Source: Bradyrhizobium sp. CB3481 (GTDB lineage Bacteria; Pseudomonadota; Alphaproteobacteria; Rhizobiales; Xanthobacteraceae). From it: a stretch of 64,000 nt of DNA. Positions 1 through 64,000 of the stretch are shown here, one piece after another. Where the stretch lies: NCBI RefSeq assembly GCF_029714305.1, contig NZ_CP121647.1, positions 1,694,501 through 1,758,500 on the forward strand. Reading direction: 5' to 3'. Made by a program: the position numbers and the translations under genes. Each line of letters opens with the position of its first letter. Within the stretch, counting starts at the first letter, position 1. Below the pieces are notes generated by a model that had not been told where the DNA came from, did not search any database, and saw only the letters and a list, made by a program, of their open reading frames with translations.

Positions 1-45
1 GGCGACGGCTAATCGCCGTCACCGCCGCATCTCGCCGGATTTTCG

Positions 46-888
46 TCAGCGTTTGACGATGACGATTTCCAGATATTCGCTTCCCAGCACCATGGTGCCG
101 TCCTCGGCGCGGTTCATCGACGCGATCAGCTTCAGGATGTCGTCGGCGAGACGGCGCTGATTGGTTTCATCAAGCGCGGCAAAGGCTTTCAGCGTGGGGC
201 CGTAGTAATTCCTGAATACGTCGAGGAAATGCAGCGGGGACTTGTAGCGGAACATGAAGTGACGCTTCTCCGCCTTGACCGAAGCCGCCGACGTTCCGAA
301 CATCTCCGTGATCCGCGCCTGCGTCCCCCATAGCGCGGGCGATTTTGCGCCGGCCGGCGGCGGCAGGTATTTGCCGAGCGTCTTGAACAGCTGCCCGATG
401 AATCCGTCCGGCGTCCAGTTGGCGAGGCCGATCTTGCCGCCGCTCTTGCATACCCGCAAAAGCTCCGAGGCGGCGCGATCATGGTCCGGCGTGAACATCA
501 CGCCGAAGGTCGAAAGCACGGCGTCGAACGTCGCATCGCCAAAGTCGAGCGCCTCGGCATCCGCTTCCCTGAACTGGACCGACAGGCCTTCCGCCGCGGC
601 GCGGGCGCGGCCGCGCTCGAGCAGGCTCGGCACATAGTCGGTCGAGACGACGTCGCACCAGCGCCGCGCCGCGGCCAGCGTGGCGTTGCCGTTGCCGGCG
701 GCGACGTCGAGCACCTTCTGGCCGGCGCGCAGGTCGAGCGTCTCGCATAGTTCCTCGCCGACGATCTGCAGCGTGGTGCCGACCACAGCGTAGTCGCCGG
801 ACGACCAGGCGCCGTGCTGGCGGGTTTTCAGGGCGGAAAGATCGACCTGGCCGGGTTGCTGGGCCTGGGCAGTCGCGGTGGTAGCCAT
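46..888 (-). CDS. class I SAM-dependent methyltransferase
   Basis: Predicted 280-residue methyltransferase of the UbiE/Methyltransf_11 type, transferring a methyl group from S-adenosylmethionine to an unknown, probably small, acceptor in the cytoplasm. Motif I, VLDVAAGNGN, lies at about residues 59-68. The acidic residue that usually binds the ribose follows at D84 (VSTDYVP), and the later strand FDAVLSTFGVMF fits motif IV. The start was placed at 888 because AGGAGA lies 5-7 bases upstream; the frame stays open further upstream but without a ribosome site. It is divergent from the AraC-type regulator at 1070. The substrate cannot be told from sequence. Fold confidence is high, function open. 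Confidence 0.85.
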   Translation of the reverse strand: MATTATAQAQQPGQVDLSALKTRQHGAWSSGDYAVVGTTLQIVGEELCETLDLRAGQKVLDVAAGNGNATLAAARRWCDVVSTDYVPSLLERGRARAAAEGLSVQFREADAEALDFGDATFDAVLSTFGVMFTPDHDRAASELLRVCKSGGKIGLANWTPDGFIGQLFKTLGKYLPPPAGAKSPALWGTQARITEMFGTSAASVKAEKRHFMFRYKSPLHFLDVFRNYYGPTLKAFAALDETNQRRLADDILKLIASMNRAEDGTMVLGSEYLEIVIVKR

Positions 889-899
889 GTCACTTCTCC

Positions 900-937
900 T
901 TTGAAGCAGGTGAATTTGTTTGAAGCAGGTGAATTTG
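900..937. repeat. 19-bp tandem direct duplication
   Basis: The 19-mer TTTGAAGCAGGTGAATTTG occurs twice without a gap (900-918 and 919-937). It sits directly upstream of the ribosome site of the methyltransferase and in the interval it shares with the divergent AraC-type regulator. It may double a regulator site or may be a simple slippage duplication in the 5' leader. Confidence 0.85.
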
Positions 938-1069
938 CCGATTTCAGCGTGATGCCGGCTTAGGCCAGGGGCTCGCCGGGGGGCTATCCGTTTTGCGACA
1001 GGGCTATCCGGATCGTGAACCTTTCGGCCGGTCCGGGGACTCACCACGAGGGTGGCCTCGGAGTTACGG

Positions 1070-2605
1070 ATGATTGCCAGTCAGGGGATCTCGGCGGCGG
1101 CCTCGCCGCTGCCGCGCGGTGTCAAGCGTGCGTTCGATGCGATGCGGGCCAATGTCGGCCACAATTGGCGCCTGGCCGAGCTTGCCGGCATCGCCGGCGT
1201 TTCCGCCAGAACCCTGCAACGCCAGTTCCTCACCTTTGTCGGCAAGAGCCCACGCGCTGTGTTGCGCGAGATCGGGCTCGACTGCGCCCGCCGCGAGCTG
1301 CTGCAGGGCAGCCCCGGCGTCAAGATCATGGACGTGGCGCTGCGCTGCGGCTTCACGCATTTTGGACGATTCTCGATCGCCTATCGCCGCCGCTACAGTG
1401 AAACCCCGTCGCAGACCCTGAAGCGGCAGACCGTGCTTACGGACGCGCTCGGCGCCATGCCTTCGCTGCTCGTGCCGGCGCGAGACCGGGTGGTGATCGC
1501 GTTCGGGCCGATCGAGGCTGCGGCTGAGCACCTGGCGCTGGCGGCCGATATCGCCGACGATCTCGCTACCGCGCTCGTCCGCGCCGGGCTAGCGGTCGCC
1601 ACGCGGTCGGTGGCGGCGCGCTACCATCTGGGCGGGGCGATCCGCGGAGCGGGCACGCAAGCGCACCTGACTATCCGCCTGGTCGACACCGAAACCGGCG
1701 GCCAGCTCTGGGCGCATCGCATCGACGGCATTCTGCATGACGACGTCGCAACGACCGAGCATCTCGCGGCCAGGATCGCCGCGGCGCTGCAGTCCTGCCT
1801 GCGTCTGGCGGAGATCGACCGCGCGCTGCGCAAGCCGGCGGCCGGTCTCGGCGCGCAGGATCTGGCGCTGCGCGCGATGCCGGGCGTGCTTTCGCTCGAT
1901 GCGTGCGGCAACGCCCGCGCGCTCGAAATGCTCGATCGCGCCATGGAAGAGGATCCGAACCAGCCGCTCGCCATCGCACTGGCGGCGTGGGCCCATGTCC
2001 AGCGCGCAGTCTATCACTTCACCCACGCGCCGCAGCAGGAACGCGCCCGCAGCCTGGAGCTGACACACCGGGCGAGGGCGCTCGGCGGCGATGCCACCGT
2101 GCTCGCCATCCTCGGCAACGCGCTATCGCTGCTTAGGGAGTTCGATGCCGCTGATCTCGTCACGCGCAAGGCGCTTGCGATCGACGGCGGATCGGCCTGG
2201 GCATGGAGCCGCAGCGGATGGATCGATGTCTACAAGGGCGTTCCGCAGTCCGCCATTGAGCGCTTCAAGATTGCGCTGGACCTCGCCCCCCATGACCCGC
2301 TGGCGTTCAACAGCATGGTCGGAATCGGCTGCGCACTCTTCACCGCCGGTCAATATGCCGAGGGTGCGCGCTGGCAGGAGCGCGCGCTGGCCGAACATCC
2401 GTCGGCAAGCTGGGTGCACCGGACGCTGTGTCCGGCCCATGTGCTTGCCGGACAGGCGCGAGAGGCCCGCCGCAGCCTCGATGGGCTACGGCAGCATTAT
2501 CCCGATCTGACGGTATCGGAAGTGCAGCGCGGCATGCCGCCGCTGCCGCCAAGCCAGTGCAATCTGGTGGTCGGCGCGCTGCAGGAGGCCGGGCTGCCGG
2601 CCTGA
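1070..2605 (+). CDS. AraC-type HTH regulator fused to FlgO/TolB-like and TPR domains
   Basis: Predicted 511-residue transcriptional regulator. Residues about 23-118 form an AraC-family double helix-turn-helix: the first helix pair is in RLAELAGIAGVSARTLQRQF and the second in MDVALRCGFTHFGRFSIAYRR. Normally this domain is C-terminal; here it is at the N-terminus. Residues about 140-240 resemble the FlgO/TolB-N-like domain found in rhizobial CadC-type and cyclase-TPR proteins (LVDTETGGQLWAHRIDG), followed by several TPR-like helical hairpins to the C-terminus. ATG 1070 was chosen because GGAG precedes it by about 7 bases; an in-frame GTG at 1052 is the alternative. It is divergent from the methyltransferase, which is a candidate target. 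The ligand is unknown. Confidence 0.82.
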   Translation: MIASQGISAAASPLPRGVKRAFDAMRANVGHNWRLAELAGIAGVSARTLQRQFLTFVGKSPRAVLREIGLDCARRELLQGSPGVKIMDVALRCGFTHFGRFSIAYRRRYSETPSQTLKRQTVLTDALGAMPSLLVPARDRVVIAFGPIEAAAEHLALAADIADDLATALVRAGLAVATRSVAARYHLGGAIRGAGTQAHLTIRLVDTETGGQLWAHRIDGILHDDVATTEHLAARIAAALQSCLRLAEIDRALRKPAAGLGAQDLALRAMPGVLSLDACGNARALEMLDRAMEEDPNQPLAIALAAWAHVQRAVYHFTHAPQQERARSLELTHRARALGGDATVLAILGNALSLLREFDAADLVTRKALAIDGGSAWAWSRSGWIDVYKGVPQSAIERFKIALDLAPHDPLAFNSMVGIGCALFTAGQYAEGARWQERALAEHPSASWVHRTLCPAHVLAGQAREARRSLDGLRQHYPDLTVSEVQRGMPPLPPSQCNLVVGALQEAGLPA

Positions 2606-2609
2606 ACCG

Positions 2610-3149
2610 CTATTTCCGGGGCATCGCGACCGTGCGGCCGATGCCCTCCGGCCGCGGCACCGCGGCGTGTGAAGCTACCACCTGCGCGATGCGCGCGCGG
2701 ATATCCGGCGGGAACGGCGCAACCTTGCGTGCCTTCATGTCCATATGCAGCGTCATGTTCTCCGAGGTGGCGGACAGCCAGCCCTCGCTGGCATGGCGCA
2801 GATCCTCGAACGTATGCAGCCGCTTCTCGTCATTTTCGAGCAGATAGACCGTCACCTGCACGGGATCGCCGAGATGAATCTCGCGCACATAGCGCACATG
2901 GGCTTCGGCGGTGAAGGTCGAGCACTGACGCTCCTTCATGTAGGCCGGCCCGATGCCGAGCTGCAGCCACATTTCGTCGATCGCCCGGTCCATCATCACG
3001 TTGTAATAGGCCATGTTGAGGTGGCCGTTATAGTCGATCCATTGCGGCTCGATCTGCATGATCGAGGACACAAACGGAGCCGGCGGCAGCGGCATATCCT
3101 TCAGGCTATCTTCTTGGTTTTCCCTGGCCGTGGCACCGCTCGTCATCAT
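2610..3149 (-). CDS. hot-dog fold acyl-CoA thioesterase
   Basis: A 179-residue protein of the YbgC/4-hydroxybenzoyl-CoA thioesterase type, predicted to hydrolyse an acyl-CoA thioester. The active-site region reads WIDYNGHLNMAYY at about residues 37-49; in this family the Asp, Gly and His of D-x-x-G-H take part in catalysis and all are present. It resembles the thioesterase domain associated with carnitine/betaine catabolism, but no carnitine gene lies nearby, so the substrate is open. It starts at ATG 3149 behind AAGGGA; a second ATG follows immediately. Its 3' end is four bases from the stop of the convergent AraC-type gene, so the two must share termination signals. Confidence 0.82.
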   Translation of the reverse strand: MMTSGATARENQEDSLKDMPLPPAPFVSSIMQIEPQWIDYNGHLNMAYYNVMMDRAIDEMWLQLGIGPAYMKERQCSTFTAEAHVRYVREIHLGDPVQVTVYLLENDEKRLHTFEDLRHASEGWLSATSENMTLHMDMKARKVAPFPPDIRARIAQVVASHAAVPRPEGIGRTVAMPRK

Positions 3150-3229
3150 CCATCCCTTGTTCGTTTCGCGCTCTTGACCCTCCTTATATCCTTTGCCACG
3201 GTCCGCTCAAATTCGGGAGGAATTTGAAC

Positions 3230-4648
3230 GTGGCGACGACGATATCGGGTAGTGTGAAGCGGCCGGAACCGCAGGCTGTGGCAAGTGCGGTGGAGGCGCT
3301 GGCGGCGCGTTTCGGCAACCGGCTGATTACGTCGCAGGCGGTGCGCGAGCAGCATGCCCATACCACCACCTGGCTGCCGACCCAGCCGCCGGACGCGGTG
3401 GTGATGGCGCAGGAAACCGCCGATATCCAGGACGTGGTGCGGATCTGCGCCAGACATGGCGTGCCCGTGATTGCGTTCGGCACCGGCACCTCGCTGGAGG
3501 GCCAGGTCAATGCGCCGGCCGGCGGTGTCTGTATCGACCTGCGCGACATGAACCGGATTCTGGAAGTCCATGCCGAAGATCTCGACTGCGTGATCCAGCC
3601 CGGCGTGACCCGCAAGGCACTCAACGAGCATCTGCGCGACCAGGGCCTGTTCTTCCCGATCGATCCCGGCGCCGACGCCTCGCTCGGCGGCATGACATCG
3701 ACGCGGGCGTCCGGCACCAATGCGGTGCGTTACGGCACCATGCGCGAGAACGTGCTGGCGCTGAAGGTGGTGCGCGGCGACGGCGAGATCATCACGACAG
3801 GGACGCGGGCCAAGAAATCCGCGGCCGGCTACGACCTGACGCATCTGTTCGTCGGCGCCGAGGGCACGCTCGGCATCATCTCCGAACTCACCATCAAGCT
3901 GCGCGGCATTCCCGAGACGATTGCGGCCGCGGCCTGCTCGTTCGAGACCGTGCGCGGCGCCTGCCAGGCCACGATCCTGGCGATCCAGACCGGCATTCCG
4001 CTCGCCCGCATCGAACTGCTCAACGCGGAGCAGGTGCGCGCCTGCAACGCCTATTCCAAGCTGACCCTGCCGGAGACGCCGCTGCTGCTGCTTGAATTCC
4101 ACGGCAGCGAGGTCGAGGTGGCCGAGCAATCGAAGAATTTCGGCGAGATCGCCAAGGAATGCGGCGGCGGCGATTTCACCTGGACCACCCGGCCGGAGGA
4201 TCGCACCAAGCTGTGGCAGGCGCGGCACGACGCCTATTGGTCGGTCAAGGCGCTACGCCCCGGCGCGGGTGTAGTGGCGACCGACGTCTGCGTGCCGATC
4301 TCCCGGCTCGCTGATTGCGTCACCGAGACCGAGGAAGACCTGAAGCGGCTCAATCTGCTGTCGCCGATCGTCGGCCATGTCGGCGACGGCAATTTCCATT
4401 GCTCGCTGGTCTGCGACGTCGACAACAAGGACGAAATGGCGCGCGGCGAGGAATTCATGCATCGTCTCGTCGAGCGCGCGCAGGCGATGGGCGGCACCTG
4501 CACCGGTGAGCACGGCATCGGGCAGGGCAAGCAGAAATACCTCAAGGCCGAGCTCGGCGTCGAAGCGATCGACGCCATGCGCGCGCTCAAGCAGGCGCTC
4601 GATCCGCAGAACATTTTCAACCCGGGGAAGATCGTGCCGGTGGGGTAG
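3230..4648 (+). CDS. FAD-binding oxidase, GlcD / D-lactate dehydrogenase type
   Basis: A flavoprotein of 472 residues that should oxidise a D-2-hydroxy acid such as D-lactate or glycolate and pass electrons to cytochrome or a flavoprotein. The N-terminal PCMH-type FAD domain shows FGTGTSLEGQ (about 83-92) and the stretch SLGGMTSTRASGTNAVRYGT that wraps the cofactor. The C-terminal FAD-oxidase domain carries GHVGDGNFHCSL, with the substrate/metal His, and GEHGIGQGKQKYL, the usual end signature. GTG 3230 fits best because GGGAGG ends nine bases before it; a TTG at 3224 would be too close. There is no signal peptide. It stands alone, divergent from the thioesterase, so the physiological substrate is not fixed. 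Confidence 0.88.
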   Translation: MATTISGSVKRPEPQAVASAVEALAARFGNRLITSQAVREQHAHTTTWLPTQPPDAVVMAQETADIQDVVRICARHGVPVIAFGTGTSLEGQVNAPAGGVCIDLRDMNRILEVHAEDLDCVIQPGVTRKALNEHLRDQGLFFPIDPGADASLGGMTSTRASGTNAVRYGTMRENVLALKVVRGDGEIITTGTRAKKSAAGYDLTHLFVGAEGTLGIISELTIKLRGIPETIAAAACSFETVRGACQATILAIQTGIPLARIELLNAEQVRACNAYSKLTLPETPLLLLEFHGSEVEVAEQSKNFGEIAKECGGGDFTWTTRPEDRTKLWQARHDAYWSVKALRPGAGVVATDVCVPISRLADCVTETEEDLKRLNLLSPIVGHVGDGNFHCSLVCDVDNKDEMARGEEFMHRLVERAQAMGGTCTGEHGIGQGKQKYLKAELGVEAIDAMRALKQALDPQNIFNPGKIVPVG

Positions 4649-4801
4649 GGCGCGTATTGATTAATCCGGTTCCGCGAACGCGGCCTGCTCAAATGTCCGC
4701 TTCGCTCCGATGGTGGCCCAACTGCCGCGCCGCAACGAAACGACGCTGTGGGCCATAAGCCTTCGTCAAGACTAGCAGCAATCGACAAAGGGACGGTGCC
4801 C

Positions 4802-5053
4802 TCATCGTTCAAATTGTTCGATCAATATCTCTAGCAAGGCAAACGAGCTTACGACCATCATCGCGTCGATCAATACCCATGCAATGAGCACGCCGTAGAA
4901 TGCTTCGGGATGCTCCACTCTGTCATACACCCGCGTTGCTCCCGCTTCGACGGTCCCTGTTCGGACCGCTGAACGAAACATACGGGCAGTGAGATAGAGC
5001 GAACATGCTCCACCGAGGAGTGCGAGACAAAGATAGAGTGCTGGTACGAACAT
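4802..5053 (-). CDS. small two-helix membrane protein, unknown function
   Basis: Predicted 83-residue protein with two hydrophobic stretches, roughly residues 3-23 (VPALYLCLALLGGACSLYL) and 55-78 (YGVLIAWVLIDAMMVVSSFALL), separated by a charged loop. I do not recognise a family. The start at 5053 is the first Met before the first membrane helix; the frame is open upstream but runs into polar, unconvincing sequence and no clear ribosome site exists for any choice. It lies 37 bases behind another small membrane protein on the same strand, so the pair is probably co-transcribed and may act together. Confidence 0.5.
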   Translation of the reverse strand: MFVPALYLCLALLGGACSLYLTARMFRSAVRTGTVEAGATRVYDRVEHPEAFYGVLIAWVLIDAMMVVSSFALLEILIEQFER

Positions 5054-5090
5054 CGGATGAAAACCCAAGGCCAAGAGCGGCCGTCTACCA

Positions 5091-5378
5091 TCAAGAACTG
5101 CGGTCGATAGCGTCTCGGTTCTCTGAGGTGATCGATAACCATCGGCGAAGCTCAGGCGTGGGCTGCCGAATGCCCTGCCTTGCGCGGCGGCCAATCAATT
5201 TGGAATGCCGGAAGAACCCGTAAGCGGTGAGCAGGAGCGTAAAGATCGCGGTGACGACGTAACCAGCTGCGAGAAGCACAAAACAAGCTATCGCCACAGC
5301 GCAGAACACCGCGTTCCACAATAAGACGAAGACAAGATAAGTTCTGCCGGTCGGGATGCCGCTGCTCATGCTGATCAC
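5091..5378 (-). CDS. small membrane protein, unknown function
   Basis: A 95-residue protein with two adjacent hydrophobic helices at about residues 13-38 and 40-55 (LVFVLLWNAVFCAVAIACF, then VTAIFTLLLTAYGFF) and a basic C-terminal tail. No recognisable domain. It is the upstream member of a two-gene leftward set with the 83-residue membrane protein. Base composition here (about 4.7-5.9 kb) is visibly less GC-rich than the neighbours, so these two genes may be a recent or strain-specific insertion. Confidence 0.5.
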   Translation of the reverse strand: MISMSSGIPTGRTYLVFVLLWNAVFCAVAIACFVLLAAGYVVTAIFTLLLTAYGFFRHSKLIGRRARQGIRQPTPELRRWLSITSENRDAIDRSS

Positions 5379-5902
5379 TTATGCTTCCTTGTGATCCGCC
5401 GCACCTCCAGTTTGGCCCAACCGGCGTGCTGACGCAGCCATGGTAAAGATTGCATTAGCGCCCTAATATGAGTTCGGCTCGAAGTTTGCTTGCTCAGTTC
5501 CGCTTCGGGTCATTTCGACCCGGACGAAGCCAGTAGCAGGTCCCGCTATATCGGCCATGCCCCCGAATGCGGCTCGCTGCTCTCTACGACAAACTCGCCG
5601 CCACCGCCTTGCCTTCATCCAGCTTGCATCGATTAGCTATGGCTGCGCGCAATGAGTCCACGCCCCAGAGGCGCCCGTGGTCCGCCACCTTCGCGTTGAA
5701 ACCGCAAGTGGTGAGAAAACGCCTGCAACGAGCTTATTCTCTCACAGGTTGCACATTGTGGCGGCGATCCCAATTTCGTTCCAAACATAGCCTCGTTTCA
5801 ACACGGCGCCGCCCGACTTAAACATCGTCGCGCCCGAACTGCCCTCTTCAGCTTGGTTCCGCAACATGTGTTGCGTGTGCGTGCGTGATGAGGTGCGTTA
5901 AA
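5379..5902. other. intergenic stretch without a convincing gene
   Basis: About 520 bases of lower GC between the small membrane proteins and the outer-membrane protein. A short open frame on the plus strand (5567-5821) has no ribosome site and low-complexity Arg/Ser-rich translation. The promoter of the outer-membrane protein should lie in the last 150 bases, but I see no clear consensus. Confidence 0.5.
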
Positions 5903-6601
5903 ATGCGTTTTCTTTCCTGGGGGATTGTTGCCGCTTGCGGCTTCTTGTTGGCAGGTCCGGCGGCCAAGGCGGCCGACATGCGTGTTCCGGACCTGCCATC
6001 GCCCTCCTACAACTGGACCGGCTTTTATGCGGGTATCTACGGCGGCGGCGGGTATGCGGCCTGGGCTGCCGACTACTGCCGAAACGGCGGGTGCCGTCAT
6101 TCGGAAGGGCAGGCGAGCGGCTTCGCGGCCGGTGTCTATGGCGGCTACAATCACCAGTTCGCCAACCGCTTTGTGATCGGCGGCGAGTTCGAGTGGGGCA
6201 AGTCCTCCTCGTCGCGCGATGAACTGATTTTTGGCGACAGCGCCCTGCTGTCGAGTTTCGGCGCGTTCGGTGCGGCCCGTTTGCGCGCCGGCTACGCGTT
6301 CGACCGTCTGCTGGCGTATGGCGCCGTCGGTGTCGGCGTGGCCACTATCGGCAACGGCTACCGCCATACGGTGCAGAAGGGATGCGACACCGTGCAGGAG
6401 ATGATCTGGGACGAGCAGGTCAAGGCCGGGCTGGTCGTGGGCGGCGGCTTCGAATACGCCTTCACAAAACATTTCGTCGGACGCGGCGAATATCTCTACG
6501 CCGATTATGGCAGTGTCACGCTATCCGGCAAGGACCGCACCCGAACCGAATTCCGCAACGAGATGCACCGCGTGCGCGTCGGCGCCAGCTACAAGTTCTG
6601 A
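5903..6601 (+). CDS. outer-membrane beta-barrel protein (Omp25/Omp31-like)
   Basis: A 232-residue secreted protein. Residues 1-23 are a Sec signal peptide with a hydrophobic core (GIVAACGFLLAGPA) and a cleavage motif AKA-AD. The mature N-terminus (YNWTGFYAGIYGGGGYA) is the hallmark of the rhizobial/Brucella Omp25/Omp31-like family, followed by alternating beta strands with Gly and aromatic residues. The chain ends in Phe (RVRVGASYKF), the usual beta-barrel assembly signal. It probably forms an 8-stranded structural barrel. ATG 5903 was chosen because TGAGG precedes it by about nine bases; ATG 5888 and GTG 5885 are in frame upstream. Confidence 0.85.
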   Translation: MRFLSWGIVAACGFLLAGPAAKAADMRVPDLPSPSYNWTGFYAGIYGGGGYAAWAADYCRNGGCRHSEGQASGFAAGVYGGYNHQFANRFVIGGEFEWGKSSSSRDELIFGDSALLSSFGAFGAARLRAGYAFDRLLAYGAVGVGVATIGNGYRHTVQKGCDTVQEMIWDEQVKAGLVVGGGFEYAFTKHFVGRGEYLYADYGSVTLSGKDRTRTEFRNEMHRVRVGASYKF

Positions 6602-6670
6602 TATCTGGGCGCAGAGGATCCGGCAGCGGCAGGCTGCCGGATCGTCGCGCTTGCCTTTCCGAGCGTCCTA

Positions 6671-7657
6671 TTATCCGTGTGGCGCGGTAATCGCCTTGCG
6701 GATCGCGGCAAGCGGCGCGGCGTCGTCGAACTCGATGTCTTCGCCGATCCGCTTCAATCCGAGCTCGCGCCATAGTGCTGCAAGGTCCGGCGTCACCGAT
6801 CTTGGTCCCATCTCGCCGTGAAGGCGGGTCAGCACATCGACGCCGACGGCCTTATCGGCGGTTGAGAGAATGCGCTCGATCGACCAGTCCTGCTCGTGAT
6901 TGCCGCCGGCGGCGAGCACGCCGCGCATCGCGTCCTGCAGGCCGAGGCGATTATTCGTAGCCTTGCGGATTTCGATATCGGCGAGCAGGCAGAACATGGC
7001 GCCACCCCAATATTTCCGTCCCCAGGTGGGGGTGTTGTCGAGGCCCTCGTCGCCGGCTTGCGGCAGTCCCTTCGGCATGTCGCGCATCATGGCCTGCCAG
7101 ATTTCCCGCGCCGGCAGGTCGCCGGCCTGCACCCGCGCGACCGGCTCGATATAGACGGCCAGCCCTTCCGACAGCCAGGCGTAGCGATCGGGCATGTCGG
7201 GCAGGGCGGTATGCACCATCTCGTGCACCATCACCCAGTCGCGGTGCAAAACCTCTTCCGTCGAATCGCGGCCGAGCGGAATGCGGATGGCGGCGCCGCC
7301 ATAGCCCCACGTCGTGCCGCCGCGAATGCGCGCGCCATCGACGGGCACCAGCAGCAGCCGCAGCGAGTTGACCGGAAAGCGCCCGTAATAGGTCGTGACC
7401 GCGCGGGCCGACATCCTGATCCAGTCGAGCAGTTTTTCCCGTGGCAACGCCGTCTCGCCCGGCGCAAAGGCGACGTGGATGGTGCCGCCGCCGATTTCGA
7501 GATCGGTCTTGGGCAGCCGGTCGAACGCGTCATAGGGCATGCGGCCGCCGCGCATATATTCCGACTGCGCGTCGGCGCGGAACGAGATCGTGCCTGCCAG
7601 CATCGCGGCAATGACCGCGCTGGCCATCGTCCAGCGAATGGCGCCGGCGGTTTTCAT
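6671..7657 (-). CDS. secreted HExxH zinc metallopeptidase, last gene of bufferin-like operon
   Basis: A 328-residue protein with an N-terminal signal peptide (about residues 8-30, ending FRADA-QS), so the enzyme should act in the periplasm or be lipid-free and secreted. It carries H145-E-M-V-H149 and, 15 residues on, E164 in WLSEGLAVY, the arrangement of gluzincin (M61/M1-like) zinc peptidases. I could not assign a named family. Its ATG overlaps the stop of the creatininase-family gene by four bases (ATGA, 7654-7657), and it ends the chain that begins with the precursor peptides. This suggests it could mature or degrade those secreted Cys-rich peptides, which is inference. It converges with the outer-membrane protein gene. 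Confidence 0.8.
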   Translation of the reverse strand: MKTAGAIRWTMASAVIAAMLAGTISFRADAQSEYMRGGRMPYDAFDRLPKTDLEIGGGTIHVAFAPGETALPREKLLDWIRMSARAVTTYYGRFPVNSLRLLLVPVDGARIRGGTTWGYGGAAIRIPLGRDSTEEVLHRDWVMVHEMVHTALPDMPDRYAWLSEGLAVYIEPVARVQAGDLPAREIWQAMMRDMPKGLPQAGDEGLDNTPTWGRKYWGGAMFCLLADIEIRKATNNRLGLQDAMRGVLAAGGNHEQDWSIERILSTADKAVGVDVLTRLHGEMGPRSVTPDLAALWRELGLKRIGEDIEFDDAAPLAAIRKAITAPHG

Positions 7658-8463
7658 CGGGGCAAATTGTGCATTGTGGTCGCCCGGTGCGCATCGGGCT
7701 CCTGTCCAACGAACGCTGCAGCCTGTTCATGCAGATCGTCGAGCATGGCGGCGAGCAGGGCTTCGCCCTTGGCAGCCGTCGCCCGCGTCGGATCGCCAAA
7801 GCTGCCGGAGCGGCTGTAGTTCGGCGAATCCGGATCTGATGGCGTCAACTGCCCCGGGGTCTCCTCGTCGAGCGTGGGGCTGGCTTCGGCGCGCGTCATA
7901 TCGACCAGATGCGGCGCTATTGCCAGCATCAGCGAGGTTTCCATCTCGTCGGCATGGCTGCCATGGCTCTGCTCGGCGAGCTGCCGGGCGACGCGCGGAT
8001 AGCGCGGGCCCTCGTGGATCCACAAATGCCTGATCCGCGCGGCGTCGAGCCGCGCCAGCGCGCGATCGACCGGTGCCAGGGTGCTGATCCCGGTATTGAG
8101 CACGACCAGCTTGCGGCATCCGCCATCGAGAATCTGTCCCGCAACCTCGCGCACCAGCGCCTCGAAGGTCGCAATCGACAGGCTGCTGCTGCCGGCATAT
8201 TCGACGAAGGCAGGGTAGTGGCCGTAGGTCAGCGTCGGCCAGACCAGCGCGTCGATCTTTTCCGCGATCTTGCCCGCGAGCCATTCCGCCTGGATGCGGT
8301 CGGTATTGAGTGGCAGGTGAAAGCCGTGCTCCTTGGCGGCGGCGCCGATCGGCAATATCCCCGCTGCGCCGTCCTTGATGCGGCGGGCGACCTCGTCCCA
8401 ATGCATGCGCTCGATGAAATGGCGATCGGTGTCTATTCCCATTCGCCGAGCGCTCCCCTTCAT
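7654..8463 (-). CDS. creatininase-family protein with altered metal site
   Basis: A 269-residue cytoplasmic protein of the creatininase (creatinine amidohydrolase) superfamily, which also contains the mycofactocin peptidase MftE. Visible family motifs are EHGFHLPLNTD (about residues 44-54), giving Glu, His and Asp metal ligands, and HADEMETS (about 168-175). The central motif normally reads N-G-H-x-x-N; here the aligned place reads VVLNTGISTLAP and has no His, so the metal centre must differ or be incomplete. The start at 8463 gives a 4-bp ATGA overlap with the DUF2063 gene, matching the other junctions of this operon; an internal ATG at 8442 has a better AAGGGGAG ribosome site. A role in precursor processing is a guess from context. 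Confidence 0.82.
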   Translation of the reverse strand: MKGSARRMGIDTDRHFIERMHWDEVARRIKDGAAGILPIGAAAKEHGFHLPLNTDRIQAEWLAGKIAEKIDALVWPTLTYGHYPAFVEYAGSSSLSIATFEALVREVAGQILDGGCRKLVVLNTGISTLAPVDRALARLDAARIRHLWIHEGPRYPRVARQLAEQSHGSHADEMETSLMLAIAPHLVDMTRAEASPTLDEETPGQLTPSDPDSPNYSRSGSFGDPTRATAAKGEALLAAMLDDLHEQAAAFVGQEPDAHRATTMHNLPR

Positions 8464-9245
8464 GAGCTGACGGAAACATCCGTCAATAGTCCCGCCGTGA
8501 TCCAGCCGTGCAGATAGCCGGCGCCGCGGCCGGCCGCACCGTCAGGATCGTCATAGGTCGCAAGCATCTCGCAGAGCACGCCGAACGGAATGCCGTTTGC
8601 GGCCTCGTCCCACATCATCGCCTCTTCGGCAGACAGCTCGCGGAACATCGGCGTTGTGTCCTGGCGCCAGATCAGGAGATACGCAGGGTGCTCCAGCCCG
8701 GCGGCATCCGGCGGCGTTTCCTCGTTCTTCAACGCAAGCCAGATCGCCGCCGCATTGGTCGCGACGTCGAGCCTGGCGGTGCTGGGATGCGGCTTAAATC
8801 GGAGAACCGACCAGACCTCTGGCGCGAAGCCCGCCATGTCTGTCAGTTCGACCACCTTGCCTTCCGCGGCGTCGAACGCATCGTTGAGCGCCTTCTCCAG
8901 CGCCGCGAGATCGGACAATTCAGGGTGTTGAGCATAAGGTGCGGTCGATTTCAGAAATTCCGGCAGGCCCTGCGAGAACCAGCGCAGGTTCGGATGCGCG
9001 GATGGACGCGCCTTGACATAGGCATGTCCCATCTCGTCGAACATCTCGTCGCCGAGATAAAGATGCAGCAGTTCGTGGTCGTTGCGCATGGCCTCGACCA
9101 GCCGCGAGCCATAGGCGTAGCGGTAGACGCCGAACAGCACGTCGCGCTTTTCGCGGGGGCTGTCGAGAATCTCGGCCAGCGCCGTGTCGTCGCCGTCAAG
9201 GATGCCGCGCTGAAACTCGGCCTGCTGTCGCGCGAAGTCGCTCAT
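8460..9245 (-). CDS. bufC: DUF2063 family protein, BufC-like partner of the MNIO enzyme
   Basis: A 261-residue protein of the DUF2063 family (often labelled putative DNA-binding domain), almost always found beside DUF692. In the described bufferin and related MNIO systems the DUF2063/MbnC-type partner binds the precursor leader and delivers it to the iron enzyme. The N-terminus (MSDFARQQAEFQRGILDG) matches the usual start of the family. The open frame extends 56 codons upstream, but ATG 9245 forms an ATGA overlap with the stop of the DUF692 gene, so this start was chosen. No signal peptide, as expected of a cytoplasmic partner. The symbol is by operon context and family, not by proven orthology. 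Confidence 0.85.
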   Translation of the reverse strand: MSDFARQQAEFQRGILDGDDTALAEILDSPREKRDVLFGVYRYAYGSRLVEAMRNDHELLHLYLGDEMFDEMGHAYVKARPSAHPNLRWFSQGLPEFLKSTAPYAQHPELSDLAALEKALNDAFDAAEGKVVELTDMAGFAPEVWSVLRFKPHPSTARLDVATNAAAIWLALKNEETPPDAAGLEHPAYLLIWRQDTTPMFRELSAEEAMMWDEAANGIPFGVLCEMLATYDDPDGAAGRGAGYLHGWITAGLLTDVSVSS

Positions 9246-10147
9246 TCGGGCGGCGTGCCTGCGGGGAGGATTTTCTCGGCCATTTCGCGCGTCCTGGCTA
9301 CCTCGAGCAGGAGCTCTTCGAGCGGCGGGATGTTGTCGTCGCGCTCGATCATGGTCGAGACGCGGCCGAAGCGCCTTAGCGCCGCGGCATAGAGCTCCCA
9401 GACATCCTCGCACACCGGGTGATCATGGGTGTCGATGATGTGGGTGCCCATGTGGCTGTGGCCGGCCATGTGAAACTGCACCACGCGATCCGCCGGAATG
9501 CCGTTGAGAAAGGTCAGGGGATCGTAGCCGTGGTTGAAGGCGCTGACATAGACGTTATTGACGTCGAACAGCAGCCAGCATCCGGAGCGTTGCGACAGCT
9601 CGGACAGAAACTCCCATTCCGTCATTTCGGAATTGTTGAACTGGACATAAGTCGAGACGTTTTCGAGCACGATGGCGCGGCCGAGAAAATCCTGCACCAG
9701 TTGCACCCGGCTGACGACGTGACCCAGTGCTTCCCTGGTGTAGGGAATCGGCAGCAGGTCATGCAGGTTCTTGCCGTGCACGCCGGTCCAGCACAAATGG
9801 TCGGAGACCCATTTCGGCTCGACGCGACGGGCGAGATCCTTCAGGGCCTGCAGATATTCGAAATTCGGCGGTGCGGTGGAGGCGATCGACATCGACACGC
9901 CGTGCATCACGACCGGATAGCGCTCGCGAATGCGATCGAGCGTGCGCAGCGGTTGGCCGCCGGGCAGCATGTAGTTCTCGCTGATGACCTCGAACCAGTC
10001 GATCGGCGGATGGCCGCTGAGGATTTCATCGTAGTGCTGGTGACGCAGGCCGAGACCGAAGCCGAGGAAGGCCGGCTTCTCCGACGTCACCGGGCGATCT
10101 GCAAGCGGGGCCGCCGAGCTATCAGGCAATCTGCTTGCGACGTTCAT
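9242..10147 (-). CDS. bufB: DUF692 multinuclear iron oxidative enzyme (MNIO), BufB-like
   Basis: A 301-residue TIM-barrel protein of the DUF692/MbnB family, the multinuclear non-heme iron enzymes that modify Cys residues of ribosomal peptides using O2. Conserved stretches visible are FEVISENYM, VMHGVSMSIAS, SDHLCWTGVHG, ENVSTY, LLFDVNNVYVSAFNHG, FHMAGHSHMGTHIIDTHDH and IERDDNIPPL; the His, Asp, Glu and Asn residues in them match the metal-ligand pattern of the family. ATG 10147 was chosen because GGAGACGAG precedes it. It lies 112 bases behind the proximal precursor gene, separated by a GC stem-loop, and overlaps bufC by four bases. Predicted to act in the cytoplasm on the bufA-like precursors before export. 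Confidence 0.93.
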   Translation of the reverse strand: MNVASRLPDSSAAPLADRPVTSEKPAFLGFGLGLRHQHYDEILSGHPPIDWFEVISENYMLPGGQPLRTLDRIRERYPVVMHGVSMSIASTAPPNFEYLQALKDLARRVEPKWVSDHLCWTGVHGKNLHDLLPIPYTREALGHVVSRVQLVQDFLGRAIVLENVSTYVQFNNSEMTEWEFLSELSQRSGCWLLFDVNNVYVSAFNHGYDPLTFLNGIPADRVVQFHMAGHSHMGTHIIDTHDHPVCEDVWELYAAALRRFGRVSTMIERDDNIPPLEELLLEVARTREMAEKILPAGTPPE

Positions 10148-10223
10148 CTCGTCTCCGTCGAACGGCGCCGTCAAAAACCGGGCGGCGTCTCCAAATTATC
10201 ACGGCAACCTACCATGGAAGCGA

Positions 10224-10243
10224 GGCCCGGCCTACGCCGGGCC
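10224..10243 (-). terminator. GC stem-loop after the proximal precursor gene
   Basis: Perfect 8-bp stem GGCCCGGC / GCCGGGCC with a four-base loop, 17 bases behind the stop of the 85-residue precursor and upstream of bufB. There is no T run, so it is more likely a partial terminator or an mRNA-end stabiliser that keeps the enzyme level below that of the precursor. The same stem follows the other precursor (10671-10689). Confidence 0.65.
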
Positions 10244-10259
10244 CCGATCGAGCCGCGGC

Positions 10260-10517
10260 TCAGGACGGCTGGAACTTGCCCTTGGCGGCGTCGCACTTTT
10301 CCTTGGTCATGGCCGAGAAGCCCTGACCTTTGCAGGCGTTCTGGCCCTTACAGGCATTCGCGCCGCCCTTGCACGCGCTCTGGCCCTTGCAGGCATTGGC
10401 GCCGATGCATTTGCCTTCACCGGCAGCAAAGGTGACGGTCGACACGGTGGTGCCGGCCAGGAACAAGGTGGCAGCGGCGGCTGCCAGCGCGGCGCCGGAC
10501 TTGGATGTCATCTTCAT
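10260..10517 (-). CDS. bufA: Cys-rich secreted precursor peptide, BufA-like (proximal copy)
   Basis: An 85-residue peptide precursor. Residues 1-32 form a Sec signal peptide with an Ala/Leu core (AALAAAAATLFLAGTTVST). The mature part carries six Cys at 37, 43, 49, 56, 62 and 75 in four copies of a short module of the type ACKGQ (NACKGQSACKG, NACKGQNACKG). This is the layout of DUF2282/bufferin-type precursors, which after MNIO modification bind copper in the periplasm. ATG 10517 follows GGAGG at seven bases. The Cys spacing (6, 6, 7, 6, 13) is identical to that of the second copy 194 bases upstream, so the pair arose by duplication. The modified residues cannot be named from sequence. Confidence 0.9.
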   Translation of the reverse strand: MKMTSKSGAALAAAAATLFLAGTTVSTVTFAAGEGKCIGANACKGQSACKGGANACKGQNACKGQGFSAMTKEKCDAAKGKFQPS

Positions 10518-10670
10518 TTGTATCCTCCAAGAGAAGTTAAGAGGGTGCACCGCCCGTAAGCAGCGACAGATCCAGCCGACAAACGGCACCCGGAGAAAGC
10601 TACGCGGCGGGTTCGGATTAAGTTACAGGCGCGGCCAACTTTATTTTAGCTGCCGGTGCCAAACAATGAA

Positions 10671-10689
10671 GGCCCGGCGGAGCCGGGCC
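10671..10689 (-). terminator. GC stem-loop after the distal precursor gene
   Basis: Perfect 8-bp stem GGCCCGGC / GCCGGGCC with a three-base loop, 21 bases behind the stop of the 87-residue precursor. The two arms are identical to those at 10224-10243. The next precursor starts about 150 bases further on, so read-through must occur, unless that gene has its own promoter. Confidence 0.65.
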
Positions 10690-10710
10690 CCCACGCCTTG
10701 GATCCGCCGA

Positions 10711-10974
10711 TCAGCCTTTGACGAACTTGGCGCCCATGGCGGCGCAAGCCTTTTCGGAAGTCGCCGAGAAACCCTGGCCCTTGCAGGCGTTCTGGCCCTT
10801 GCAGGCGTTCGCGGCGCCCTTGCAGGCGCTCTGGCCCTTGCAGGCGTTGCCGGCCATGCACTTGCCCTGGGCGGCGTTCGCCGGCGTCGACACCGTCGAT
10901 ACCACCGAGCCGGCGAGGAACAGGGTGGCGGCGGCAGCGGCAAGCGTCGCACCGGATTTGGAATTCAGCTTCAT
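10711..10974 (-). CDS. bufA: Cys-rich secreted precursor peptide, BufA-like (first gene of operon)
   Basis: An 87-residue paralogue of the next gene. Signal peptide at about residues 1-35 (TLAAAAATLFLAG core, ending ANA-AQ), then a mature region with Cys at 39, 45, 51, 58, 64 and 77 and the same NACKGQSACKG / NACKGQNACKG modules. The two mature regions differ mainly near the N-terminus (GKCMAG versus GKCIGA) and in the last 20 residues. ATG 10974 is preceded by GAGGAG at about seven bases. It is the first gene behind the candidate ECF promoter and is predicted to be modified by the DUF692/DUF2063 pair, exported by Sec, and to sequester metal, probably copper. The metal is inferred from family knowledge only. 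Confidence 0.9.
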   Translation of the reverse strand: MKLNSKSGATLAAAAATLFLAGSVVSTVSTPANAAQGKCMAGNACKGQSACKGAANACKGQNACKGQGFSATSEKACAAMGAKFVKG

Positions 10975-11137
10975 GACGATCTCCTCGATCATTGTTAAGG
11001 ACAGGACGTCGCGAGCATCTGCTGATCGTTCGATCGCGGACCCCCACAACGCGAGCGATGTGACGGATGACAATTCGGTCACGGCGACCTGCCGGAGACG
11101 TCGGGCCTTCGTGATCGAGTGCTCATCCAGAGCCAGC

Positions 11138-11163
11138 TACGGGGCATCAGGCGATTTGGTTAC
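11138..11163 (-). promoter_or_regulatory. candidate ECF-sigma promoter of the bufferin-like operon
   Basis: Read on the minus strand the sequence is GTAACC (11163-11158), 16 bases, then CGTA (11141-11138). This closely resembles the GTAACC-N16-CGAA type of element described for the ECF factor SigF that controls DUF692 operons in Caulobacter, and CGTA is a common ECF -10. It would give a 5' leader of about 155 bases. The 381-base gap 10975-11355 holds this element, an A/T-rich patch at 11170-11192 just upstream of it, and no gene that I can support. Confidence 0.55.
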
Positions 11164-11355
11164 AGAGTTTCAAAAGAAAATTTTCTTTTTTTGCGGTTGG
11201 GCATCCCGTCCATGTCTAACCCCGGGGCCCTTGAGAGTATTTCGTTGCGCGGTGCCGTGACCTTCGGCGCGCGTCGCGCGCAAAGAAACCGCGACGCTTC
11301 AACGGATTAGCCCGGATACCTACGACAGTTGCGTTGCAGAACGGATCAGCTTGAA

Positions 11356-13140
11356 TTACCCGCGCGCCGGCTTCAGCTTTGCCATCTGCGCGACGGTGGC
11401 CCGAAGCTCCTCGGCGTTGAACGACGGAAACGAGCAGATGCGGTTGCTGCAGGCGAAGGCTGCGGGCTCGCCGAGATCGGGATATTCGACGTCGGGGTTG
11501 GGCAGCTTGCCTTCACGCAGATCGAGCCATTCCAGGCGCTTGTAGCGGGCTGGAAGTGCGCGGCCGAGTGCGTGCAGGCTCTGGGCGCGGGCGTCGTCCT
11601 TGTGGCCGACGATGGTGATGTGGGTCGGCTCGACCGCGAGTTCTTCGTCGGCGAGCAGCACGCCGGGGAGGGGACGCATCATCCCGGCCGCGGCGCCCGC
11701 GAGGTAGCGCATCGCATGCGCCGCCTGTTCGCGATAGGTCTCGTTGCCAAAGTAACGGTTGAGCAGGTTCATGTAACGGCTCACCTGCACCTGGTCGTCG
11801 AGCAGCTTGGCGGGCTTGGCGAGCACGCCGGTCTTGCCTTCCGCCGTCTTCGAGGTGAAGAAGCCGCCGGCCTCATCGCGGAACGTCGCGACGAAATCGC
11901 CGGCCTTTGCGGCCCTCGCGAGCCAGTCGCGGTTTCCGGTCGCGGCATAGAGATCGATGAAGGCTTGGCCCATGGCGAGCGTGTCGCCGAGGAACGGGCC
12001 GCCGCGATCCTTCTCGCTATGACGGAAGCCGCCATCCGCCAGCGCGCGGTTGTCGACCACCCATTTTGCGGCGCGTTCGGCGATTGCCAGCGCCATGGCG
12101 TCGTTGGTGACGTTATAGTAGGCCGCAAGTCCCGATATTGCCCAGCCATTCTCCCGCGCATAGAGGTTCTTGTCGATGCGGGGCATGCCGAGCTTGCGCC
12201 GCTCGCTATCTGCGAGCGCGTAATATTTGTGCCCGTCGGTGTCGTGGTCGAGATCGGCGTCCTGGCTGACATAGAACGCGCCTTCGGGGCTAGTGAGGAA
12301 TTCCGCGAGATAGCGCTCGATGTCGCGCGCGGCGGCGAGATATTTCGGGTCCTTCCACAGCGCATAGGCCTGGCTGTACTGCCGGAGGTATTGCGCCTGG
12401 AACGACATGATCTTTTCGAAATGCGCCCGCGTCCAGGCGCCGCCTTCGGAATATTGATAGACGCCGCCCCAGACCGGATCGATCAGCGCGATGGCGGCGT
12501 CTAACGTCTGCCGGGCGCGCTTGATGGCGATGGCGTCGCCGGCCTCAGCGCGGGAGATCGCAAGGTCCATACTGTCGGCGTCGATATATTTCTGGTTCTC
12601 GCCCCAGCCGCCGAGCTTCTCCTCGTAGGATTCGTCAACGTTCTTCATGAGCGTCGCGCGCTGCTGCTTGTCGAGGAAAGCCGACGTCGACGGCTTGACC
12701 TCAAAGGCTTCGCCGACCGACGGTCCCGGGGAGGGATCATCGATGACGGCTTTGAGCAGCGCCTGCATCCGTTCCGGCTCGATATACCCCCTGATCTTGG
12801 CGATCTCGTTGCCATCAGGAGCGAACACGATGGTCGCCGGCCAGCCCCAGTCGCCATAGCGGCTCGACAGATCAGGGTTGGCGTCCTGGTCGACGCGAAC
12901 CGGCAGATATTTTTTCGCCAGCAATTCCTTCACCTTCGGATCGGCGTAGGTCGTCTTCTCCATGACGTGGCACCAGTGGCACCACACCGCTTCGAGATCG
13001 AGGATCACGAAACGTTTCTCGGCCTGCGCACGGGCAAACAGATCGTCGTCCCAGCCGCTCCATTTCGGTCCGTCCGCCGCGAACGACGGCGAAGCCGCGA
13101 GCGCGGCGAGGGCAAGGGCGGCGATGCGGACGAGTTTCAT
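11356..13140 (-). CDS. secreted thioredoxin-fold DUF255 protein (YyaL/SPATA20-like)
   Basis: A 594-residue protein with a signal peptide (residues 1-21, ending SFA-AD). The thioredoxin-like domain follows at once and holds the typical DUF255 active site W-C-H-W-C-H at about residues 53-58, with the cis-Pro region WPATIVF near 100. The rest is an alpha/alpha-barrel like that of glycosyl hydrolases (WGGVYQY, GGFRHSEKDRGGPFLGD). Most DUF255 proteins are cytoplasmic and longer; this one is a shorter exported form, so it probably handles thiols or disulfides in the periplasm. It lies 56 bases behind doxX and upstream of the Cys-rich bufferin-like peptides, which makes a role in their oxidation or folding conceivable. 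Confidence 0.85.
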   Translation of the reverse strand: MKLVRIAALALAALAASPSFAADGPKWSGWDDDLFARAQAEKRFVILDLEAVWCHWCHVMEKTTYADPKVKELLAKKYLPVRVDQDANPDLSSRYGDWGWPATIVFAPDGNEIAKIRGYIEPERMQALLKAVIDDPSPGPSVGEAFEVKPSTSAFLDKQQRATLMKNVDESYEEKLGGWGENQKYIDADSMDLAISRAEAGDAIAIKRARQTLDAAIALIDPVWGGVYQYSEGGAWTRAHFEKIMSFQAQYLRQYSQAYALWKDPKYLAAARDIERYLAEFLTSPEGAFYVSQDADLDHDTDGHKYYALADSERRKLGMPRIDKNLYARENGWAISGLAAYYNVTNDAMALAIAERAAKWVVDNRALADGGFRHSEKDRGGPFLGDTLAMGQAFIDLYAATGNRDWLARAAKAGDFVATFRDEAGGFFTSKTAEGKTGVLAKPAKLLDDQVQVSRYMNLLNRYFGNETYREQAAHAMRYLAGAAAGMMRPLPGVLLADEELAVEPTHITIVGHKDDARAQSLHALGRALPARYKRLEWLDLREGKLPNPDVEYPDLGEPAAFACSNRICSFPSFNAEELRATVAQMAKLKPARG

Positions 13141-13196
13141 GGCGACTTCCCAGAAGGTGGCGTTGTCGCCAGCTACGCAAGCCGTGCGATCCGGGC

Positions 13197-13694
13197 TCAG
13201 GCTTTCGCCGATGTCACGGGATTGTGAGTGTCAGTCGCGGCTTTGGGCCGACCGCTGGCATTCAGCAGCAGCCGATCCAGCGAGGCGGCGCCAGGACCTG
13301 CGATGGCGAGCCACATGAAGCCGGCGAAGTAGGTCGCCTCCTCGAAGCCGAGCAGGGTCTCCAGCGAATCGACGTCGCCCCATTTCGCCGACCTGATGGC
13401 GACGACCATCACCACCGCCAGCATCGCGGCCGGAATGCGGGTGAACAGGCCGAGGATTAGCATGATGCCGCCGAAGAATTCGACGGATGACACGAAGGGG
13501 GTAAGGATATTGGGAAACGGGATGCCCCAACCGATAAAGTTTTCCGTCACTTGCGCCAGATTGTTGAGCTTGCCCCAGCCCGCCAGCATGAAGGTGTAGC
13601 CGACGATGAGACGCATGATCAGGGGACCGGCCCAGGAAAAATGCGAGGCGATCCGCGCGGGCAGCGAAATAAGAAGATTGATGATGAAATGCAT
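13197..13694 (-). CDS. DoxX family membrane protein
   Basis: A 165-residue inner-membrane protein with four hydrophobic helices and the DoxX-type motif RLIVGYTFMLAGWGKL near residue 28. DoxX proteins are subunits or relatives of thiosulfate:quinone oxidoreductase and are often found beside DUF692/DUF2063/DUF2282 operons, where they are thought to take part in thiol or metal stress defence. ATG 13694 has a very strong ribosome site (GGAGGGGAG). It stands between ccdA and the DUF255 gene on the same strand, all facing towards the bufferin-like operon, so a shared redox function is likely, although the electron donor is unknown. Confidence 0.88.
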   Translation of the reverse strand: MHFIINLLISLPARIASHFSWAGPLIMRLIVGYTFMLAGWGKLNNLAQVTENFIGWGIPFPNILTPFVSSVEFFGGIMLILGLFTRIPAAMLAVVMVVAIRSAKWGDVDSLETLLGFEEATYFAGFMWLAIAGPGAASLDRLLLNASGRPKAATDTHNPVTSAKA

Positions 13695-13843
13695 GCGAAC
13701 TCCCCTCCAACTATTTGAACTGACGGAGGCCGCGTCCTGCGGTCAGTTCTGTCAGGTGCACGCGAAAATGCCGCGCGCCCGCCTTGCGGCAACCTGGCTC
13801 TGATTGCAGTTTCGCAGGCGCCTGGCCGCTTGTTACGCGGACC

Positions 13844-14575
13844 TCAGCCGAAATTTTGCAGGGCCGGGAACGTCTCAAGCAGCCAGATACTGACGTTGGA
13901 GACGGCACCGGTCAGGAAGCCAATACCGGTGATCACCATCAGCACGCCCATGGCATGCTCGACCTTGCCGAGGTGCCGTTTCATTCGCGCAAACAGCGAG
14001 GAGAACTGCTCGATCATGAAGGCCGCCAGCAGGAAGGGGATTCCGAGCCCGGCGGAATAGACCGCGAGCAGGCCGGCGCCCTTGGCGACGGTGGCCTCGG
14101 CCGCCGCAATCGACAGGATCGCGGCCAGAATCGGACCGATGCAGGGCGTCCAGCCGAAGGCGAAAGCCAGCCCCATGGCATAGGCGCCCCACAGCCCGAC
14201 CGGCTTGGGCATCGGCATCCGGCCTTCGCGCATCAACAGGCTGATCCGGGTCAGGCCGAGAAAGTGCAGGCCCATGATGATGATCACGATGCCGGCCAGG
14301 ATCGAGAGCTGCGCCGACCAGGCCCGGATCAGGCCGCCGATCAGGGAAGCACTGGCGCCGAGCGCCACGAACACCGTGGAAAAGCCGAGCACGAACATCA
14401 GCGCCGAGGTCATGACGGCGCGCTTGGAGGCCTCTGAGGTCTCGTCATTGGCGACATGCTCGATGGTCGCGCCCGTGAGGTAGATCAGATAGGGCGGCAC
14501 CAGCGGCAGAACACAGGGGGACAGGAAGCTGACAAGACCGGCAATCAGGGCCGCCGGGATGGAAACATCGTGCAT
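13844..14575 (-). CDS. ccdA: cytochrome c biogenesis protein CcdA-like, thiol electron carrier
   Basis: A 243-residue polytopic membrane protein of the CcdA/DsbD transmembrane family with six predicted helices. The two redox Cys are visible as FLSPCVLPLVPPY (C21) and FGWTPCIGP (about C133), each in the Pro-flanked context of the family. It moves reducing equivalents from cytoplasmic thioredoxin to periplasmic thioredoxin-like proteins, normally for haem ligation to apocytochrome c or disulfide reduction. The start at 14575 (AAGGTC upstream) leaves a compact N-terminus; the longer frame upstream is polar. It is the first gene of the leftward ccdA-doxX-DUF255 series and is divergent from the cyclase gene. 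Confidence 0.9.
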   Translation of the reverse strand: MHDVSIPAALIAGLVSFLSPCVLPLVPPYLIYLTGATIEHVANDETSEASKRAVMTSALMFVLGFSTVFVALGASASLIGGLIRAWSAQLSILAGIVIIIMGLHFLGLTRISLLMREGRMPMPKPVGLWGAYAMGLAFAFGWTPCIGPILAAILSIAAAEATVAKGAGLLAVYSAGLGIPFLLAAFMIEQFSSLFARMKRHLGKVEHAMGVLMVITGIGFLTGAVSNVSIWLLETFPALQNFG

Positions 14576-14774
14576 TGCATGACCTTCAAGAACCGTCGCA
14601 AGGCATAGCGCCCTCTTGGCTAGTACGGAACAGCCAATCGATAAGTTTCGCCGGCATTGCGGCTCAAGTTCGGTCACAGAGCCGTGTCCGGGCGGCGGAA
14701 TTTGGCCTCGCCGGCGAAACAGACGCTGCTATGGTCGCGTATTACGGTCACCAACCCGCGATTTTGGACCCCGC

Positions 14775-16820
14775 ATGCGCCTCGGCATCCGCACCGCCAT
14801 TTCCGCCCTCGTGCTGACGTCCATCGTCGTCAGCGCCGTCGGCGTGCATTTGCTGTGGTGGCGCACCGCCCAACAGGTCAGCCAGACGCTGGCCAACACC
14901 ATCAACGACCAGATCGTGTCAGCCGTTGGCGACGAATTGCAGTCGGTCACGTCGGAGGCGCGCTCGTCGATGCTGGCAGTGCGGACGCTGCTGGCCGAAA
15001 AAGTGTTCGACCCGCGCGATGCCGGAAAGCGCGAAGTGGTGTTCCGCTCGCAATTGCTGTCGCAGCCGACCATCTCCTGGGTGGCGTTCGGATGGCCCGA
15101 CGGCTCATTCTTCGCCGGCCACAAGCTCGGCAACAACGTGATCGAAATGCTCGAGATCTCGCCCGACCGCAATTTGCGCATCAATCGCTACGAATTCGTC
15201 GGCAACGATCTGAAACTCAAGGCCAGCTGGTTCGAAGAGACGGACTATGCCGTAACGGAGCAGGAATGGTTTCGGGTCGCCCACCAGACCAATGATGAAT
15301 ACTGGTCGACGCTGACGACGCATCCGCGCGGCGAACGGCTGGCGGCGGCGTTTTCGGCCCCGGTCGCGATCGACGGCAAGCCGGCCGGCGTCGTCGCCAT
15401 CATCATCGAACTGACGCGCGTTTCGAATTTCCTGTCGCAGCTCACGGTTGGAAAGTCGGCCGGCGCCTTCATTCTGGAGCGGGACGGCAAGGTGGTGGCC
15501 TCGCCCGATCCCGATGCCAGCGAGCAGATGGAATTGAAAACCGATCATCCGCTGTTTCCGGTCGCGGTCGATGCGATCACGAACGCCGGCAGCGCTTACG
15601 AGCCCGGCGAAGGCCAGCCGTTCAACACCACCGTGACGCGGGACGGCAAGGCCTACCAGGCCGTCATCACGCCGATCTCCTTTCCGGGCTGGTCGTTGGT
15701 GACGGTGGTGCCAGAATCGGAATTTCTCGGGCCGGTGCGGATGACGATCAAAAATCTCCTGATCGGCCTTGCGGTTCTCATCGTCTTTGCCGGACTGCTG
15801 TCGGCCTGGCTGGCCCAGCGCCTGATCGCCGCGCCGCTGATCAAGGTGGTGAACGAGATCAGGCATGTCGAGCGCTTCGACCTCGACAAGGTGCAGCGGC
15901 ATCCGTCGCGGCTGACCGAGATCGGCAATCTTTCCGGCGCGATCGGCGACATGGCGCAGGGGCTTGCCGCCTTCCGCAAATACATTCCCGCCGATCTCGT
16001 CAAGCGGCTGATCAGCGACGGCAACGGCGCGCGGCTCGGCGGCGCGGTGCGGCCGATGAGCGTGATGTTCATCGATCTCGCCGGCTTCACCGGCATGTCG
16101 GAGCGGCTCGGCGACCGCATCATTCCGCTGCTGTCGCGCTATTTCGACTGCGTCTCGGCCCAGATCCAGAGCAACAACGGCACCATCGACAAGTTCATCG
16201 GCGATGCCGTCATGGCGTTCTGGGGCGCGCCATCCGCCAATCCCGACCATGCGGTGGATTGCTGCCGCGCCGCGCTGGCGTGCCGGCGCGCGGTGGACGA
16301 CGCCGGTCTCATCGACGATCACGGCCAGCCGGTTCGAATTCGTATCGGCATCAATTCCGGCGAGATGCTGGTCGGCAATATCGGCTCGGAGGTGCGGCTG
16401 AACTACACCGTGATCGGCGACGCCGTGAACATTGCGAGCCGGTTGGAGAGTACCAACAAGGCCTATGGTTCCACCATCATCATCGGTCCCGAAACCCGCC
16501 ATCTTGCCGGCGAGCGCATCGCCGTTCGCGAACTCGACCGCCTCGCGGTCTATGGCCGCGCGGGCGGACTGCAGATCTATGAATTGCTCGGCATGGCCGG
16601 CGAGGCCGACGGCACGCCCGACTGGGTGGCTGCCTATGAGGCCGGGCTTGCTGCGTGGCGCGCGCGCGATTTCACGACCGCGATTGGCGCGTTCGAGAGT
16701 GTTCTGAAAGCCCGCGGGCACGATGCGGCGTCATCGGTCATGATCGAGCGCTGCCGCGAGCAGCTCGAAAATCCCGCCGGCGAAGATTGGGACGGCACGA
16801 CGATCGCGCGGACCAAGTAA
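14775..16820 (+). CDS. membrane adenylate/guanylate cyclase with periplasmic sensor
   Basis: A 681-residue class III nucleotide cyclase. A first membrane helix (about residues 7-29) is followed by a large Cache-type periplasmic sensor region to about residue 325, a second membrane helix (IGLAVLIVFAGLLSAWLA), a HAMP linker and the catalytic domain. Catalytic features are the metal Asp residues in MFIDLAGFTGMSE and in DKFIGDAVMAFWG, and the ribose/transition-state residues in NYTVIGDAVNIASRLE. It should make cAMP in response to an extracellular ligand. ATG 14775 starts directly at the first helix; the frame is open 53 codons upstream but lacks sense as protein. It is divergent from ccdA with about 200 bases between. 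Confidence 0.88.
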   Translation: MRLGIRTAISALVLTSIVVSAVGVHLLWWRTAQQVSQTLANTINDQIVSAVGDELQSVTSEARSSMLAVRTLLAEKVFDPRDAGKREVVFRSQLLSQPTISWVAFGWPDGSFFAGHKLGNNVIEMLEISPDRNLRINRYEFVGNDLKLKASWFEETDYAVTEQEWFRVAHQTNDEYWSTLTTHPRGERLAAAFSAPVAIDGKPAGVVAIIIELTRVSNFLSQLTVGKSAGAFILERDGKVVASPDPDASEQMELKTDHPLFPVAVDAITNAGSAYEPGEGQPFNTTVTRDGKAYQAVITPISFPGWSLVTVVPESEFLGPVRMTIKNLLIGLAVLIVFAGLLSAWLAQRLIAAPLIKVVNEIRHVERFDLDKVQRHPSRLTEIGNLSGAIGDMAQGLAAFRKYIPADLVKRLISDGNGARLGGAVRPMSVMFIDLAGFTGMSERLGDRIIPLLSRYFDCVSAQIQSNNGTIDKFIGDAVMAFWGAPSANPDHAVDCCRAALACRRAVDDAGLIDDHGQPVRIRIGINSGEMLVGNIGSEVRLNYTVIGDAVNIASRLESTNKAYGSTIIIGPETRHLAGERIAVRELDRLAVYGRAGGLQIYELLGMAGEADGTPDWVAAYEAGLAAWRARDFTTAIGAFESVLKARGHDAASSVMIERCREQLENPAGEDWDGTTIARTK

Positions 16821-16917
16821 GATCAGGAGGCTGGCTGGCTTGCATGCAGCAGCGGCCTCGCCGTAGATGGGCCGCCGCCACGCCGTACATGTCGGACTAA
16901 CAGGGAGGCCTCCAGCG

Positions 16918-17892
16918 TTGAAAGTTCTGCTGACCCACACGCCGCATTCCCGCGCGCGATATTACGGCGCGCGCGCCCTGAGCGGCCTGCAGGCCATCGC
17001 AGAGGTGAAGCTGCATGAAGCTGGCGATGCGCTTGACGCCGCCGGCCTCATCGCCGCTGCGCGCGATGTCGATATCATCGTCGCCGACCGCCTCACCGCC
17101 GGGCCGGGCAAGATATTTGCGGCGCTGCCGAACTTGCGCGCCTTCGTCCGCTGCGCGGTCGATATCCGCAACATCGATGTCGACGCCGCATCCGCCGCCG
17201 GCATCCTGGTGACGCGGGCAGGTCCTGGCTTCGTTCAGTCGGTCGCCGAGCTCGCGCTCGGCTTCATGGTCGACCTGTCGCGCGGCGTCTCGCGCGCCAC
17301 CGCCGATTATCATGCCGCGCGCAAGCCGGACGTGATCATGGGCCGGCAACTGGCCGGCAGCCGCCTCGGCATCATCGGTTATGGCAGCATCGGCCGTTAT
17401 CTCGTCGAGATCGCCAAGGTGCTGGGCATGGAGGTGCTGGTCGCCGATCCCTATGCGACCGTGAGCGACACGGAGATTGCGCATGTCACGCTCGACGATC
17501 TCCTGACGCGCGCCGATTACGTCGTCTGCCTCGCAGTCGCCAATGAGGAAACCGAGAACCTGATCGGGCAGGCGGCGCTGGCACGCATGCAGCCGCATGC
17601 CTTCTTTATCAACCTGTCGCGCGGCAACCTCGTCGACGAGGCCGCGCTGGCGGCCGCCTTGCGCGAGAACCGCATCGCCGGCGCCGCGATGGATGTCGGC
17701 CGCGCGCTCGACCAGATGCCGACGCCCGAGCTGGCACAACTGCCGAACGTCATCGCCACGCCCCATATCGGCGGCCTGACGCCGCCGGCAATCGAGAGCC
17801 AGGCGCTGGAGACCGTCCGGCAGGTGGAGGAGATCGTCGCGAACAGGGTGCCGGTGGGAGCGGTGAATGCCGGGCGGTGGAGGCGGAGGTAA
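16918..17892 (+). CDS. D-isomer-specific 2-hydroxyacid dehydrogenase
   Basis: A 324-residue NAD(P)-dependent oxidoreductase interconverting a 2-oxo acid and a D-2-hydroxy acid. The Rossmann nucleotide site is GIIGYGSIGRYL (about residues 157-168), and the catalytic Arg lies in NLSRGNLVDEAAL and the catalytic His in ATPHIGG. The acidic partner of the His is expected in the region MDVGRALDQMPTPEL and is not as clear as in classic members. A TTG start at 16918 is most likely because AGGGAGG ends nine bases upstream; an ATG in frame at 16867 has no ribosome site. It follows the cyclase by about 100 bases and may be co-transcribed. Substrate unknown. Confidence 0.85.
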   Translation: MKVLLTHTPHSRARYYGARALSGLQAIAEVKLHEAGDALDAAGLIAAARDVDIIVADRLTAGPGKIFAALPNLRAFVRCAVDIRNIDVDAASAAGILVTRAGPGFVQSVAELALGFMVDLSRGVSRATADYHAARKPDVIMGRQLAGSRLGIIGYGSIGRYLVEIAKVLGMEVLVADPYATVSDTEIAHVTLDDLLTRADYVVCLAVANEETENLIGQAALARMQPHAFFINLSRGNLVDEAALAAALRENRIAGAAMDVGRALDQMPTPELAQLPNVIATPHIGGLTPPAIESQALETVRQVEEIVANRVPVGAVNAGRWRRR

Positions 17893-17918
17893 TTGTCGCG
17901 CGACGCCCAGCGCGCGCC

Positions 17919-19946
17919 CTATGGTGGGTCTACATTGCCGCGCCCCCGTTTTTGTTTCTCTCTTATCGTGCTCGGGGGGTGCTGCGCCGCTGGGATCGGC
18001 GGATCCGCCACGTGCCGCGCCAGTTGCGGGGCGGCGGCGCTGGTGCCTTTGAGCCGGAATACGGCACCGCTTCGGTTGCCGCCGGCGCGTATGCCTCCAA
18101 GCGCATAGGATTCATCGCAAGGCAACACGACATCGGGACCAACGCGGAGCGGCGAGGCAGGAGCATCGCGCGCAGGGCCAGCCGATGAGTAGGCCGACTT
18201 GCGCTGGTTTGCGATAACGAAGCCACCGGCGACGTGAATTCTCGCGCGTTTGGCGCTAGCAATTCCATTGAGCGTGCCGAAGCGCTTGATCAGCGAACTG
18301 GCTTTGTCGAATTCCCCGCCGGAATATTTGCAACTGGCGCTGGCCGAATGCCGCTGTTCCCAGTTCGGATCGACGAAATATGAACGCTTGGCGCGCGTGC
18401 GCACGCCCATGTTGGGATCACTGCGCGCGACATAGGCATGGACGTGCGCGTTGACGCCAATCTCGGTGATTTTGATTTTCCAGTCGCCATGCTCGGCGAT
18501 CTCGATGTTGGTCGTGGGGTTCGGTGGGACAATGGTGGGTTCGACCTGAAGCCGCCACATCGTGTTTTCACCCCGGACCACCGGTTCGTCCACGCCCGCC
18601 GGCGGAAGAATGGGCGGCGGCTGTGGCGGCGGAGGCGTCGGTTCATAAACAGGAAGTCCGCTGGGCGGCGTAAGGGTGATCTTTGCATCCAGAGCGGCTG
18701 CAGTCTCCATCCATATCTCTGCAAAGCAGAGCACCGAGTTGTCAGGAGGGAGGCGCCAGACCCATTCCACGGAGTCGGGGTCTGCAGCAGTGCGTCTAGT
18801 GAAGCTAACGTGTCCCTCGCTGAAATAGGCGTTTCCCGCCGCCAGAACGATTTCAAGCTTGGGTTTTCCCTGAGTGCCGTCGAACTGCGCGATCAGCGCG
18901 TTCAATTGTTCTTCCAGTAGCGCTGTGCCGTCGTGCGGTCCTGTGGTTGGCCCATAGCTGAGGTTGACAATCACTCTCTTGGTCACGTTCGGCTTGGCAA
19001 ATGACAGGATGTACTGGATACCTTCGACGACATAGTCCTTGAGCCAAACTCCGGTTGCATCACGGATGCACTCGTCCGAGAACTGCACGAACACAACGTC
19101 CGCATTGGCGGCAAGATCGACGCCCGGTTTCCAACTCGGCGGATCGCGCCGCTTACGCGCGGGACCGACACGTGAAGAGGTCGGGATCCGTCCCGCGAAC
19201 ACGTCGATCACGTGTCCGCCATGAGACGCCCGGCGCGCAAGAGTGGTAAAACCGGCGTCCGCGTAACAGCCATCCTCGTCGATGACGTGCGATGGGCTCG
19301 AATGCATTTCGATCCATTCATTGAGTCCGATCTGAGTGGACCCTGAAGGGAGATCGCGCCGGTATTCGACACCGAAGCCGAAATCGGACGGCTCCTGCCC
19401 GAATTTCTGATTCGCGCTGATCGTGACCGGTTGCTTGTCTCTGTTCTGATCCCAGATGCCCCGCACTCGTGTAGTATGACTGCCGTTTGCCCCGGTTGCG
19501 AGAAATTGCGCGGCGGCGAACGGGCAGCCATCGTCAAGAACACCGATCAGAAGTTCTTTGGCTCCTTCGAAGCGTGGGGTGATGGCTCTTAACTTCGTGA
19601 AATCCTCTAATGATGAAGTTTTCAGCGGAAGCGACAGTTCGACCCTGCTGACTAAGTCGTTCCAGATTGTGATGGCGTCATTGTCGAGTACGGCCCGCTT
19701 GCTGGCGCGCATCGTGACATACCGAGTAGCATCGACGTGGGGGAAATGGTCGCGGAACTGAGGGCCGAGCGCCGCGTCGAACCTGGCCATTTTTCTTGCA
19801 AATTCTGCAACTTTCTCGGCTTGAAAGAGCTCTACAAGGAGGAGCAGCGCAAACTGCTCCTCGTCGAAGGCTTCGAAATTCCTGAAGTCGGTCGAGATCG
19901 CATAGCGCAAGTATGGTTCATAGCAATCTGGGTATTGTTCGAGCAT
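17919..19946 (-). CDS. subtilisin-like S8 serine peptidase
   Basis: A 675-residue peptidase of the S8 family without a recognisable signal peptide. The catalytic triad can be traced: Asp in IGVLDDGCPF (about 138), His in ASHGGHVIDVFAG (about 242, with G-G in place of G-T) and Ser in LKGTSAAAP (about 636). The oxyanion Asn is in VLAAGNAYFSEG. Between these lie long insertions, including a Pro-rich linker (about residues 460-475) and a beta-rich domain. About 140 residues precede the Asp. ATG 19946 has GGAG eight bases upstream. It is 38 bases behind the PAP2 gene on the same strand. Composition is less GC-rich than the core genes, pointing to an acquired island. Confidence 0.87.
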   Translation of the reverse strand: MLEQYPDCYEPYLRYAISTDFRNFEAFDEEQFALLLLVELFQAEKVAEFARKMARFDAALGPQFRDHFPHVDATRYVTMRASKRAVLDNDAITIWNDLVSRVELSLPLKTSSLEDFTKLRAITPRFEGAKELLIGVLDDGCPFAAAQFLATGANGSHTTRVRGIWDQNRDKQPVTISANQKFGQEPSDFGFGVEYRRDLPSGSTQIGLNEWIEMHSSPSHVIDEDGCYADAGFTTLARRASHGGHVIDVFAGRIPTSSRVGPARKRRDPPSWKPGVDLAANADVVFVQFSDECIRDATGVWLKDYVVEGIQYILSFAKPNVTKRVIVNLSYGPTTGPHDGTALLEEQLNALIAQFDGTQGKPKLEIVLAAGNAYFSEGHVSFTRRTAADPDSVEWVWRLPPDNSVLCFAEIWMETAAALDAKITLTPPSGLPVYEPTPPPPQPPPILPPAGVDEPVVRGENTMWRLQVEPTIVPPNPTTNIEIAEHGDWKIKITEIGVNAHVHAYVARSDPNMGVRTRAKRSYFVDPNWEQRHSASASCKYSGGEFDKASSLIKRFGTLNGIASAKRARIHVAGGFVIANQRKSAYSSAGPARDAPASPLRVGPDVVLPCDESYALGGIRAGGNRSGAVFRLKGTSAAAPQLARHVADPPIPAAQHPPSTIREKQKRGRGNVDPP

Positions 19947-19984
19947 GGAACGATCTCCGCTGCGCGTATATCGGCAGGCTTCCT

Positions 19985-21211
19985 TTAAACCGGGACAGGA
20001 ACTCCAAATTTTCCGTACCACTCCGCCTCCGCTTTCCCCCATACGTAATTCATCAAAGAGGACTGAGTTACGTTTACTCCCATGGATTCAGAGTAGAATG
20101 GAGCTTGGTCGAGGTCCTGGCTCAGGAATGTGGACGTGGTCGGGCCGGTGTTGAACGGATTGAAATCCGTGGTGGCATGGCCATCAATTCCCCCAGCAAG
20201 GAACTTTCGGCTCATGAATTTTTGCTGACCAGTGCAACGCCCGACAAAGTACTCGCCCAGTGCTACGCCCAACATGCGTCCCGCCATGCTGTCGACAGGG
20301 AAATGGACGCCCGCTACAACACGGTTGGTTGCGATGCGTGCCGCCTGGCGGTTCAACTGTTCGGTCACCGTTGGGTATCCCGAGCTTGGCGGAGTGGTTT
20401 GCGGATTGAGTCTCAGAAGCGATTTTAGCACATGCGCGACTGCATGGACCTGCGTGGCGTGTCCGCTCGGGAATGATCCATGCCCTGGGGTGGTGATCAT
20501 CGGCTGAATCTCGGCGTTGTATTCGACCGGTCGCCAGCATGCCAAGGCATGCTTGAATCGCATCTCGACATACACGCAGAATTGCAACACCATGTTGATG
20601 AGTTCGAACGTGCGCTTGGTTCGGTCGGGATGCATGTAGACGATCGACGACCAGAAGGCATAGGTAGGATCGATCTGAGCCAAGATTTCGGTAGCCCGTT
20701 CGTTACGCAGTTCGGCCCAGCTGAGTACCATCGGGATTTGAGCCTCGAACGTCGATTTGTGCGGACGTTCGATTTCTGCGATCAACGTTGGGGAGCCGGA
20801 GGGCGATGCGGAAGAGAAGACCTGGAATCCAGTGTCCGTCGCGGGGGTTGTCGCCGTGTTTGTCGTTTTCTGAAAGCTGATGCCCTGCAGCATCTCGCCG
20901 ATCGCAGTATAAGCGCGAACCCAAGGCTCCCAGCGTTCAATTTCTTTTGGGTCGTCAACGACTGTCGGCAGCTCCGGCGAATAGTAGGCGGTGTCCGGAA
21001 CGACGATCGTCCCTTCGCGTCCAAGGATCAGCGCGTCCACCATGATCGAATTGGCGTAGGCATCGGCCATCGTGCCGAGGAATGATCCACCTGCGCCACC
21101 AGCTCCGCCCGCGCCACCGGCTCCGCCCGCTCCACCGGCACCGCCCGCTCCACCGGCGCCGCCAGCGCCACCGGCTCCGCCCGCACCACCTGCACCGCCC
21201 AGTTGAGCCAT
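19985..21211 (-). CDS. PAP2/vanadium haloperoxidase-fold protein with N-terminal GGA repeat
   Basis: A 408-residue protein. Residues 5-42 are an uninterrupted Gly-Gly-Ala repeat. The C-terminal half has the full PAP2 signature: K220-x6-R227-P228 (KHALACWRP), P247-S-G-H250 region (GSFPSGHATQ) and R297-x5-H303-x3-D307 (NRVVAGVHFPVD). These residues bind phosphate in acid phosphatases or vanadate in haloperoxidases, so the enzyme is either a secreted-type phosphatase or a bacterial haloperoxidase relative. There is no signal peptide. The long helical N-domain (residues 50-220) resembles the haloperoxidase subgroup. It lies just upstream of the S8 peptidase gene in the same direction. Which reaction it catalyses is open. 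Confidence 0.85.
   Translation of the reverse strand: MAQLGGAGGAGGAGGAGGAGGAGGAGGAGGAGGAGGAGGAGGSFLGTMADAYANSIMVDALILGREGTIVVPDTAYYSPELPTVVDDPKEIERWEPWVRAYTAIGEMLQGISFQKTTNTATTPATDTGFQVFSSASPSGSPTLIAEIERPHKSTFEAQIPMVLSWAELRNERATEILAQIDPTYAFWSSIVYMHPDRTKRTFELINMVLQFCVYVEMRFKHALACWRPVEYNAEIQPMITTPGHGSFPSGHATQVHAVAHVLKSLLRLNPQTTPPSSGYPTVTEQLNRQAARIATNRVVAGVHFPVDSMAGRMLGVALGEYFVGRCTGQQKFMSRKFLAGGIDGHATTDFNPFNTGPTTSTFLSQDLDQAPFYSESMGVNVTQSSLMNYVWGKAEAEWYGKFGVPVPV
21086..21199 (-). repeat. in-frame GGA-coding 9-bp repeat tract
   Basis: A 114-base tract of imperfect 9-bp units coding Gly-Gly-Ala, at the N-terminus of the PAP2 protein. Unit number could change by slippage without shifting the frame, so the tract is expected to vary in length between strains. 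Codons for Gly and Ala are mixed, so the DNA repeat is less perfect than the protein repeat. Confidence 0.9.
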
Positions 21212-21330
21212 TCCTGCCTCCTCTGTGAGTAAGTCAGATTTCCGCCAGTAAGCGCCTCACTGTAATTTGTCGGGTCGAGATCATGCCGAGTGTGTGCTGC
21301 TTCACATGAGCGGGATATTTTTCTCCAGGA

Positions 21331-23256
21331 TCAATGCCGGTTCGAATTGCCGTTTCCGGAAGGTAGGCCGGCCATCGCCAGGCAGCACGCCCAGCGCCGA
21401 CCGATTTCAAGCGCCGCATTCGGAATACGCGCAAGATATCGCTCCACGGTCAATTGTGGCTCGAGCTGTCGCAGCTTTGCGAGCGCCTCGCGCGCCTCAT
21501 CCATCCGGTCCTGCGCGACGAGCGAGATCGTCAGCGCCCGCCATGTCGAAGAATGCATGCGGTGGAGCACAAGCGACGAGCGGGCGAGCCGTTCGGCGTT
21601 CTCATATTGCTCCGCGGCAAGCTCTGCTGTCGCGCCGAGCGATTCGAAATAGTAACGTTGGGGATCGAGCGGAGAGAGCTCCATCGCACGGCGTGTCGCG
21701 TCCACAGCTGCTTTGCCTTCGCCTATGAACGCGTTGACTGTGCCGAGATAGAGCCAGCCGAGCGCGTGGCTGGGGTTAGCGTTCACAGCCTCGTTGCAGC
21801 GCTTGCGCGCGGTCTCCAGGTCTTTCAATAAATGACAGTAGACAAATCCTTCGGTCGCCAGCGCCAGCGCATCCGACGGATCCCGGTCAAGCGCGGCGTG
21901 AGTTGTGCTCAAGGCCTCGGCCGCCTCACGATTGCGGTCCTGGGACCAGCCACGAGTCACCTGTAGAATGTACCAGTTGCCGAGCCAAGCGCGCGGCGCG
22001 GCGATCCGGCTATGCCGGTTAATCAATTCGTCAAGGATCTTGCGCGTCTGGAGAAACTCCTCCTTGCTGGAGCGATGCATCAGCTTGATGCTGCCAAGCA
22101 GCAGCGAATAGCTTTCGAGGGTCGGGAGCGGTTGGGTCAGAATGTGTTCGACTTCGGCGTCGAGTACGGACAAATGCACTGTTTGGGCGATACGATTCGC
22201 CAGTTCGCTTTCAGGCCTCAACAGATCGCCAACCTCGCCGTTCAGGCGGTCGGTCCATACCACCTGCTTGTTGCGCGCTTCGGAGAGCTCGGCGGTCACC
22301 AGGAGCTTGCCTTCATCCGCAACATACGCGCCGCTGAGAACATAAGTGGCGCCGAGGTGCGCCGACACTTCTCCGACATCGTCGACACGTCCGCGGAACA
22401 CGGCGGTCGAGAGGCGTGAAATCACCTTCAAGTCCGCAGCCTTCGACAATCGCCAGATCACGCTGTCGGCGATCAGGTTGCCGACATCGAAAAGTGCCGG
22501 GCTGTCGCTTCGTGCAGAGAAGGGGATCACGGCAATGGTCGGCTGCATGGCCGTGCCATAGTCGCGACGCCGGGTCAGGCTTGAAACTTGACTGGGCGGG
22601 CCAACGCGGTAGGCCCGGACCGGCTTGTCAAAATGCTTGAGAATGCATTCACCAAGATCTTCACACGACGCATCGACCCCGTGCGTAAGCTCATCTCGCG
22701 CTGTGGCACTGCCGATGGTCTCGCCGGGCTCTGCTAGGCTTGCCAGGGCGGCTGCGAGTTGCTCGTGCGCTGACGCGCTGGCAATCGTCTCGCCCGGACC
22801 TGCCAGCGTCGCCAGCCGTGCCGCTAGATTTACGCCGGTTCCGTAGATGTCGATCCCGTCGCTCCACGCCATTGCGGCGTTGATTCCGGCGCGCAGGTTG
22901 AAATGCTGATCTTCGGGCAGACCGATGTTCTGAGCCGCAAGTGCCCGATGCATGGCCGCTGCGGCGTCGGCAGCCTCGGGCACGGTCTCGAAACGTGCCA
23001 AAAGGCCATCGCCCAAGCTTTTCACCAAGACCCCGCGATAGCGCGGCAGTATCTCAGTACTGACGATTCCGACAAAATCGGCCCATCGGCGAACGGTGAA
23101 CGCTTCGTGCTCTCGCATGAGCCGCACCGATTCCACGAGATCGACCAGCAGCACGACGGTCTCTTGACGCACGAGTGCAACGCCAGCGCCAGGTACAACA
23201 AATCGCCCGGTCGGAACGGCTTGTTCCTCACCTTCGCCCACCGTTTCGTCGTTCAT
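21331..23256 (-). CDS. soluble class III cyclase with TolB/FlgO-like and TPR domains
   Basis: A 641-residue cytoplasmic signalling protein. The N-terminal cyclase homology domain shows the first metal Asp in VLLVDLVESV (D39), the second in VKSLGDGLLARF (D83) and the substrate-positioning region YGTGVNLAARL. Residues about 148-190 contain an internal tandem duplication: the segment LAGPGETIASASAHEQL recurs as LAEPGETIGSATARDEL. Then come a FlgO/TolB-N-like domain (TIAVIPFSARSDSP, QVVWTDRL) and several TPR hairpins. This architecture is common and expanded in Bradyrhizobium. ATG 23256 is the best start but its ribosome site (GAGAA) is weak. It is divergent from the MFS gene and may be the regulator of the leftward island. 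Confidence 0.85.
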   Translation of the reverse strand: MNDETVGEGEEQAVPTGRFVVPGAGVALVRQETVVLLVDLVESVRLMREHEAFTVRRWADFVGIVSTEILPRYRGVLVKSLGDGLLARFETVPEAADAAAAMHRALAAQNIGLPEDQHFNLRAGINAAMAWSDGIDIYGTGVNLAARLATLAGPGETIASASAHEQLAAALASLAEPGETIGSATARDELTHGVDASCEDLGECILKHFDKPVRAYRVGPPSQVSSLTRRRDYGTAMQPTIAVIPFSARSDSPALFDVGNLIADSVIWRLSKAADLKVISRLSTAVFRGRVDDVGEVSAHLGATYVLSGAYVADEGKLLVTAELSEARNKQVVWTDRLNGEVGDLLRPESELANRIAQTVHLSVLDAEVEHILTQPLPTLESYSLLLGSIKLMHRSSKEEFLQTRKILDELINRHSRIAAPRAWLGNWYILQVTRGWSQDRNREAAEALSTTHAALDRDPSDALALATEGFVYCHLLKDLETARKRCNEAVNANPSHALGWLYLGTVNAFIGEGKAAVDATRRAMELSPLDPQRYYFESLGATAELAAEQYENAERLARSSLVLHRMHSSTWRALTISLVAQDRMDEAREALAKLRQLEPQLTVERYLARIPNAALEIGRRWACCLAMAGLPSGNGNSNRH

Positions 23257-23576
23257 GCCAAATTCTCGATTTCGGGCGATACATCTTAGATGGTATGCAA
23301 CATCACGCAAGTGCGGCTAAAAAAACAGCGGACCAAGAAGTGCCGGTCATGACGGGGCTACTCCACACGCAAGGCGATCGAGAGCGCTTCGCAATTTAAA
23401 AGCGATCAAATGCCGAAATGCGGGATCGGGTTGTGCATCGAAGCCGCTTCCAAATACGGTCGGAAGGAATGTACGTATCATTCTGCGCCACGGATGCGAA
23501 AGTGACGACCGATCAGACTGTTGCCGAGAAATCGAAACCACCGACACATCGAAGCAAATTGCAAACAACCTTCCCC

Positions 23577-24878
23577 ATGCGTCTTCCCTTCTTCTACGGC
23601 TGGCTGATCGTTGCGGTGACGTTCGTCACCATGGCGATCGGCGTCAATGCGCGCACCGCGTTCTCGCTGTTCTATCCGCCGATCATCGGGGAATTCGGCT
23701 GGGACCGCGGCGTCACTGCGGGCGCGTTTTCGTTCGGTTTCGTGGCTTCCGGCGTTGCCTCTCCGCTGATCGGCCGCATGATGGATCGCCTGGGCCCGCG
23801 TGCGGTGATGGAGCTTGGCGTGGCGCTGATGGGTGGCGGCCTGTTGCTTGCGCCGCTGACGACGCAGCCCTGGCATCTTTATCTCAGTATCGGCGTGCTG
23901 GTCGGCGCGGGCAGCGTGTGCCTCGGCTATTCCGGCCAATCGTTCTTCCTGCCGAACTGGTTCGTTCGCCGCCGCGGGCTCGCGATGGGGCTGGCCTTTG
24001 CCGGCGTCGGCATCGGTTCGGTGACGTTGCTGCCGTGGGTGCAGCACATGATCGAAGGGGCCGGCTGGCGCACCGCCTGCACCGCGATGGGCATTGTCGT
24101 GTTCGCCGTCCTCGCGCCGATCAACCTTCTCTTGCGCAAGCGCCCCGAGGACATCGATCTGTTGCCGGATGGCGACGCGGCGCCCTCGGCGACGTCGGCC
24201 GCGCCTCGCTCGAACGTCGTCGATCCCGTCTGGGCCGCTACCGACTGGACGCTGGCCCTCGCGCTGCGCACCGCGCGCTTCTGGTGGATCTCGCTCGGCT
24301 ATTTCTGCGGCCTCTATGTCTGGTACGCGGTGCAGGTGCACCAGACCAAGTTTCTGCTCGACGTCGGCTTCAGCGCCAATGTCGCGGTCTGGGCGCTCGG
24401 CGTCGTCAGCCTGCTCGGCATTCCCGGCCAGATCTGGCTCGGCCATCTCTCCGACCGGATCGGGCGCGAATGGATCTGGGCGATCAGCTGCGCCGGTTTT
24501 GCGATCTGCTTTGCGGCGCTGATCGCGCTGAAATTCGCGCCGGTGCTACCGCTGGTCTATCTCATGATCTTCACGCAGGGCGCGCTCGGCTACGGCCTGA
24601 CATCGATCATGGGCGCGGTGGTGCTGGAGATATTTCAGGGCAAGCACTATGGCAGCATCTTTGGCACGATCATGCTGGCGGCGCTGGCCGGCGGCGCGGC
24701 AGGGCCGTGGGCGACCGGTTGGCTGTACGACCTTTCGGGCAGCTATACGATCGCCTTTGCGATCGGCGTTGCCGTCAGCTTCCTGTCGGCGATCGCGATC
24801 TGGCGGGCTTCGCCCGGAAAGGTGAGGGCGGTGGCCGGGCAGATGCACAGGGTGCAGGCTGCGCGCGCCGAGGGCTAA
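23577..24878 (+). CDS. MFS transporter, oxalate/formate antiporter (OFA)-like
   Basis: A 433-residue major facilitator with about 12 hydrophobic helices. The first helix begins at once (FFYGWLIVAVTFVTMAIGV), the loop 2-3 motif is GRMMDRLGPR, and the second-half counterpart is GHLSDRIGREWIW. Overall it resembles the OFA/monocarboxylate branch, so an organic anion is a plausible substrate. ATG 23577 lies directly at the first helix but has no clear ribosome site; the frame is open for 53 codons upstream, with an ATG at 23469 close behind GGAAGGA as an alternative. It is divergent from the cyclase-TPR gene and convergent with the M23 peptidase, only four bases from its stop. Confidence 0.85.
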   Translation: MRLPFFYGWLIVAVTFVTMAIGVNARTAFSLFYPPIIGEFGWDRGVTAGAFSFGFVASGVASPLIGRMMDRLGPRAVMELGVALMGGGLLLAPLTTQPWHLYLSIGVLVGAGSVCLGYSGQSFFLPNWFVRRRGLAMGLAFAGVGIGSVTLLPWVQHMIEGAGWRTACTAMGIVVFAVLAPINLLLRKRPEDIDLLPDGDAAPSATSAAPRSNVVDPVWAATDWTLALALRTARFWWISLGYFCGLYVWYAVQVHQTKFLLDVGFSANVAVWALGVVSLLGIPGQIWLGHLSDRIGREWIWAISCAGFAICFAALIALKFAPVLPLVYLMIFTQGALGYGLTSIMGAVVLEIFQGKHYGSIFGTIMLAALAGGAAGPWATGWLYDLSGSYTIAFAIGVAVSFLSAIAIWRASPGKVRAVAGQMHRVQAARAEG

Positions 24879-24882
24879 CCGT

Positions 24883-25947
24883 TCAGCGCGGGCGCGCTTC
24901 GACGTCGAACGTCTTTCGCAGCACTTCCGAGCCGTCTCTCGTCACGCGGTACATCGCGATATATCGGCCCACCGGCCATGCCGCCTCGGTCCGCTTCTTT
25001 CCGGCGATGACGAGAAACTGCGCCTTGTCGCGATCGAGCGCGGGAAGGTTGTTGGTGACGAAAGCGCCGGCAGGGCCTTGCACCGCAAGCGACTGCTGGT
25101 CGCCGGCCTGCAGGCCGATGACCCTGACATAGGCGACAAAGGCATCCGAGCCCGGTGTCACGGGATGCTTGTCGACCTCGCCGGATTCGACCTGCTCCAT
25201 CGTGGGTGCGAGTGCGGCAAAGCCGAAGTCAATGACCTCGCGCGGCCTGTACTGCATCTGCTCGGCAAGGGAAGTGGCCCACAGCGATCGGCCGCCGCCG
25301 CAGGAGTTCTCCGCCGCGCCATAGGCAAACGGGTCCACGGCCTTGCCGCGATAGCGCACGGCGAAATGCAGGTGAAAGAATTCGGTATCGCCGGACAGGC
25401 CGACGAGGCCGATCGGCTGCCCCGTCGTCGCGGCATCGCCGACCTTGAGGCGGACGCTGCCCTTGGCCAGGTGGCAATATTGCGTAGCCCAATCGTCGTC
25501 ATGCTTGATGAGCGCGCCGTTGCCGCATTCCTTGCCGGCGATGCTGGCCTTGCCCGCCGTCCGGATCGAGACGTCGTCCATGTCGTTGCGCATACCGATG
25601 ACGCGGCCAGGCGCCGCGGCGAGCACCGCCACGCCCTGCTTCTGGATTTCCTGATTCCGGATCCGGATGTCGGTGCCGTCATGGCCGTCATAGCTGCGCC
25701 GGCCGCAAGCGTAATCGCGGACCCTGTCTGATACATCGTGGTCGACATAGTTCTGCACGAAGCAGCTCACGCCCAGCTGGCATTTGATCGGCAGCGCGAG
25801 CGAGATCGTCTCACTGGCCCAGGCGCCGATCGCTCCGGATAGCAACAGCAATATCGGAAACAGGTATTTCAGGCGCGACCATCCGAACGCAGCAAGGCGA
25901 TACTCAAGCTTGGCACGTAGAATGTGTCGAATATCCGGTGCCGGCAT
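24883..25947 (-). CDS. M23 family metallopeptidase (LytM/lysostaphin fold)
   Basis: A 354-residue protein with an N-terminal membrane anchor or uncleaved signal (about residues 27-45, YLFPILLLLSGAIGAWA), so the domain faces the periplasm. The LytM zinc site can be read as H-D-G-T-D (in DGHDGTDIRI, about residues 88-94) and the H-x-H pair in FHLHFAVRYRG (about 195-197). Such enzymes cut peptide cross-links of peptidoglycan or act as degenerate activators; both ligand motifs are complete here, so activity is likely. The C-terminal 120 residues form an extra domain without a name. It is followed upstream by the TetR gene on the same strand, 24 bases away. Confidence 0.85.
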   Translation of the reverse strand: MPAPDIRHILRAKLEYRLAAFGWSRLKYLFPILLLLSGAIGAWASETISLALPIKCQLGVSCFVQNYVDHDVSDRVRDYACGRRSYDGHDGTDIRIRNQEIQKQGVAVLAAAPGRVIGMRNDMDDVSIRTAGKASIAGKECGNGALIKHDDDWATQYCHLAKGSVRLKVGDAATTGQPIGLVGLSGDTEFFHLHFAVRYRGKAVDPFAYGAAENSCGGGRSLWATSLAEQMQYRPREVIDFGFAALAPTMEQVESGEVDKHPVTPGSDAFVAYVRVIGLQAGDQQSLAVQGPAGAFVTNNLPALDRDKAQFLVIAGKKRTEAAWPVGRYIAMYRVTRDGSEVLRKTFDVEARPR

Positions 25948-25971
25948 TTGCCCGCCATCGCGATGCTTGTA

Positions 25972-26583
25972 TCAGGCCGCTGAAATCCCCATAGCCCGCT
26001 GCAAATCGCCGATGGCCCGGAAAAAGCTGTCGGGCGAGGTGGTCTCCGGATCGATCAGGCGGTGCAGGCGAAAACCATCCTCCAGCGCCAGCACCAGCGC
26101 GCCCGCCCAGGTCGGATTGAGAATGGTGGTGCGGCCGCTGTTCCTCGCCGTGGTCTCGATGATGTCGGTGACCAGCTTGCGCCGCGCGCGCAGCCGCTTG
26201 GCAAGTTCCGGGCGGCGCTTCTCGGCGCGCGCGACGAACAGGATCATTTCCATGTGCAGGAGAGGCGAGCGCCCGAGCGGGTCCTGCTGCCCGAGGTTCA
26301 TGCTTTTCAACGCGTCGAGGAAGTCGGGAAGGTTCTTGTGCCTGTCGAGCAGATCGCGGATGCGCCCGATCGATTGCTCGACATGATCCTCGAGCATGGC
26401 GATGATCAGCTCGTCCTTGCTCCTGAAATTCGAATAGAACGCCCCTCGGGTGAAGCCGGCTGCCGCCGCAATCGCTTCGATACTGGCGCTGCCGATCCCC
26501 TGTTCCTCGAACACACGCGCCGCCGCCTCGAACAGCTTGTCGCGAGTATCGTCCCTGGTGGGTCTGGTTCGCAGCCTTGACAT
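25972..26583 (-). CDS. TetR/AcrR family regulator
   Basis: A 203-residue repressor with the TetR DNA-binding domain at about residues 12-58: the helix-turn-helix is in ASIEAIAAAAGFTRGAFYSNF, ending in the typical KDELIIAML. The C-terminal ligand domain is not assignable to a substrate. It is divergent from the cytochrome P450 gene, with a 14-base inverted repeat in the 114-base interval, so it most probably represses the P450 and itself until a substrate of the P450 is present. Downstream, the M23 peptidase is on the same strand but functionally unrelated as far as can be seen. Confidence 0.9.
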   Translation of the reverse strand: MSRLRTRPTRDDTRDKLFEAAARVFEEQGIGSASIEAIAAAAGFTRGAFYSNFRSKDELIIAMLEDHVEQSIGRIRDLLDRHKNLPDFLDALKSMNLGQQDPLGRSPLLHMEMILFVARAEKRRPELAKRLRARRKLVTDIIETTARNSGRTTILNPTWAGALVLALEDGFRLHRLIDPETTSPDSFFRAIGDLQRAMGISAA

Positions 26584-26612
26584 TCGGGCAGTTTAGGCGA
26601 GAATGCAACTCA

Positions 26613-26626
26613 ATACAACAATGTAT
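26613..26626. promoter_or_regulatory. candidate TetR operator between tetR and P450
   Basis: Inverted repeat ATACA-N4-TGTAT in an A/T-rich patch, 30 bases upstream of the tetR start and 72 bases upstream of the P450 start. Position and symmetry fit an operator for the divergent pair; binding is untested. Confidence 0.45.
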
Positions 26627-26697
26627 CGAATTTCGATCGACGACCGGCCCCCGGGGGAAACGCGCTGCACGGCGCACAGCAACCAATTGAGGTCACC

Positions 26698-27930
26698 ATG
26701 AACGAGTATGTTCAGGCAGCCGGCAGCGCGCCGCTCTTCAACCCGCTGGACCCGGAATTCATCCGCAATCCCTATCCGCATTACGAGCGGATGCGCGCCG
26801 TCGATCCGGTGCACCTGACGCCGCTCGGCATGTATGTCTGCAGCCGCCACGCCGAGGCGAGCCTGGTGCTGCGCGACAAGCGGTTCGGCAAGGACTACGT
26901 CGAGCGCACCATCCGCCGCTACGGCCCGAAGATCATGGACGAGCCGGTGTTCCGCAGCATGAGCCACTGGATGCTGCAGCAGGACCCGCCGGACCATACC
27001 CGCCTGCGCGGGCTGGTGGTAAAGGCCTTCACTGCACGCCGGGTCGAGGACATGCGCCCGCGCATCCAGCAGGTCGTCGACGAGACGCTCGACCGCATCA
27101 TCCCGCAAGGCAGGATGGACCTGATCGAGGATTTCGCCTTCCGCCTGCCGGTCACCATCATCTGCGATATGCTCGGCATTCCCGAAGAGCATCGCGAAGC
27201 ATTTTATGCCGGCTCGCGCGACGGCGGGCGGCTGCTCGATCCCGTGCCGCTGTCGGCGGAGGAGATCAAGCAGGGCAACGCCGGCAATGCGATGGTGGCG
27301 ATGTATTTCCAGCAGCTGTTCGAGCTCAGGCGCAAGTACCCCGGCGATGACCTGACCACGCAGCTGGTGCAGGCCGAAGAGGACGGCTCCAAGCTCACCA
27401 ATGAAGAGTTGACCGCCAACATCATCCTGTTGTTCGGGGCGGGCCACGAGACGACCGTCAATCTGATCGGCAACGGCCTCTTGGCGCTCTATCGCAATCC
27501 GGACCAGCTTGCGCTGCTCAAGGCGAAGCCGGAGTTGATCACCAACGCCATCGAGGAATTTTTGCGCTACGATTCCTCGGTGCAGCTCACCGGCCGGGTG
27601 GCGCTGGAAGATATCGACGATCTCGGCGGCAGGCGGATTCCGAAGGGCGAGAGCGTGCTGTGCCTGCTCGGCTCGGCCAACCATGACCCGGCGGTTTACC
27701 CTGACCACCCGGAGCGGCTCGACATCGTCAGGCCCAATGTGAAGCCGCTGTCCTTTGGCGGCGGCATCCATTTCTGCCTCGGGGCCCAGCTGGCCCGGCT
27801 CGAGGCCGAGGTCGCGATCTCGACCCTGCTGCGTCGGATCCCCGACCTGCGGCTGGATGACGCTGTCAATGCGGAATGGCGTCCGACTTTCGTGTTACGT
27901 GGCCTCAAGCGCCTGCCGGCAAGCTGGTAA
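26698..27930 (+). CDS. cytochrome P450
   Basis: A 410-residue soluble bacterial P450 monooxygenase. The oxygen-activation helix I motif is FGAGHETTVNL (about residue 246 onward; note Ala-Gly-His-Glu-Thr instead of the common AGxDT), the E-x-x-R pair is in EEFLRYDS, and the haem-binding loop is FGGGIHFCLGAQLARLE with the thiolate Cys at 360. It should hydroxylate a hydrophobic substrate using electrons from a ferredoxin that is not encoded nearby. The start is ATG 26698, preceded by TTGAGGT. It is divergent from the TetR repressor and followed by the AsmA-like gene after 200 bases. Confidence 0.93.
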   Translation: MNEYVQAAGSAPLFNPLDPEFIRNPYPHYERMRAVDPVHLTPLGMYVCSRHAEASLVLRDKRFGKDYVERTIRRYGPKIMDEPVFRSMSHWMLQQDPPDHTRLRGLVVKAFTARRVEDMRPRIQQVVDETLDRIIPQGRMDLIEDFAFRLPVTIICDMLGIPEEHREAFYAGSRDGGRLLDPVPLSAEEIKQGNAGNAMVAMYFQQLFELRRKYPGDDLTTQLVQAEEDGSKLTNEELTANIILLFGAGHETTVNLIGNGLLALYRNPDQLALLKAKPELITNAIEEFLRYDSSVQLTGRVALEDIDDLGGRRIPKGESVLCLLGSANHDPAVYPDHPERLDIVRPNVKPLSFGGGIHFCLGAQLARLEAEVAISTLLRRIPDLRLDDAVNAEWRPTFVLRGLKRLPASW

Positions 27931-28035
27931 TGGCTTGAAACGCCGACGCGGCGCTTTTGAGTCGCCAGCGCCCGTGGCTGGAGCAGGGCGGAGGTCCTGT
28001 CAGGATGCCGCTGTGACTTCGCCACACTTCTCTCT

Positions 28036-28077
28036 ATATTCCGGGCTGCTCCGGGGATATTCCGGGCTGCTCCGGGG
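28036..28077. repeat. 21-bp perfect tandem duplication
   Basis: The 21-base unit beginning ATATTCCGGGCTGC occurs twice head to tail (28036-28056, 28057-28077), each unit containing its own CCGGG...CCGGGG block. It lies in the 200-base interval between the P450 and the AsmA-like gene, about 50 bases before the latter's start, and could affect its promoter or leader. Confidence 0.9.
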
Positions 28078-28129
28078 CCGGGTTCGGCGTGGCGCGGCCG
28101 GCGCCGGGGGCGGTTCAAGAGGAGACACC

Positions 28130-31100
28130 GTGCAGACGACGCTGCTCGGCCTGGCAATCGCCTTCATCATTGCGCTGATTGCCGCGCTCGTCGGGCCATA
28201 TTTCATCGACTGGAACCAGTTCCGGCCGCAGTTCGAGGCCGAGGCGACGCGCGTCCTCGGGGCGCCGGTGCGTGTCGGCGGCAAACTCGATGCGCGCCTG
28301 CTGCCGGCGCCGTCGCTGCAACTGCATTCGGTCGTGGTAGGTGGCGCCAACGACCTCGGCAAGGTTCGCGCCGACAAGCTCGACGTCGAGTTCAGCCTCG
28401 GCTCGCTGATGCGTGGCGAGGTGCGCGCTACCGAGCTGACGATCAACCGCATGTCGCTCGATCTCGGCCTCGACGCCAGGGGCCGGATCGACTGGCCGGC
28501 ATCGGCCGGGACGTTCAACCTGGGTTCGCTGGCCATCGACCGGCTCAATCTCACCGGCCGCATCGCGCTGCACGATGCGGCGAGCCGCTCCACGCTCGAG
28601 CTGAACGACATCGCGTTTTCCGGCGACGTGCGCTCGCTCGCCGGTTCGATCCGCGGCGACGGCAATTTCATGTTTTCAGGGATGCGCTACCCGTTTCGCG
28701 TCTCCTCAGGCCAGGGGCCCGACGGCAACGGCACCCGCGTCCACCTCAACATCGATCCGGGCCAGCGCGCCATTGCGATCGATCTCGACGGCCTCCTGAG
28801 TTTCGATGCCCGCGCGCCGCGCTTCGAAGGTGCGATGACGCTGGCCACGCCTGCGCCTCAGAAGGGCAAGGCCGACGAGCAGCCGTGGCGGATGGCCGCG
28901 AAGATCAAGGCCGATTATTCGGCCGCGCGGCTCGACCAGCTCGAGGTGAGCTATGGCGCCGAGGAACGGGCGCTGAAACTTTCCGGCAGCGGCGACGTCC
29001 GCTTCGGCGCATCCCCACTGCTCCGCGCAGCGCTGGCGGCGCGTCAGCTCGATGCCGACAGGTTCGTCGCCAGGGAAAATGCCCAGGACAATGCCGCTGA
29101 GCCGGTCCGGGCGCTGCCGGCGTTCCAGGCGCTGAACGCCGCCATTCCGCATCTGCCGATGCCAGCACAGATCGAGCTCGCATCCGAGCAGGTCATGCTG
29201 GGTGGACGCCCGCTGCAGGACATTGCGGTCGAGCTGCAAGGCGATGCCAGATCCTGGCGCGTCCACCGGCTGGAATTCCGCGCGCCCGGCGCGACTCGGG
29301 TTTCGCTCAGCGAAGCAGCAGCGAAGAGCGACGCACCCGATAGCTTCAAGGCGGCGCTGAGCGTCGATTCCTCCGATCCCGACGCGCTCCTGACCTGGCT
29401 ACAGGGCCGTAGCGACAGCGCCTATCGCAGCCAGAAGCCGCTTCGCCTGCGCGGCGATATCACCGTGGCGCCGGAAGGCTTTGCGATCGAGACCATGAAG
29501 GCCGACATCGACGGCGGCACGGTCGAGGGGCAGGTGACGATGGCGCGCCGACAAGCCGATCGCGGCTTCCGCGTCGATGCCGACCTGAAATCGGAACGCC
29601 TCGATCTCGATGCGGCCACCGCGTTCGTCCGCACGCTGGCCGGACCGCAAGGCGAGTGGCCGGACGAGGGCAAGCTCTCGCTCGATGTCGGCCGCGCCAT
29701 TTCCTCCGGCCAGGAGCTCAGCCCGCTGCTCGCCAAACTTGCCTATTCGCCGGCGAAGATATCGCTCGAGCAATTCAAGATTGGCCAGCTCGAAAACGTG
29801 ACGCTGGATGCCGCCGGCAATTTCGACCGCGTTGAGGCAACCGGCTGGCTCGCCCTCAATTCGAGCGCCGCCTCGCTCAGCCGGTTGACCAGCCTGATCG
29901 TTCCCGTTTCGCCGGCGCTTGCCGCGCGGCTCAATGCCATGGGGACCAGCCCGGGCCCGGCGCGCTTGAAGCTGGCGCTCGACCTCACCAAAAATGCCGC
30001 GCAGTCCGACCGCGTCTTGGCCCGCGCCGTCGCCGATCTCGATGCGCCGCTGCTCAAGGGCGGCATCACGATCACCGGCCGACCGGCCGTCGCGGCGATC
30101 CAGGGCCTCGACCTTGCGGCGCTCGGACGCGGCGAAGTCTGGATCGATGCGAAACTGTCGTCCGAGCAGGGGCGCGCCTTGCTTACCTTGCTCGGCGTCG
30201 ACCGCGTCGTCTCGGCCGGCGATGGTCCCGCGCAGTTCGATGGTACCGCGACGGGCGCATGGGGCGCGCCGCTGCGGCTCAAGGCTAAGGTCTCGGCATC
30301 CGGTCTCGATGCCGAGGCGGAAGGCTCCGCCGAGCCGTGGGCAGCGGAGGCGAAGGCCAATCTCGGCCTGAAGGTGCGTAGCGCCAATTTCGGCCCGCTG
30401 CTCGATCTCAAGCCGCAGGACACGCTGGCGCAGAACATTGGGCTGTCCGCGCGCGTGCAGCTTGCCGGCAACAAGCTGACCTTCGACGATCTCGACAGCA
30501 ACCTCAGCGGTTCGCGGCTGCGCGGCCGCATGGCGGTGACGCTCGGCGAGGAAAAGGAGATCGAAGGCGAAATCGGCGCCGAACAGCTCGCGCTGGCGCC
30601 GGCCTTCGCGCTGGCGCTCGGCGCCGCCGGACATGATGCCGCCGAGCCGCTCGGCACCGGGCTCGTAAAGGGCTGGCGCGGCAAGGTCGCGTTTCAGGCG
30701 TTGCGTGGCCTGCTTCCCGGCGGCAGCGAGTTGCAGCCGTTCAGCGGCACGGTCAGGAGCGACGGCCAGTCGCTGACCTTCGACGCCATCACCGGCAAGA
30801 TCGGTGGCGGCGAGGTCAGCGCCAGCATCGATGCAAGGCCGGGCGCGAACGGCATCGGCCTGAATGCGAGCGTGCAGTTTACCGGCGTGGATGGAGCGGC
30901 GCTACGCTATCGCAACCTTGCGATGCCCGCCGGAAAGGCATCGCTGCAGATGACGCTGACGAGCCAGGGCCGCAGCGCGCAAGCGCTCGCCGGCGCACTG
31001 TCCGGCAGCGGGACGTTGACGCTGGAGGCGGCCAGGATCGCAGGGCTCGATCCGCGCGCCTTCGAAGTGGCGGTCCGCGCCAATGACACCGGGCAGGCCA

Positions 31101-31765
31101 AGGACGATGTTCGCTTGAAGCAGATCGTCGAATCCACTTTGCCGGCCGGCGCGCTTGCGATTCCTTCCGCGCAAATTCCCTTCACCATCCGCGACGGCCG
31201 GCTTCGCGTCGGGGCGACGGCGCTCGATGGCAATGGCGTGCGCGCCACCGTCTCCGGCGGTTATGATATTGCCGCCGATCAGGCCGATATCCGCGCCGCG
31301 CTCTCTCTGACGATGACGACGGGGCGTCCGGAGATTCAACTGCTCGCGGTCGGCACGCCGGACGCGCTCACCCGCAGCGTCGACGTGGCGCCATTGTCCT
31401 CGTGGCTGGCGGTGCGCGCGATCGATCACGAAACCAAGCGGCTCGATGCGATCGAGCGCGGCGAGCCGCCGCCGGCCGCGCCGCCGCCGATCGTGCTGCC
31501 CGCGGACGGCCAATTGCCGATCCCGGAGGTGGCGCCCGCGCCGGCGGCCCAGAAGGGCGGCCGCGATCGGCGGCCTCCGGCGAAGAAGGCGGCCACGCCG
31601 CGTCCGCCCACCGTGAACGCACCAGCCGCGCCGGTTGCCGGCGCGCCACAGGTGGCGCCGCTGCCGCCGCCGATCACCGTCCGGCCCGCACCAGGCGCTG
31701 CGAAACCTCGTCCGCCGCTGGCGCTGACCCCGCAGGTCGGCAATCCGCCGCAGCGCTCGAATTAG
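28130..31765 (+). CDS. AsmA-family protein, large
   Basis: A 1211-residue envelope protein of the AsmA family. It starts with an N-terminal membrane helix (about residues 4-23, LLGLAIAFIIALIAALVGPY), followed by the typical AsmA opening FIDWNQFRPQFEAEATRVLG, long periplasmic beta-helical stretches, and the AsmA_2-like C-terminal domain (LSGSGTLTLEAARIAGLDP, GSIQLxx-type repeats). The last about 100 residues are Pro/Ala-rich and probably disordered. AsmA-like proteins form a hydrophobic groove bridging inner and outer membranes and are linked to lipid transport and outer-membrane assembly. A GTG start at 28130 was chosen because AGAGGAG lies seven bases upstream. The frame is open far upstream, overlapping the P450 gene, but this is a shadow. 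Confidence 0.88.
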   Translation: MQTTLLGLAIAFIIALIAALVGPYFIDWNQFRPQFEAEATRVLGAPVRVGGKLDARLLPAPSLQLHSVVVGGANDLGKVRADKLDVEFSLGSLMRGEVRATELTINRMSLDLGLDARGRIDWPASAGTFNLGSLAIDRLNLTGRIALHDAASRSTLELNDIAFSGDVRSLAGSIRGDGNFMFSGMRYPFRVSSGQGPDGNGTRVHLNIDPGQRAIAIDLDGLLSFDARAPRFEGAMTLATPAPQKGKADEQPWRMAAKIKADYSAARLDQLEVSYGAEERALKLSGSGDVRFGASPLLRAALAARQLDADRFVARENAQDNAAEPVRALPAFQALNAAIPHLPMPAQIELASEQVMLGGRPLQDIAVELQGDARSWRVHRLEFRAPGATRVSLSEAAAKSDAPDSFKAALSVDSSDPDALLTWLQGRSDSAYRSQKPLRLRGDITVAPEGFAIETMKADIDGGTVEGQVTMARRQADRGFRVDADLKSERLDLDAATAFVRTLAGPQGEWPDEGKLSLDVGRAISSGQELSPLLAKLAYSPAKISLEQFKIGQLENVTLDAAGNFDRVEATGWLALNSSAASLSRLTSLIVPVSPALAARLNAMGTSPGPARLKLALDLTKNAAQSDRVLARAVADLDAPLLKGGITITGRPAVAAIQGLDLAALGRGEVWIDAKLSSEQGRALLTLLGVDRVVSAGDGPAQFDGTATGAWGAPLRLKAKVSASGLDAEAEGSAEPWAAEAKANLGLKVRSANFGPLLDLKPQDTLAQNIGLSARVQLAGNKLTFDDLDSNLSGSRLRGRMAVTLGEEKEIEGEIGAEQLALAPAFALALGAAGHDAAEPLGTGLVKGWRGKVAFQALRGLLPGGSELQPFSGTVRSDGQSLTFDAITGKIGGGEVSASIDARPGANGIGLNASVQFTGVDGAALRYRNLAMPAGKASLQMTLTSQGRSAQALAGALSGSGTLTLEAARIAGLDPRAFEVAVRANDTGQAKDDVRLKQIVESTLPAGALAIPSAQIPFTIRDGRLRVGATALDGNGVRATVSGGYDIAADQADIRAALSLTMTTGRPEIQLLAVGTPDALTRSVDVAPLSSWLAVRAIDHETKRLDAIERGEPPPAAPPPIVLPADGQLPIPEVAPAPAAQKGGRDRRPPAKKAATPRPPTVNAPAAPVAGAPQVAPLPPPITVRPAPGAAKPRPPLALTPQVGNPPQRSN

Positions 31766-31795
31766 AGCGTGCAATCAGAATCGGTTGCCCGAGCG

Positions 31796-32173
31796 CTAGA
31801 GACCACCACGTCCTTCCCAGTACGTGGGTATCCCGTAGTGTCGGTGAGTACGCATTTCCCAATCTCGATCCTGCCATGAGTCATCGCTGAACTCAGGCGC
31901 ATCCCTCAGCTGTTGCTCGGTGATAGTGGTGCGAAAACCACCAAGCGACGTGTCATAGGTCAGAGCGCTCCACGGAATGGGGTAATGGCTGTGGCCCAAC
32001 CCGACAAAACCGCCAAAGCTCATGACGGCATAGGCGACGCGACCCGACACCTTGTCGATGATGAGGTGATCAATCTCGCCGATATTCTTTCCGCCTGCTC
32101 CATAAACTTCGGTTCCATGAATGTCTTCGCTTGAGATGCATTGATGATCTGGGTGAGCTGTTGCGCGGGCCAT
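31796..32173 (-). CDS. PRC-barrel domain protein
   Basis: A 125-residue protein with one PRC-barrel domain at about residues 12-85 (SEDIHGTEVYGAGGKNIGEIDHLIIDKVSGRVAYAVMSFGG is spread over residues 15-54). Such free-standing PRC-barrel proteins are abundant in rhizobia; they are small beta-barrels related to RimM and the photosynthetic reaction centre H subunit, and their role is often in stress or unknown. The ribosome site GAAGGGAG precedes ATG 32173. The C-terminus is charged and aromatic (WQDRDWEMRTHRHYG). It is convergent with the AsmA-like gene. No function can be assigned from context. Confidence 0.85.
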   Translation of the reverse strand: MARATAHPDHQCISSEDIHGTEVYGAGGKNIGEIDHLIIDKVSGRVAYAVMSFGGFVGLGHSHYPIPWSALTYDTSLGGFRTTITEQQLRDAPEFSDDSWQDRDWEMRTHRHYGIPTYWEGRGGL

Positions 32174-32330
32174 GGCTGACTCCCTTCACAAATGGATTTG
32201 GTCGAATTAACTCGGCCGCTACGCCGGTCGTTCCTGCAGCCGAGAACATTTCACGGCCTGGCCAAAGGCTCTGATTGCGGCGCCGCGGTTGATGCCTGTT
32301 CTTCACGTCGCGGGGCTTATGCGTGCTGGC

Positions 32331-33908
32331 CTAGCCAAGCATGATCTCCCTCTCGATCCCGATCGCCCGCAGAAACGTCTCGTCGTGGCTGACCACGATC
32401 AGCGCGCCGTCGAATCCTTTCAGCGCGCCTTCCAGCTCCTCGATCGAGGCGAGGTCGAGATGGTTGGTCGGCTCGTCGAGCAGCAACAGAAACGGCGGTT
32501 GCGGTCGGGCGAAGACGCAGGCGAGGCCGGCGCGCAGCCGCTCGCCACCGCTGAGGGTCCCGGCGATCTGCAGCGCTGCGCGGTTGCGGAACGCAAACCG
32601 CGCCAGCGCCGCATGGGCCTCGTTGGCCATAAGTTCCGGATTCAGGTAGCGCAGGTTGTCGAGAATGCTTCGCGCGGGATCGAGCAGGCCGACATGCTGG
32701 TCGAGCACGGCAATGCGGTCGGTGAAGCGGCTGATCTCGCCGCTCGCCGGTTTCTCCTCGCCGGTGATCAGGCTGAACAATGTCGTTTTGCCGGAGCCGT
32801 TGGCGCCGCGGATGGCGATCCGCTCGGGTCCGCGCACCTCGAATGACAGCGGCCCGAACAGATGCCGCTCCCCGAAATTCATCACGACGTCGTTGAATGC
32901 GATCAGTTCGCGGCCGCCGGGCAGATCGGTGCGCGGCAGATCGATCGAGAGCGGCGTCAGGATCTCGACCTGCGCCCTGGCGGTTTCCACCGCCTCGATG
33001 CGATCGCCGAGCAGGCGGGCGGCGAGGTGGCTGTCGCGCGCGGCGCTGTTCTCGGCGCGCTCCTTCTCGCGGTCCATGAACATCTTGTCCTCGACGCCCT
33101 TGGCGCGCCAGGCGCGGCCGGCCTTGTCGCGACGGGCTTTCTTCTCGCGCCCCTTCTGCAGTGCGCGTTCGGTGTTGCGCAGGGCATCGGAGGCGCGGTC
33201 GAGCTCACCGGCGGCGCGGGCGCGGGCTGCCGCGCGCGCTTCCGCGAACGCCGGCCACGCACCGCCGAAGATGGTGACGCCGACCGGCGTCAGCTCGACG
33301 ATGCGGTCGACGTGCTCGAGAAGCGCGCGGTCGTGGCTGGCGAGGAGGACGCCGCCGCGCCAGCGCGCCAGCAATTCGGCCACGGCCTGCCGCCCGTCGG
33401 TATCGAGATTGTTGGTCGGCTCATCCAGCAGCAGCACGTCCGGCGCCTCGATCAGCAGGCGGGCCAGCGCGACGCGGGTTCGCTCGCCGCCGCTGAGCGA
33501 AGCGATCGGTCGCTGTAGCGGCAAGGATGGCAGCCCCACTTCGGCCAGCGCCACCTGTATCCGCGTTGCCAGCGTCCAGTCCGCCTCGGCCGCATCATCG
33601 AGCGAACCTTCGCCGCGTTCGAGCCGGTGCAGCCGGGCGAGGCCGCTGGCAACGCCGAGCGCCTCGCCAACCGTCAATCGTTCGTCGGCCAGTTGCGCCA
33701 GCACACCGATCGAACCTATGCGCTGCACCGATCCGCCAGCGGGTTCGATCTCACCGGCGATCAGGCGCAGCAATGTGGATTTGCCGCTGCCGTTGCGGCC
33801 GACGAGGCCCGTGCGCTCGCCGCCGACGGCGAGCGTCAATCCATCGAACAGCTTGCGTCCGTCAGGCGTGGCGAGGGAGATGGAATCCAGGACGAGAAGA
33901 GCGGGCAT
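32331..33908 (-). CDS. ABC-F family ATPase (duplicated ATPase domains)
   Basis: A 525-residue cytoplasmic protein with two ABC ATPase domains and no membrane part. The first Walker A is [12 protein letters not shown] (about 35-46), with signature [12 protein letters not shown] and Walker [13 protein letters not shown]. The central linker (about 225-310) is rich in Arg, Ala and Lys and helical, the P-site tRNA interaction motif of ABC-F proteins. The second domain has [23 protein letters not shown] and [15 protein letters not shown] proteins act on the ribosome in translation control or antibiotic protection; which of these applies cannot be told. No clear ribosome site is seen before 33908. 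A strong hairpin lies about 100 bases upstream. Confidence 0.9.
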
Positions 33909-34011
33909 GGAGAGCGTTTTCCGAAAATGAACCGAAATCGCGGGGCATGGTCAGCTTTGCGAGGTCCATTTCTCTCTCCAGGGGCTCGGCGACGAAGTTC
34001 TTCGGCCGGTT

Positions 34012-34031
34012 CCGCCGGTTGGGACCGGCGG
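34012..34031 (-). promoter_or_regulatory. GC hairpin upstream of the ABC-F gene
   Basis: Perfect 8-bp stem CCGCCGGT / ACCGGCGG with a four-base loop in the 269-base gap between the ABC-F gene and the divergent TPR gene. ABC-F genes are often controlled by leader attenuation, so it may be regulatory; without a T run or a leader peptide this is weak. Confidence 0.3.
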
Positions 34032-34177
34032 CGGCTGCAACTTAAATAGGCGTTGGCCTCATTCGCGTCCAGCGTATCGTGCGGTGCTTCCGGCGGCGGG
34101 AATAGTTTGGGCAGGGCGGGGTCTCTACCTGCGGCTGGACCGTGGAATTAACTCACGCAGGAAAACCGGAGGTTCGC

Positions 34178-34747
34178 ATGATGAAATCGGCAATCAAGCT
34201 CGCGACGCTCGCACTGTTTTCGATGGCCCTGGTCGTTCCGCTACCCGTTCCGGCTTTCGCCGCGGGTGGCGGCGGTGATCCGCCATCGGCCGCCCCGCCG
34301 CCGCCCTCGTCGGGAGCCAAGTCGACGACCAAAGCCAAGAAGAAGCCGGCCAAACAGTCGAGTGCCGACGATGATGCATTCCGGCAGGGATACCGTGCCG
34401 CGCATGCGACGATCTATGAGCGCGGCGATTATGCCGCCGCCATCGATCAGCTCAAGGCGCTGGGCCATGACGACAACGCCGGCGTCGCCAACCTGATCGG
34501 TTATTCCTATCGCAAGCTCGGCGACTACAAACTGTCGCAGACCTGGTACGAGCGCGCGCTGAAGGCGGACCCGAACCATGTGCTGACCTGGCAGTATTAC
34601 GGGCTGTGGCAGATCGAGCAGGGCAATCGCGACCAGGCGGCGTATCATCTCACGCGGATCGCGGCGATTTGCGGCACCAGCTGTGAGGAGTATCGCTCGC
34701 TCGCCGCGGCGCTGGAAAAGCCGCCCGGCACGGGGCTCGTCTACTAA
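34178..34747 (+). CDS. secreted small TPR protein
   Basis: A 189-residue protein with a signal peptide (about residues 1-27, LATLALFSMALVVPLPVPAFA-AG), a Pro/Lys-rich linker (PPPPSSGAKSTTKAKKKPAK) and a C-terminal region of about 120 residues with two to three TPR hairpins (NLIGYSYRKLGDYKLSQTWYERAL). It probably works as a periplasmic scaffold. Two consecutive ATGs at 34178 and 34181 follow GGAGG; either could be used. It stands alone between the ABC-F gene and a palindromic repeat. No partner is evident. Confidence 0.82.
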   Translation: MMKSAIKLATLALFSMALVVPLPVPAFAAGGGGDPPSAAPPPPSSGAKSTTKAKKKPAKQSSADDDAFRQGYRAAHATIYERGDYAAAIDQLKALGHDDNAGVANLIGYSYRKLGDYKLSQTWYERALKADPNHVLTWQYYGLWQIEQGNRDQAAYHLTRIAAICGTSCEEYRSLAAALEKPPGTGLVY

Positions 34748-34845
34748 AGCGCGATGGGATTTGGATGAACCGTCATCGCGCTTTAGGTCTTTGTTTGAGC
34801 ATGATCTTTTCGGAAAACCGCTTCACAATTTTCCGGATCATGCTC
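34746..34845. repeat. pair of palindromic intergenic repeats
   Basis: Two hairpins in a row: arms AAAGCGCGATG / CATCGCGCTTT at 34746-34784, then GAGCATGATC..CGGAAAA / TTTTCCGGATCATGCTC at 34797-34845. The second is a very common dispersed element of Bradyrhizobium-like genomes. It starts at the stop of the TPR gene and probably serves as its terminator and as a block to the leftward RHH transcript. Confidence 0.85.
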
Positions 34846-34919
34846 TAGCGATTAGCGAAGAAACAGGCGGGCGCGCAGGCGGCGCGCTCGCCTCGATCGA
34901 ACCTTGAGCCTCGCGAACC

Positions 34920-35180
34920 CTAAGCCTGCGGCCGCGCGGCGTCGGATGCCACAGCCGCCGGCATGGCGCGGGTGCGGAAGTAATCGAGCACGAACAGGCG
35001 GATCGCCGAGGACAGGTTGCCCTGCTGGCGGTTGCTGTCGATCTCGCCGACCAGCTCGGACAGCGTCATGTTCCGCAGGCCCGAGATTTCCTTCATGCCG
35101 TTCCAGAATGCCTCCTCGAGGCTGACGCTGGTCTTGTGGCCGGCGACCACGATCGAACGTTTGACGACGGGCGACTTCAT
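34920..35180 (-). CDS. ribbon-helix-helix domain protein
   Basis: An 86-residue protein with an RHH-like fold: basic N-terminal strand KRSIVVAGHKTSVSLEEAFW followed by two helices (GMKEISGLRNMTLSELVGEID; NLSSAIRLFVLDYFR). This is the rhizobial RHH_4 family, likely a small dimeric DNA-binding regulator. Its ATG overlaps the stop of the DUF4169 gene by four bases (ATGA, 35177-35180), so the two are translationally coupled. Such pairs sit beside fumC in several Rhizobiales as far as I recall; the target is unknown. The last residues (ARPQA) are variable and Ala-rich. Confidence 0.85.
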   Translation of the reverse strand: MKSPVVKRSIVVAGHKTSVSLEEAFWNGMKEISGLRNMTLSELVGEIDSNRQQGNLSSAIRLFVLDYFRTRAMPAAVASDAARPQA

Positions 35181-35365
35181 GACGCGTCTCCGTCATTGAG
35201 CTTGTGCTGATCCAGAACATCGGCAGCGCGATCCTTGCGCCGTTCATCGAGAGCACGCTCGGCCTTGGTCCGGCCGAACCGCGCGCGGTTGGCATCGGCC
35301 TGCTTTGCCAATTGTTCCCGCTCGTTGCGCTTCTTGAATCGCTTCAGGTTAATCACGTCTCCCAT
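35177..35365 (-). CDS. DUF4169 family small protein
   Basis: A 62-residue, highly charged, probably helical protein starting MGDVINLKRFKKR, the hallmark of DUF4169. It contains many Arg, Lys and Glu and no hydrophobic segment. ATG 35365 is preceded by GGAGACGGGC; an open extension of 11 codons upstream has no ribosome site. It is always short and of unknown function; here it is coupled to the RHH gene by an ATGA overlap. The upstream gap to fumC (272 bases) holds an A/T-rich stretch at about 35440-35600 where the promoter should be. Confidence 0.85.
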   Translation of the reverse strand: MGDVINLKRFKKRNEREQLAKQADANRARFGRTKAERALDERRKDRAADVLDQHKLNDGDAS

Positions 35366-35637
35366 GCCCGTCTCCATCATCCGGCGACTCGAAGGCATGA
35401 TGAATCATCAGTGGGAAAAATGTCGAGTGGTGCGCACGCAAATTGGTTGGTCATTCGGAATCCCCGTGTACCGCCCCTTGATAGCATCAAAAAATAAATT
35501 TCGCTCTGCGAAAACTGAAGATTCCTGCTCCTACCACGTGTCCACGCAGTGCCGATAGATGATCAACCTCATTCTCTACATACGATCCATAATTTAAACG
35601 CGTCATCCGTAGTTTCCCGGGGGAGGGACCGCGGACA

Positions 35638-37053
35638 TCAGCCCGGGTGTGTCATTTTGTCCGGCTGTACCAGACGTTCGAATTCGGCGGCATTCACAAA
35701 GCCGAGACGTACCGCTTCTTCCTTCAAAGTAGTTCCGCGCGCGTGCGCCTCTTTGGCGACTTTTGCCGCGTTGTCGTATCCGATCTTGGGAGCCAGCGCG
35801 GTGACCAGCATCAGCGACCGCTCCATCAATTCGCGAATTCGCTTTTCGTCGGCGCGTATGCCCACCACGCAATGTTCGGTGAACGAGCGCGCCGCGTCCG
35901 ACAGCAGTTGAATGGAATGCATCATACAATATGCCAAGACGGGTTTGTAAACATTCAATTCGAAATGCCCTTGGCTTCCCGCCACGGTGACGGCGGTCTG
36001 GTTGCCGAACACCTGACAGCAGACCATGGTCATTGCTTCGCACTGCGTCGGATTGACCTTGCCGGGCATGATCGACGAGCCCGGTTCGTTTTCTGGTAAG
36101 ACCAATTCACCAAGACCGGAGCGCGGGCCCGAGCCCAGCAAACGAATGTCATTGGCGATCTTGAACAGGCCGGTCGCCACCGAATTGATCGCGCCATGCG
36201 CCGAGACGTAGGCGTCGTTGGAGGCCAGCGCCTCGAACTTGTTGGGCGCGCTGGTGAAGGGCAGCTTGGTAATGCCGGCAACCTGCTTGGCGAACAGCCC
36301 CGCGAATTTCGGTTTCGAGTTGAGGCCCGTTCCGACCGCGGTGCCGCCTTGCGCCAGCGGAAGCAATTCCTTCACCGCCGTTCGCAGCCGAGCGATGCCG
36401 CTCTCGACCTGCGCGGCGTAACCGGAAAATTCCTGGCCCAGCGTCAACGGCGTCGCATCCTGGGTGTGGGTTCGCCCGATCTTGACGATTTTGGCGAACG
36501 CCTTCTCTTTCTTGCGCAACTCGCGATGCAACTCGCTCAACGCCGGTATCAGGTCGGACGTGATGCGTCCGGCGGCGGCGATGTGCATCGCGGTCGGAAA
36601 TGCATCGTTCGACGACTGGCTCATGTTGACGTGATCGTTGGGATGAACCGGCTTCTTGGCGCCAAGTTCAAAGCCCAGCATCTCGTTGGCGCGGTTGGCG
36701 ATCACCTCGTTGAGGTTCATGTTGGTCTGGGTGCCGGAGCCGGTCTGCCAGACCACCAGCGGAAAATGATCGTCGAGCTTGCCGTCGATCACCTCGCGCG
36801 CGGCGCGGATGATGGCGCCGGCCTTGCGCGCGTCGAGCAGTCCGAGTTCCCGGTTGGTCTGTGCGGCGGCGAGCTTGACGATGCCGAGCGCATGGACGAC
36901 CGCCAGCGGCATCCTGTCCTGGCCAATCTTGAAGTTCTGGCGCGAGCGTTCGGTCTGCGCGCCCCAATAGCGGTCGGCGGCGACGTCGATCGGGCCGAAG
37001 CTGTCGGTCTCGCTGCGGGTGGATTTGTTTCCGGATGTTTCTGATCGAGCCAT
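35638..37053 (-). CDS. fumC: fumarate hydratase class II
   Basis: A 471-residue iron-independent fumarase of the TCA cycle, catalysing fumarate + H2O to L-malate as a cytoplasmic homotetramer. The three conserved regions of the fumarase/aspartase superfamily are visible: [39 protein letters not shown] and the signature [16 protein letters not shown] with the catalytic Ser loop. Length equals that of E. coli FumC plus a short N-terminal extension ([20 protein letters not shown]). It is transcribed away from sspB, with about 70 bases between the stop of sspB and its start on the same strand. No class I fumarase gene is visible here. Confidence 0.96.
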
Positions 37054-37124
37054 ACGTAATGTCCGTCTGCCGTGAAATGGCGGAACGGATACATTACAGG
37101 GTCGCGGTTTTTCCCGCGCCTAGA

Positions 37125-37640
37125 TTATTTCTTCCGGAAGCGGTCCAGCCGCACCACTTCGGCGCCTTCGCTCGTCTTCGCCGGCTCGTCGTTGTTTTCG
37201 GCGGCGGCCTCCGGCGCGGCGACGGGCAGGGCGGACGGCGTGGGGACAGCGGGCAGCTTTGCTGACTCGGCCTCCACGGTTGCTTCGGACGGCTCGAACT
37301 GCAGGCCGAACTGCACCGAAGGATCGAGGAAGCTCTTGATCGCCGCGAACGGCACCACCAGCCGCTCGGGAATGCCGCCAAAGGACAGCCCGACCTCGAA
37401 ACGATCCTCCGTTACCACGAGGTCCCAGAACTGGTGCTGCAGGATGATGGTCATCTCTTCCGGATATTGCGCCAAAAGCCGTGGCGACAGCTTCACGCCG
37501 TCGGCGGTCGACAGGAAGGTGATGAAGAAGTGATGCTCGCCGGGCAGGCCGTGTTCGGCGGCGTCGGCCAGCACGCGGCGCAGCACCCCGCGCAGCGCGT
37601 CGCGCGCCAGCACATCATAGCGGATATGATCGGTTGCCAT
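37125..37640 (-). CDS. sspB: SspB-like ClpXP adaptor
   Basis: A 171-residue alphaproteobacterial SspB. Residues about 4-115 form the compact substrate-binding domain that recognises the tmRNA tag (IRYDVLARDALRGVLRRVL, HHFFITFLS, FGGIPERLVVPFAAI). A flexible Ala/Pro/Glu-rich linker follows, and the C-terminal ten residues (VVRLDRFRKK) are the ClpX-binding motif. It hands ssrA-tagged proteins to ClpXP for degradation. It is 146 bases from the end of the ssrA gene on the same strand, upstream of fumC. The ATG at 37640 has no strong ribosome site. The adjacency of tag and adaptor genes supports both identifications. Confidence 0.93.
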   Translation of the reverse strand: MATDHIRYDVLARDALRGVLRRVLADAAEHGLPGEHHFFITFLSTADGVKLSPRLLAQYPEEMTIILQHQFWDLVVTEDRFEVGLSFGGIPERLVVPFAAIKSFLDPSVQFGLQFEPSEATVEAESAKLPAVPTPSALPVAAPEAAAENNDEPAKTSEGAEVVRLDRFRKK

Positions 37641-37785
37641 GGTCGTCCTGTTACGTCTGCGGCCGCCGGTCCCCCGACTCGCCCCTTGCTCTCATGCTAC
37701 CCCGGCAGAAGCCGCAGGTCAGCAGGCGCGACAGACCGAATTGCGGCAGAACGGCCCGCTGGGCCGGAAGTGAAAAGAATAAAGT

Positions 37786-38100
37786 GGAGGCTTCTGTTGC
37801 CAGGTGCCTCCGAACCCCGCCTAGCGGAGCTTAACCCGCTAGGACTTTAGAGTGGTCTTTCAAACTGCGTTACGCAGCCTGAGCAACCGGAGCATAGTTG
37901 TCGTTTGCAACTATTGCATAGCCCGATAACGGCGGAACAATACCGGGAAAAAACTCGTCCTTTACGCCCTCGTCGATCCTGGTTCGCCCCCGCCGAAGCC
38001 CATCCCCGCAGGGTGGGCTTGGGTGGAGGCGCCGGGTACTGCCCCCGGGTCCGAATGGTTTATTGCGACGGTCATTTATTTCCATAGCCGGCGAACCGGC
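37786..38100 (-). ncRNA. ssrA: transfer-messenger RNA, permuted two-piece form
   Basis: Read leftward. The acceptor piece comes first: its 3' end at about 38022 has the T-arm CCGGG-GGCAGTA-CCCGG and the acceptor strand CGCCTCC plus discriminator A and CC. After a spacer that folds into a hairpin (arms AAGCCCA / TGGGCTT), the coding piece begins at 37991 with GGGGGCG, which pairs with CGCCTCC, and continues AACCAGGATCGACG. The tag frame runs 37908-37870 and codes ANDNYAPVAQAA followed by TAA, the alphaproteobacterial tag. Downstream are a CCTAGCGG/CCGCTAGG helix and a final GGAGGC/GCCTCC hairpin at 37786-37811, then a T-rich stretch. The 5' end of the acceptor piece is estimated (about 38095-38100); a possible -10 TATATT is at 38112-38107. 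Confidence 0.93.
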
Positions 38101-38525
38101 GCTCTCAATATAAGGCGCAAGGCCGCAGAAAAACAGGGCCCGAAAGCCTGAACGGGAGGGGAACACGGCCTGAACTTTCGCTTTGGTGTCGTCGAGTTGC
38201 GGTTTCGCCACGGACTCGACCATTGGCGCGTGCGGCTGGCTTGGAACGGGCTCTGAGCTGCATGAATTTTCGGCGCTCTGAAGCAGGACAGTATGCCGGA
38301 GGGGGCGGCCACGCGGGAGATATTGCGGCGCTGCAATCGCAAGGTTGCGAGCACCCGGCCCCGGGGCGGTTTCGATTACGGTCTTAAGGCGTCATTTGCC
38401 GTTCGGCCCAAAAGCATTTTTGGTTTTGCTGGCGTTGTCCGACGAAAGTCGCTAGCAAGTTTCCGGGACAAGCTTCCAAGTCATCCAAACAAGCGGGCGG
38501 AGCCGCCTTTGGGGGAGGAGTATCT
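38101..38525. other. intergenic region between ssrA and tctB
   Basis: About 425 bases that should hold the ssrA promoter (leftward) and the tctB promoter (rightward). Apart from the TATATT-like element at 38107-38112 and the tctB ribosome site GGGGAGGAG at 38512-38520, I see no gene or clear motif. An open frame reading leftward through the region is only the extension of the tmRNA tag frame. Confidence 0.5.
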
Positions 38526-39026
38526 ATGAACGCTACGCCGGGCCAAGCGCCGGTCAAATCTATCATGCCTAAATGGGTTCGGAATCCGCAGGATTTCGTC
38601 GGCGGAATAGCCATGATGGCGATCGCCGCGTTCGCGCTGTGGGCGTCGAGCGATCTGCAGGGCATGCGCGGCTTCTCGTTCGGTGCTGGCACGGCGCCGC
38701 GGATGTTCGCAATCTTGCTGCTCGGGCTCGGTGCAGCGATCACTGCCGTCGGCGTTTTTACCGAAGGCCAGCATCTTGCCAAATATCATTGGCGGGGTCC
38801 GCTGTTCGTGACGCTCGCGATTCTGTCGTTTTCCCAGACGATCCGCCCGATGGGCATGATCTTCTCCGCAATGACGAGCTTCCTGATCGCGGCATGCGGA
38901 TCGCCGGAGACGCGATGGCTGGAAGCGGTCATCGTTGGTGCCTGCCTGACGGCATTTTGCGCCCTGCTGTTTCCCTATGCGCTCGGCCTGCCTCTGCAGC
39001 TCCTGCCGACTTTCATGATCCGGTGA
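38526..39026 (+). CDS. tctB: tripartite tricarboxylate transporter, small membrane subunit TctB
   Basis: A 166-residue inner-membrane protein with four hydrophobic helices (IAMMAIAAFALWAS; FAILLLGLGAAITAVGVF; LFVTLAILSFSQ; the last ALLFPYALGLPLQL). Family signature features are the N-terminal FVGGIAMMAIAAFALW and the mid GMIFSAMTSFLIAACG. With TctA it forms the permease of a secondary, binding-protein-dependent transporter for tricarboxylates or related organic acids. ATG 38526 follows GGGGAGGAG. TctA starts seven bases behind its stop. Confidence 0.9.
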   Translation: MNATPGQAPVKSIMPKWVRNPQDFVGGIAMMAIAAFALWASSDLQGMRGFSFGAGTAPRMFAILLLGLGAAITAVGVFTEGQHLAKYHWRGPLFVTLAILSFSQTIRPMGMIFSAMTSFLIAACGSPETRWLEAVIVGACLTAFCALLFPYALGLPLQLLPTFMIR

Positions 39027-39033
39027 GGGCGAG

Positions 39034-40599
39034 ATGGGCGATCTTTTTTCAAACCTTGGCCTAGGCTTCGGCGTCGTCTTCCAGTTCGTGCAATGGACCC
39101 CGGCCTTCCTCGGCGGGACTTCCATTCCGATTCCGGTCAATATTCTGCTCTGCCTGATCGGCGCGCTGGTCGGCACGTTGGTCGGTGTGCTGCCGGGCAT
39201 TGGCACCATCGCCACCGTGGCCATGCTGCTTCCGATCACCTTCGGCCTGCCGCCGGTGGGTGCGCTGATCATGCTGGCCGGCATCTATTACGGTGCGCAG
39301 TATGGCGGCTCGACCACGTCGATCCTGGTCAACATCCCCGGCGAGGCCGGCTCCGTCGTCACCGCGCTCGACGGTTTCCAGATGGCCAAGCAGGGCCGCG
39401 CCGGTCCGGCGCTGGCGATCGCGGCGATCGGCTCGTTCTTCGCCGGCTGTGTCGCGACCGTGCTGATTGCCATTCTGGGCGCGCCGCTCACCAAGCTCGC
39501 GCTGGCGTTCGGGCCTGCCGAGTATTTCTCGCTGATGGTGCTCGGCCTGATCTTCGCGGTCGTGCTCGCCAAGGGCTCGGTGCTGAAGGCGATCGCGATG
39601 ATCGTTCTCGGCCTGCTGCTTTCCATGGTCGGCTCCGACATCGAGACCGGCGCCTCGCGCATGGCCTTCAACATTCCCGAACTGGCTGACGGCCTCGGCT
39701 TCGCTACGCTCGCAATGGGCCTGTTCGGTTTTGCGGAGATCATCCGTAATCTCGATGCCGGCGGCGAAAGCGACCGCGAGCTGGTTCAGCAAAAGGTCTC
39801 CGGCCTGATGCCGACAGGAAAGGATCTCAAGGACTCTACCCCGGCGATCCTGCGCGGCACCGTGCTCGGATCGATCCTCGGCATCCTGCCGGGCGGCGGC
39901 GCCGTCATCGCCTCGTTCGCGGCCTATACGCTCGAGAAGAAAATCTCGAAAACGCCTCAGAAGTTCGGCCGCGGCGCGATCCAGGGCGTGGCGGCGCCGG
40001 AAAGCGCCAACAACGCCGCGGCGCAAACCTCGTTCATCCCGCTTCTGACGCTCGGCATTCCGCCGAACGCGGTGATGGCGCTGATGGTCGGTGCGATGAC
40101 CATTCACGGCATCGTGCCCGGTCCGCAGGTGATGCAGAAGCAGCCCGATCTGGTTTGGGGCATGATCGCCTCGATGTGGGTCGGCAATCTGATGCTGCTT
40201 ATCATCAACCTGCCGCTGGTCGGCATCTGGGTGCGGCTGCTGCGCGTGCCGTATCGCCTGATGTTCCCGTCGATCGTGATCTTCTGCTCGATCGGCATCT
40301 ACTCGGTGAACAACGCACCGACCGATGTCATCATTGCCGGCGTATTCGGACTGATCGGCTACTGGCTGATCAAGCACGATTTCGAGCCCGCGCCGCTGTT
40401 GCTCGGCATGGTGCTCGGACCGCTGATGGAGGAGAATCTGCGCCGGGCGCTGTTGATCTCGCGCGGCGACTGGTCGGTGTTCCTGACGCGTCCGTTGTCC
40501 GCGGTGCTGATGGCGATTGCGGCGGCCCTGCTGGTGCTGACGGTCCTGCCAACGCTCCGCAAGAAACGCGACGAGGTGTTCGTCGAATCTGAAAACTGA
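39034..40599 (+). CDS. tctA: tripartite tricarboxylate transporter, large permease subunit TctA
   Basis: A 521-residue permease of about 11-12 helices. Typical TctA stretches are LVGTLVGVLPGIGTIATVAMLLPITFGL, the glycine-rich IYYGAQYGGSTTSILVNIPGEA, and the repeated second-half motif GILPGGGAVIASFAAYTLEKKISK followed by APESANNAAAQTSFIPLLTLGIP. The internal symmetry of the two halves is evident. It moves a carboxylate with H+ or Na+ once delivered by TctC. It is followed by a strong hairpin before tctC, which probably allows the binding protein to be made at a different level. The substrate is not predictable. Confidence 0.95.
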   Translation: MGDLFSNLGLGFGVVFQFVQWTPAFLGGTSIPIPVNILLCLIGALVGTLVGVLPGIGTIATVAMLLPITFGLPPVGALIMLAGIYYGAQYGGSTTSILVNIPGEAGSVVTALDGFQMAKQGRAGPALAIAAIGSFFAGCVATVLIAILGAPLTKLALAFGPAEYFSLMVLGLIFAVVLAKGSVLKAIAMIVLGLLLSMVGSDIETGASRMAFNIPELADGLGFATLAMGLFGFAEIIRNLDAGGESDRELVQQKVSGLMPTGKDLKDSTPAILRGTVLGSILGILPGGGAVIASFAAYTLEKKISKTPQKFGRGAIQGVAAPESANNAAAQTSFIPLLTLGIPPNAVMALMVGAMTIHGIVPGPQVMQKQPDLVWGMIASMWVGNLMLLIINLPLVGIWVRLLRVPYRLMFPSIVIFCSIGIYSVNNAPTDVIIAGVFGLIGYWLIKHDFEPAPLLLGMVLGPLMEENLRRALLISRGDWSVFLTRPLSAVLMAIAAALLVLTVLPTLRKKRDEVFVESEN

Positions 40600-40660
40600 C
40601 CTGCGGCTGTCCGCCGCAGGTTGAAGTCTGGTCGACTTCGCGTGAACTGATATTAGAGGC

Positions 40661-40688
40661 AAATGCCGGCTTGGGAGAGCCGGCATTT
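40661..40688 (+). terminator. hairpin between tctA and tctC
   Basis: Perfect 11-bp stem AAATGCCGGCT / AGCCGGCATTT with a six-base loop, followed by TGTTT. A second smaller hairpin (CCTGCGG / CCGCAGG, 40600-40620) lies directly at the tctA stop. Likely a partial terminator or a 3'-end protection site for mRNA. Confidence 0.65.
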
Positions 40689-40712
40689 GTTTAAGGGCTG
40701 AAGGAACTTGAC

Positions 40713-41696
40713 ATGAATTGCTATGGACGCTCGCTGGCGAGCGGCTGTCTGGCTATGCTCGCCGGGCTCGCATTGCTTTCTGCGCCAGCCCAGGCTCAGA
40801 CTTATCCGACGCGCAACATCACCATGATTGTGCCGTTCGCGGCCGGCGGACCGACCGACGTCATCGCGCGCATCGTCACCGGCCACATGGCGCAGACGCT
40901 CGGACAGACCATCATCATCGAAAACGTGGTCGGCGCCGGCGGCACCACCGCCACCACGCGCGCGGCGCGCGCTGCCAATGACGGCTATACGCTGATCACG
41001 GGGCATATGGGCACGCACGCAGCTTCCGTGCCGCTTTATCCCAAGCTCGCCTATCACCCGGAAAAGGATTTCGAGCCGGTCGGCCTGCTCGCCGGCACGC
41101 CGATCCTGATCCTGGCGCGCAAGGATCTGCCGCCGAAGGACCTCAAGGAGTTCATCGCCTACGTCAAGGCGAACGAGAGCAAGGTCAACGCGGCGCATGC
41201 CGGCGTCGGCTCGGTCTCCAACGTGTCCTGCGAATTGCTCAACTCGGTGCTGGGCATCAAGCCGATCGGCGTTCCCTTCAACGGCACCGGTCCGGCGATG
41301 AACGCGCTGGTGGCGGGGCAGGTCGACTACATGTGCGACCAGATCGTCAACGCCGTACCGCAGATCAACGGCGGCACCATCAAGGCCTACGCCGTGGCGA
41401 CGCCGGAGCGTAACCCTTCGCTGCCCGATGTCCCGACCACCACCGAAGCCGGCCTGCCGGCCTTCCAGGCCCAGGCCTGGAACGCGGTCTTCGCACCGAA
41501 GGGAACCCCGGCGGATGTGGTCGCCAAGCTGAACGATGCGGTCGTCAAGGCGCTCAACGATGATGGCGTGAAGAAGCGCCTGCTCGATCTCGGCAGCGTT
41601 ATCCCGGCGCCAGCCGAGCGCACGCCGGCGGCGCTTGGAACCCTGGTGAAAAGCGAGATCGCGAAGTGGACGCCGGTGCTCAAGCCGGTGAATTGA
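40713..41696 (+). CDS. tctC: tripartite tricarboxylate transporter substrate-binding protein (Bug/TctC)
   Basis: A 327-residue periplasmic protein. Signal peptide at about residues 1-28 (SGCLAMLAGLALLSAPAQA-QT). The mature N-terminus YPTRNITMIVPFAAGGPTDVIARI and the later GAGGTTATTRAA are characteristic of the Bug family, whose members bind organic acids, amino-acid derivatives or nicotinate in a cleft closed around the carboxylate. It is the third gene of the set, about 110 bases behind tctA. The order B-A-C with the binding protein last is less usual than C-B-A. Which ligand it binds cannot be told from sequence. Confidence 0.93.
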   Translation: MNCYGRSLASGCLAMLAGLALLSAPAQAQTYPTRNITMIVPFAAGGPTDVIARIVTGHMAQTLGQTIIIENVVGAGGTTATTRAARAANDGYTLITGHMGTHAASVPLYPKLAYHPEKDFEPVGLLAGTPILILARKDLPPKDLKEFIAYVKANESKVNAAHAGVGSVSNVSCELLNSVLGIKPIGVPFNGTGPAMNALVAGQVDYMCDQIVNAVPQINGGTIKAYAVATPERNPSLPDVPTTTEAGLPAFQAQAWNAVFAPKGTPADVVAKLNDAVVKALNDDGVKKRLLDLGSVIPAPAERTPAALGTLVKSEIAKWTPVLKPVN

Positions 41697-41720
41697 TCCC
41701 TGTAATCAACTGGATAAGGT

Positions 41721-41748
41721 AAGGGGCGGAACGCAGGTTCCGCCTCTT
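41721..41748 (+). terminator. intrinsic terminator after tctC
   Basis: Stem AAGGGGCGGAAC / GTTCCGCCTCTT, 12 bp with one G-T pair, loop GCAG, 25 bases behind the tctC stop and followed by GTCGTTTGT. A good rho-independent or stabilising structure at the end of the transporter operon. Confidence 0.75.
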
Positions 41749-41871
41749 GTCGTTTGTGCCAGGGAACATCATTTTTCCGGGTATAATCGGGCGCGAATGC
41801 CGAATCGGCGTGTCGATCGGAGATCCGGCCGTTAAATTCGCGTCTCCGATCAAGGGTCCGAAGCGCCAGCC

Positions 41872-42666
41872 ATGAACCAGTATCACGACCTGCTCGAACG
41901 TATCCTTGCCGACGGCGCGGAGAAGCACGACCGCACCGGCACTGGCACGCTGTCGATCTTCGGCCACCAGATGCGGTTCAACCTGTCGGCCGGCTTTCCG
42001 ATGCTGACCACCAAGCGGCTGCCGCTGAGGGCGATCGTGCACGAACTGCTCTGGTTCCTGGCCGGCGACACCAACATCAAATATCTCAGAGATAACGGCG
42101 TTTCGATCTGGGATGAATGGGCCGACGCCAATGGCGATCTCGGCCCGGTCTACGGCTCGCAATGGCGCTCCTGGCCGGCGCCCGACGGGCGCAGCATCGA
42201 CCAGATCTCGAACGTCATCGACATGATCAGGCGCAATCCGGATTCGCGCCGCCTGATCGTGAGCGCCTGGAATCCGGCCGACGTCGACAAGATGGCGCTG
42301 CCGCCCTGTCACTGCCTGTTCCAGTTCTACGTCGCGAACGGCAAGCTTTCCTGCCAGCTCTATCAGCGCTCCGCCGACGTGTTCCTCGGCGTGCCCTTCA
42401 ACATCGCGTCCTATTCGCTTCTAACCATGATGGTCGCGCAGGTCACCGGATTGAAGCCGGGCGATTTCGTGCATTCGCTGGGCGATGCGCATCTCTACTC
42501 CAACCACCTCGAACAAGCGCGGCTGCAGCTGACGCGGCCGACACGGCAATTGCCTGTCATGAAGATCAATCCCGACGTGAAGGATATCTTCGCGTTCCGC
42601 TTTGAGGATTTCGCGCTCGAAGGTTACGATCCGCACCCGCACATCAAGGCGGAAGTTGCGGTGTGA
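41872..42666 (+). CDS. thyA: thymidylate synthase
   Basis: A 264-residue enzyme, the same length as E. coli ThyA, converting dUMP and methylene-tetrahydrofolate to dTMP and dihydrofolate. The nucleophile is C146 in [11 protein letters not shown]; the Arg pair for phosphate is in [12 protein letters not shown], and the dUMP-recognising region reads [20 protein letters not shown]. It begins at ATG 41872. It is followed after seven bases by a GNAT gene and then folA, which re-reduces the dihydrofolate it makes, so the three-gene order is functionally sensible. The 175-base upstream gap holds the tctC terminator and a moderate A/T patch. Confidence 0.97.
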
Positions 42667-42673
42667 GGGATTG

Positions 42674-43159
42674 ATGTCTCTCAACATCCGCCGCGCGCGC
42701 CCCGGCGAGGCAGGCCTTGTCCTCTCCTTCATCCGCGAGCTCGCCGAATATGAAAAGCTGTTGCATGAAGTCGAGGCGACCGAGGCCGGTATCGACGCCG
42801 CGCTGTTCGGCGCCAATCCACGCCTGTTCTGCGAGATCGCCGAATGGGAGGGCGAACCGGTCGGCTTCGCGGTCTGGTTCGTCAATTTCTCGACCTTCAG
42901 CGGCCGCTATGGAATCTATCTGGAGGATCTGTTCGTCCGTCCAGCGCAGCGCGGCAAGGGCATCGGCAAGGCGCTGCTGGTGCATCTCGCCAGGGAGTGC
43001 GTGGCCAACGGCTGGTCGCGCTTGCAGTGGGCGGTGCTCGACTGGAACGCGCCGTCGATCGCGTTCTACAAATCGCTCGGCGGCGAGATGATGGACGAGT
43101 GGACGATCTGCCGCGTCGGCGGCCCGGCGCTGACGGCGCTCGCACGAGGGACGCGCTGA
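42674..43159 (+). CDS. GNAT family N-acetyltransferase
   Basis: A 161-residue acetyltransferase of the GNAT family, using acetyl-CoA. The N-terminus MSLNIRRARPGEAGLVLSFI is the typical first strand and helix; the acetyl-CoA P-loop motif (R/Q-x-x-G-x-G/A) is PAQRGKGIGKALLVHLA at about residues 93-109, preceded by YLEDLFV. It resembles diamine/thialysine acetyltransferase-type members (WNAPSIAFYKSLGGEMMDEW), so a polyamine-like substrate is possible. ATG 42674 follows AGGGA. It sits between thyA and folA with a one-base stop-start overlap (TGATG) at its 3' end, hence surely co-transcribed, though its link to folate is unclear. Confidence 0.9.
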   Translation: MSLNIRRARPGEAGLVLSFIRELAEYEKLLHEVEATEAGIDAALFGANPRLFCEIAEWEGEPVGFAVWFVNFSTFSGRYGIYLEDLFVRPAQRGKGIGKALLVHLARECVANGWSRLQWAVLDWNAPSIAFYKSLGGEMMDEWTICRVGGPALTALARGTR

Positions 43160-43665
43160 TGGAAATCGTTCTCGTCGCCGCGGTCGCGGAGAATGGCGTG
43201 ATCGGAGCCCGCGGCGGCATGCCGTGGCGGCTGAAATCCGACTTGGCGCGCCTCAAGGCGCTGACGATAGGCAAGCCCGTGGTGATGGGACGCAAGACCT
43301 TCGTCTCGATCGGCCGGCCGCTTCCCGGGCGGACCAACATCGTCGTGACCCGCGATGCGACCTTTCGCGCCGATGGCGTCGTGGTTACCCGTTCCTTCAC
43401 CGATGCGAAGGCGGTCGCCATGGGCGACGCGCTGCGGCGTTTCGCCACTGAGATCGCGGTGATCGGCGGCGCGGAAATCTACGCGCAATGGATGGATAGC
43501 GCCGACCGGCTTGAGATTACCGAGGTGCACGCTCGGCCCGACGGCGACACACATTTCCCGGCCATCGATGAAACCGCCTGGGAAGAGGTGGGGCGGGTGC
43601 GGAATCCGGCCGGCCCGAACGAGAGTGCCGATTTTTCCTATGTGACATATCGTCGGCGCAAATAG
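43159..43665 (+). CDS. folA: dihydrofolate reductase
   Basis: A 168-residue enzyme reducing dihydrofolate to tetrahydrofolate with NADPH. Visible features are the Met20-loop region AENGVIGARGGMPWRLKSDL, with W23 and the catalytic acid D28, the cofactor motif VVMGRKTFVSIGRPLPGR and the second nucleotide motif IAVIGGAEIYAQ. The start was set at ATG 43159, which overlaps the stop of the GNAT gene by one base; the longer frame upstream is a shadow of that gene. With thyA it completes the dTMP cycle. It ends 189 bases before hflK; this gap has a TTGACA at 43705 but no convincing -10. Confidence 0.96.
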   Translation: MEIVLVAAVAENGVIGARGGMPWRLKSDLARLKALTIGKPVVMGRKTFVSIGRPLPGRTNIVVTRDATFRADGVVVTRSFTDAKAVAMGDALRRFATEIAVIGGAEIYAQWMDSADRLEITEVHARPDGDTHFPAIDETAWEEVGRVRNPAGPNESADFSYVTYRRRK

Positions 43666-43854
43666 CCCCAATCGTCGCATTAACCTCGCTAACCAATGTT
43701 TGCATTGACAATTATGGCCTCAGGCATAGCTGCTTTGAGCGGTAAGCTTGCGTTGTAAGGGGCCTAGCGGTCCCCTATAAAGCCGACCGGATATGCGAGG
43801 CCTAAGTCGGCTGCCGGACAGGCGGACCCGGGGCTGCCGCAGAGGAGAGTTTAT

Positions 43855-45003
43855 ATGCCGTGGAAGAATCAAGGCGGAGGCCCCTGGGGCCAGGGTCCCA
43901 AGGGCCCATGGGGCGGCGGTCCGCAGTCGGGCGGGCCGAGGCCACCCGACCTCGAGGACCTTCTGCGGCGCGGCCAGGACAGGCTGCAGCAGCTCCTGCC
44001 GGGCGGCCATTTCAGCGGCATGGGCATCGCGCTGGTACTGGTCGGCGCGCTGGCGATATGGGGATTGTCCGGCTTCTTCCGCGTGCAGTCGGAAGAACTC
44101 GGCGTCGTGCTGCGCTTCGGCAAGCATGTGCGCACCGTCGACCCCGGCCTGAATTATCACCTGCCGTATCCGATCGAAACCGTGCTGCTGCCGAAGGCGC
44201 TGCGCGTGTCCACGATCTCGATCGGCATGACGCTGATCGACGATCCGGCAAGGCGCGGCCGCACCATGCGCGACGTGCCGGAGGAGAGCCTGATGCTGAC
44301 CGGCGACGAAAACATCGTCGACGTCGACTTCACGGTGCTGTGGCGGATCAAGCCGAACGGCGTCGGCAATTTCCTGTTCAACATCCAGAACCCCGAAGGC
44401 ACCGTGAAGGCGGTGGCCGAAAGCGCGATGCGCGAGGTGATCGGGCGTTCGCAGATCCAGCCGATCCTGACCGGCGCCCGCAACACGACCGAGCAGGCCG
44501 TTCATGAACTGATGCAGAAGACGCTGGATAATTACGGCTCCGGTGTCCAGATCACGCAGGTGCAGATGCAGAAGGTCGACCCGCCCGCGCAGGTGATCGA
44601 CGCGTTCCGCGACGTCCAGGCCGCGCGCGCCAACTTCGAGCAGTTGCAGAACGAGGCGCAGACCTATGCCAACCGCGTCATTCCCGACGCGCGCGGCCGC
44701 GCCGCACAGATCCTGCAGGTCGCCGAAGGCTACAAGGAACAGGCAATCGCCGAGGCCAAGGGCCAGAGCGCGCGCTTTACCAAGGTCTACGACGAATACA
44801 AGAAGGCGCCCGACGTGACGCGGCAGCGAATTTATCTGGAGACGATGGAGCGGATTCTCGGCGGGTCCGAGAAGCTGGTCTATGACGGCGGCAATTCGGC
44901 ACAGAGCCAGAGCATCGTGCCGTATCTGCCGCTCAGCGAGTTGACGCCGCGGCGTCCGCCACAGGCGGCGGGTCAGCAGCAGCAGAGCGGAGGCTCGCGA
45001 TGA
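43855..45003 (+). CDS. hflK: FtsH protease modulator HflK
   Basis: A 382-residue SPFH/band-7 membrane protein. A Gly/Pro-rich cytoplasmic N-terminus (WKNQGGGPWGQGPKGP) precedes one membrane helix (about residues 58-80, IALVLVGALAIWGLSGFF), then the SPFH domain (SEELGVVLRFGKHVRTVDPGLNYHLPYP) and a long helical coiled-coil part (QNEAQTYANRVIPDARGRAAQIL). With HflC it forms the cage around FtsH that limits its proteolysis of membrane proteins. The ribosome site is AGAGGAGAG. Its stop overlaps the hflC start by four bases (ATGA), the normal arrangement. Confidence 0.96.
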   Translation: MPWKNQGGGPWGQGPKGPWGGGPQSGGPRPPDLEDLLRRGQDRLQQLLPGGHFSGMGIALVLVGALAIWGLSGFFRVQSEELGVVLRFGKHVRTVDPGLNYHLPYPIETVLLPKALRVSTISIGMTLIDDPARRGRTMRDVPEESLMLTGDENIVDVDFTVLWRIKPNGVGNFLFNIQNPEGTVKAVAESAMREVIGRSQIQPILTGARNTTEQAVHELMQKTLDNYGSGVQITQVQMQKVDPPAQVIDAFRDVQAARANFEQLQNEAQTYANRVIPDARGRAAQILQVAEGYKEQAIAEAKGQSARFTKVYDEYKKAPDVTRQRIYLETMERILGGSEKLVYDGGNSAQSQSIVPYLPLSELTPRRPPQAAGQQQQSGGSR

Positions 45004-45911
45004 GGTCTCCGGTTGCAGGTATTGTCACCCTGATCCTTTTGTTCATCGTGGTGATCGTCGGCTACAGCTCGATCTTCACGGTATCGCAGACCGAACAGGC
45101 GCTCGTGGTCCGGCTCGGCCGGCCGGTCGACGTCGTGTCCGAGCCGGGCCTGAACTTCAAGGCGCCGTTCATCGACACCGTCATCAGCATCGACAAGCGC
45201 ATTCTCGATCTGGAAAATCCGTCGCAGGAAGTCATCGCTTCCGACCAGAAGCGGCTCGTCGTCGACGCCTTCGCGCGCTACCGGATCAAGAACCCGCTGC
45301 GCTTCTATCAGAGCATCGGTTCGATCCAGGCCGCCAACATCCAGCTCACCACGCTGCTCAACGCGGCGCTGCGCCGCGTGCTCGGCGAGGTCACCTTCAT
45401 CAACGTGGTGCGCGACGAACGCGAGAACCTGATGACGCGCATCCGCGACCAGCTCGACCGGGAGTCCGACCAGTATGGCATCCAGGTGGTTGACGTGCGT
45501 ATCCGCCGCGCCGATCTGCCGGAGCAGAACAGCCAGGCGGTCTACAAGCGCATGCAGACCGAACGTGAGCGAGAGGCCCAGGAGTTCCGCGCCCAAGGCG
45601 GCCAGAAGGCGCAGGAGATCCGCTCCAAGGCCGACCGCGAGGCGACCGTCATCGTCGCGGAGGCCAACTCGACCGCCGAGCAGGTGCGCGGCGCCGGCGA
45701 TGCCGAGCGCAACCGCCTGTTCGCCGAAGCCTATGGCCGCGATCCGGATTTCTTCGCCTTCTACCGCTCGATGACGGCCTATGAGACCGGGCTGCGTTCC
45801 AACGACACCCGGTTCCTGCTGCGGCCGGATTCGGAGTTCTTCCGCTTCTTCGCCAATCCGTCCGGCCATCCGCCGGCGGCGCCTTCGGCGTCCGCGGCGC
45901 CGAAGCCGTAG
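45000..45911 (+). CDS. hflC: FtsH protease modulator HflC
   Basis: A 303-residue partner of HflK. The N-terminal membrane helix (VAGIVTLILLFIVVIVGYSS) is followed by an SPFH domain (TEQALVVRLGRPVDVVSEPGLNFKAPFI) and the helical region with VVDVRIRRADLPEQNSQAVYKRM and the conserved AEGxxEA-type stretch in QEIRSKADREATVIVAEA. It is translationally coupled to hflK and followed after about 95 bases by the DUF2065 gene. Together HflKC, DUF2065 and DegP make up a membrane/periplasm protein-quality cluster. Confidence 0.96.
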   Translation: MRSPVAGIVTLILLFIVVIVGYSSIFTVSQTEQALVVRLGRPVDVVSEPGLNFKAPFIDTVISIDKRILDLENPSQEVIASDQKRLVVDAFARYRIKNPLRFYQSIGSIQAANIQLTTLLNAALRRVLGEVTFINVVRDERENLMTRIRDQLDRESDQYGIQVVDVRIRRADLPEQNSQAVYKRMQTEREREAQEFRAQGGQKAQEIRSKADREATVIVAEANSTAEQVRGAGDAERNRLFAEAYGRDPDFFAFYRSMTAYETGLRSNDTRFLLRPDSEFFRFFANPSGHPPAAPSASAAPKP

Positions 45912-46005
45912 GGCAATCAGCCGGAAATACATTGACGGCGGCGAAGCGGGGCTGCTTCGCCGGTAAAAGCAAAAAGGCGTTTGACTAGCTGGGGGATGCC
46001 AATCG

Positions 46006-46206
46006 ATGAGGTCCATTGGGTTCAACGACTTCCTCGTCGGTTTGGGCATCCTCTTTGTTCTTGAAGGCCTGATGTTTGCCGCGAGCCCCGCCTGGATGCG
46101 CCGGGCGATGAAGAGCGCGCTGGCAACGCCGGACAACATCCTGCGGACCGTCGGCATCGTCTCGGCGGTCATCGGTCTGGTTCTGATCTGGTTCGTGCGG
46201 CGGTAG
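46006..46206 (+). CDS. DUF2065 small membrane protein
   Basis: A 66-residue protein with two membrane helices (about residues 7-27, NDFLVGLGILFVLEGLMFA, and 45-63, TVGIVSAVIGLVLIWFV) joined by a loop PAWMRRAMKSALATPDNILR. This is the DUF2065 (YjeT-like) family that is regularly found beside hflC, often between hflKC and degP or purA. Function unknown; the conserved linkage suggests it acts with the HflKC-FtsH complex. The ribosome site before ATG 46006 is GGGGGATG at a slightly long spacing. Confidence 0.9.
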   Translation: MRSIGFNDFLVGLGILFVLEGLMFAASPAWMRRAMKSALATPDNILRTVGIVSAVIGLVLIWFVRR

Positions 46207-46213
46207 TTCAGCT

Positions 46214-46309
46214 GTCATTCCGGGGCGATGCGGAAGCATCGAACCCAGAGTCTCGAGGTTCCACAATGTGCAAGCGCACATTGGGGTTCGCTTCGTGCCC
46301 CGGAACGAC
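46214..46309. repeat. palindromic intergenic repeat, GTCATTCCGGGG family
   Basis: Outer arms GTCATTCCGGGG / CCCCGGAACGAC with an inner hairpin AATGTGC / GCGCACATT. It starts eight bases behind the DUF2065 stop and is of the kind dispersed between genes in Bradyrhizobium; here it separates the hflKC part from degP. A similar outer arm pair is at 63622-63707. Confidence 0.85.
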
Positions 46310-46463
46310 GGTATCAAAAGCCGCACGACAGGCTGTGGTGCCAACGTAATCGTGAGCCATTGCGGGCCGGTTTTTAGCCGGAATACCAGTTGCAGATGCT
46401 TGCGCCTTGAACCCGTTCGGGCGCACTGTGGACCCAAATCCGAGCCTTTGGAGACGAGTCGAT

Positions 46464-47969
46464 ATGTCCGGTGCCAGAACTGCCTTGACGAGCCGCCTGC
46501 GCGTGATGGGGATTGCGATCTCGCTCGGTGCCGCCAGCTTGCTGGCCGCAGTGCCGGCCAGCGCGCGCGGGCCGGACGGCATCGCTGATATCGCCGAGAA
46601 GGTGATCGATTCCGTGGTCAATATCTCGACCTCGCAGAGCGTCGAGGCCAAGGGCGGCCGCAGTGAGATGCCGCAACTGCCGCCGGGCTCGCCGTTCGAG
46701 GAGTTCTTCGACGACTTCTTCAAGAACCGCCGCGGCGGCAGCCCGAAGGGCGGCGACAAGAGCGGCGAAATGCAGCCGCCGCGCAAGACCAATTCGCTCG
46801 GCTCCGGCTTCATCATCGATGCCTCCGGCGTTGTCGTCACCAATAATCACGTCATCGCCGATGCCGACGAGATCAACGTGATCATGAACGACGGCACCAA
46901 GATCAAGGCCGAGCTGGTCGGCGTCGACAAGAAGACCGACATCGCGGTGCTCAAGTTCAAGCCGGTGAAGCCGGTCAACGCGGTGAAGTTCGGCGATTCC
47001 GACAAGCTGCGGCTCGGCGAATGGGTGATCGCGATCGGCAATCCGTTCAGCCTCGGCGGCTCGGTGACCGCCGGCATCGTGTCGGCGCGCAACCGCGACA
47101 TCAGCCAGGGGCCGTACGACAACTACATCCAGACCGACGCCTCCATCAACCGCGGCAATTCCGGCGGCCCGTTGTTCAACCTCGAGGGCGAAGTGGTCGG
47201 CGTAAACACGCTGATCATCTCGCCGACCGGCGGCTCGATCGGTCTCGGCTTCGCGGTGCCGTCGAAGACGGTGGCCGGCGTCGTCGATCAGCTCCGGCAG
47301 TTCGGCGAACTGCGCCGCGGCTGGCTCGGCGTGCGCATCCAGCAGGTCACCGACGAGATCGCCGAAAGCCTCAGCATCAAGCCCGCCCGCGGCGCGCTGG
47401 TAGCCGGCGTCGACGACAAGGGCCCGGCGAAACCGGCCGGCATAGAGCCCGGCGACGTCGTCGTCAAGTTCGACGGCAAGGACGTCAAGGACCCGAAGGA
47501 TCTCTCCCGCGTCGTCGCCGACACCACGGTCGGCAAGGAGGTCGACGTCGTCATCATCCGCAAGGGCAAGGAAGAAACCCGCAAGGTCACGCTCGGCCGC
47601 CTGGAAGATACCGAAAAGGTGCAGCAGGTGGCTGCCAAGACCAAGGAAGAGCCCGCCGAGAAGCCGGTAACGCAGAAGGCGCTCGGCCTCGACCTTGCCG
47701 CGCTGAGCAAGGATTTGCGCACCAAGTACAAGATCAAGGAAAGCGTCAAGGGCGTCATCGTCACTGGCGTCGACGGCAACTCCGACGCCGCCGAGAAGCG
47801 GCTCTCCGCCGGCGACGTCATCGTCGAGGTGGCGCAGGAAGCCGTCACCAGCGCCGCCGACATCAAGAAGCGCGTCGACCAGCTCAAGAAGGACGGCAAG
47901 AAGTCGGTGCTGCTACTGGTGTCGAATGGCGAAGGCGAACTGCGGTTTGTTGCGCTGAGCGTGCAGTAG
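46464..47969 (+). CDS. degP: periplasmic serine protease/chaperone Do (DegP/HtrA)
   Basis: A 501-residue secreted S1C peptidase. Signal peptide at about residues 1-35 (VMGIAISLGAASLLAAVPASA-RG). The catalytic triad is H129 (VVTNNHVIADA), D159 (KKTDIAVLK) and S233 (NRGNSGGPLF). A Gly/Lys-rich loop with FEEFFDDFF (LA-loop) precedes it. Two PDZ domains follow (about 265-370 and 395-495). It degrades or refolds damaged envelope proteins. ATG 46464 starts directly at the signal peptide, with TTTGGAG about ten bases upstream. It lies in the usual position behind hflKC and converges with serB across a perfect 27-bp inverted repeat. Confidence 0.96.
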   Translation: MSGARTALTSRLRVMGIAISLGAASLLAAVPASARGPDGIADIAEKVIDSVVNISTSQSVEAKGGRSEMPQLPPGSPFEEFFDDFFKNRRGGSPKGGDKSGEMQPPRKTNSLGSGFIIDASGVVVTNNHVIADADEINVIMNDGTKIKAELVGVDKKTDIAVLKFKPVKPVNAVKFGDSDKLRLGEWVIAIGNPFSLGGSVTAGIVSARNRDISQGPYDNYIQTDASINRGNSGGPLFNLEGEVVGVNTLIISPTGGSIGLGFAVPSKTVAGVVDQLRQFGELRRGWLGVRIQQVTDEIAESLSIKPARGALVAGVDDKGPAKPAGIEPGDVVVKFDGKDVKDPKDLSRVVADTTVGKEVDVVIIRKGKEETRKVTLGRLEDTEKVQQVAAKTKEEPAEKPVTQKALGLDLAALSKDLRTKYKIKESVKGVIVTGVDGNSDAAEKRLSAGDVIVEVAQEAVTSAADIKKRVDQLKKDGKKSVLLLVSNGEGELRFVALSVQ

Positions 47970-48010
47970 ACAAGTTCGACGTGCTGGCGCTGGTTGCTCC
48001 GAATGACGAT

Positions 48011-48128
48011 GTCGTCCCTGCGAACGCAGGGACCCATAACCACCGGCCCTGATTGCAGCAAAGGCAATTCGCTCCAGCGCGCCGCCGATAGGCCGCGGCG
48101 TATGGGTCCCTGCGTTCGCAGGGACGAC
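48011..48128. repeat. perfect 27-bp inverted repeat between degP and serB
   Basis: Left arm 48011-48037 and right arm 48102-48128 are exact reverse complements (GTCGTCCCTGCGAACGCAGG at the left end), with a second inner GTCCCTGCG-type hairpin in each arm (CCCTGCGAACGCAGGG). It lies between two convergent genes and likely acts as a bidirectional terminator; it belongs to a dispersed family. Confidence 0.92.
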
Positions 48129-48135
48129 GTAGAGA

Positions 48136-49041
48136 TTATCCCCCCACAAACTCCTCGCGCCGATAGCCCTGCGCATAGAGCAATGCCGTGAGGTCGCCGT
48201 AGTCGATCCGCGCGGCAGCGGCGGCGGCAACCGCCGGTTTGGCGTGATAGGCGACGCCGAGCCCCGCCGCCTGGATCATGCCGAGGTCGTTGGCGCCGTC
48301 GCCGGTCACCAGCGTATCGATTTCGTCGAGGTCGAAGGATTCGCGCAGCTCGATCAGCGTCGCGAGCTTTGCGGCGCGGCCGAGGATCGGCTCAGCCACT
48401 TCGCCGGTGAACTTGCCGTCCTGAACCTTCAACTCATTGGCGCGGTTTTCCTGAAAGCCGATCTTCGCTGCGACCGCGTTGGTGAACAGCGTGAAGCCGC
48501 CCGAGATCAGGCAGGTGTAGGCGCCATTGGCGCGCATCGTCATGACCAACTCGCGGCCGCCCGGCGTCGGCGTGATGTGCTTGGCCAGCACCTCGTCGAC
48601 CACGCTGACCGGGAGGTCCTTCAAGAGCGCCACGCGCTCGCGCAGTGCCGGCTCAAATTCGATCTCGCCGCGCATGGCGCGTTCGGTAATGGCCGCGACA
48701 TGCGCCTTCAGACCAGCGAAGTCGGCCAGCTCGTCGATGCATTCCTGGCCGATCATGGTGGAATCCATGTCGGCCAGAAAAAGCTTCTTGCGCCTGACAG
48801 CCGCAGGCTGCACGACAATGTCGATCGGCAGATCGCCGCGCGCCGCTTGCAGGCGGGTTTCAATCGCCTTGATTTCGTCCGGGCTATTGACCTGATAGTC
48901 GAAGGGAATGTCGACCGCGACCTCGTTGAACAGCCATTGCGCCTTGCCGGGCGAGGGGAGTACGGCCAATGCGCCGTCGACAATGGTACTGTCGAGCGCG
49001 GGATTGGCCGGGTTGCAGATCAGGGTGGCGACGAGGGACAT
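48136..49041 (-). CDS. serB: phosphoserine phosphatase
   Basis: A 301-residue HAD-superfamily enzyme, last step of serine synthesis (phosphoserine to serine). The catalytic motif is F-L-A-D91-M-D93-S-T-M, with D91 as nucleophile. Motif II Ser is in [11 protein letters not shown], and the motif III region is [14 protein letters not shown] with metal Asp residues. About 85 residues precede the catalytic domain as an ACT-like N-terminal domain. Its ATG (49041-49039) overlaps the ATG of miaA on the opposite strand, so its promoter must lie in the first part of miaA. It converges with degP. Confidence 0.95.
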
Positions 49042-49978
49042 GCAGGCGCATCAGCTGGATATGAGCAAGGCCGTGCTTATCGCAGGGCCGACCGCCAGCG
49101 GCAAGTCGGCCCTGGCGCTCGAACTGGCGCAAAAAACCGGCGGATTGGTCATCAATACCGATTCCATGCAGGTTTACCGGGATCTGCGCATCATCACGGC
49201 GCGGCCAACGCCGGACGAAGAGGCCCGCGTGCCGCACCGGCTCTATGGCCATGTCGACGCCTCCATCAATTTCTCGGCCGGCGCCTGGGTGGCGGATGCC
49301 GAAAAGGTGCTGGCCGAAGCACGCGCGACAAAGCATCTGCCGATCTTCATCGGCGGCTCCGGCCTCTACTTCAAGGCGCTGACGCGCGGCCTGTCCGCGG
49401 TGCCGCCGATCCCACCCGAAGTGCGCGAAGCCATTCGTACCCGCCTGGAACGCGACGGCGTCGAGGCGCTGCACGCCGAACTGGCGCGGCGCGATCCGGT
49501 GTCGGCCGAACGGCTGAAGCCGCGCGACCGTATCAGGATTGCCCGCGCGCTGGAGGTGATCGAGGCGACCGGCCGCGCGCTGCCGGACTGGCACCGCGAG
49601 GGCTTGCCGCCGCTGCTGCCGCCGGGAGCGTTCACCGCGTTGTTTCTCGCGCCCGAGCGCGAGCAACTTTACGCGCGGATCGATGCGCGCTTCGGGATGA
49701 TGCTCGAGGGAGGCGCGCTGGAGGAGGTCGCAGCGCTATCAGCTCGAAAGCTCGATCCGCTGTTGCCAGCGATGAAGGCGCACGGCGTGCCGGCGCTGAT
49801 CCGCTACCTCAGCGGCGAGATCACGCGTGAGGCCGCGGCCGACATCGGCCGCGCCGACACCCGCCATTACGCCAAGCGGCAGTTCACCTGGTTCCGCCAC
49901 CAGCTGCCGGAATTCGAGTGGATGACGCCGGAAGCGGCGAGGGGGTGGGTCCGACGCGTTCACGGCGCGCCGGACTAG
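49040..49978 (+). CDS. miaA: tRNA dimethylallyltransferase
   Basis: A 312-residue enzyme adding dimethylallyl to A37 of UNN-reading tRNAs. The P-loop is [17 protein letters not shown] (about residues 14-30), followed by the DSMQVYRDL region with the catalytic Asp/Thr site and the SGLYFKAL segment; the end [14 protein letters not shown] is typical. ATG 49040 has GAGGG just upstream; ATG 49061 is an alternative that would leave about 20 bases between the divergent genes. With the first start, the codons of miaA and serB share CATG. Downstream, a palindromic repeat and then the ilv promoter follow. Confidence 0.95.
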
Positions 49979-49982
49979 GCCC

Positions 49983-50068
49983 GTCATGCCCGGGCTTGTC
50001 CCGGGCATCCACGACCTATGTTTCAACCGTAGCCAAGACGTGGATGGCCGGGACAGACCCGGCCATGA
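49983..50068. repeat. palindromic intergenic repeat after miaA
   Basis: GTCATGCCCGGGCTTGTCCC at the left, GGGACAGACCCGGCCATGAT at the right, with a CCACGAC/GT(C)GTGG-like inner pairing. It begins four bases behind the miaA stop and probably ends its transcript. Related short copy at 59277-59301. Confidence 0.8.
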
Positions 50069-50168
50069 TGAGAAGTGAACACCGGGCGTCCTCACGCATA
50101 AAATTCCCTCTCGCCGAACGCCCGGAACGCAGTTACACTCTCAAAATCGCGCTGAATGCGTCCTTCCC

Positions 50169-50196
50169 TTGACTTCCGGGGGCTGGACGGTATAAC
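50169..50196 (+). promoter_or_regulatory. sigma-70-type promoter of the ilv locus
   Basis: TTGACT (50169-50174), 16 bases, TATAAC (50191-50196). It is the best housekeeping promoter match I see in the window. A start near 50203 would place the leader peptide about 26 bases into the transcript. Confidence 0.75.
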
Positions 50197-50228
50197 CCGC
50201 GCAACCTTTGGGAAGTCCGAGCCGCACA

Positions 50229-50297
50229 ATGCGTAATATTATTACCAAACTCGCCCTTATCGTAGTCGTACCCAGGCGCACCGCCGGGGGTGGCTGA
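50229..50297 (+). CDS. ilv leader peptide (attenuation control)
   Basis: A 22-codon frame, M-R-N-I-I-T-K-L-A-L-I-V-V-V-P-R-R-T-A-G-G-G, ending in TGA. Eight codons within eleven (codons 4-14) are Ile, Leu or Val, exactly the end products of the enzyme that follows. It lies between the promoter and an intrinsic terminator. Stalling at these codons would let the downstream RNA refold; full translation would favour termination. The ribosome site is weak (GGGAAG is about 14 bases upstream), which is a caveat. The last codons overlap a 10-bp stem arm (50276-50285) that pairs with 50314-50323. Confidence 0.82.
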   Translation: MRNIITKLALIVVVPRRTAGGG

Positions 50298-50325
50298 CGG
50301 CCACTCAAATTCAGGCGGTGTGCAT

Positions 50326-50346
50326 GGGCCTCTCGGGCCCTTTTTT
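50326..50346 (+). terminator. attenuator terminator upstream of ilvB
   Basis: Stem GGGCC / GGCCC with a five-base loop directly followed by six T (50341-50346). It is 29 bases behind the leader-peptide stop and about 50 bases before ilvB. A competing stem (50276-50285 with 50314-50323, ten pairs with one G-T) lies just upstream, giving the two-state arrangement expected of amino-acid attenuation. Confidence 0.8.
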
Positions 50347-50396
50347 ATTTCCCGAAACAGATCAAGCCGTTGGCGACAGCGTATCCGGAGAGAACC

Positions 50397-52172
50397 ATGA
50401 CCGAGCAGAGCAACGACCCCAATCAGATGACCGGCGCCGCGATGATCGTGCGCGCGCTCATCGATCATGGCGTCCAGCATCTCTTCGGCTATCCCGGCGG
50501 CGCCGTGCTTCCGATCTATGACGAGATTTTCCAGCAGAGCGAGGTCGAGCACATCCTGGTGCGGCACGAGCAGGGTGCCGGCCATGCGGCCGAAGGCTAT
50601 GCGCGCTCGACCGGCAAGCCCGGCGTGGTGTTGGTGACGTCCGGCCCTGGCGCCACCAACATGGTGACGCCGCTGACCGACGCGCTGATGGATTCCATTC
50701 CGCTGGTCTGCATCACCGGACAAGTTCCTACTCACTTGATCGGCAACGACGCCTTCCAGGAATGCGACACCGTCGGCATCACCCGTCCCTGCACCAAGCA
50801 CAACTGGCTGGTGCGCGACGTCAACGATCTGGCGAAAGTGCTGCATGAGGCCTTCTACGTCGCGACCTCGGGCCGTCCTGGCCCCGTGCTGGTCGACGTG
50901 CCCAAGGACGTGCAGTTTGCGACCGGCACCTACCATCCGCCGCGCAAGGATGACGTGCACGTCTCCTATACGCCGCGGGTGAAGGGCGATGAGGCGCAGA
51001 TCCGTAAAGCCGTGGCGCTGCTGGCGGCCGCCAAGCGGCCGGTGATCTACTCCGGCGGCGGCGTCATCAATTCCGGACCGGCCGCATCAAACCTGTTGCG
51101 CGAGCTCGTTGAGGTCACCGGCTTTCCGATCACCTCGACCCTGATGGGGCTCGGGGCCTATCCGGCATCGGGCAAGAACTGGCTGGGCATGCTCGGCATG
51201 CACGGCACCTACGAGGCCAATATGGCGATGCATGGCTGCGACGTCATGCTGTGCGTCGGTGCGCGCTTCGACGACCGCATCACCGGCCGTGTCGATGCGT
51301 TCTCGCCGGGCTCGAAGAAGATCCACATCGATATCGATCCGTCTTCGATCAATAAGAACATCCGCGTCGATGTCCCGATCATCGGCGATGCCGGCAACGT
51401 GCTCGGCGACCTCCTGCAGGTCTTCAAGGCGGAAGCCAAGAAGCCCGACATCAAGGCCTGGTGGCAGGAGATCGCCAAGTGGCGGGCGCGCAATTCGCTG
51501 TCCTACAAGAAGAGCAGCGAGGTCATCCTGCCGCAGCATGCCATCCAGAAGCTGTTCGAGGCGACGCGGGGGCACGACACCTACATCACCACCGAGGTCG
51601 GCCAGCACCAGATGTGGGCGGCGCAGTTCTTCGGTTTCGAGGAGCCGCACCGCTGGATGACTTCGGGCGGCCTCGGCACCATGGGCTACGGCCTGCCGGC
51701 CGCGCTCGGCGTGCAGGTCGCGCATCCGGACAGCCTCGTGATCGATATCGCGGGCGATGCCTCGGTGCAGATGACGATGCAGGAGATGTCGACGGCGGTT
51801 CAGTATGAGCTGCCGATCAAGATCTTCATCCTGAACAACCAGTATATGGGCATGGTGCGGCAGTGGCAGCAGCTCCTGCATGGCAACCGCCTGTCGCATT
51901 CCTACTCGGAGGCGCTGCCTGATTTCGTCAAGCTGGCGGACGCGTTCGGCTGCGTCGGCCTGCAGGCGATCAAGCCCGGCGATCTCGACGGCGCGCTCAA
52001 GGAGATGATCAAGATCAAGCGCCCCGTGCTGTTCGACTGCCGCGTCGCCGCGCTGGAGAACTGCTTCCCGATGATTCCGTCCGGCAAGGCGCACAACGAA
52101 ATGCTGTTGCCGGTGGAAGCCACGGATGAGGCCACCGCCGCGGCGTTCGCCGGCGGCAAGGCGCTGGTGTGA
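50397..52172 (+). CDS. ilvB: acetolactate synthase, large catalytic subunit
   Basis: A 591-residue thiamine-diphosphate and FAD enzyme, first common step of Ile/Val/Leu synthesis (2 pyruvate to acetolactate, or pyruvate plus 2-oxobutanoate). The activating Glu is in VRHEQGAGHAAEGYA, the TPP/Mg motif starts at GDASVQMTMQEMSTAVQYEL and ends with FILNNQYMGMVRQWQ. ATG 50397 follows GGAGAGAACC. Its upstream leader has a promoter, leader peptide and terminator, so its expression is likely attenuated by branched-chain amino acids. The regulatory subunit ilvH is about 1.3 kb downstream, after a dehydratase gene. It is called ilvB here; ilvI or ilvG would be equally valid names. Confidence 0.96.
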   Translation: MTEQSNDPNQMTGAAMIVRALIDHGVQHLFGYPGGAVLPIYDEIFQQSEVEHILVRHEQGAGHAAEGYARSTGKPGVVLVTSGPGATNMVTPLTDALMDSIPLVCITGQVPTHLIGNDAFQECDTVGITRPCTKHNWLVRDVNDLAKVLHEAFYVATSGRPGPVLVDVPKDVQFATGTYHPPRKDDVHVSYTPRVKGDEAQIRKAVALLAAAKRPVIYSGGGVINSGPAASNLLRELVEVTGFPITSTLMGLGAYPASGKNWLGMLGMHGTYEANMAMHGCDVMLCVGARFDDRITGRVDAFSPGSKKIHIDIDPSSINKNIRVDVPIIGDAGNVLGDLLQVFKAEAKKPDIKAWWQEIAKWRARNSLSYKKSSEVILPQHAIQKLFEATRGHDTYITTEVGQHQMWAAQFFGFEEPHRWMTSGGLGTMGYGLPAALGVQVAHPDSLVIDIAGDASVQMTMQEMSTAVQYELPIKIFILNNQYMGMVRQWQQLLHGNRLSHSYSEALPDFVKLADAFGCVGLQAIKPGDLDGALKEMIKIKRPVLFDCRVAALENCFPMIPSGKAHNEMLLPVEATDEATAAAFAGGKALV

Positions 52173-52200
52173 GTGTGAGGACGCGAGACCAAAACTCAGC

Positions 52201-52300
52201 TGTCATCGCCCGGCTTGACCGGGCGATCCAGTACGCCGTGGCGTCTCGGCTGTGCTCGGGCGTCTCTGGAATACTGGATCCCCGCCTGCGCGGGGATGAC
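52201..52300. repeat. palindromic repeat, copy 1 (ilvB / dehydratase gap)
   Basis: Starts TGTCATCGCCCGGCTTGACC and ends CGCCTGCGCGGGGATGAC, with the inner words GATCCAGTACGCCG and TACTGGATCC pairing. The copy at 53341-53438 shares both ends and the core, in the same orientation. Together they bracket the threonine dehydratase-like gene. Confidence 0.88.
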
Positions 52301-52328
52301 GAGCACGCGAGAGGATCGAGAAACCAAA

Positions 52329-53309
52329 ATGTTTGACCTCGCCGAACTCGAACGCGCGCATGAGATCGTGGGGCAGGCGGTGCCGGCAACGCCGGCGCAT
52401 GCCTGGCCGCTGCTGGCCGAGCGGCTCGGCACGCAGGTCGTCGTCAAGCACGAGAACCACACGCCGATCGGCGCATTCAAGGTGCGCGGCGGGCTGATCT
52501 ATCTCGACCGCCTCAAGCGCGAGCGGACGAATATTCCGGGCATCATTTCGGCGACGCGTGGCAATCACGGCCAGAGCCTCGCCTTCGCCGCCGGCCGTCT
52601 CGGCGTTCGCGCGGTCATCTATGTGCCGAGGGGAAATTCGGTGGAGAAGAACCGCGCCATGCGCGCGTTCGGCGCCGAGCTGGTCGAGCATGGCGCGGAT
52701 TTTCAGGCGGCCGCCGAGGAAGCCCAGCGCCGCGCCCAGTTCGACGGTCTGCACATGGTGCCGTCGTTCCACCCTGACCTCGTGCTTGGCGTTGCGACCT
52801 ACGCGCTCGAATTGTTGCGCACAGCGCCCGATCTCGACGTGCTCTACGTGCCGATCGGGCAGGGCTCGGGAATCTGCGGCTGCATCATGGCGCGCGACCT
52901 GCTTGGCCGCAAAACCGAGATCGTCGGCGTGCAGTCGACCGAGGCGCCGTCCTACGCGCTGTCGTTTGCCGCCGGCACCGTCGTGACGACCGAGACCAGC
53001 AACACCCTGGCCGACGGCATGGCGACCCGCGTTCCCGTAGCCGAGGCGCTCAGCATCATCCGCAAGGGCGCCTCCCGCATCGTGCAGGTCACGGACGACG
53101 AGGTCGCCGCGGCGGTGCGCGCCTACTGGACCGACACGCACAATCTTGCGGAAGGCGCCGGCGCGGCCGCGCTGGCGGCCGCCCTGCAGGAAAAGAACAG
53201 GCTTCAAGGCAAGCGCGTCGGTCTGATCCTGTCCGGCGGCAATATCGATTTCGATCTGTTCCGCAGATGGGTGATGCCGGCCGCGGCTGTCGAAAGGATC
53301 GCGGTATGA
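52329..53309 (+). CDS. threonine dehydratase-like PLP enzyme
   Basis: A 326-residue fold-type II pyridoxal-phosphate enzyme. The Lys that binds PLP is in PIGAFKVRGG (about K53), the phosphate loop is GQGSGICG, and the C-terminal Ser-Gly-Gly-Asn is SGGNIDFD. It lacks the C-terminal ACT-type regulatory domain of biosynthetic IlvA, so it resembles the short catabolic or serine/threonine deaminase form. Its place between ilvB and ilvH suggests it makes 2-oxobutanoate for isoleucine, which is inference. ATG 52329 is preceded by GAGGATCGAG at a long spacing. Related enzymes act on hydroxyaspartate or serine, so the substrate is not certain. Confidence 0.88.
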   Translation: MFDLAELERAHEIVGQAVPATPAHAWPLLAERLGTQVVVKHENHTPIGAFKVRGGLIYLDRLKRERTNIPGIISATRGNHGQSLAFAAGRLGVRAVIYVPRGNSVEKNRAMRAFGAELVEHGADFQAAAEEAQRRAQFDGLHMVPSFHPDLVLGVATYALELLRTAPDLDVLYVPIGQGSGICGCIMARDLLGRKTEIVGVQSTEAPSYALSFAAGTVVTTETSNTLADGMATRVPVAEALSIIRKGASRIVQVTDDEVAAAVRAYWTDTHNLAEGAGAAALAAALQEKNRLQGKRVGLILSGGNIDFDLFRRWVMPAAAVERIAV

Positions 53310-53340
53310 GCATGGCCCGCTGTACGCCACAAATGTTGCT

Positions 53341-53438
53341 GTCATCGTCCGGCTTGACCGGACGATCCAGTACGCCGCGGTCTCGCGATCGATCGCAGGC
53401 GCCGGCGGTTACTGGATGCCCGCCTTCGCGGGCATGAC
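53341..53438. repeat. palindromic repeat, copy 2 (dehydratase / ilvH gap)
   Basis: Starts GTCATCGTCCGGCTTGACC, ends CCGCCTTCGCGGGCATGAC, with the same inner GATCCAGTACGCCG / TACTGGAT words as copy 1 and the same orientation. It ends 25 bases before ilvH and does not disrupt its ribosome site. Confidence 0.88.
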
Positions 53439-53463
53439 AATGGAGAATGATAAGGGGACGACA

Positions 53464-54006
53464 ATGAACCAGCCCGCATCCGCCTACTTCCTGGAAGATC
53501 GCCACGATCCCAACGAGACGCACACGCTCTCGGTGCTGGTGCAGAACGAGCCCGGCGTGCTCGCCCGCGTGATCGGCCTGTTCTCGGGACGCGGCTACAA
53601 CATCGACAGCCTTACCGTCTCCGAGACCGAGAGCCAGAAACATCTCTCCCGCATTACCATCGTCACCACGGGTACGCCGATGGTGATCGAGCAGATCAAG
53701 CACCAGCTCGACCGCATGATCCCGGTCTATCGCGTCGTCGACATGACGATTACCGGCCGCTCCATCGAGCGGGAACTCGCCATGGTGAAAGTGCGCGGCC
53801 GTGGCGACAGCCGGGTCGAGGCGCTGCGGCTGGCGGATGCGTTCCGTGCCCGCGTGATCGATGCCACCACCGAGAGCTTTGTGTTCGAGATCACAGGCAA
53901 TTCTTCGAAAATCAGTCAATTCATCGACCTGATGCGCCCGCTCGGCCTTGTCGAGGTGTCGCGCACCGGGGTTGCGGCGATCGGGCGCGGGCCTGAGGGG
54001 ATGTGA
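53464..54006 (+). CDS. ilvH: acetolactate synthase, small regulatory subunit
   Basis: A 180-residue regulatory subunit. The N-terminal ACT domain reads HTLSVLVQNEPGVLARVIGLF and continues GRGYNIDSLTVSETE; the C-terminal half is ALSS_C-like (RADAFRARVIDATTESFVFEITG with the E-I-T-G-N core). It binds valine and confers feedback inhibition and full activity on IlvB. ATG 53464 follows AAGGGGACGACA. It is three bases upstream of the methyltransferase start and so co-transcribed with it. Confidence 0.95.
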   Translation: MNQPASAYFLEDRHDPNETHTLSVLVQNEPGVLARVIGLFSGRGYNIDSLTVSETESQKHLSRITIVTTGTPMVIEQIKHQLDRMIPVYRVVDMTITGRSIERELAMVKVRGRGDSRVEALRLADAFRARVIDATTESFVFEITGNSSKISQFIDLMRPLGLVEVSRTGVAAIGRGPEGM

Positions 54007-54009
54007 ACC

Positions 54010-54705
54010 ATGCTGGCGAGGGACTGGTACTATACGCAACGGCGGCGGCTTGGCCTCGATTCCGCTGTCGCCTCAATCTACGACCGGCATGACAACAATG
54101 ACGAGCGGGCGCGCGCCGCGCTCTCCATGCTCGGCGTCAAGCCCGGCTGGCGCGTGGCCGATATCGGCTGCGGCAACGGCGTGCTGGCCTGCGAGGCGGC
54201 GCTGATGGGCGCCGAGGTCGACGCGATAGACATTTCGCCGGCGATGCTCGGGCTCGCCAATATCTATGCCCGCGACCGCAAGGCGGCGATCCGGACGCAG
54301 TCCGCCGGGATGCTCAGCTTCGCCTACCAGCCGAATTCCTATGATTTGATCGTCAGCGAGTTCACGCTGCATCATCTGCCCGACTTCTGGAAGGCGGTGG
54401 CGCTGGCGCGGATCTTTGCCGCGCTGAAGCCCGGCGCCAACTTCTACCTGCGCGACATCGTGTTCGTCAGCATGCCCGACGGCGTCGAGCGTGATATCGA
54501 GCAATGGGCCGAGTTCACCATCAAGAACCATGATTTCGAGCGTGAGGGCGTCGTCACCCACATGCGCGACGAATACTCGACCTTCGGCTGGGTGATCGAG
54601 CGCATGTTGACCGATATCGGATTTGTGCTGGAATCGGTCGACTATCACGCGCCGCTCCACGGTACCTATCTCCTGCGCAAGCCGAAGCCGGACCAACAGA
54701 GCTAA
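54010..54705 (+). CDS. class I SAM-dependent methyltransferase
   Basis: A 231-residue methyltransferase of the Methyltransf_11/25 type. Motif I is VADIGCGNGVLACEAA (about residues 49-64), the ribose-binding acid follows in VDAIDISPAM, and motif IV-like sequence is YDLIVSEFTLHHLPDFW. The N-terminus (MLARDWYYTQRRRLGLD) is basic. It starts three bases behind ilvH. A link with branched-chain amino acids is not obvious; acceptor unknown. The adjacent 16-bp tandem repeat begins at its last codons. Confidence 0.85.
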   Translation: MLARDWYYTQRRRLGLDSAVASIYDRHDNNDERARAALSMLGVKPGWRVADIGCGNGVLACEAALMGAEVDAIDISPAMLGLANIYARDRKAAIRTQSAGMLSFAYQPNSYDLIVSEFTLHHLPDFWKAVALARIFAALKPGANFYLRDIVFVSMPDGVERDIEQWAEFTIKNHDFEREGVVTHMRDEYSTFGWVIERMLTDIGFVLESVDYHAPLHGTYLLRKPKPDQQS

Positions 54706-54738
54706 AAACAACCAGCAGAGCCAACAACCAACAGAGCC
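54692..54738. repeat. 16-bp tandem repeats before the EamA gene
   Basis: AACAACCAGCAGAGCC (54707-54722) is followed at once by AACAACCAACAGAGCC (54723-54738), one mismatch; a third partial copy ACCAACAGAGC lies at 54692 inside the end of the methyltransferase gene. The region replaces a ribosome site upstream of the next gene. Confidence 0.85.
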
Positions 54739-54742
54739 AGCA

Positions 54743-55651
54743 ATGAAACCGGCCGATGTCTGCATCGCCGTCCTGGTGGCGGTGATCTGGGGGCTTGCCT
54801 TTGTCGCGAGCCGGATCGCGCTCAACGAATTTTCGCCGGAACTGATGACGACGCTGCGCTTTTCCATCGCCGCCCTGCCGTGCCTGTTCGTGGCGCGGCC
54901 CAAGGTTTCATGGATGGTGCTGGTCTCGATCAGCTTCACGCTGTTTCTCGGCCAGTTTCTCGCCCAGGCTTTTGCCATTGCGCATGGCGTTCCCGTCGGT
55001 CTTTCCAGCGTGATCGTGCAGAGCCAGGCGCTGTTCACCATCGGCCTTGCCGCGCTGTTGTTCCGCGAGCGGCCGGGCATGTGGCAGACCGTCGGCATCG
55101 CAATCGCGACATCGGGCCTTCTGATGATCTGCGGTACCGTCGGCTATGATTTCAGCGTCAGCGCGTTTGCCATCCTGATGATCTCGCCGCTCAGCTTCGC
55201 GGCCGGCAATCTTCTGTTGCGCCGCGCGCAGGGCGCGCCGATGTTCGACCTGTTCGCTTGGCTCTGCCTCGTCGCCGCGGTTCCGCTGTTCGCACTCACG
55301 CTGATCACGAACGGCCCGCAGCCGACCTGGCATGCGCTGACCCATATGTCGCTGACCGGCCTGTTGTGCATGATCGGGCTCGGCGGCATCTCCACCAGCA
55401 TCGCCTATTGGCTGTGGGGCAGGCTGCTGCGCGATTATCCGGCGGCGCAGGTGGTGCCGTTCGCGCTGCTGGTGCCGTTCGTCGGCTCTGCTGCGTCGAG
55501 CGTCGTGTTCGGCGAGACGTTCGGGCCGCTGCGGCTCGCCGGCATGGTGACGGTTGTCGGTGGCATCGCCGTGATGTTGCTGTCGAAGCGCCCCAAATCC
55601 CTGGAAGATTCCAAGGCTTCAGAAGAACAAGTTCTGCCAAAGATCGCATGA
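54743..55651 (+). CDS. EamA/DMT family transporter
   Basis: A 302-residue membrane protein with ten hydrophobic helices in two EamA halves. The first half begins VCIAVLVAVIWGLAFVASRIALNEFSP (read in pieces) and contains FSIAALPCLF; the second contains LLRRAQGAP, SIAYWLWGRLL and VPFALLVPFVGSAASS. Members export amino acids or metabolites (RhtA/YdcZ-like). Four bases lie between the tandem repeat and its ATG, and no Shine-Dalgarno sequence is present, so translation may be coupled or leaderless. It is followed by a LysE-type exporter, so the two might export excess amino acids made by the ilv genes. Confidence 0.88.
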   Translation: MKPADVCIAVLVAVIWGLAFVASRIALNEFSPELMTTLRFSIAALPCLFVARPKVSWMVLVSISFTLFLGQFLAQAFAIAHGVPVGLSSVIVQSQALFTIGLAALLFRERPGMWQTVGIAIATSGLLMICGTVGYDFSVSAFAILMISPLSFAAGNLLLRRAQGAPMFDLFAWLCLVAAVPLFALTLITNGPQPTWHALTHMSLTGLLCMIGLGGISTSIAYWLWGRLLRDYPAAQVVPFALLVPFVGSAASSVVFGETFGPLRLAGMVTVVGGIAVMLLSKRPKSLEDSKASEEQVLPKIA

Positions 55652-55658
55652 GGCCCCC

Positions 55659-56264
55659 ATGTCGCAATCGCTGTTGATCGCCTTCGTGATGTTCGCCACC
55701 GTGATGTTCTTCACGCCCGGGCCGAACAACATCATGCTGCTGTCCTCTGGGCTCACCTATGGCTTCCGGCCGACGATTCCGCACATCATGGGGATCACGG
55801 TTGGATTCGCGTTCATGATCGGCGCGGTCGGGCTCGGGCTCGGCACCATCTTCATCGCCTATCCGGTGCTACAGACCATCCTGAAATATGCCGGCGCGGC
55901 CTACCTGATCTATCTGGCCTGGGCGATTGCGATGTCCGAGCCGCCGTCGGCGGAAGAGGACAAGAGCCGCGGCCGTCCGATGACGTTCTGGGGCGCCGCC
56001 ATGTTCCAGTGGGTCAACGCCAAGGGTTGGGTCATGGTGATCGGCACCATCACCGCCTATGCCGCCATCGCTGCCTATCCCTGGAACATCGTGATCCAGG
56101 TCGGCCTCAGCCTGGTCCTGGGCATCCTGTCCTGTACCGCCTGGGCGCTGTTCGGCACCTCCCTGCGGCCGGTCCTGACCTCGCCCCGGGCTATCCGGGT
56201 CTTCAACGTCGTGATGGCGGTATTGCTGCTGGCCTCGCTCTATCCGGTCTTCATGGACGCATGA
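55659..56264 (+). CDS. LysE/RhtB family amino-acid exporter
   Basis: A 201-residue membrane protein with six helices of the LysE/RhtB family. The family signature FFTPGPNNIMLLSSGL is at residues 17-32, followed by GITVGFAFMIGAVGLGLG. Such proteins export neutral or basic amino acids. The start ATG 55659 is eight bases behind the EamA gene. The next gene, ilvC, follows after a 147-base gap with its own ribosome site, so the two exporters may belong to the same transcript as ilvH. Confidence 0.92.
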   Translation: MSQSLLIAFVMFATVMFFTPGPNNIMLLSSGLTYGFRPTIPHIMGITVGFAFMIGAVGLGLGTIFIAYPVLQTILKYAGAAYLIYLAWAIAMSEPPSAEEDKSRGRPMTFWGAAMFQWVNAKGWVMVIGTITAYAAIAAYPWNIVIQVGLSLVLGILSCTAWALFGTSLRPVLTSPRAIRVFNVVMAVLLLASLYPVFMDA

Positions 56265-56375
56265 TGCCGCACCGGGCCATGCAGAAACGGGTTTCCTTTG
56301 AGGCGGAAAATGCTCTAGACAACGCCGGAAATTCGCGGGCGACCGGCGGTCCTACCCATCCAAATGCCTGATTAA

Positions 56376-57431
<1,056 letters not shown>

Positions 57432-57442
57432 GTCTGTCAGCC

Positions 57443-57545
57443 CCTCATGGTGAGGAGCGCGTCTTCGCGCGTCTCGAACCATGACGCCACACACGGGCCT
57501 TCATCCTTCGAGACGCGGCGAAGACGCCCGCTCCTCAGGATAAGG
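57443..57545. repeat. palindromic intergenic repeat after ilvC
   Basis: Left arm CCTCATGGTGAGGAGCGCGTC with GCGCGTCTCGAACCATGA, right arm CATCCTTCGAGACGCGG...CGCTCCTCAGGATAAGG pairing with it. It starts 12 bases behind the ilvC stop and is of the dispersed CTCATGGTGAGGAGC type common in this group. Confidence 0.85.
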
Positions 57546-57596
57546 GTTGGTACTGGTACTCTAGCACCAAATCTTAAGTCTTGGTCGTCACTATCC

Positions 57597-57622
57597 GGCG
57601 AGATCGCAACAGCGGTCTCGCC
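57597..57622 (+). terminator. hairpin in the ilvC-thioesterase gap
   Basis: Stem GGCGAGA / TCTCGCC with a 12-base loop followed by GTTTCCTT. The 418-base stretch 57432-57849 holds this, the repeat above and otherwise no gene or clear motif; the segment 57620-57850 is of lower GC. Confidence 0.5.
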
Positions 57623-57849
57623 GTTTCCTTGAAGGATGGATGCTTCAAGCACATTCTTCAGGCCGTAGCGCCAAGCGCGCCGGCCGAGCCGAAACGAAGA
57701 ACTGACGCACAGCGCGTATTCTTCGCACAAGCCAATTCATTAATCACATTAGCGATCGAAAGCTCAGCATTTACCGAGTCAAAGCTCGGTTGCTTCATGT
57801 GCATTCTCGCTTGTCAAACGAGAGCTGTGCTCAATAGTTGGCGCGACTT

Positions 57850-58302
57850 TTATTTGGCGGGGAAGTCGACGCCGCGAAGCGTCACGATCGCCACCGCGCA
57901 TGGCGTTTCCACCCCGTCGGTAACCGACGCCACCTCGACGTGCGCCACGCCGATCGTGCTGCCGACCTGGATCGCGCGGGCACGGGCAATTAGCCTGTCG
58001 CCCTTGGCCGGTGCGAGGAAGCTGACGTTGAGATTCACGGTTACCGCGAACCGGCCGGACGGCATCGCCGTCGTCACCGCGCCGCCGCCGGCATGGTCCG
58101 CCAGAGCGGCGATGACCCCGCCATGAAAGAAGCCGTTGATCTGCAGGAGATTGTCGTTCCTCGCGAGCGACATCACGACATGGCCCGCTTCCGCGCTCTC
58201 GACCCGGGTGCCGACGCTGCTGGTATAGCCGGGCGCATGAGTCACCCGTTCGACCAGGGCGCGGATCGCATCTGGAGTCATCGGCTGTTTCGGCTGGTCC
58301 AT
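57850..58302 (-). CDS. PaaI-type thioesterase
   Basis: A 150-residue hot-dog fold thioesterase of the PaaI/HGG-motif group. The motif NGFFHGGVIAALADHAGGGAV (about residues 59-78) supplies the Asn/His/Gly of the active site, and the second half contains VTVNLNVSFLAPAKGDRLIARA. It should hydrolyse an aryl- or acyl-CoA thioester. ATG 58302 is preceded by GGGAGGAAGCT; a 28-codon extension upstream is open but has no support. It is divergent from the LysR gene, which may control it. Confidence 0.88.
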   Translation of the reverse strand: MDQPKQPMTPDAIRALVERVTHAPGYTSSVGTRVESAEAGHVVMSLARNDNLLQINGFFHGGVIAALADHAGGGAVTTAMPSGRFAVTVNLNVSFLAPAKGDRLIARARAIQVGSTIGVAHVEVASVTDGVETPCAVAIVTLRGVDFPAK

Positions 58303-58384
58303 AGCTTCCTCCCGGCTGTTTGCGCGGGCGCATGCTCCGGCCTGGGCCAGGCTTAGGCAATCCCGATTGCTCCGATATCGAACC

Positions 58385-58399
58385 ATAGATATCCTCTAT
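58385..58399. promoter_or_regulatory. candidate LysR box at the start of the LysR gene
   Basis: Inverted repeat ATAGA-N5-TCTAT containing T-N11-A (T58386, A58398), the classical LysR-type core. It ends three bases before the ATG of the LysR gene, so bound protein would block its own initiation, and it lies 83 bases upstream of the divergent thioesterase start. Confidence 0.55.
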
Positions 58400-58401
58400 A
58401 G

Positions 58402-59238
58402 ATGGACTTCAGGCAGATCAGGTATTTCGTCGCCGTCGCCGAAGCAGGCAGTTTTTCCGAAGGCGCGCGCCGGGCGTTCGTCACCCAGCCGACGCTGTCG
58501 GCGGCAATCGCTTCCTTCGAGACCGAGCTTGGCTTTGCCTTGCTGGAGCGCCATGCGCGCGGGGCGCGGCTCACCTCAAAAGGCGAAGAGGTGCTGGAGA
58601 CCTCGCGGTCGATCCTGCGCGAAGCGGAGCGGCTCAAGGCGGCGTCCCGCGGCAAGCCGCCGGGGCGGCCGCTGCGGCTTGGCATCCTGCCGACGATCGC
58701 ACCGGCCTTTGTTGCCCAATGCATCGGGCGGCTGCGTGCGCTGGAGCCCGGACGTTCCTGGCGCACCGAGGATGCGCCGATCGCCAAGCTGCGGGAGCGG
58801 CTCACGAGCGGCCGCTACGACGTCATCCTGACCGCGCTCGCACCGGCGGCGCGCGGCCATCGGCAGCTGGAACTGGCGGCCGACCGGCAGGCGCTCGCAG
58901 TTTCGGCGCGCGCCTTTCCCCGCGGGCCGGTGTCGCCGGAGATATTGGCGGGCCAGCCCTTGATCGTGCGGGTGCATTGCGAGCAATTGCAGTCGGCCTC
59001 GCGCATTCTCGATGCGTGGAAGGTGCGGCCGCGCGTGGTCGCGCAGACCGACAGCGATGCACGTGCGCTTGCGATGGTGGCCGCCGGCCTCGGCTTTTGC
59101 CTGATGCCAGACAGTTTTGAGCATCCCGACGTCCGGATGCTCCGTCCCGAGGGCGTCGAGCTGACGCGGCGGCTCGGCCTTGAATGGGTCAGAGGCGGCG
59201 GAGACGGCTGGCTCGATCGCGCGTCGGATGCTTGGTGA
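58402..59238 (+). CDS. LysR family transcriptional regulator
   Basis: A 278-residue regulator. The winged helix-turn-helix is at residues 1-60 (MDFRQIRYFVAVAEAGSFSE, then VTQPTLSAAIASFETELGFALLERHARG), and the rest is a periplasmic-binding-protein-like effector domain, slightly short (about 185 residues) at the C-terminus. It is close to the CysB/ArgP type in length but has no clear ligand signature. It probably controls the divergent thioesterase and itself through the T-N11-A element. The ATG has no Shine-Dalgarno sequence because the operator occupies that place. Confidence 0.9.
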   Translation: MDFRQIRYFVAVAEAGSFSEGARRAFVTQPTLSAAIASFETELGFALLERHARGARLTSKGEEVLETSRSILREAERLKAASRGKPPGRPLRLGILPTIAPAFVAQCIGRLRALEPGRSWRTEDAPIAKLRERLTSGRYDVILTALAPAARGHRQLELAADRQALAVSARAFPRGPVSPEILAGQPLIVRVHCEQLQSASRILDAWKVRPRVVAQTDSDARALAMVAAGLGFCLMPDSFEHPDVRMLRPEGVELTRRLGLEWVRGGGDGWLDRASDAW

Positions 59239-59276
59239 TCGACTGGCGCCCGTCGTGAGAGTTCGTGCAAAAAGCG

Positions 59277-59301
59277 CATGGCCGGGACGAGCCCGGCCAT
59301 G
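59277..59301. terminator. bidirectional hairpin between LysR and DUF2336 genes
   Basis: Perfect 10-bp stem CATGGCCGGG / CCCGGCCATG with a five-base loop, between convergent genes. It is the core of the longer repeat at 49983-50068. Confidence 0.75.
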
Positions 59302-59325
59302 ACTGGAGGCGGTGACCGCCGGACG

Positions 59326-60429
59326 CTAGTGCGTCCGGATGATCGGTTCCTTCTCGATCTTGTTGTGTAGCTGCCAGAAGCGAACGGTGCGCTGTGCGGT
59401 TTCCATCGACAGTTTGCGGTAATCGCGCTCCGCGATCTCCAGCGTCTGCGCGTTGACCGGATGCTTCGGCCGGTTGCGCAGGATCGACTCGACCGTCGGC
59501 CAGTTGAGGCGTGCCGAGCGGCACGGAATAAGGAGAAGGTCGGCGCGCGGGCCGTCCATCAGCTTGGCGGTCATTTCCACCGGCATCTCGTTGAGAACGG
59601 CGAGTGCGACGGTGACTTCGTCGAACTTGTTGGTTTCCGCGAACTTGTAGACGGCAGCATCGTCCAGCTCGTTAAGCCCCTTCATCAGCTTCACCAGTTC
59701 TTCAGCGACGCCGAAGCTGCGTGTCGGCTGCGGTGTCTCGCGGGCAATCTCGTTGAGGACCCGCTTGATCTCTTCCTGGACCGCGGGCGGTGCGATGGCC
59801 AGAAGCCGCTCGCGAACCGCGTCCTTGGCGCGGCGCAGCAGGTCGATCATGAACTTTTGCGGGAAATCGGCGCGCAGGCCGAGAATTTCTACCAGTTCGT
59901 CATCCGTGCCGGCGCGGGCGACGATGCTGGAATAGCCCTGGTCGGAAAATTTGGCGCCGGCATTGTTGGCGAGCTTTCGGATCACCGCGCCTTCGCCGCG
60001 ATCGACGATGACGTCGGTTACGGCGGCGGGCAGGCTGGCCCGGCCGGAAATCGCGAGCAGATGATCCTGTCCCTTGCTGCTGGCGATCTCGACCAGCACC
60101 TCGGTCCCGAGCCGGCTGGAATGGGCCAGCACATTGCCGGCGACCTCGATCTCGTCGTCCCAGGCCAGATGCTGGATCACCTCGAACGGGGCGTAGTCGA
60201 GCGGCGCCAGCCGCTTGGAGAGCTCGGCCTTCGCCCGCGTCTCGACGCGCGCGATCAGAAGACAGAGCACGTCGTCGAAGACCTTGACCTGGTCGTCGCT
60301 CAGACGGTCTCCGTCATGGAGGAAGAGATCGGTAACCTGCCGCAGGGTTTCCACCCGCTTGGCGGATGAACCGCCTCTGACAGCATCTTCGAGCTCGGCA
60401 ATAATCGAGTGCGCCGGCTGTTGCACCAT
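59326..60429 (-). CDS. DUF2336 domain protein
   Basis: A 367-residue alphaproteobacterial protein of the DUF2336 family: all-helical, HEAT-like repeats (DQVKVFDDVLCLLIARVETRAKAELSKRL; FEVIQHLAWDDEIEVAGNVL; LVEILGLRADFPQKFMIDLLRRAKD in pieces). No enzymatic motif or signal peptide. Its role is unknown, and the fold suggests protein binding. ATG 60429 is the second in-frame start; the one at 60471 would add 14 residues without a ribosome site. It faces the LysR gene tail to tail. Confidence 0.85.
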   Translation of the reverse strand: MVQQPAHSIIAELEDAVRGGSSAKRVETLRQVTDLFLHDGDRLSDDQVKVFDDVLCLLIARVETRAKAELSKRLAPLDYAPFEVIQHLAWDDEIEVAGNVLAHSSRLGTEVLVEIASSKGQDHLLAISGRASLPAAVTDVIVDRGEGAVIRKLANNAGAKFSDQGYSSIVARAGTDDELVEILGLRADFPQKFMIDLLRRAKDAVRERLLAIAPPAVQEEIKRVLNEIARETPQPTRSFGVAEELVKLMKGLNELDDAAVYKFAETNKFDEVTVALAVLNEMPVEMTAKLMDGPRADLLLIPCRSARLNWPTVESILRNRPKHPVNAQTLEIAERDYRKLSMETAQRTVRFWQLHNKIEKEPIIRTH

Positions 60430-60905
60430 TGTGGGCAGCCTTGTTGGTTGTTGAAGGGTTCGCGCACACAATGACGAGCCGAGCCTTACACCGCGTTAAG
60501 AGCCGGAACCCGGTAAAGCTACAGGCTGGTCAAATCCGAAGCGCGCGACCGCTTCGCGGCGCATGCTGACAGGCGGCGGTGTGAACCTTGCCGCGCATTG
60601 CATTCAGTACGTTCCGAATTGTTTTACCAAAGCTGTCGGCCGCATATTCGGCGATTCCGCGTGATAAATCGCCAAGTCGCAGCTGATCGGCCATCTGCGG
60701 CCGCTTCCGGTATTCCTATGCGGCTGCTATCCTCACCAAATCGTTGCCGGAAAAAATCGATTGGCAACGTGCCGAACAAGGCGCCGTCAACGCTGGCCGC
60801 GCCCGCGAAGGAGGCCAGGGACGCCGAGGGAAAGCCAAGGGAATCCAACGCTTAAGCATTCCTTCACGACGAACTTCATTAAACCTCTGACAGGGCATTT
60901 TGAGC
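60430..60905. other. intergenic stretch between DUF2336 and SDR genes
   Basis: About 475 bases between divergent genes. I see no RNA gene or convincing promoter. A plus-strand open frame (60598-60855) has no ribosome site and an Arg/Ser/Ala-biased translation, so it is not called. Confidence 0.5.
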
Positions 60906-61757
60906 ATGAGATCAGTCGTCATCACCGGCGCGTCCACCGGCATCGGCTGGGCCTGCGCGAAGCTGCTGCTGGACCGCGGCTTCCGCGTGTTCGGCAGCGT
61001 GCGCAAGCAGGCTGACGCCAACCGCCTCAAGCGCGAGTTCGGGACGAACTTCACGCCGCTGATCTTCGACGTGACCGACGAGGCGGCGGTGCTGGCGGCC
61101 GCACGCGAGGTTCGTACCGCCCTCAACGGCGAAACGCTGGCCGGCCTCGTCAATAATGCCGGCATTGCGGTCTCGGGCCCGGTGCTTGAGCTCGCCGCCG
61201 ACGAATTCCGCCGCCAGATGGAAGTGAATTTCATTGGGCCGATCATTGCCACCCAGGCCTTCGGGCCGCTGCTCGGCGCCGATCCCAGCCTGAAGGGGCC
61301 AAAGGGGCGGATCGTGATGATGTCGTCGGTCGCCGGCAAGAACGGCAATCCGATCACCGCGCCCTATTCGGCTTCCAAGCACGCGCTCGAGGGATTGTCC
61401 GAGAGCCTGCGCCGCGAGCTGATGCTGTTCGGGATCGACGTCATCATCATCGCGCCGGGCGCGGTCAAGACGCCGATCTGGGACAAGGCCGAGGAAGTCG
61501 ACATCTCGCCCTACAAGAACTCGGCCTACTTGCCGATGCTGGAGAAAATCCGCGCCGTCATGCTGAACCTCGGCGCCAACGGATTGCCGCCCGAGGCGAT
61601 TGCCGAGAAGGTGTTTGGAGCCCTGACGCTGCCGAAGCCCAAGGTGCGCTACGTGGTAGCGCCTGATCCGGTGCAGGTGTTCATGGCCGGCATGCTGCCC
61701 AAGCGCATGCTCGACAAGATCATTGCCAAACGCCTCGGGCTGACGCCGCAGGGATGA
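60906..61757 (+). CDS. short-chain dehydrogenase/reductase (SDR)
   Basis: A 283-residue classical SDR. The nucleotide-binding motif T-G-A-S-T-G-I-G is at about residues 7-14, the N-N-A-G motif is in GLVNNAGIAVSG and the catalytic Tyr-x-x-x-Lys is in APYSASKHALEGLSE, with the Ser in VMMSSVAG. It oxidises or reduces a hydroxy/oxo group with NAD(P)H. The C-terminal half is hydrophobic (VFMAGMLPKRMLDKI) as in membrane-associated retinol/steroid-like SDRs. ATG 60906 has AGGG about 11 bases upstream; a TTG at 60900 is the alternative. Two short frames follow on the same strand. Substrate unknown. Confidence 0.9.
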   Translation: MRSVVITGASTGIGWACAKLLLDRGFRVFGSVRKQADANRLKREFGTNFTPLIFDVTDEAAVLAAAREVRTALNGETLAGLVNNAGIAVSGPVLELAADEFRRQMEVNFIGPIIATQAFGPLLGADPSLKGPKGRIVMMSSVAGKNGNPITAPYSASKHALEGLSESLRRELMLFGIDVIIIAPGAVKTPIWDKAEEVDISPYKNSAYLPMLEKIRAVMLNLGANGLPPEAIAEKVFGALTLPKPKVRYVVAPDPVQVFMAGMLPKRMLDKIIAKRLGLTPQG

Positions 61758-61759
61758 GC

Positions 61760-61861
61760 ATGGTGGGTGAGGGCGCCATCGCCGGGCTCGATGCCGGCGA
61801 ATGCCTGCGCAGCATGACCGAGGCGCGCGCGAAAGAACCGGAAGGCATCAGCCAGCAGTGA
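61760..61861 (+). CDS. possible 33-residue peptide
   Basis: A short frame M-V-G-E-G-A-I-A-G-L-D-A-G-E-C-L-R-S... that begins three bases behind the SDR stop and whose TGA overlaps the GTG start of the next gene (GTGA). The coupling makes it plausible, but size and lack of a recognisable domain leave it uncertain; it could be a decayed gene remnant. Confidence 0.25.
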   Translation: MVGEGAIAGLDAGECLRSMTEARAKEPEGISQQ

Positions 61862-62100
61862 CGGCGGGAAAGACCAGGGCGGAATTGACCGAACTTGCCG
61901 AGACGGCACTGCGCAGCCAGCCGGGCTGCGAAACCGCCTCCGTCCCCGCTGTGCGCGAACTTCCCAACATCCGCGCGGGGCGGAACTGGGAAATTCCGAG
62001 CGTCGTGCTCGGCGACAGCCTGATCAGCGACGTCGACCGCGCCGTCATGTCGGTGCACCGCCGGCTCGGGCGGAAGTATCACCTGGTCGCGGGCGATTAG
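61858..62100 (+). CDS. conserved hypothetical small protein
   Basis: An 80-residue protein beginning (GTG) T-A-G-K-T-R-A-E-L-T-E-L-A-E, amphipathic N-terminal half and a basic C-terminal half (SDVDRAVMSVHRRLGRKYHL). No domain is recognised; the sequence has natural codon use and balanced composition. The GTG at 61858 has GGAAGG about 13 bases upstream; a longer frame starts at 61801. It is convergent with the ferric-reductase-like gene, two bases from its stop. Confidence 0.55.
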   Translation: MTAGKTRAELTELAETALRSQPGCETASVPAVRELPNIRAGRNWEIPSVVLGDSLISDVDRAVMSVHRRLGRKYHLVAGD

Positions 62101-62102
62101 CT

Positions 62103-62720
62103 CTATCCCGTCTGCGCTGGCGCCCGAGCGCGCGGCGCCATCGCGATCATCCGCAATGCAAACACCGCGACGAGCGGCACGAGGAACAGCACGTATAGCG
62201 GCATGTCGGGAATGCGCTTGCCGAACGACACCATGAACTGGAACAGCAGGTAATAGCCGCCGATCAGATGCAGCCGCCGCCAGGCGCGGGCGCCGATTGC
62301 TGCCGCGGTGCGGTCGAAGGACGTGGCGGTCAGCGCGAGGATGAAGGCGTAGCCGATGCCGCCGAAGATGTAGGAGGCGAGCGAGGTCGCCGCGGCATAG
62401 GCTTCGGGATCCATGATGGCGAAGGCCAGGATGGCGGCGGCGTGAATGGCGTGCGAGGCCGCAAAACTGACGCCGAGATAGCGGCGGTTGCGGCGCAGCC
62501 AGCGCGTTCCGGTATTGGGCCATAGCAGGGCGATCGCGGCGGCAGCAAAGGCGAGGCAGAACAGGACTAGCGAAGTGCGCGCGGTGAAACGGATCACCAT
62601 GCGCACGCCCTCGACCTCGAAGCCGCGCATGCCGGCGATCCAGAGGCTCAGGGCCAGCAGCGTCAGCGCGAGCAAGGCGAACAGCCGCCAGCCTTCGAAC
62701 CAGCTTTGATGTGTCGGCAC
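62103..62720 (-). CDS. ferric-reductase-like transmembrane (YedZ/MsrQ-like) protein
   Basis: A 205-residue membrane protein with about six helices. The conserved His residues expected to bind haem lie in ASHAIHAAAIL (about residues 88-98) and in RRLHLIGGYYLLFQF, both in the context of the ferric reductase-like/MsrQ family; RRNRRYLGVSFA precedes the first pair. It probably transfers electrons across the inner membrane to an unknown partner; no msrP is next to it. A GTG start at 62720 is chosen because AGGGGAAC lies nine bases upstream, and the frame above it contains the repeat at 62744. It is divergent from a TetR gene that has twin operators in between. Confidence 0.78.
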   Translation of the reverse strand: MPTHQSWFEGWRLFALLALTLLALSLWIAGMRGFEVEGVRMVIRFTARTSLVLFCLAFAAAAIALLWPNTGTRWLRRNRRYLGVSFAASHAIHAAAILAFAIMDPEAYAAATSLASYIFGGIGYAFILALTATSFDRTAAAIGARAWRRLHLIGGYYLLFQFMVSFGKRIPDMPLYVLFLVPLVAVFALRMIAMAPRARAPAQTG

Positions 62721-62743
62721 GTGTTTTGTTCCCCTGATTGCTC

Positions 62744-62822
62744 CGTCATTGCGAGCGCAGCGAAGCAATCCATTCTTTCTTCACGTGGCGAGATGGATTG
62801 CTTCGCTGCGCTCGCAATGACG
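62744..62822. repeat. perfect 29-bp inverted repeat
   Basis: Left arm CGTCATTGCGAGCGCAGCG... (62744-62772) and right arm (62794-62822) are exact reverse complements around a 21-base centre. It belongs to the CATTGCGAGCGCAGCGAAGCAATCC family, which is very common in Bradyrhizobium and other alphaproteobacteria. Its location is between the divergent ferric-reductase-like and TetR genes. Confidence 0.92.
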
Positions 62823-62841
62823 CGGATGCTACGGCGCTCAA

Positions 62842-62858
62842 TGTAATCATCAGTTACA
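62842..62858. promoter_or_regulatory. candidate TetR operator 1
   Basis: TGTAA-N7-TTACA (62842-62846 and 62854-62858), 58 bases upstream of the TetR start. Identical half-sites to operator 2, centres 43 bases apart. Confidence 0.65.
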
Positions 62859-62884
62859 TAGCCGGCACGGCCCCGGTCAATCCG

Positions 62885-62901
62885 TGTAATCAGTGCTTAC
62901 A
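62885..62901. promoter_or_regulatory. candidate TetR operator 2
   Basis: TGTAA-N7-TTACA (62885-62889 and 62897-62901), 15 bases before the TetR start. Together with operator 1 it suggests cooperative, about four-turn-spaced repression. Confidence 0.65.
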
Positions 62902-62915
62902 TTCACAAGCCGGTG

Positions 62916-63617
62916 ATGCTACGACAAGCCATGCGCCGCCCCACCAAATCGCCCGCCGCCAAATCCGTAGCGCGCCCGCGCCGCCGCGTGTCCCGTCCTG
63001 CTGTGCCAAAGCCCTACCACCACGGCGACCTCCGGCGTGTCCTGATCGACGCTGCGCTGCAGCTGGTCGCCGAGGGCGGGATGGATGCGGTCAGCGTCCG
63101 CGAGGCCGCCCGCCGCGCCGGGGTCTCGCCAGGGGCGCCATTCCGGCATTTTCCGAGCCGCGATGCCCTGATCCAGGCGGTGGCCGAGGAGGCGCAGCGC
63201 CGGTTTCGCGCTGAGATCGAGACGGCGCTGGCTGCTGCGCCCCCCGGTGACCCCCTCGGTCGCTTTCGCTGCCTGGGGCTGGCTTATCTGCGCTGGGCGA
63301 TGCGCAACCCGACCCATTTCGAGGTCATTTCCAGCCGCCGCCTGTTCGATCACGATCACGCGGCCGCCATCTCAAGCGACAATGCCGAACTGATCGCGCT
63401 GGCCGAGCGGACACTGGCGGACGCCTTTGCGGCCGGGCAGCTCCGTTCCGCCGACCTCAAGCAGGTCCAGATTGCCGGACGGGCGCTGGTCTATGGCTTT
63501 GCCCGGATGAACATCGACGGCCATTTTCCGCGCTGGGGGGTTGGGGCCGGCGAGGCCGAGCGAACCGCCGAGGCGGTGCTCGATCTGTTCATCGCGGGGA
63601 TTGCAAGGAGGGGCTGA
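62916..63617 (+). CDS. TetR/AcrR family regulator
   Basis: A 233-residue repressor with a basic N-terminal tail (about 35 residues rich in Arg, Lys and Pro), then the TetR HTH (DLRRVLIDAALQLVAEGG, VSVREAARRAGVSPGAPFRHF, SRDALIQAVAEE). The C-terminal TetR_C-type domain (WG-type: HFEVISSRRLFD, FPRW) is similar to WHG/TetR-C33 regulators of lipid or xenobiotic genes. The start is uncertain: GTG 62913, ATG 62916 and ATG 62931 all lie close, none with a good ribosome site. It most likely regulates itself and the divergent membrane protein through the two TGTAA-N7-TTACA sites. Confidence 0.88.
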   Translation: MLRQAMRRPTKSPAAKSVARPRRRVSRPAVPKPYHHGDLRRVLIDAALQLVAEGGMDAVSVREAARRAGVSPGAPFRHFPSRDALIQAVAEEAQRRFRAEIETALAAAPPGDPLGRFRCLGLAYLRWAMRNPTHFEVISSRRLFDHDHAAAISSDNAELIALAERTLADAFAAGQLRSADLKQVQIAGRALVYGFARMNIDGHFPRWGVGAGEAERTAEAVLDLFIAGIARRG

Positions 63618-63621
63618 CGCG

Positions 63622-63707
63622 CCCGTCATTCCGGGATGGTCCGAAGGACCAGACCCGGAATCTCGAGATTCCGAATTCGGTGCTGCGCATCGCTCCGGAA
63701 TGACGGG
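63622..63707. repeat. palindromic intergenic repeat, GTCATTCCGGG family
   Basis: Outer arms CCCGTCATTCCGG / CCGGAATGACGGG, with inner GGTCC-GA-AGGACC and GAATCTCGAGATTC hairpins. Starts five bases behind the TetR stop and probably terminates it. Same family as the copy at 46214-46309. Confidence 0.88.
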
Positions 63708-63888
63708 CAAACAGTTGGCCACCCCGTATTCACCACGGCGCAGTCCTTGGGAGGCAAATTCATTGCGCGTTCATGACGATTCCACTACGTTTTTGTGACG
63801 CGGCACAGGTTCCGGCTGGGTCGTGCGTCTCCTGGTAGGTCGCCAGCCAAGGCTTTGCATTGCGCCGGGTCATGTTGCGTTGTCCCCC

Positions 63889-64000
63889 ATGGCGCCCGCG
63901 CCAAATCCTGGGCCGTCCGCTACCACCCTCGTCGCCGGGCTTGCCGCGATTGGCTTCTGGCGGCTTTCGGCCGTTGCTGCACCGCACATGGCGGCGCTGG
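63889..64000 (+). CDS. possible 5' end of a membrane or secreted protein, cut by window edge
   Basis: An open frame from ATG 63889 (M-A-P-A-P-N-P-G-P-S-A-T-T-L-V-A-G-L-A) to the window end, with a hydrophobic stretch LVAGLAAIGFWRLSAVAA. It looks like the first membrane segment of a transporter, but only 37 codons are visible, and another frame is open there too, so the identity is unknown. Confidence 0.3.
   Translation, partial: MAPAPNPGPSATTLVAGLAAIGFWRLSAVAAPHMAAL

Follow-up and report, generated by a model that had tools for sequence, protein, structure and literature searches.

Do a creatininase relative and a secreted HExxH protein encoded beside a bufferin maturase in the soil bacterium Bradyrhizobium sp. 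CB3481 belong to the bufferin system, and what might they do to its peptides? We addressed this question in the window, the whole 64,000-nucleotide stretch of DNA analyzed, and in related genomes.

Organization of the locus

The original prediction described six leftward genes: two Cys-rich secreted precursors, an MNIO, its DUF2063 partner, a creatininase, and an HExxH gene. All six lie on the minus strand (6671-10974) where they had been placed, and profile and motif matches confirm their identities. This is a Bradyrhizobium bufferin cluster of the Buf2 type, with the following features, from upstream to downstream:

13844..14677, minus strand: CcdA-like membrane protein (DsbD_TM, PF02683; Pfam E 2.1e-14)
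13197..13694, minus strand: DoxX protein, HvfX-like, a core bufferin gene (PF07681)
11356..13140, minus strand: DUF255/DsbH-type thioredoxin-like protein (PF03190, E 1.2e-21)
11138..11164, minus strand: match to ECF16-type motif, TGTAACC-N16-CGTA, 5′ of precursor 1
10711..10974, minus strand: bufA2 precursor 1, 87 aa, with a signal peptide and a mature part containing six Cys (NF050166, 76.9 bits)
10655..10712, minus strand: hairpin 3′ of precursor 1 (MFE -32 kcal/mol)
10601..10627, minus strand: match to ECF16-type motif, TGTAACT-N16-CGTA, 5′ of precursor 2
10260..10517, minus strand: bufA2 precursor 2, 85 aa (NF050166, 82.1 bits)
10205..10262, minus strand: hairpin 3′ of precursor 2 (MFE -32.3 kcal/mol)
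9242..10147, minus strand: BufB, MNIO bufferin maturase (NF050167, 387 bits; PF05114)
8460..9245, minus strand: BufC, DUF2063 partner (PF09836, E 7.8e-17)
7654..8463, likely start 8439, minus strand: non-canonical creatininase-family protein (PF02633, E 1.6e-48)
6671..7657, minus strand: zincin, a predicted exported M1/M61-like gluzincin (HExxH, signal-like N-terminus, predicted fold)
6600..6670, minus strand: hairpin 3′ of the zincin, where the unit may end (MFE -33.1 kcal/mol)

Both precursors score above the BufA2 profile cut-off of 60 and BufB above its cut-off of 310; the PF09836 match of BufC and the PF07681 match of the DoxX gene are also above cut-off, and the latter gene reaches 67 bits with the HvfX model NF050144, under the cut-off of 80. 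The upstream DoxX, DUF255/thioredoxin-like, and CcdA-like genes are part of the locus, since 36/40, 33/40, and 34/40 fetched relatives, respectively, carry them, and so are the ECF16-type motifs. Gene order of the three is unchanged in relatives where they are present. The DUF255 protein has a signal-like N-terminus and a CxxC motif (WCHWCH). Six genes of the locus show purifying selection (median dN/dS 0.09-0.21).

The last four genes had been predicted to form one translation unit through ATGA overlaps at 9242, 8460, and 7654. All three overlaps exist in the sequence, but the one between bufC and the creatininase gene probably does not mark a true start: The creatininase probably begins at codon 9 (8439), 20 bases past the bufC stop, because homologues are mostly about 262 aa among the matches listed and the eight residues ahead of the codon-9 Met are not conserved.

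Linkage of the zincin and creatininase genes to bufferin genes

The creatininase and zincin genes are conserved neighbors in the bufferin cluster and not there by chance, an explanation ruled out by the presence of zincin in 37/40 and creatininase in 32/40 fetched relatives. Among 146 Bradyrhizobium genomes, zincin occurs in 41 (two marginal matches were omitted before counting). In 40 of them it neighbors BufB/BufC on a shared contig, and in the remaining one it is on a contig other than that of BufB. BufB with at least 82% identity is found in 44 genomes of the genus. Three of these have no zincin: One has a contig end there, and two are without both extra genes.

Across 297 genomes of the order, BufA2 is present in 16 out of 18 with zincin and in 21 out of 279 without (P = 1.5e-14, Fisher's test), and counted by genus, in 6/7 versus 15/115 (P = 8e-5), P-values that are inflated because related genomes are not independent. 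The other two zincin-bearing genomes have no BufA2 above cut-off. A set of 398 Pseudomonadota genomes contains 145 with a BufB match, 110 of them above the curated cut-off; the zincin occurs in 11 genomes, each of which is among the 145 and 10 of which are among the 110. Most bufferin genomes are without zincin (11 vs. 145), so a bufferin system as such can do without it. At E 1e-5, nothing in the plasmid collection matched the zincin.

Of the 80 fetched zincin loci, 53 have BufB in the same orientation at a distance of no more than 6 kb, and the other 27 count as unlinked. Linked loci include Methylobacterium, a Rudaea-labelled bin, Rhodospirillales, and two Acidobacteriota bins. On a tree, the linkage label requires four changes, three of them forced by supported branches (one locus on a short contig was left out of this label). 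Some unlinked calls are uncertain because seven contigs are under 8 kb; two loci on such contigs were scored unlinked despite an adjacent creatininase, as were one locus with a 44% BufB match ∼7 kb away and another with a BufB match ∼8.6 kb away.

The extra genes had been expected to keep company with DUF692/DUF2063 in related genomes. This holds within the genus, where 40 of the 41 zincin copies share the BufB contig, but only in part outside it: Most copies elsewhere in the order are unlinked, and the zincin is away from BufB in 12 out of 14 other-family genomes, yet 10 of these 12 still have BufA2 above cut-off. In one family of seven loci, moreover, the zincin sits stably between dihydroorotase-like and glutathione-transferase-like genes (names from sequence reading). 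Because of this non-bufferin setting and the 27 unlinked loci, found in many taxa, the zincin may have a wider job. It could work as an envelope peptidase of general function, tied to bufferin through a common stress response (same regulon and niche) and not by acting on the peptide. We consider this rather unlikely, given the co-occurrence with BufA2 in those 10 genomes and the direct zincin-BufB linkage in several lineages.

A predicted gluzincin

The zincin has no Pfam match at E 0.1 and no NCBIfam match at E 0.001. A 15-row profile of it found no match among PDB sequences at E 1, and with the single sequence the PDB search produced only weak repeat matches, four in all, to SAKe6-named chains (top score 22.9 bits). 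Its predicted structure (pLDDT 90.4) has M1/M61 peptidases as best fold matches, and H145, E146, H149, and E164 (HExxH and the downstream Glu) are invariant in 37 aligned rows. The protein, whose N-terminus is signal-like, thus models as an M1/M61-like gluzincin. It differs from the M1/M61 gluzincin aminopeptidases in being only about 300 residues long and in having no Pfam match. Residues 114-129 of the alignment, which we take to be the expected place of the M1 exopeptidase anchor, contain no conserved Glu. The alignment covers 36 of the 80 fetched loci; two loci and many near-identical ones were omitted.

Median dN/dS among genus relatives is 0.17 for the zincin and 0.21 for the creatininase, so that gene decay is ruled out as a genus-wide explanation. 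In three relatives, however, the zincin coding sequence is split over two frames (with a stop as well in one) and is therefore broken or mis-sequenced there, and two further genomes of the genus carry only its first part on the BufB contig. The best reading is that a dedicated periplasmic peptidase trims or turns over the bufferin, its candidate substrate.

A creatininase relative with a reduced metal site

The creatininase-family protein scores 165.7 bits with PF02633 (cut-off 31.3), and its predicted structure has a pLDDT of 81.2. Equivalence to MftE is ruled out by a score of 82.3 bits against a model cut-off of 172. We take Pseudomonas creatininase to bind its metals through five ligands, Glu34, His36, Asp45, His120, and Glu122. 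Only His36 and Asp45 are retained here: Lys stands opposite Glu34 in the alignment, and a shortened loop, NTGIST, replaces the one bearing His120 and Glu122. A canonical two-metal creatininase is ruled out by these losses; judged from the alignment, the protein is a member of a conserved subfamily without three of the five ligands, and its active site is probably single-metal or non-catalytic. The original prediction of an extra maturation step before export, if by creatininase-type hydrolysis, is not safe, since most canonical ligands are missing.

With the canonical metal site mostly gone, and the gene closely following bufC, the protein might be a non-catalytic scaffold or regulator of BufB/BufC. 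However, no variation is seen across 33 rows at His46, Asp55, His170, Glu173, or Glu175, which looks like a retained active site, and the gene is under purifying selection, which makes this role improbable in our estimate.

The creatininase is also not a constant companion of the zincin. In 6 of the 41 zincin-bearing genus genomes the zincin follows BufC without any creatininase, and all four Methylobacterium zincin loci seen have none. Conversely, in one genome a distant zincin stands apart from the bufferin locus and has directly behind it a creatininase showing the same unusual signature, and on a Nitratireductor plasmid a same-signature creatininase shares 4 bases with the final gene in a row encoding an oligopeptide ABC transporter. 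The two latter settings are what one would see if the proteins formed a recycling pair, the zincin freeing periplasmic fragments and the creatininase-like protein handling them in the cytosol. We nevertheless find such a pair unlikely: There is no peptide transporter among the scanned locus genes, and the absences just listed and the missing metal ligands also speak against it.

Promoter motifs and hairpins

The motif 5′ of precursor 1 is present in 34 of the 35 relatives having this precursor, and some form of the motif 5′ of precursor 2 in 26/40. Both fit the ECF16 consensus tGTAACc-N16-CGAA, as quoted in PMC3420878, save the last bases; their -10 part, CGTA, is permitted by the Bradyrhizobium EcfF variant quoted there. 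Exact TGTAAC-N17-CGTA matches number seven in the 8.04-Mb genome and eight for the reversed control, single matches thus being no commoner than in the control; two of the seven sit at the bufferin locus. The genome encodes an ECF sigma gene adjoining NrsF away from the locus, close to position 2,674,000, and there is neither an ECF sigma nor an NrsF gene among the scanned locus genes.

The hairpin after precursor 1 (z -2.81, 0/200 shuffles as low) is possibly an attenuator or 3′ stabilizer, and that after the zincin (z -2.87, 1/200) possibly the end of the unit; for the hairpin after precursor 2, z is -2.23 (6/200). Counts of sigma-70-like and terminator-like signals are at shuffle level. At gathering scores, the window has a single Rfam match, a tmRNA gene, hit by two overlapping models.

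Proposed mechanism

On balance, we lean toward a joint scheme, in which a Buf2 bufferin system comes with accessory genes of its own for proteolysis and redox functions. As the promoter motifs suggest, stress would free an ECF16-type sigma factor, leading to transcription of both precursor genes. By analogy with their families, BufB and BufC would oxidize the BufA2 core Cys to thiooxazoles in the cytosol, and the peptides would be exported by Sec and lose their signal to signal peptidase. Once in the periplasm, the peptides may have their remaining thiols held reduced by the CcdA-like protein together with the DUF255/thioredoxin-like one. Linkage and co-occurrence suggest that the zincin would then trim the exported bufferin to its final form or degrade used, metal-loaded, or misfolded peptide. 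The cytosolic creatininase relative might conceivably be an optional partner, with either the modified, not yet exported precursor or released fragments as its target. The more specific claim is that an exported gluzincin is dedicated to the proteolytic processing or recycling of Buf2 bufferins, in some cases together with a creatininase-like hydrolase of a new type that uses a reduced metal site; we offer it tentatively and with some doubt.

If true, MNIO copper-buffering peptides would undergo a proteolytic step, and we found no such step described in the accessible parts of the literature searched. The zincin, linked to bufferin genes in both Pseudomonadota and Acidobacteriota, hints at such an undescribed trimming or recycling step for copper-binding peptides. 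The creatininase group would be instructive as well, being an amidohydrolase fold that has shed most of a metal site and yet is still under selection.

Comparison with known systems

The locus shares with the Buf2 (Buf_6/12Cys, BufA2) clusters of the survey PMC12452194, in the parts available to us, a signal-peptide six-Cys BufA2, MNIO, DUF2063 partner, and DoxX; tandem precursors also occur there. Sigma and NrsF genes accompany Buf1 but not Buf2 clusters in that survey, and here too they are missing among the scanned locus genes, the ECF-NrsF pair lying elsewhere in the genome. To the Buf2 set the locus adds the gluzincin, the non-canonical creatininase, the DUF255/thioredoxin-like and CcdA-like genes, and the ECF16-type motifs. 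That creatininase and zincin fall outside the standard description, as originally supposed, agrees with the survey: Neither is among its core genes, and the available main text mentions no creatininase or peptidase. Nor did we find a creatininase or gluzincin with bufferins in the accessible open-access literature searched.

The Caulobacter SigF regulon (PMC3511200, in the part consulted) is alike in that an ECF sigma drives DUF2282-DUF692-DUF2063 operons, one with DoxX, although its precursors are Buf1 (DUF2282) whereas those of the Bradyrhizobium locus are Buf2. A creatininase homologue in a RiPP cluster recalls MftE of mycofactocin biosynthesis, although the locus protein is below the MftE cut-off. 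Biphenomycin-like MNIO clusters (PMC12257519, as excerpted) also have a linked metallopeptidase, PbsP, which matures the peptide; PbsP, however, is TldD-type (HExxxH), and the product is a macrocycle, not a copper-buffering bufferin. One other MNIO-type cluster encodes a secreted prolyl oligopeptidase (PMC12636315, likewise excerpted).

The captophorin and bulbicupramide clusters (PMC13097082 and PMC12538549, portions available) share MNIO and a DUF2063-type partner, and their products are thiooxazole copper peptides. Those portions leave open whether the mature product gets cut: PMC12538549 reports no protease encoded near its cluster, and PMC13097082 leaves digestion of the EGKCG peptide open. 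In contrast to these clusters, a peptidase-like gene is linked in the Bradyrhizobium locus, and because such a gene accompanies Buf2 precursors across the order even where unlinked, the question of cutting becomes testable.

Organization of the locus

The 8.04-Mb genome holding the window is a single contig. Its minus strand carries, in order of transcription, a CcdA-like gene, doxX, a DUF255/thioredoxin-like gene, two bufA2 precursors, bufB (the MNIO maturase), bufC (the DUF2063 partner), a creatininase-family gene and a gene for an HExxH protein (an exported M1/M61-like gluzincin, here called the zincin). The leftward set named in the original prediction, comprising two precursors, MNIO, DUF2063, creatininase and HExxH genes, was found complete. 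The features considered here are listed first, followed by observations elsewhere in the window:

11138..11164, minus strand: ECF16-type promoter motif
10711..10974, minus strand: bufA2, precursor 1
10601..10627, minus strand: ECF16-type promoter motif
10260..10517, minus strand: bufA2, precursor 2
7654..8463, minus strand: creatininase-family gene
6671..7657, minus strand: zincin gene
37783-38139, minus strand: alphaproteobacterial tmRNA gene (Rfam RF01849, 302.8 bits)
19985-21211, minus strand: 408-aa ORF opening with a long Gly-Gly-Ala repeat and carrying a PAP2 domain (PF01569, E 2.2e-11)
17919-20042, minus strand: 707-aa ORF without Pfam match at E 0.001, which we take to be subtilase-like by its sequence

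The precursors are distinct paralogues. In each, six Cys are retained downstream of the signal-like stretch; the C terminus is usually FVKG/FVKS in one and has forms such as KGKFQPS/KGKYMPS in the other. Hairpins lie 3′ of precursor 1, precursor 2 and the zincin.

Upstream of precursor 1 stands TGTAACC-N16-CGTA, and upstream of precursor 2 TGTAACT-N16-CGTA. Single matches to this motif mean little, since the exact pattern TGTAAC-N17-CGTA occurs seven times in the genome versus eight for the reversed control; two of the seven are at this locus. Of 35 relatives having precursor 1, 34 retain its upstream motif, and some form of the precursor 2 motif is seen in 26 of 40. The ECF16 consensus is given as tGTAACc-N16-CGAA, with a close variant for Bradyrhizobium EcfF (PMC3420878). 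SigF is described as controlling DUF2282-DUF692 operons in Caulobacter (PMC3511200). The genome has a single NrsF gene; the gene before it encodes an ECF sigma factor (Pfam Sigma70_r2 and r4) and has a similar motif upstream.

Conservation within Bradyrhizobium

Among 146 genomes of the genus, BufB is present at ≥82% identity in 44, the zincin in 41 (leaving out two more marginal hits) and the creatininase at ≥65% identity in 36. The zincin shares the BufB contig in 40 of its 41 genomes, directly 3′ of BufC or of the creatininase; G042 and G090, two of the 40, have only its first part there, as the contig ends. In the remaining genome (G033), zincin and creatininase sit on a different contig from BufB. 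Three genomes with BufB yielded no zincin: G035, where the contig ends, and G101 and G127, where both extra genes are absent.

In the 40 loci fetched besides the window's own, we find the zincin in 37, doxX in 36, the CcdA-like gene in 34, DUF255 in 33 and the creatininase in 32. The zincin is a more constant member of the locus than the creatininase, as six genomes (G012, G020, G042, G108, G119, and G140) carry it while lacking the latter. The dN/dS medians are 0.205 (creatininase), 0.173 (zincin) and 0.092 (BufB). The zincin is split over two reading frames in three genomes (G028, loci L023/L141; G120, L022/L128, with an extra stop besides the frame change; and B. tropiciagri SZCCT0338, L136), reflecting either decay or sequencing error.

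Next to its main cluster, strain BTAi1 has another bufB/bufC-like pair on the opposite strand (L132 10351-11761), which is divergent (42% and 26% identity).

The zincin across the order and Pseudomonadota

Across the order, 18 of 297 genomes encode the zincin, 14 of them outside the genus. The linkage to BufB/BufC that holds within Bradyrhizobium does not extend to most of these: the zincin lies beside BufB/BufC in two of the 14 (genus g84, Methylobacterium) and away from them in 12, in one of which (G146) BufB is ~8.6 kb distant. BufA2 scores above the cut-off in 37 of the 297 genomes: 16 of the 18 with the zincin versus 21 of the 279 others (P = 1.5e-14, Fisher's test, inflated by kinship). 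Counted by genus, the figures are six of seven with the zincin versus 15 of 115 without (P = 8e-5, likewise inflated by kinship). The two zincin genomes lacking BufA2 above the cut-off are G146, with a weak match only, and G333, with none.

Of 398 Pseudomonadota genomes, 145 match BufB (110 above the curated cut-off). The zincin is encoded in 11 of the 398, every one of which is among those matching BufB, 10 of them above the cut-off. Three of these zincins are divergent (G557, G570, and G748; 31%-37% identity); no BufA2 hit was obtained in G570.

In GTDB species genomes, 387 stretches encode a zincin relative. Among the best 80 of these, 53 have BufB on the same strand at a distance of no more than 6 kb. 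The linked loci include two Methylobacterium records and several bins whose labels may be wrong: a Rudaea-labelled bin with bufA2-bufB-bufC-DUF255-zincin in succession, a Rhodospirillales bin in which the zincin ORF starts a few bases 3′ of bufC, and two Acidobacteriota bins that also have doxX. Two precursors fall under the BufA2 cut-off of 60 bits, at 59.6 bits in the Rudaea bin and 39 bits in an Acidobacteriota bin, and no precursor was identified at locus L163. A tree of 37 zincins, of which 17 are linked, 19 unlinked, and one unlabelled, requires four changes of the linked state, three of them forced by supported branches; linkage has therefore been gained or lost several times. Among the unlinked copies, family f34 occupies a different, fixed gene setting at seven loci; among the ten neighbors of five other unlinked zincins, four matched Pfam families, none of them a bufferin family.

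A Novosphingobium-labelled contig (L118, 3115 bases) shows the same parts rearranged, as creatininase-zincin-ccdA-doxX.

The creatininase relative

The creatininase-family protein matches PF02633 strongly. We take Glu34, His36, Asp45, His120, and Glu122 to be the metal ligands of Pseudomonas creatininase. Compared with that enzyme (PDB 3a6g and others), the locus protein keeps His36 and Asp45 but has Lys44 opposite Glu34 and a shortened loop, NTGIST, in place of NGHYEN, which holds His120 and Glu122. A paralogue in the same genome (L001) retains the common creatininase form. Lys44, His46, His49, Asp55, Gly125, Ser127, Thr128, His170, Glu173, and Glu175 are invariant in 33 aligned sequences; one fetched locus outside these (L021) has Gln in place of Lys44.

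The same signature recurs in G557 (L210 5289-7464), in a creatininase lying directly after the distant zincin, which has an additional N-terminal part, and away from that genome's bufferin locus. It is also found on a Nitratireductor plasmid (L212 4989-5768; GAAAKEHG/NTGVST, His49 absent), where the gene closes an oligopeptide ABC transporter row. The creatininase relative is therefore part of a wider subfamily.

Comparison with known systems

The bufferin core is described as precursor, MNIO, DUF2063, and DoxX, any other conserved genes occurring at extremely low frequency; Buf1 clusters are reported to include sigma and NrsF genes, and Buf2 clusters to lack them (PMC12452194). In the open-access main texts searched, including passages of PMC12538549, PMC13097082, PMC12257519, PMC12636315, PMC10885120, PMC12797532, and PMC8315932, we found no description of this zincin or creatininase alongside bufferins. 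Linkage, co-occurrence, fold, and conservation are shown for this locus. The zincin may act on the bufferin, maturing or recycling it. For creatininase homologues there is the example of MftE, described as cleaving a RiPP precursor. An MNIO cluster with a linked metallopeptidase is already known from biphenomycin-like peptides, where the enzyme, PbsP, is of the TldD type (PMC12257519).
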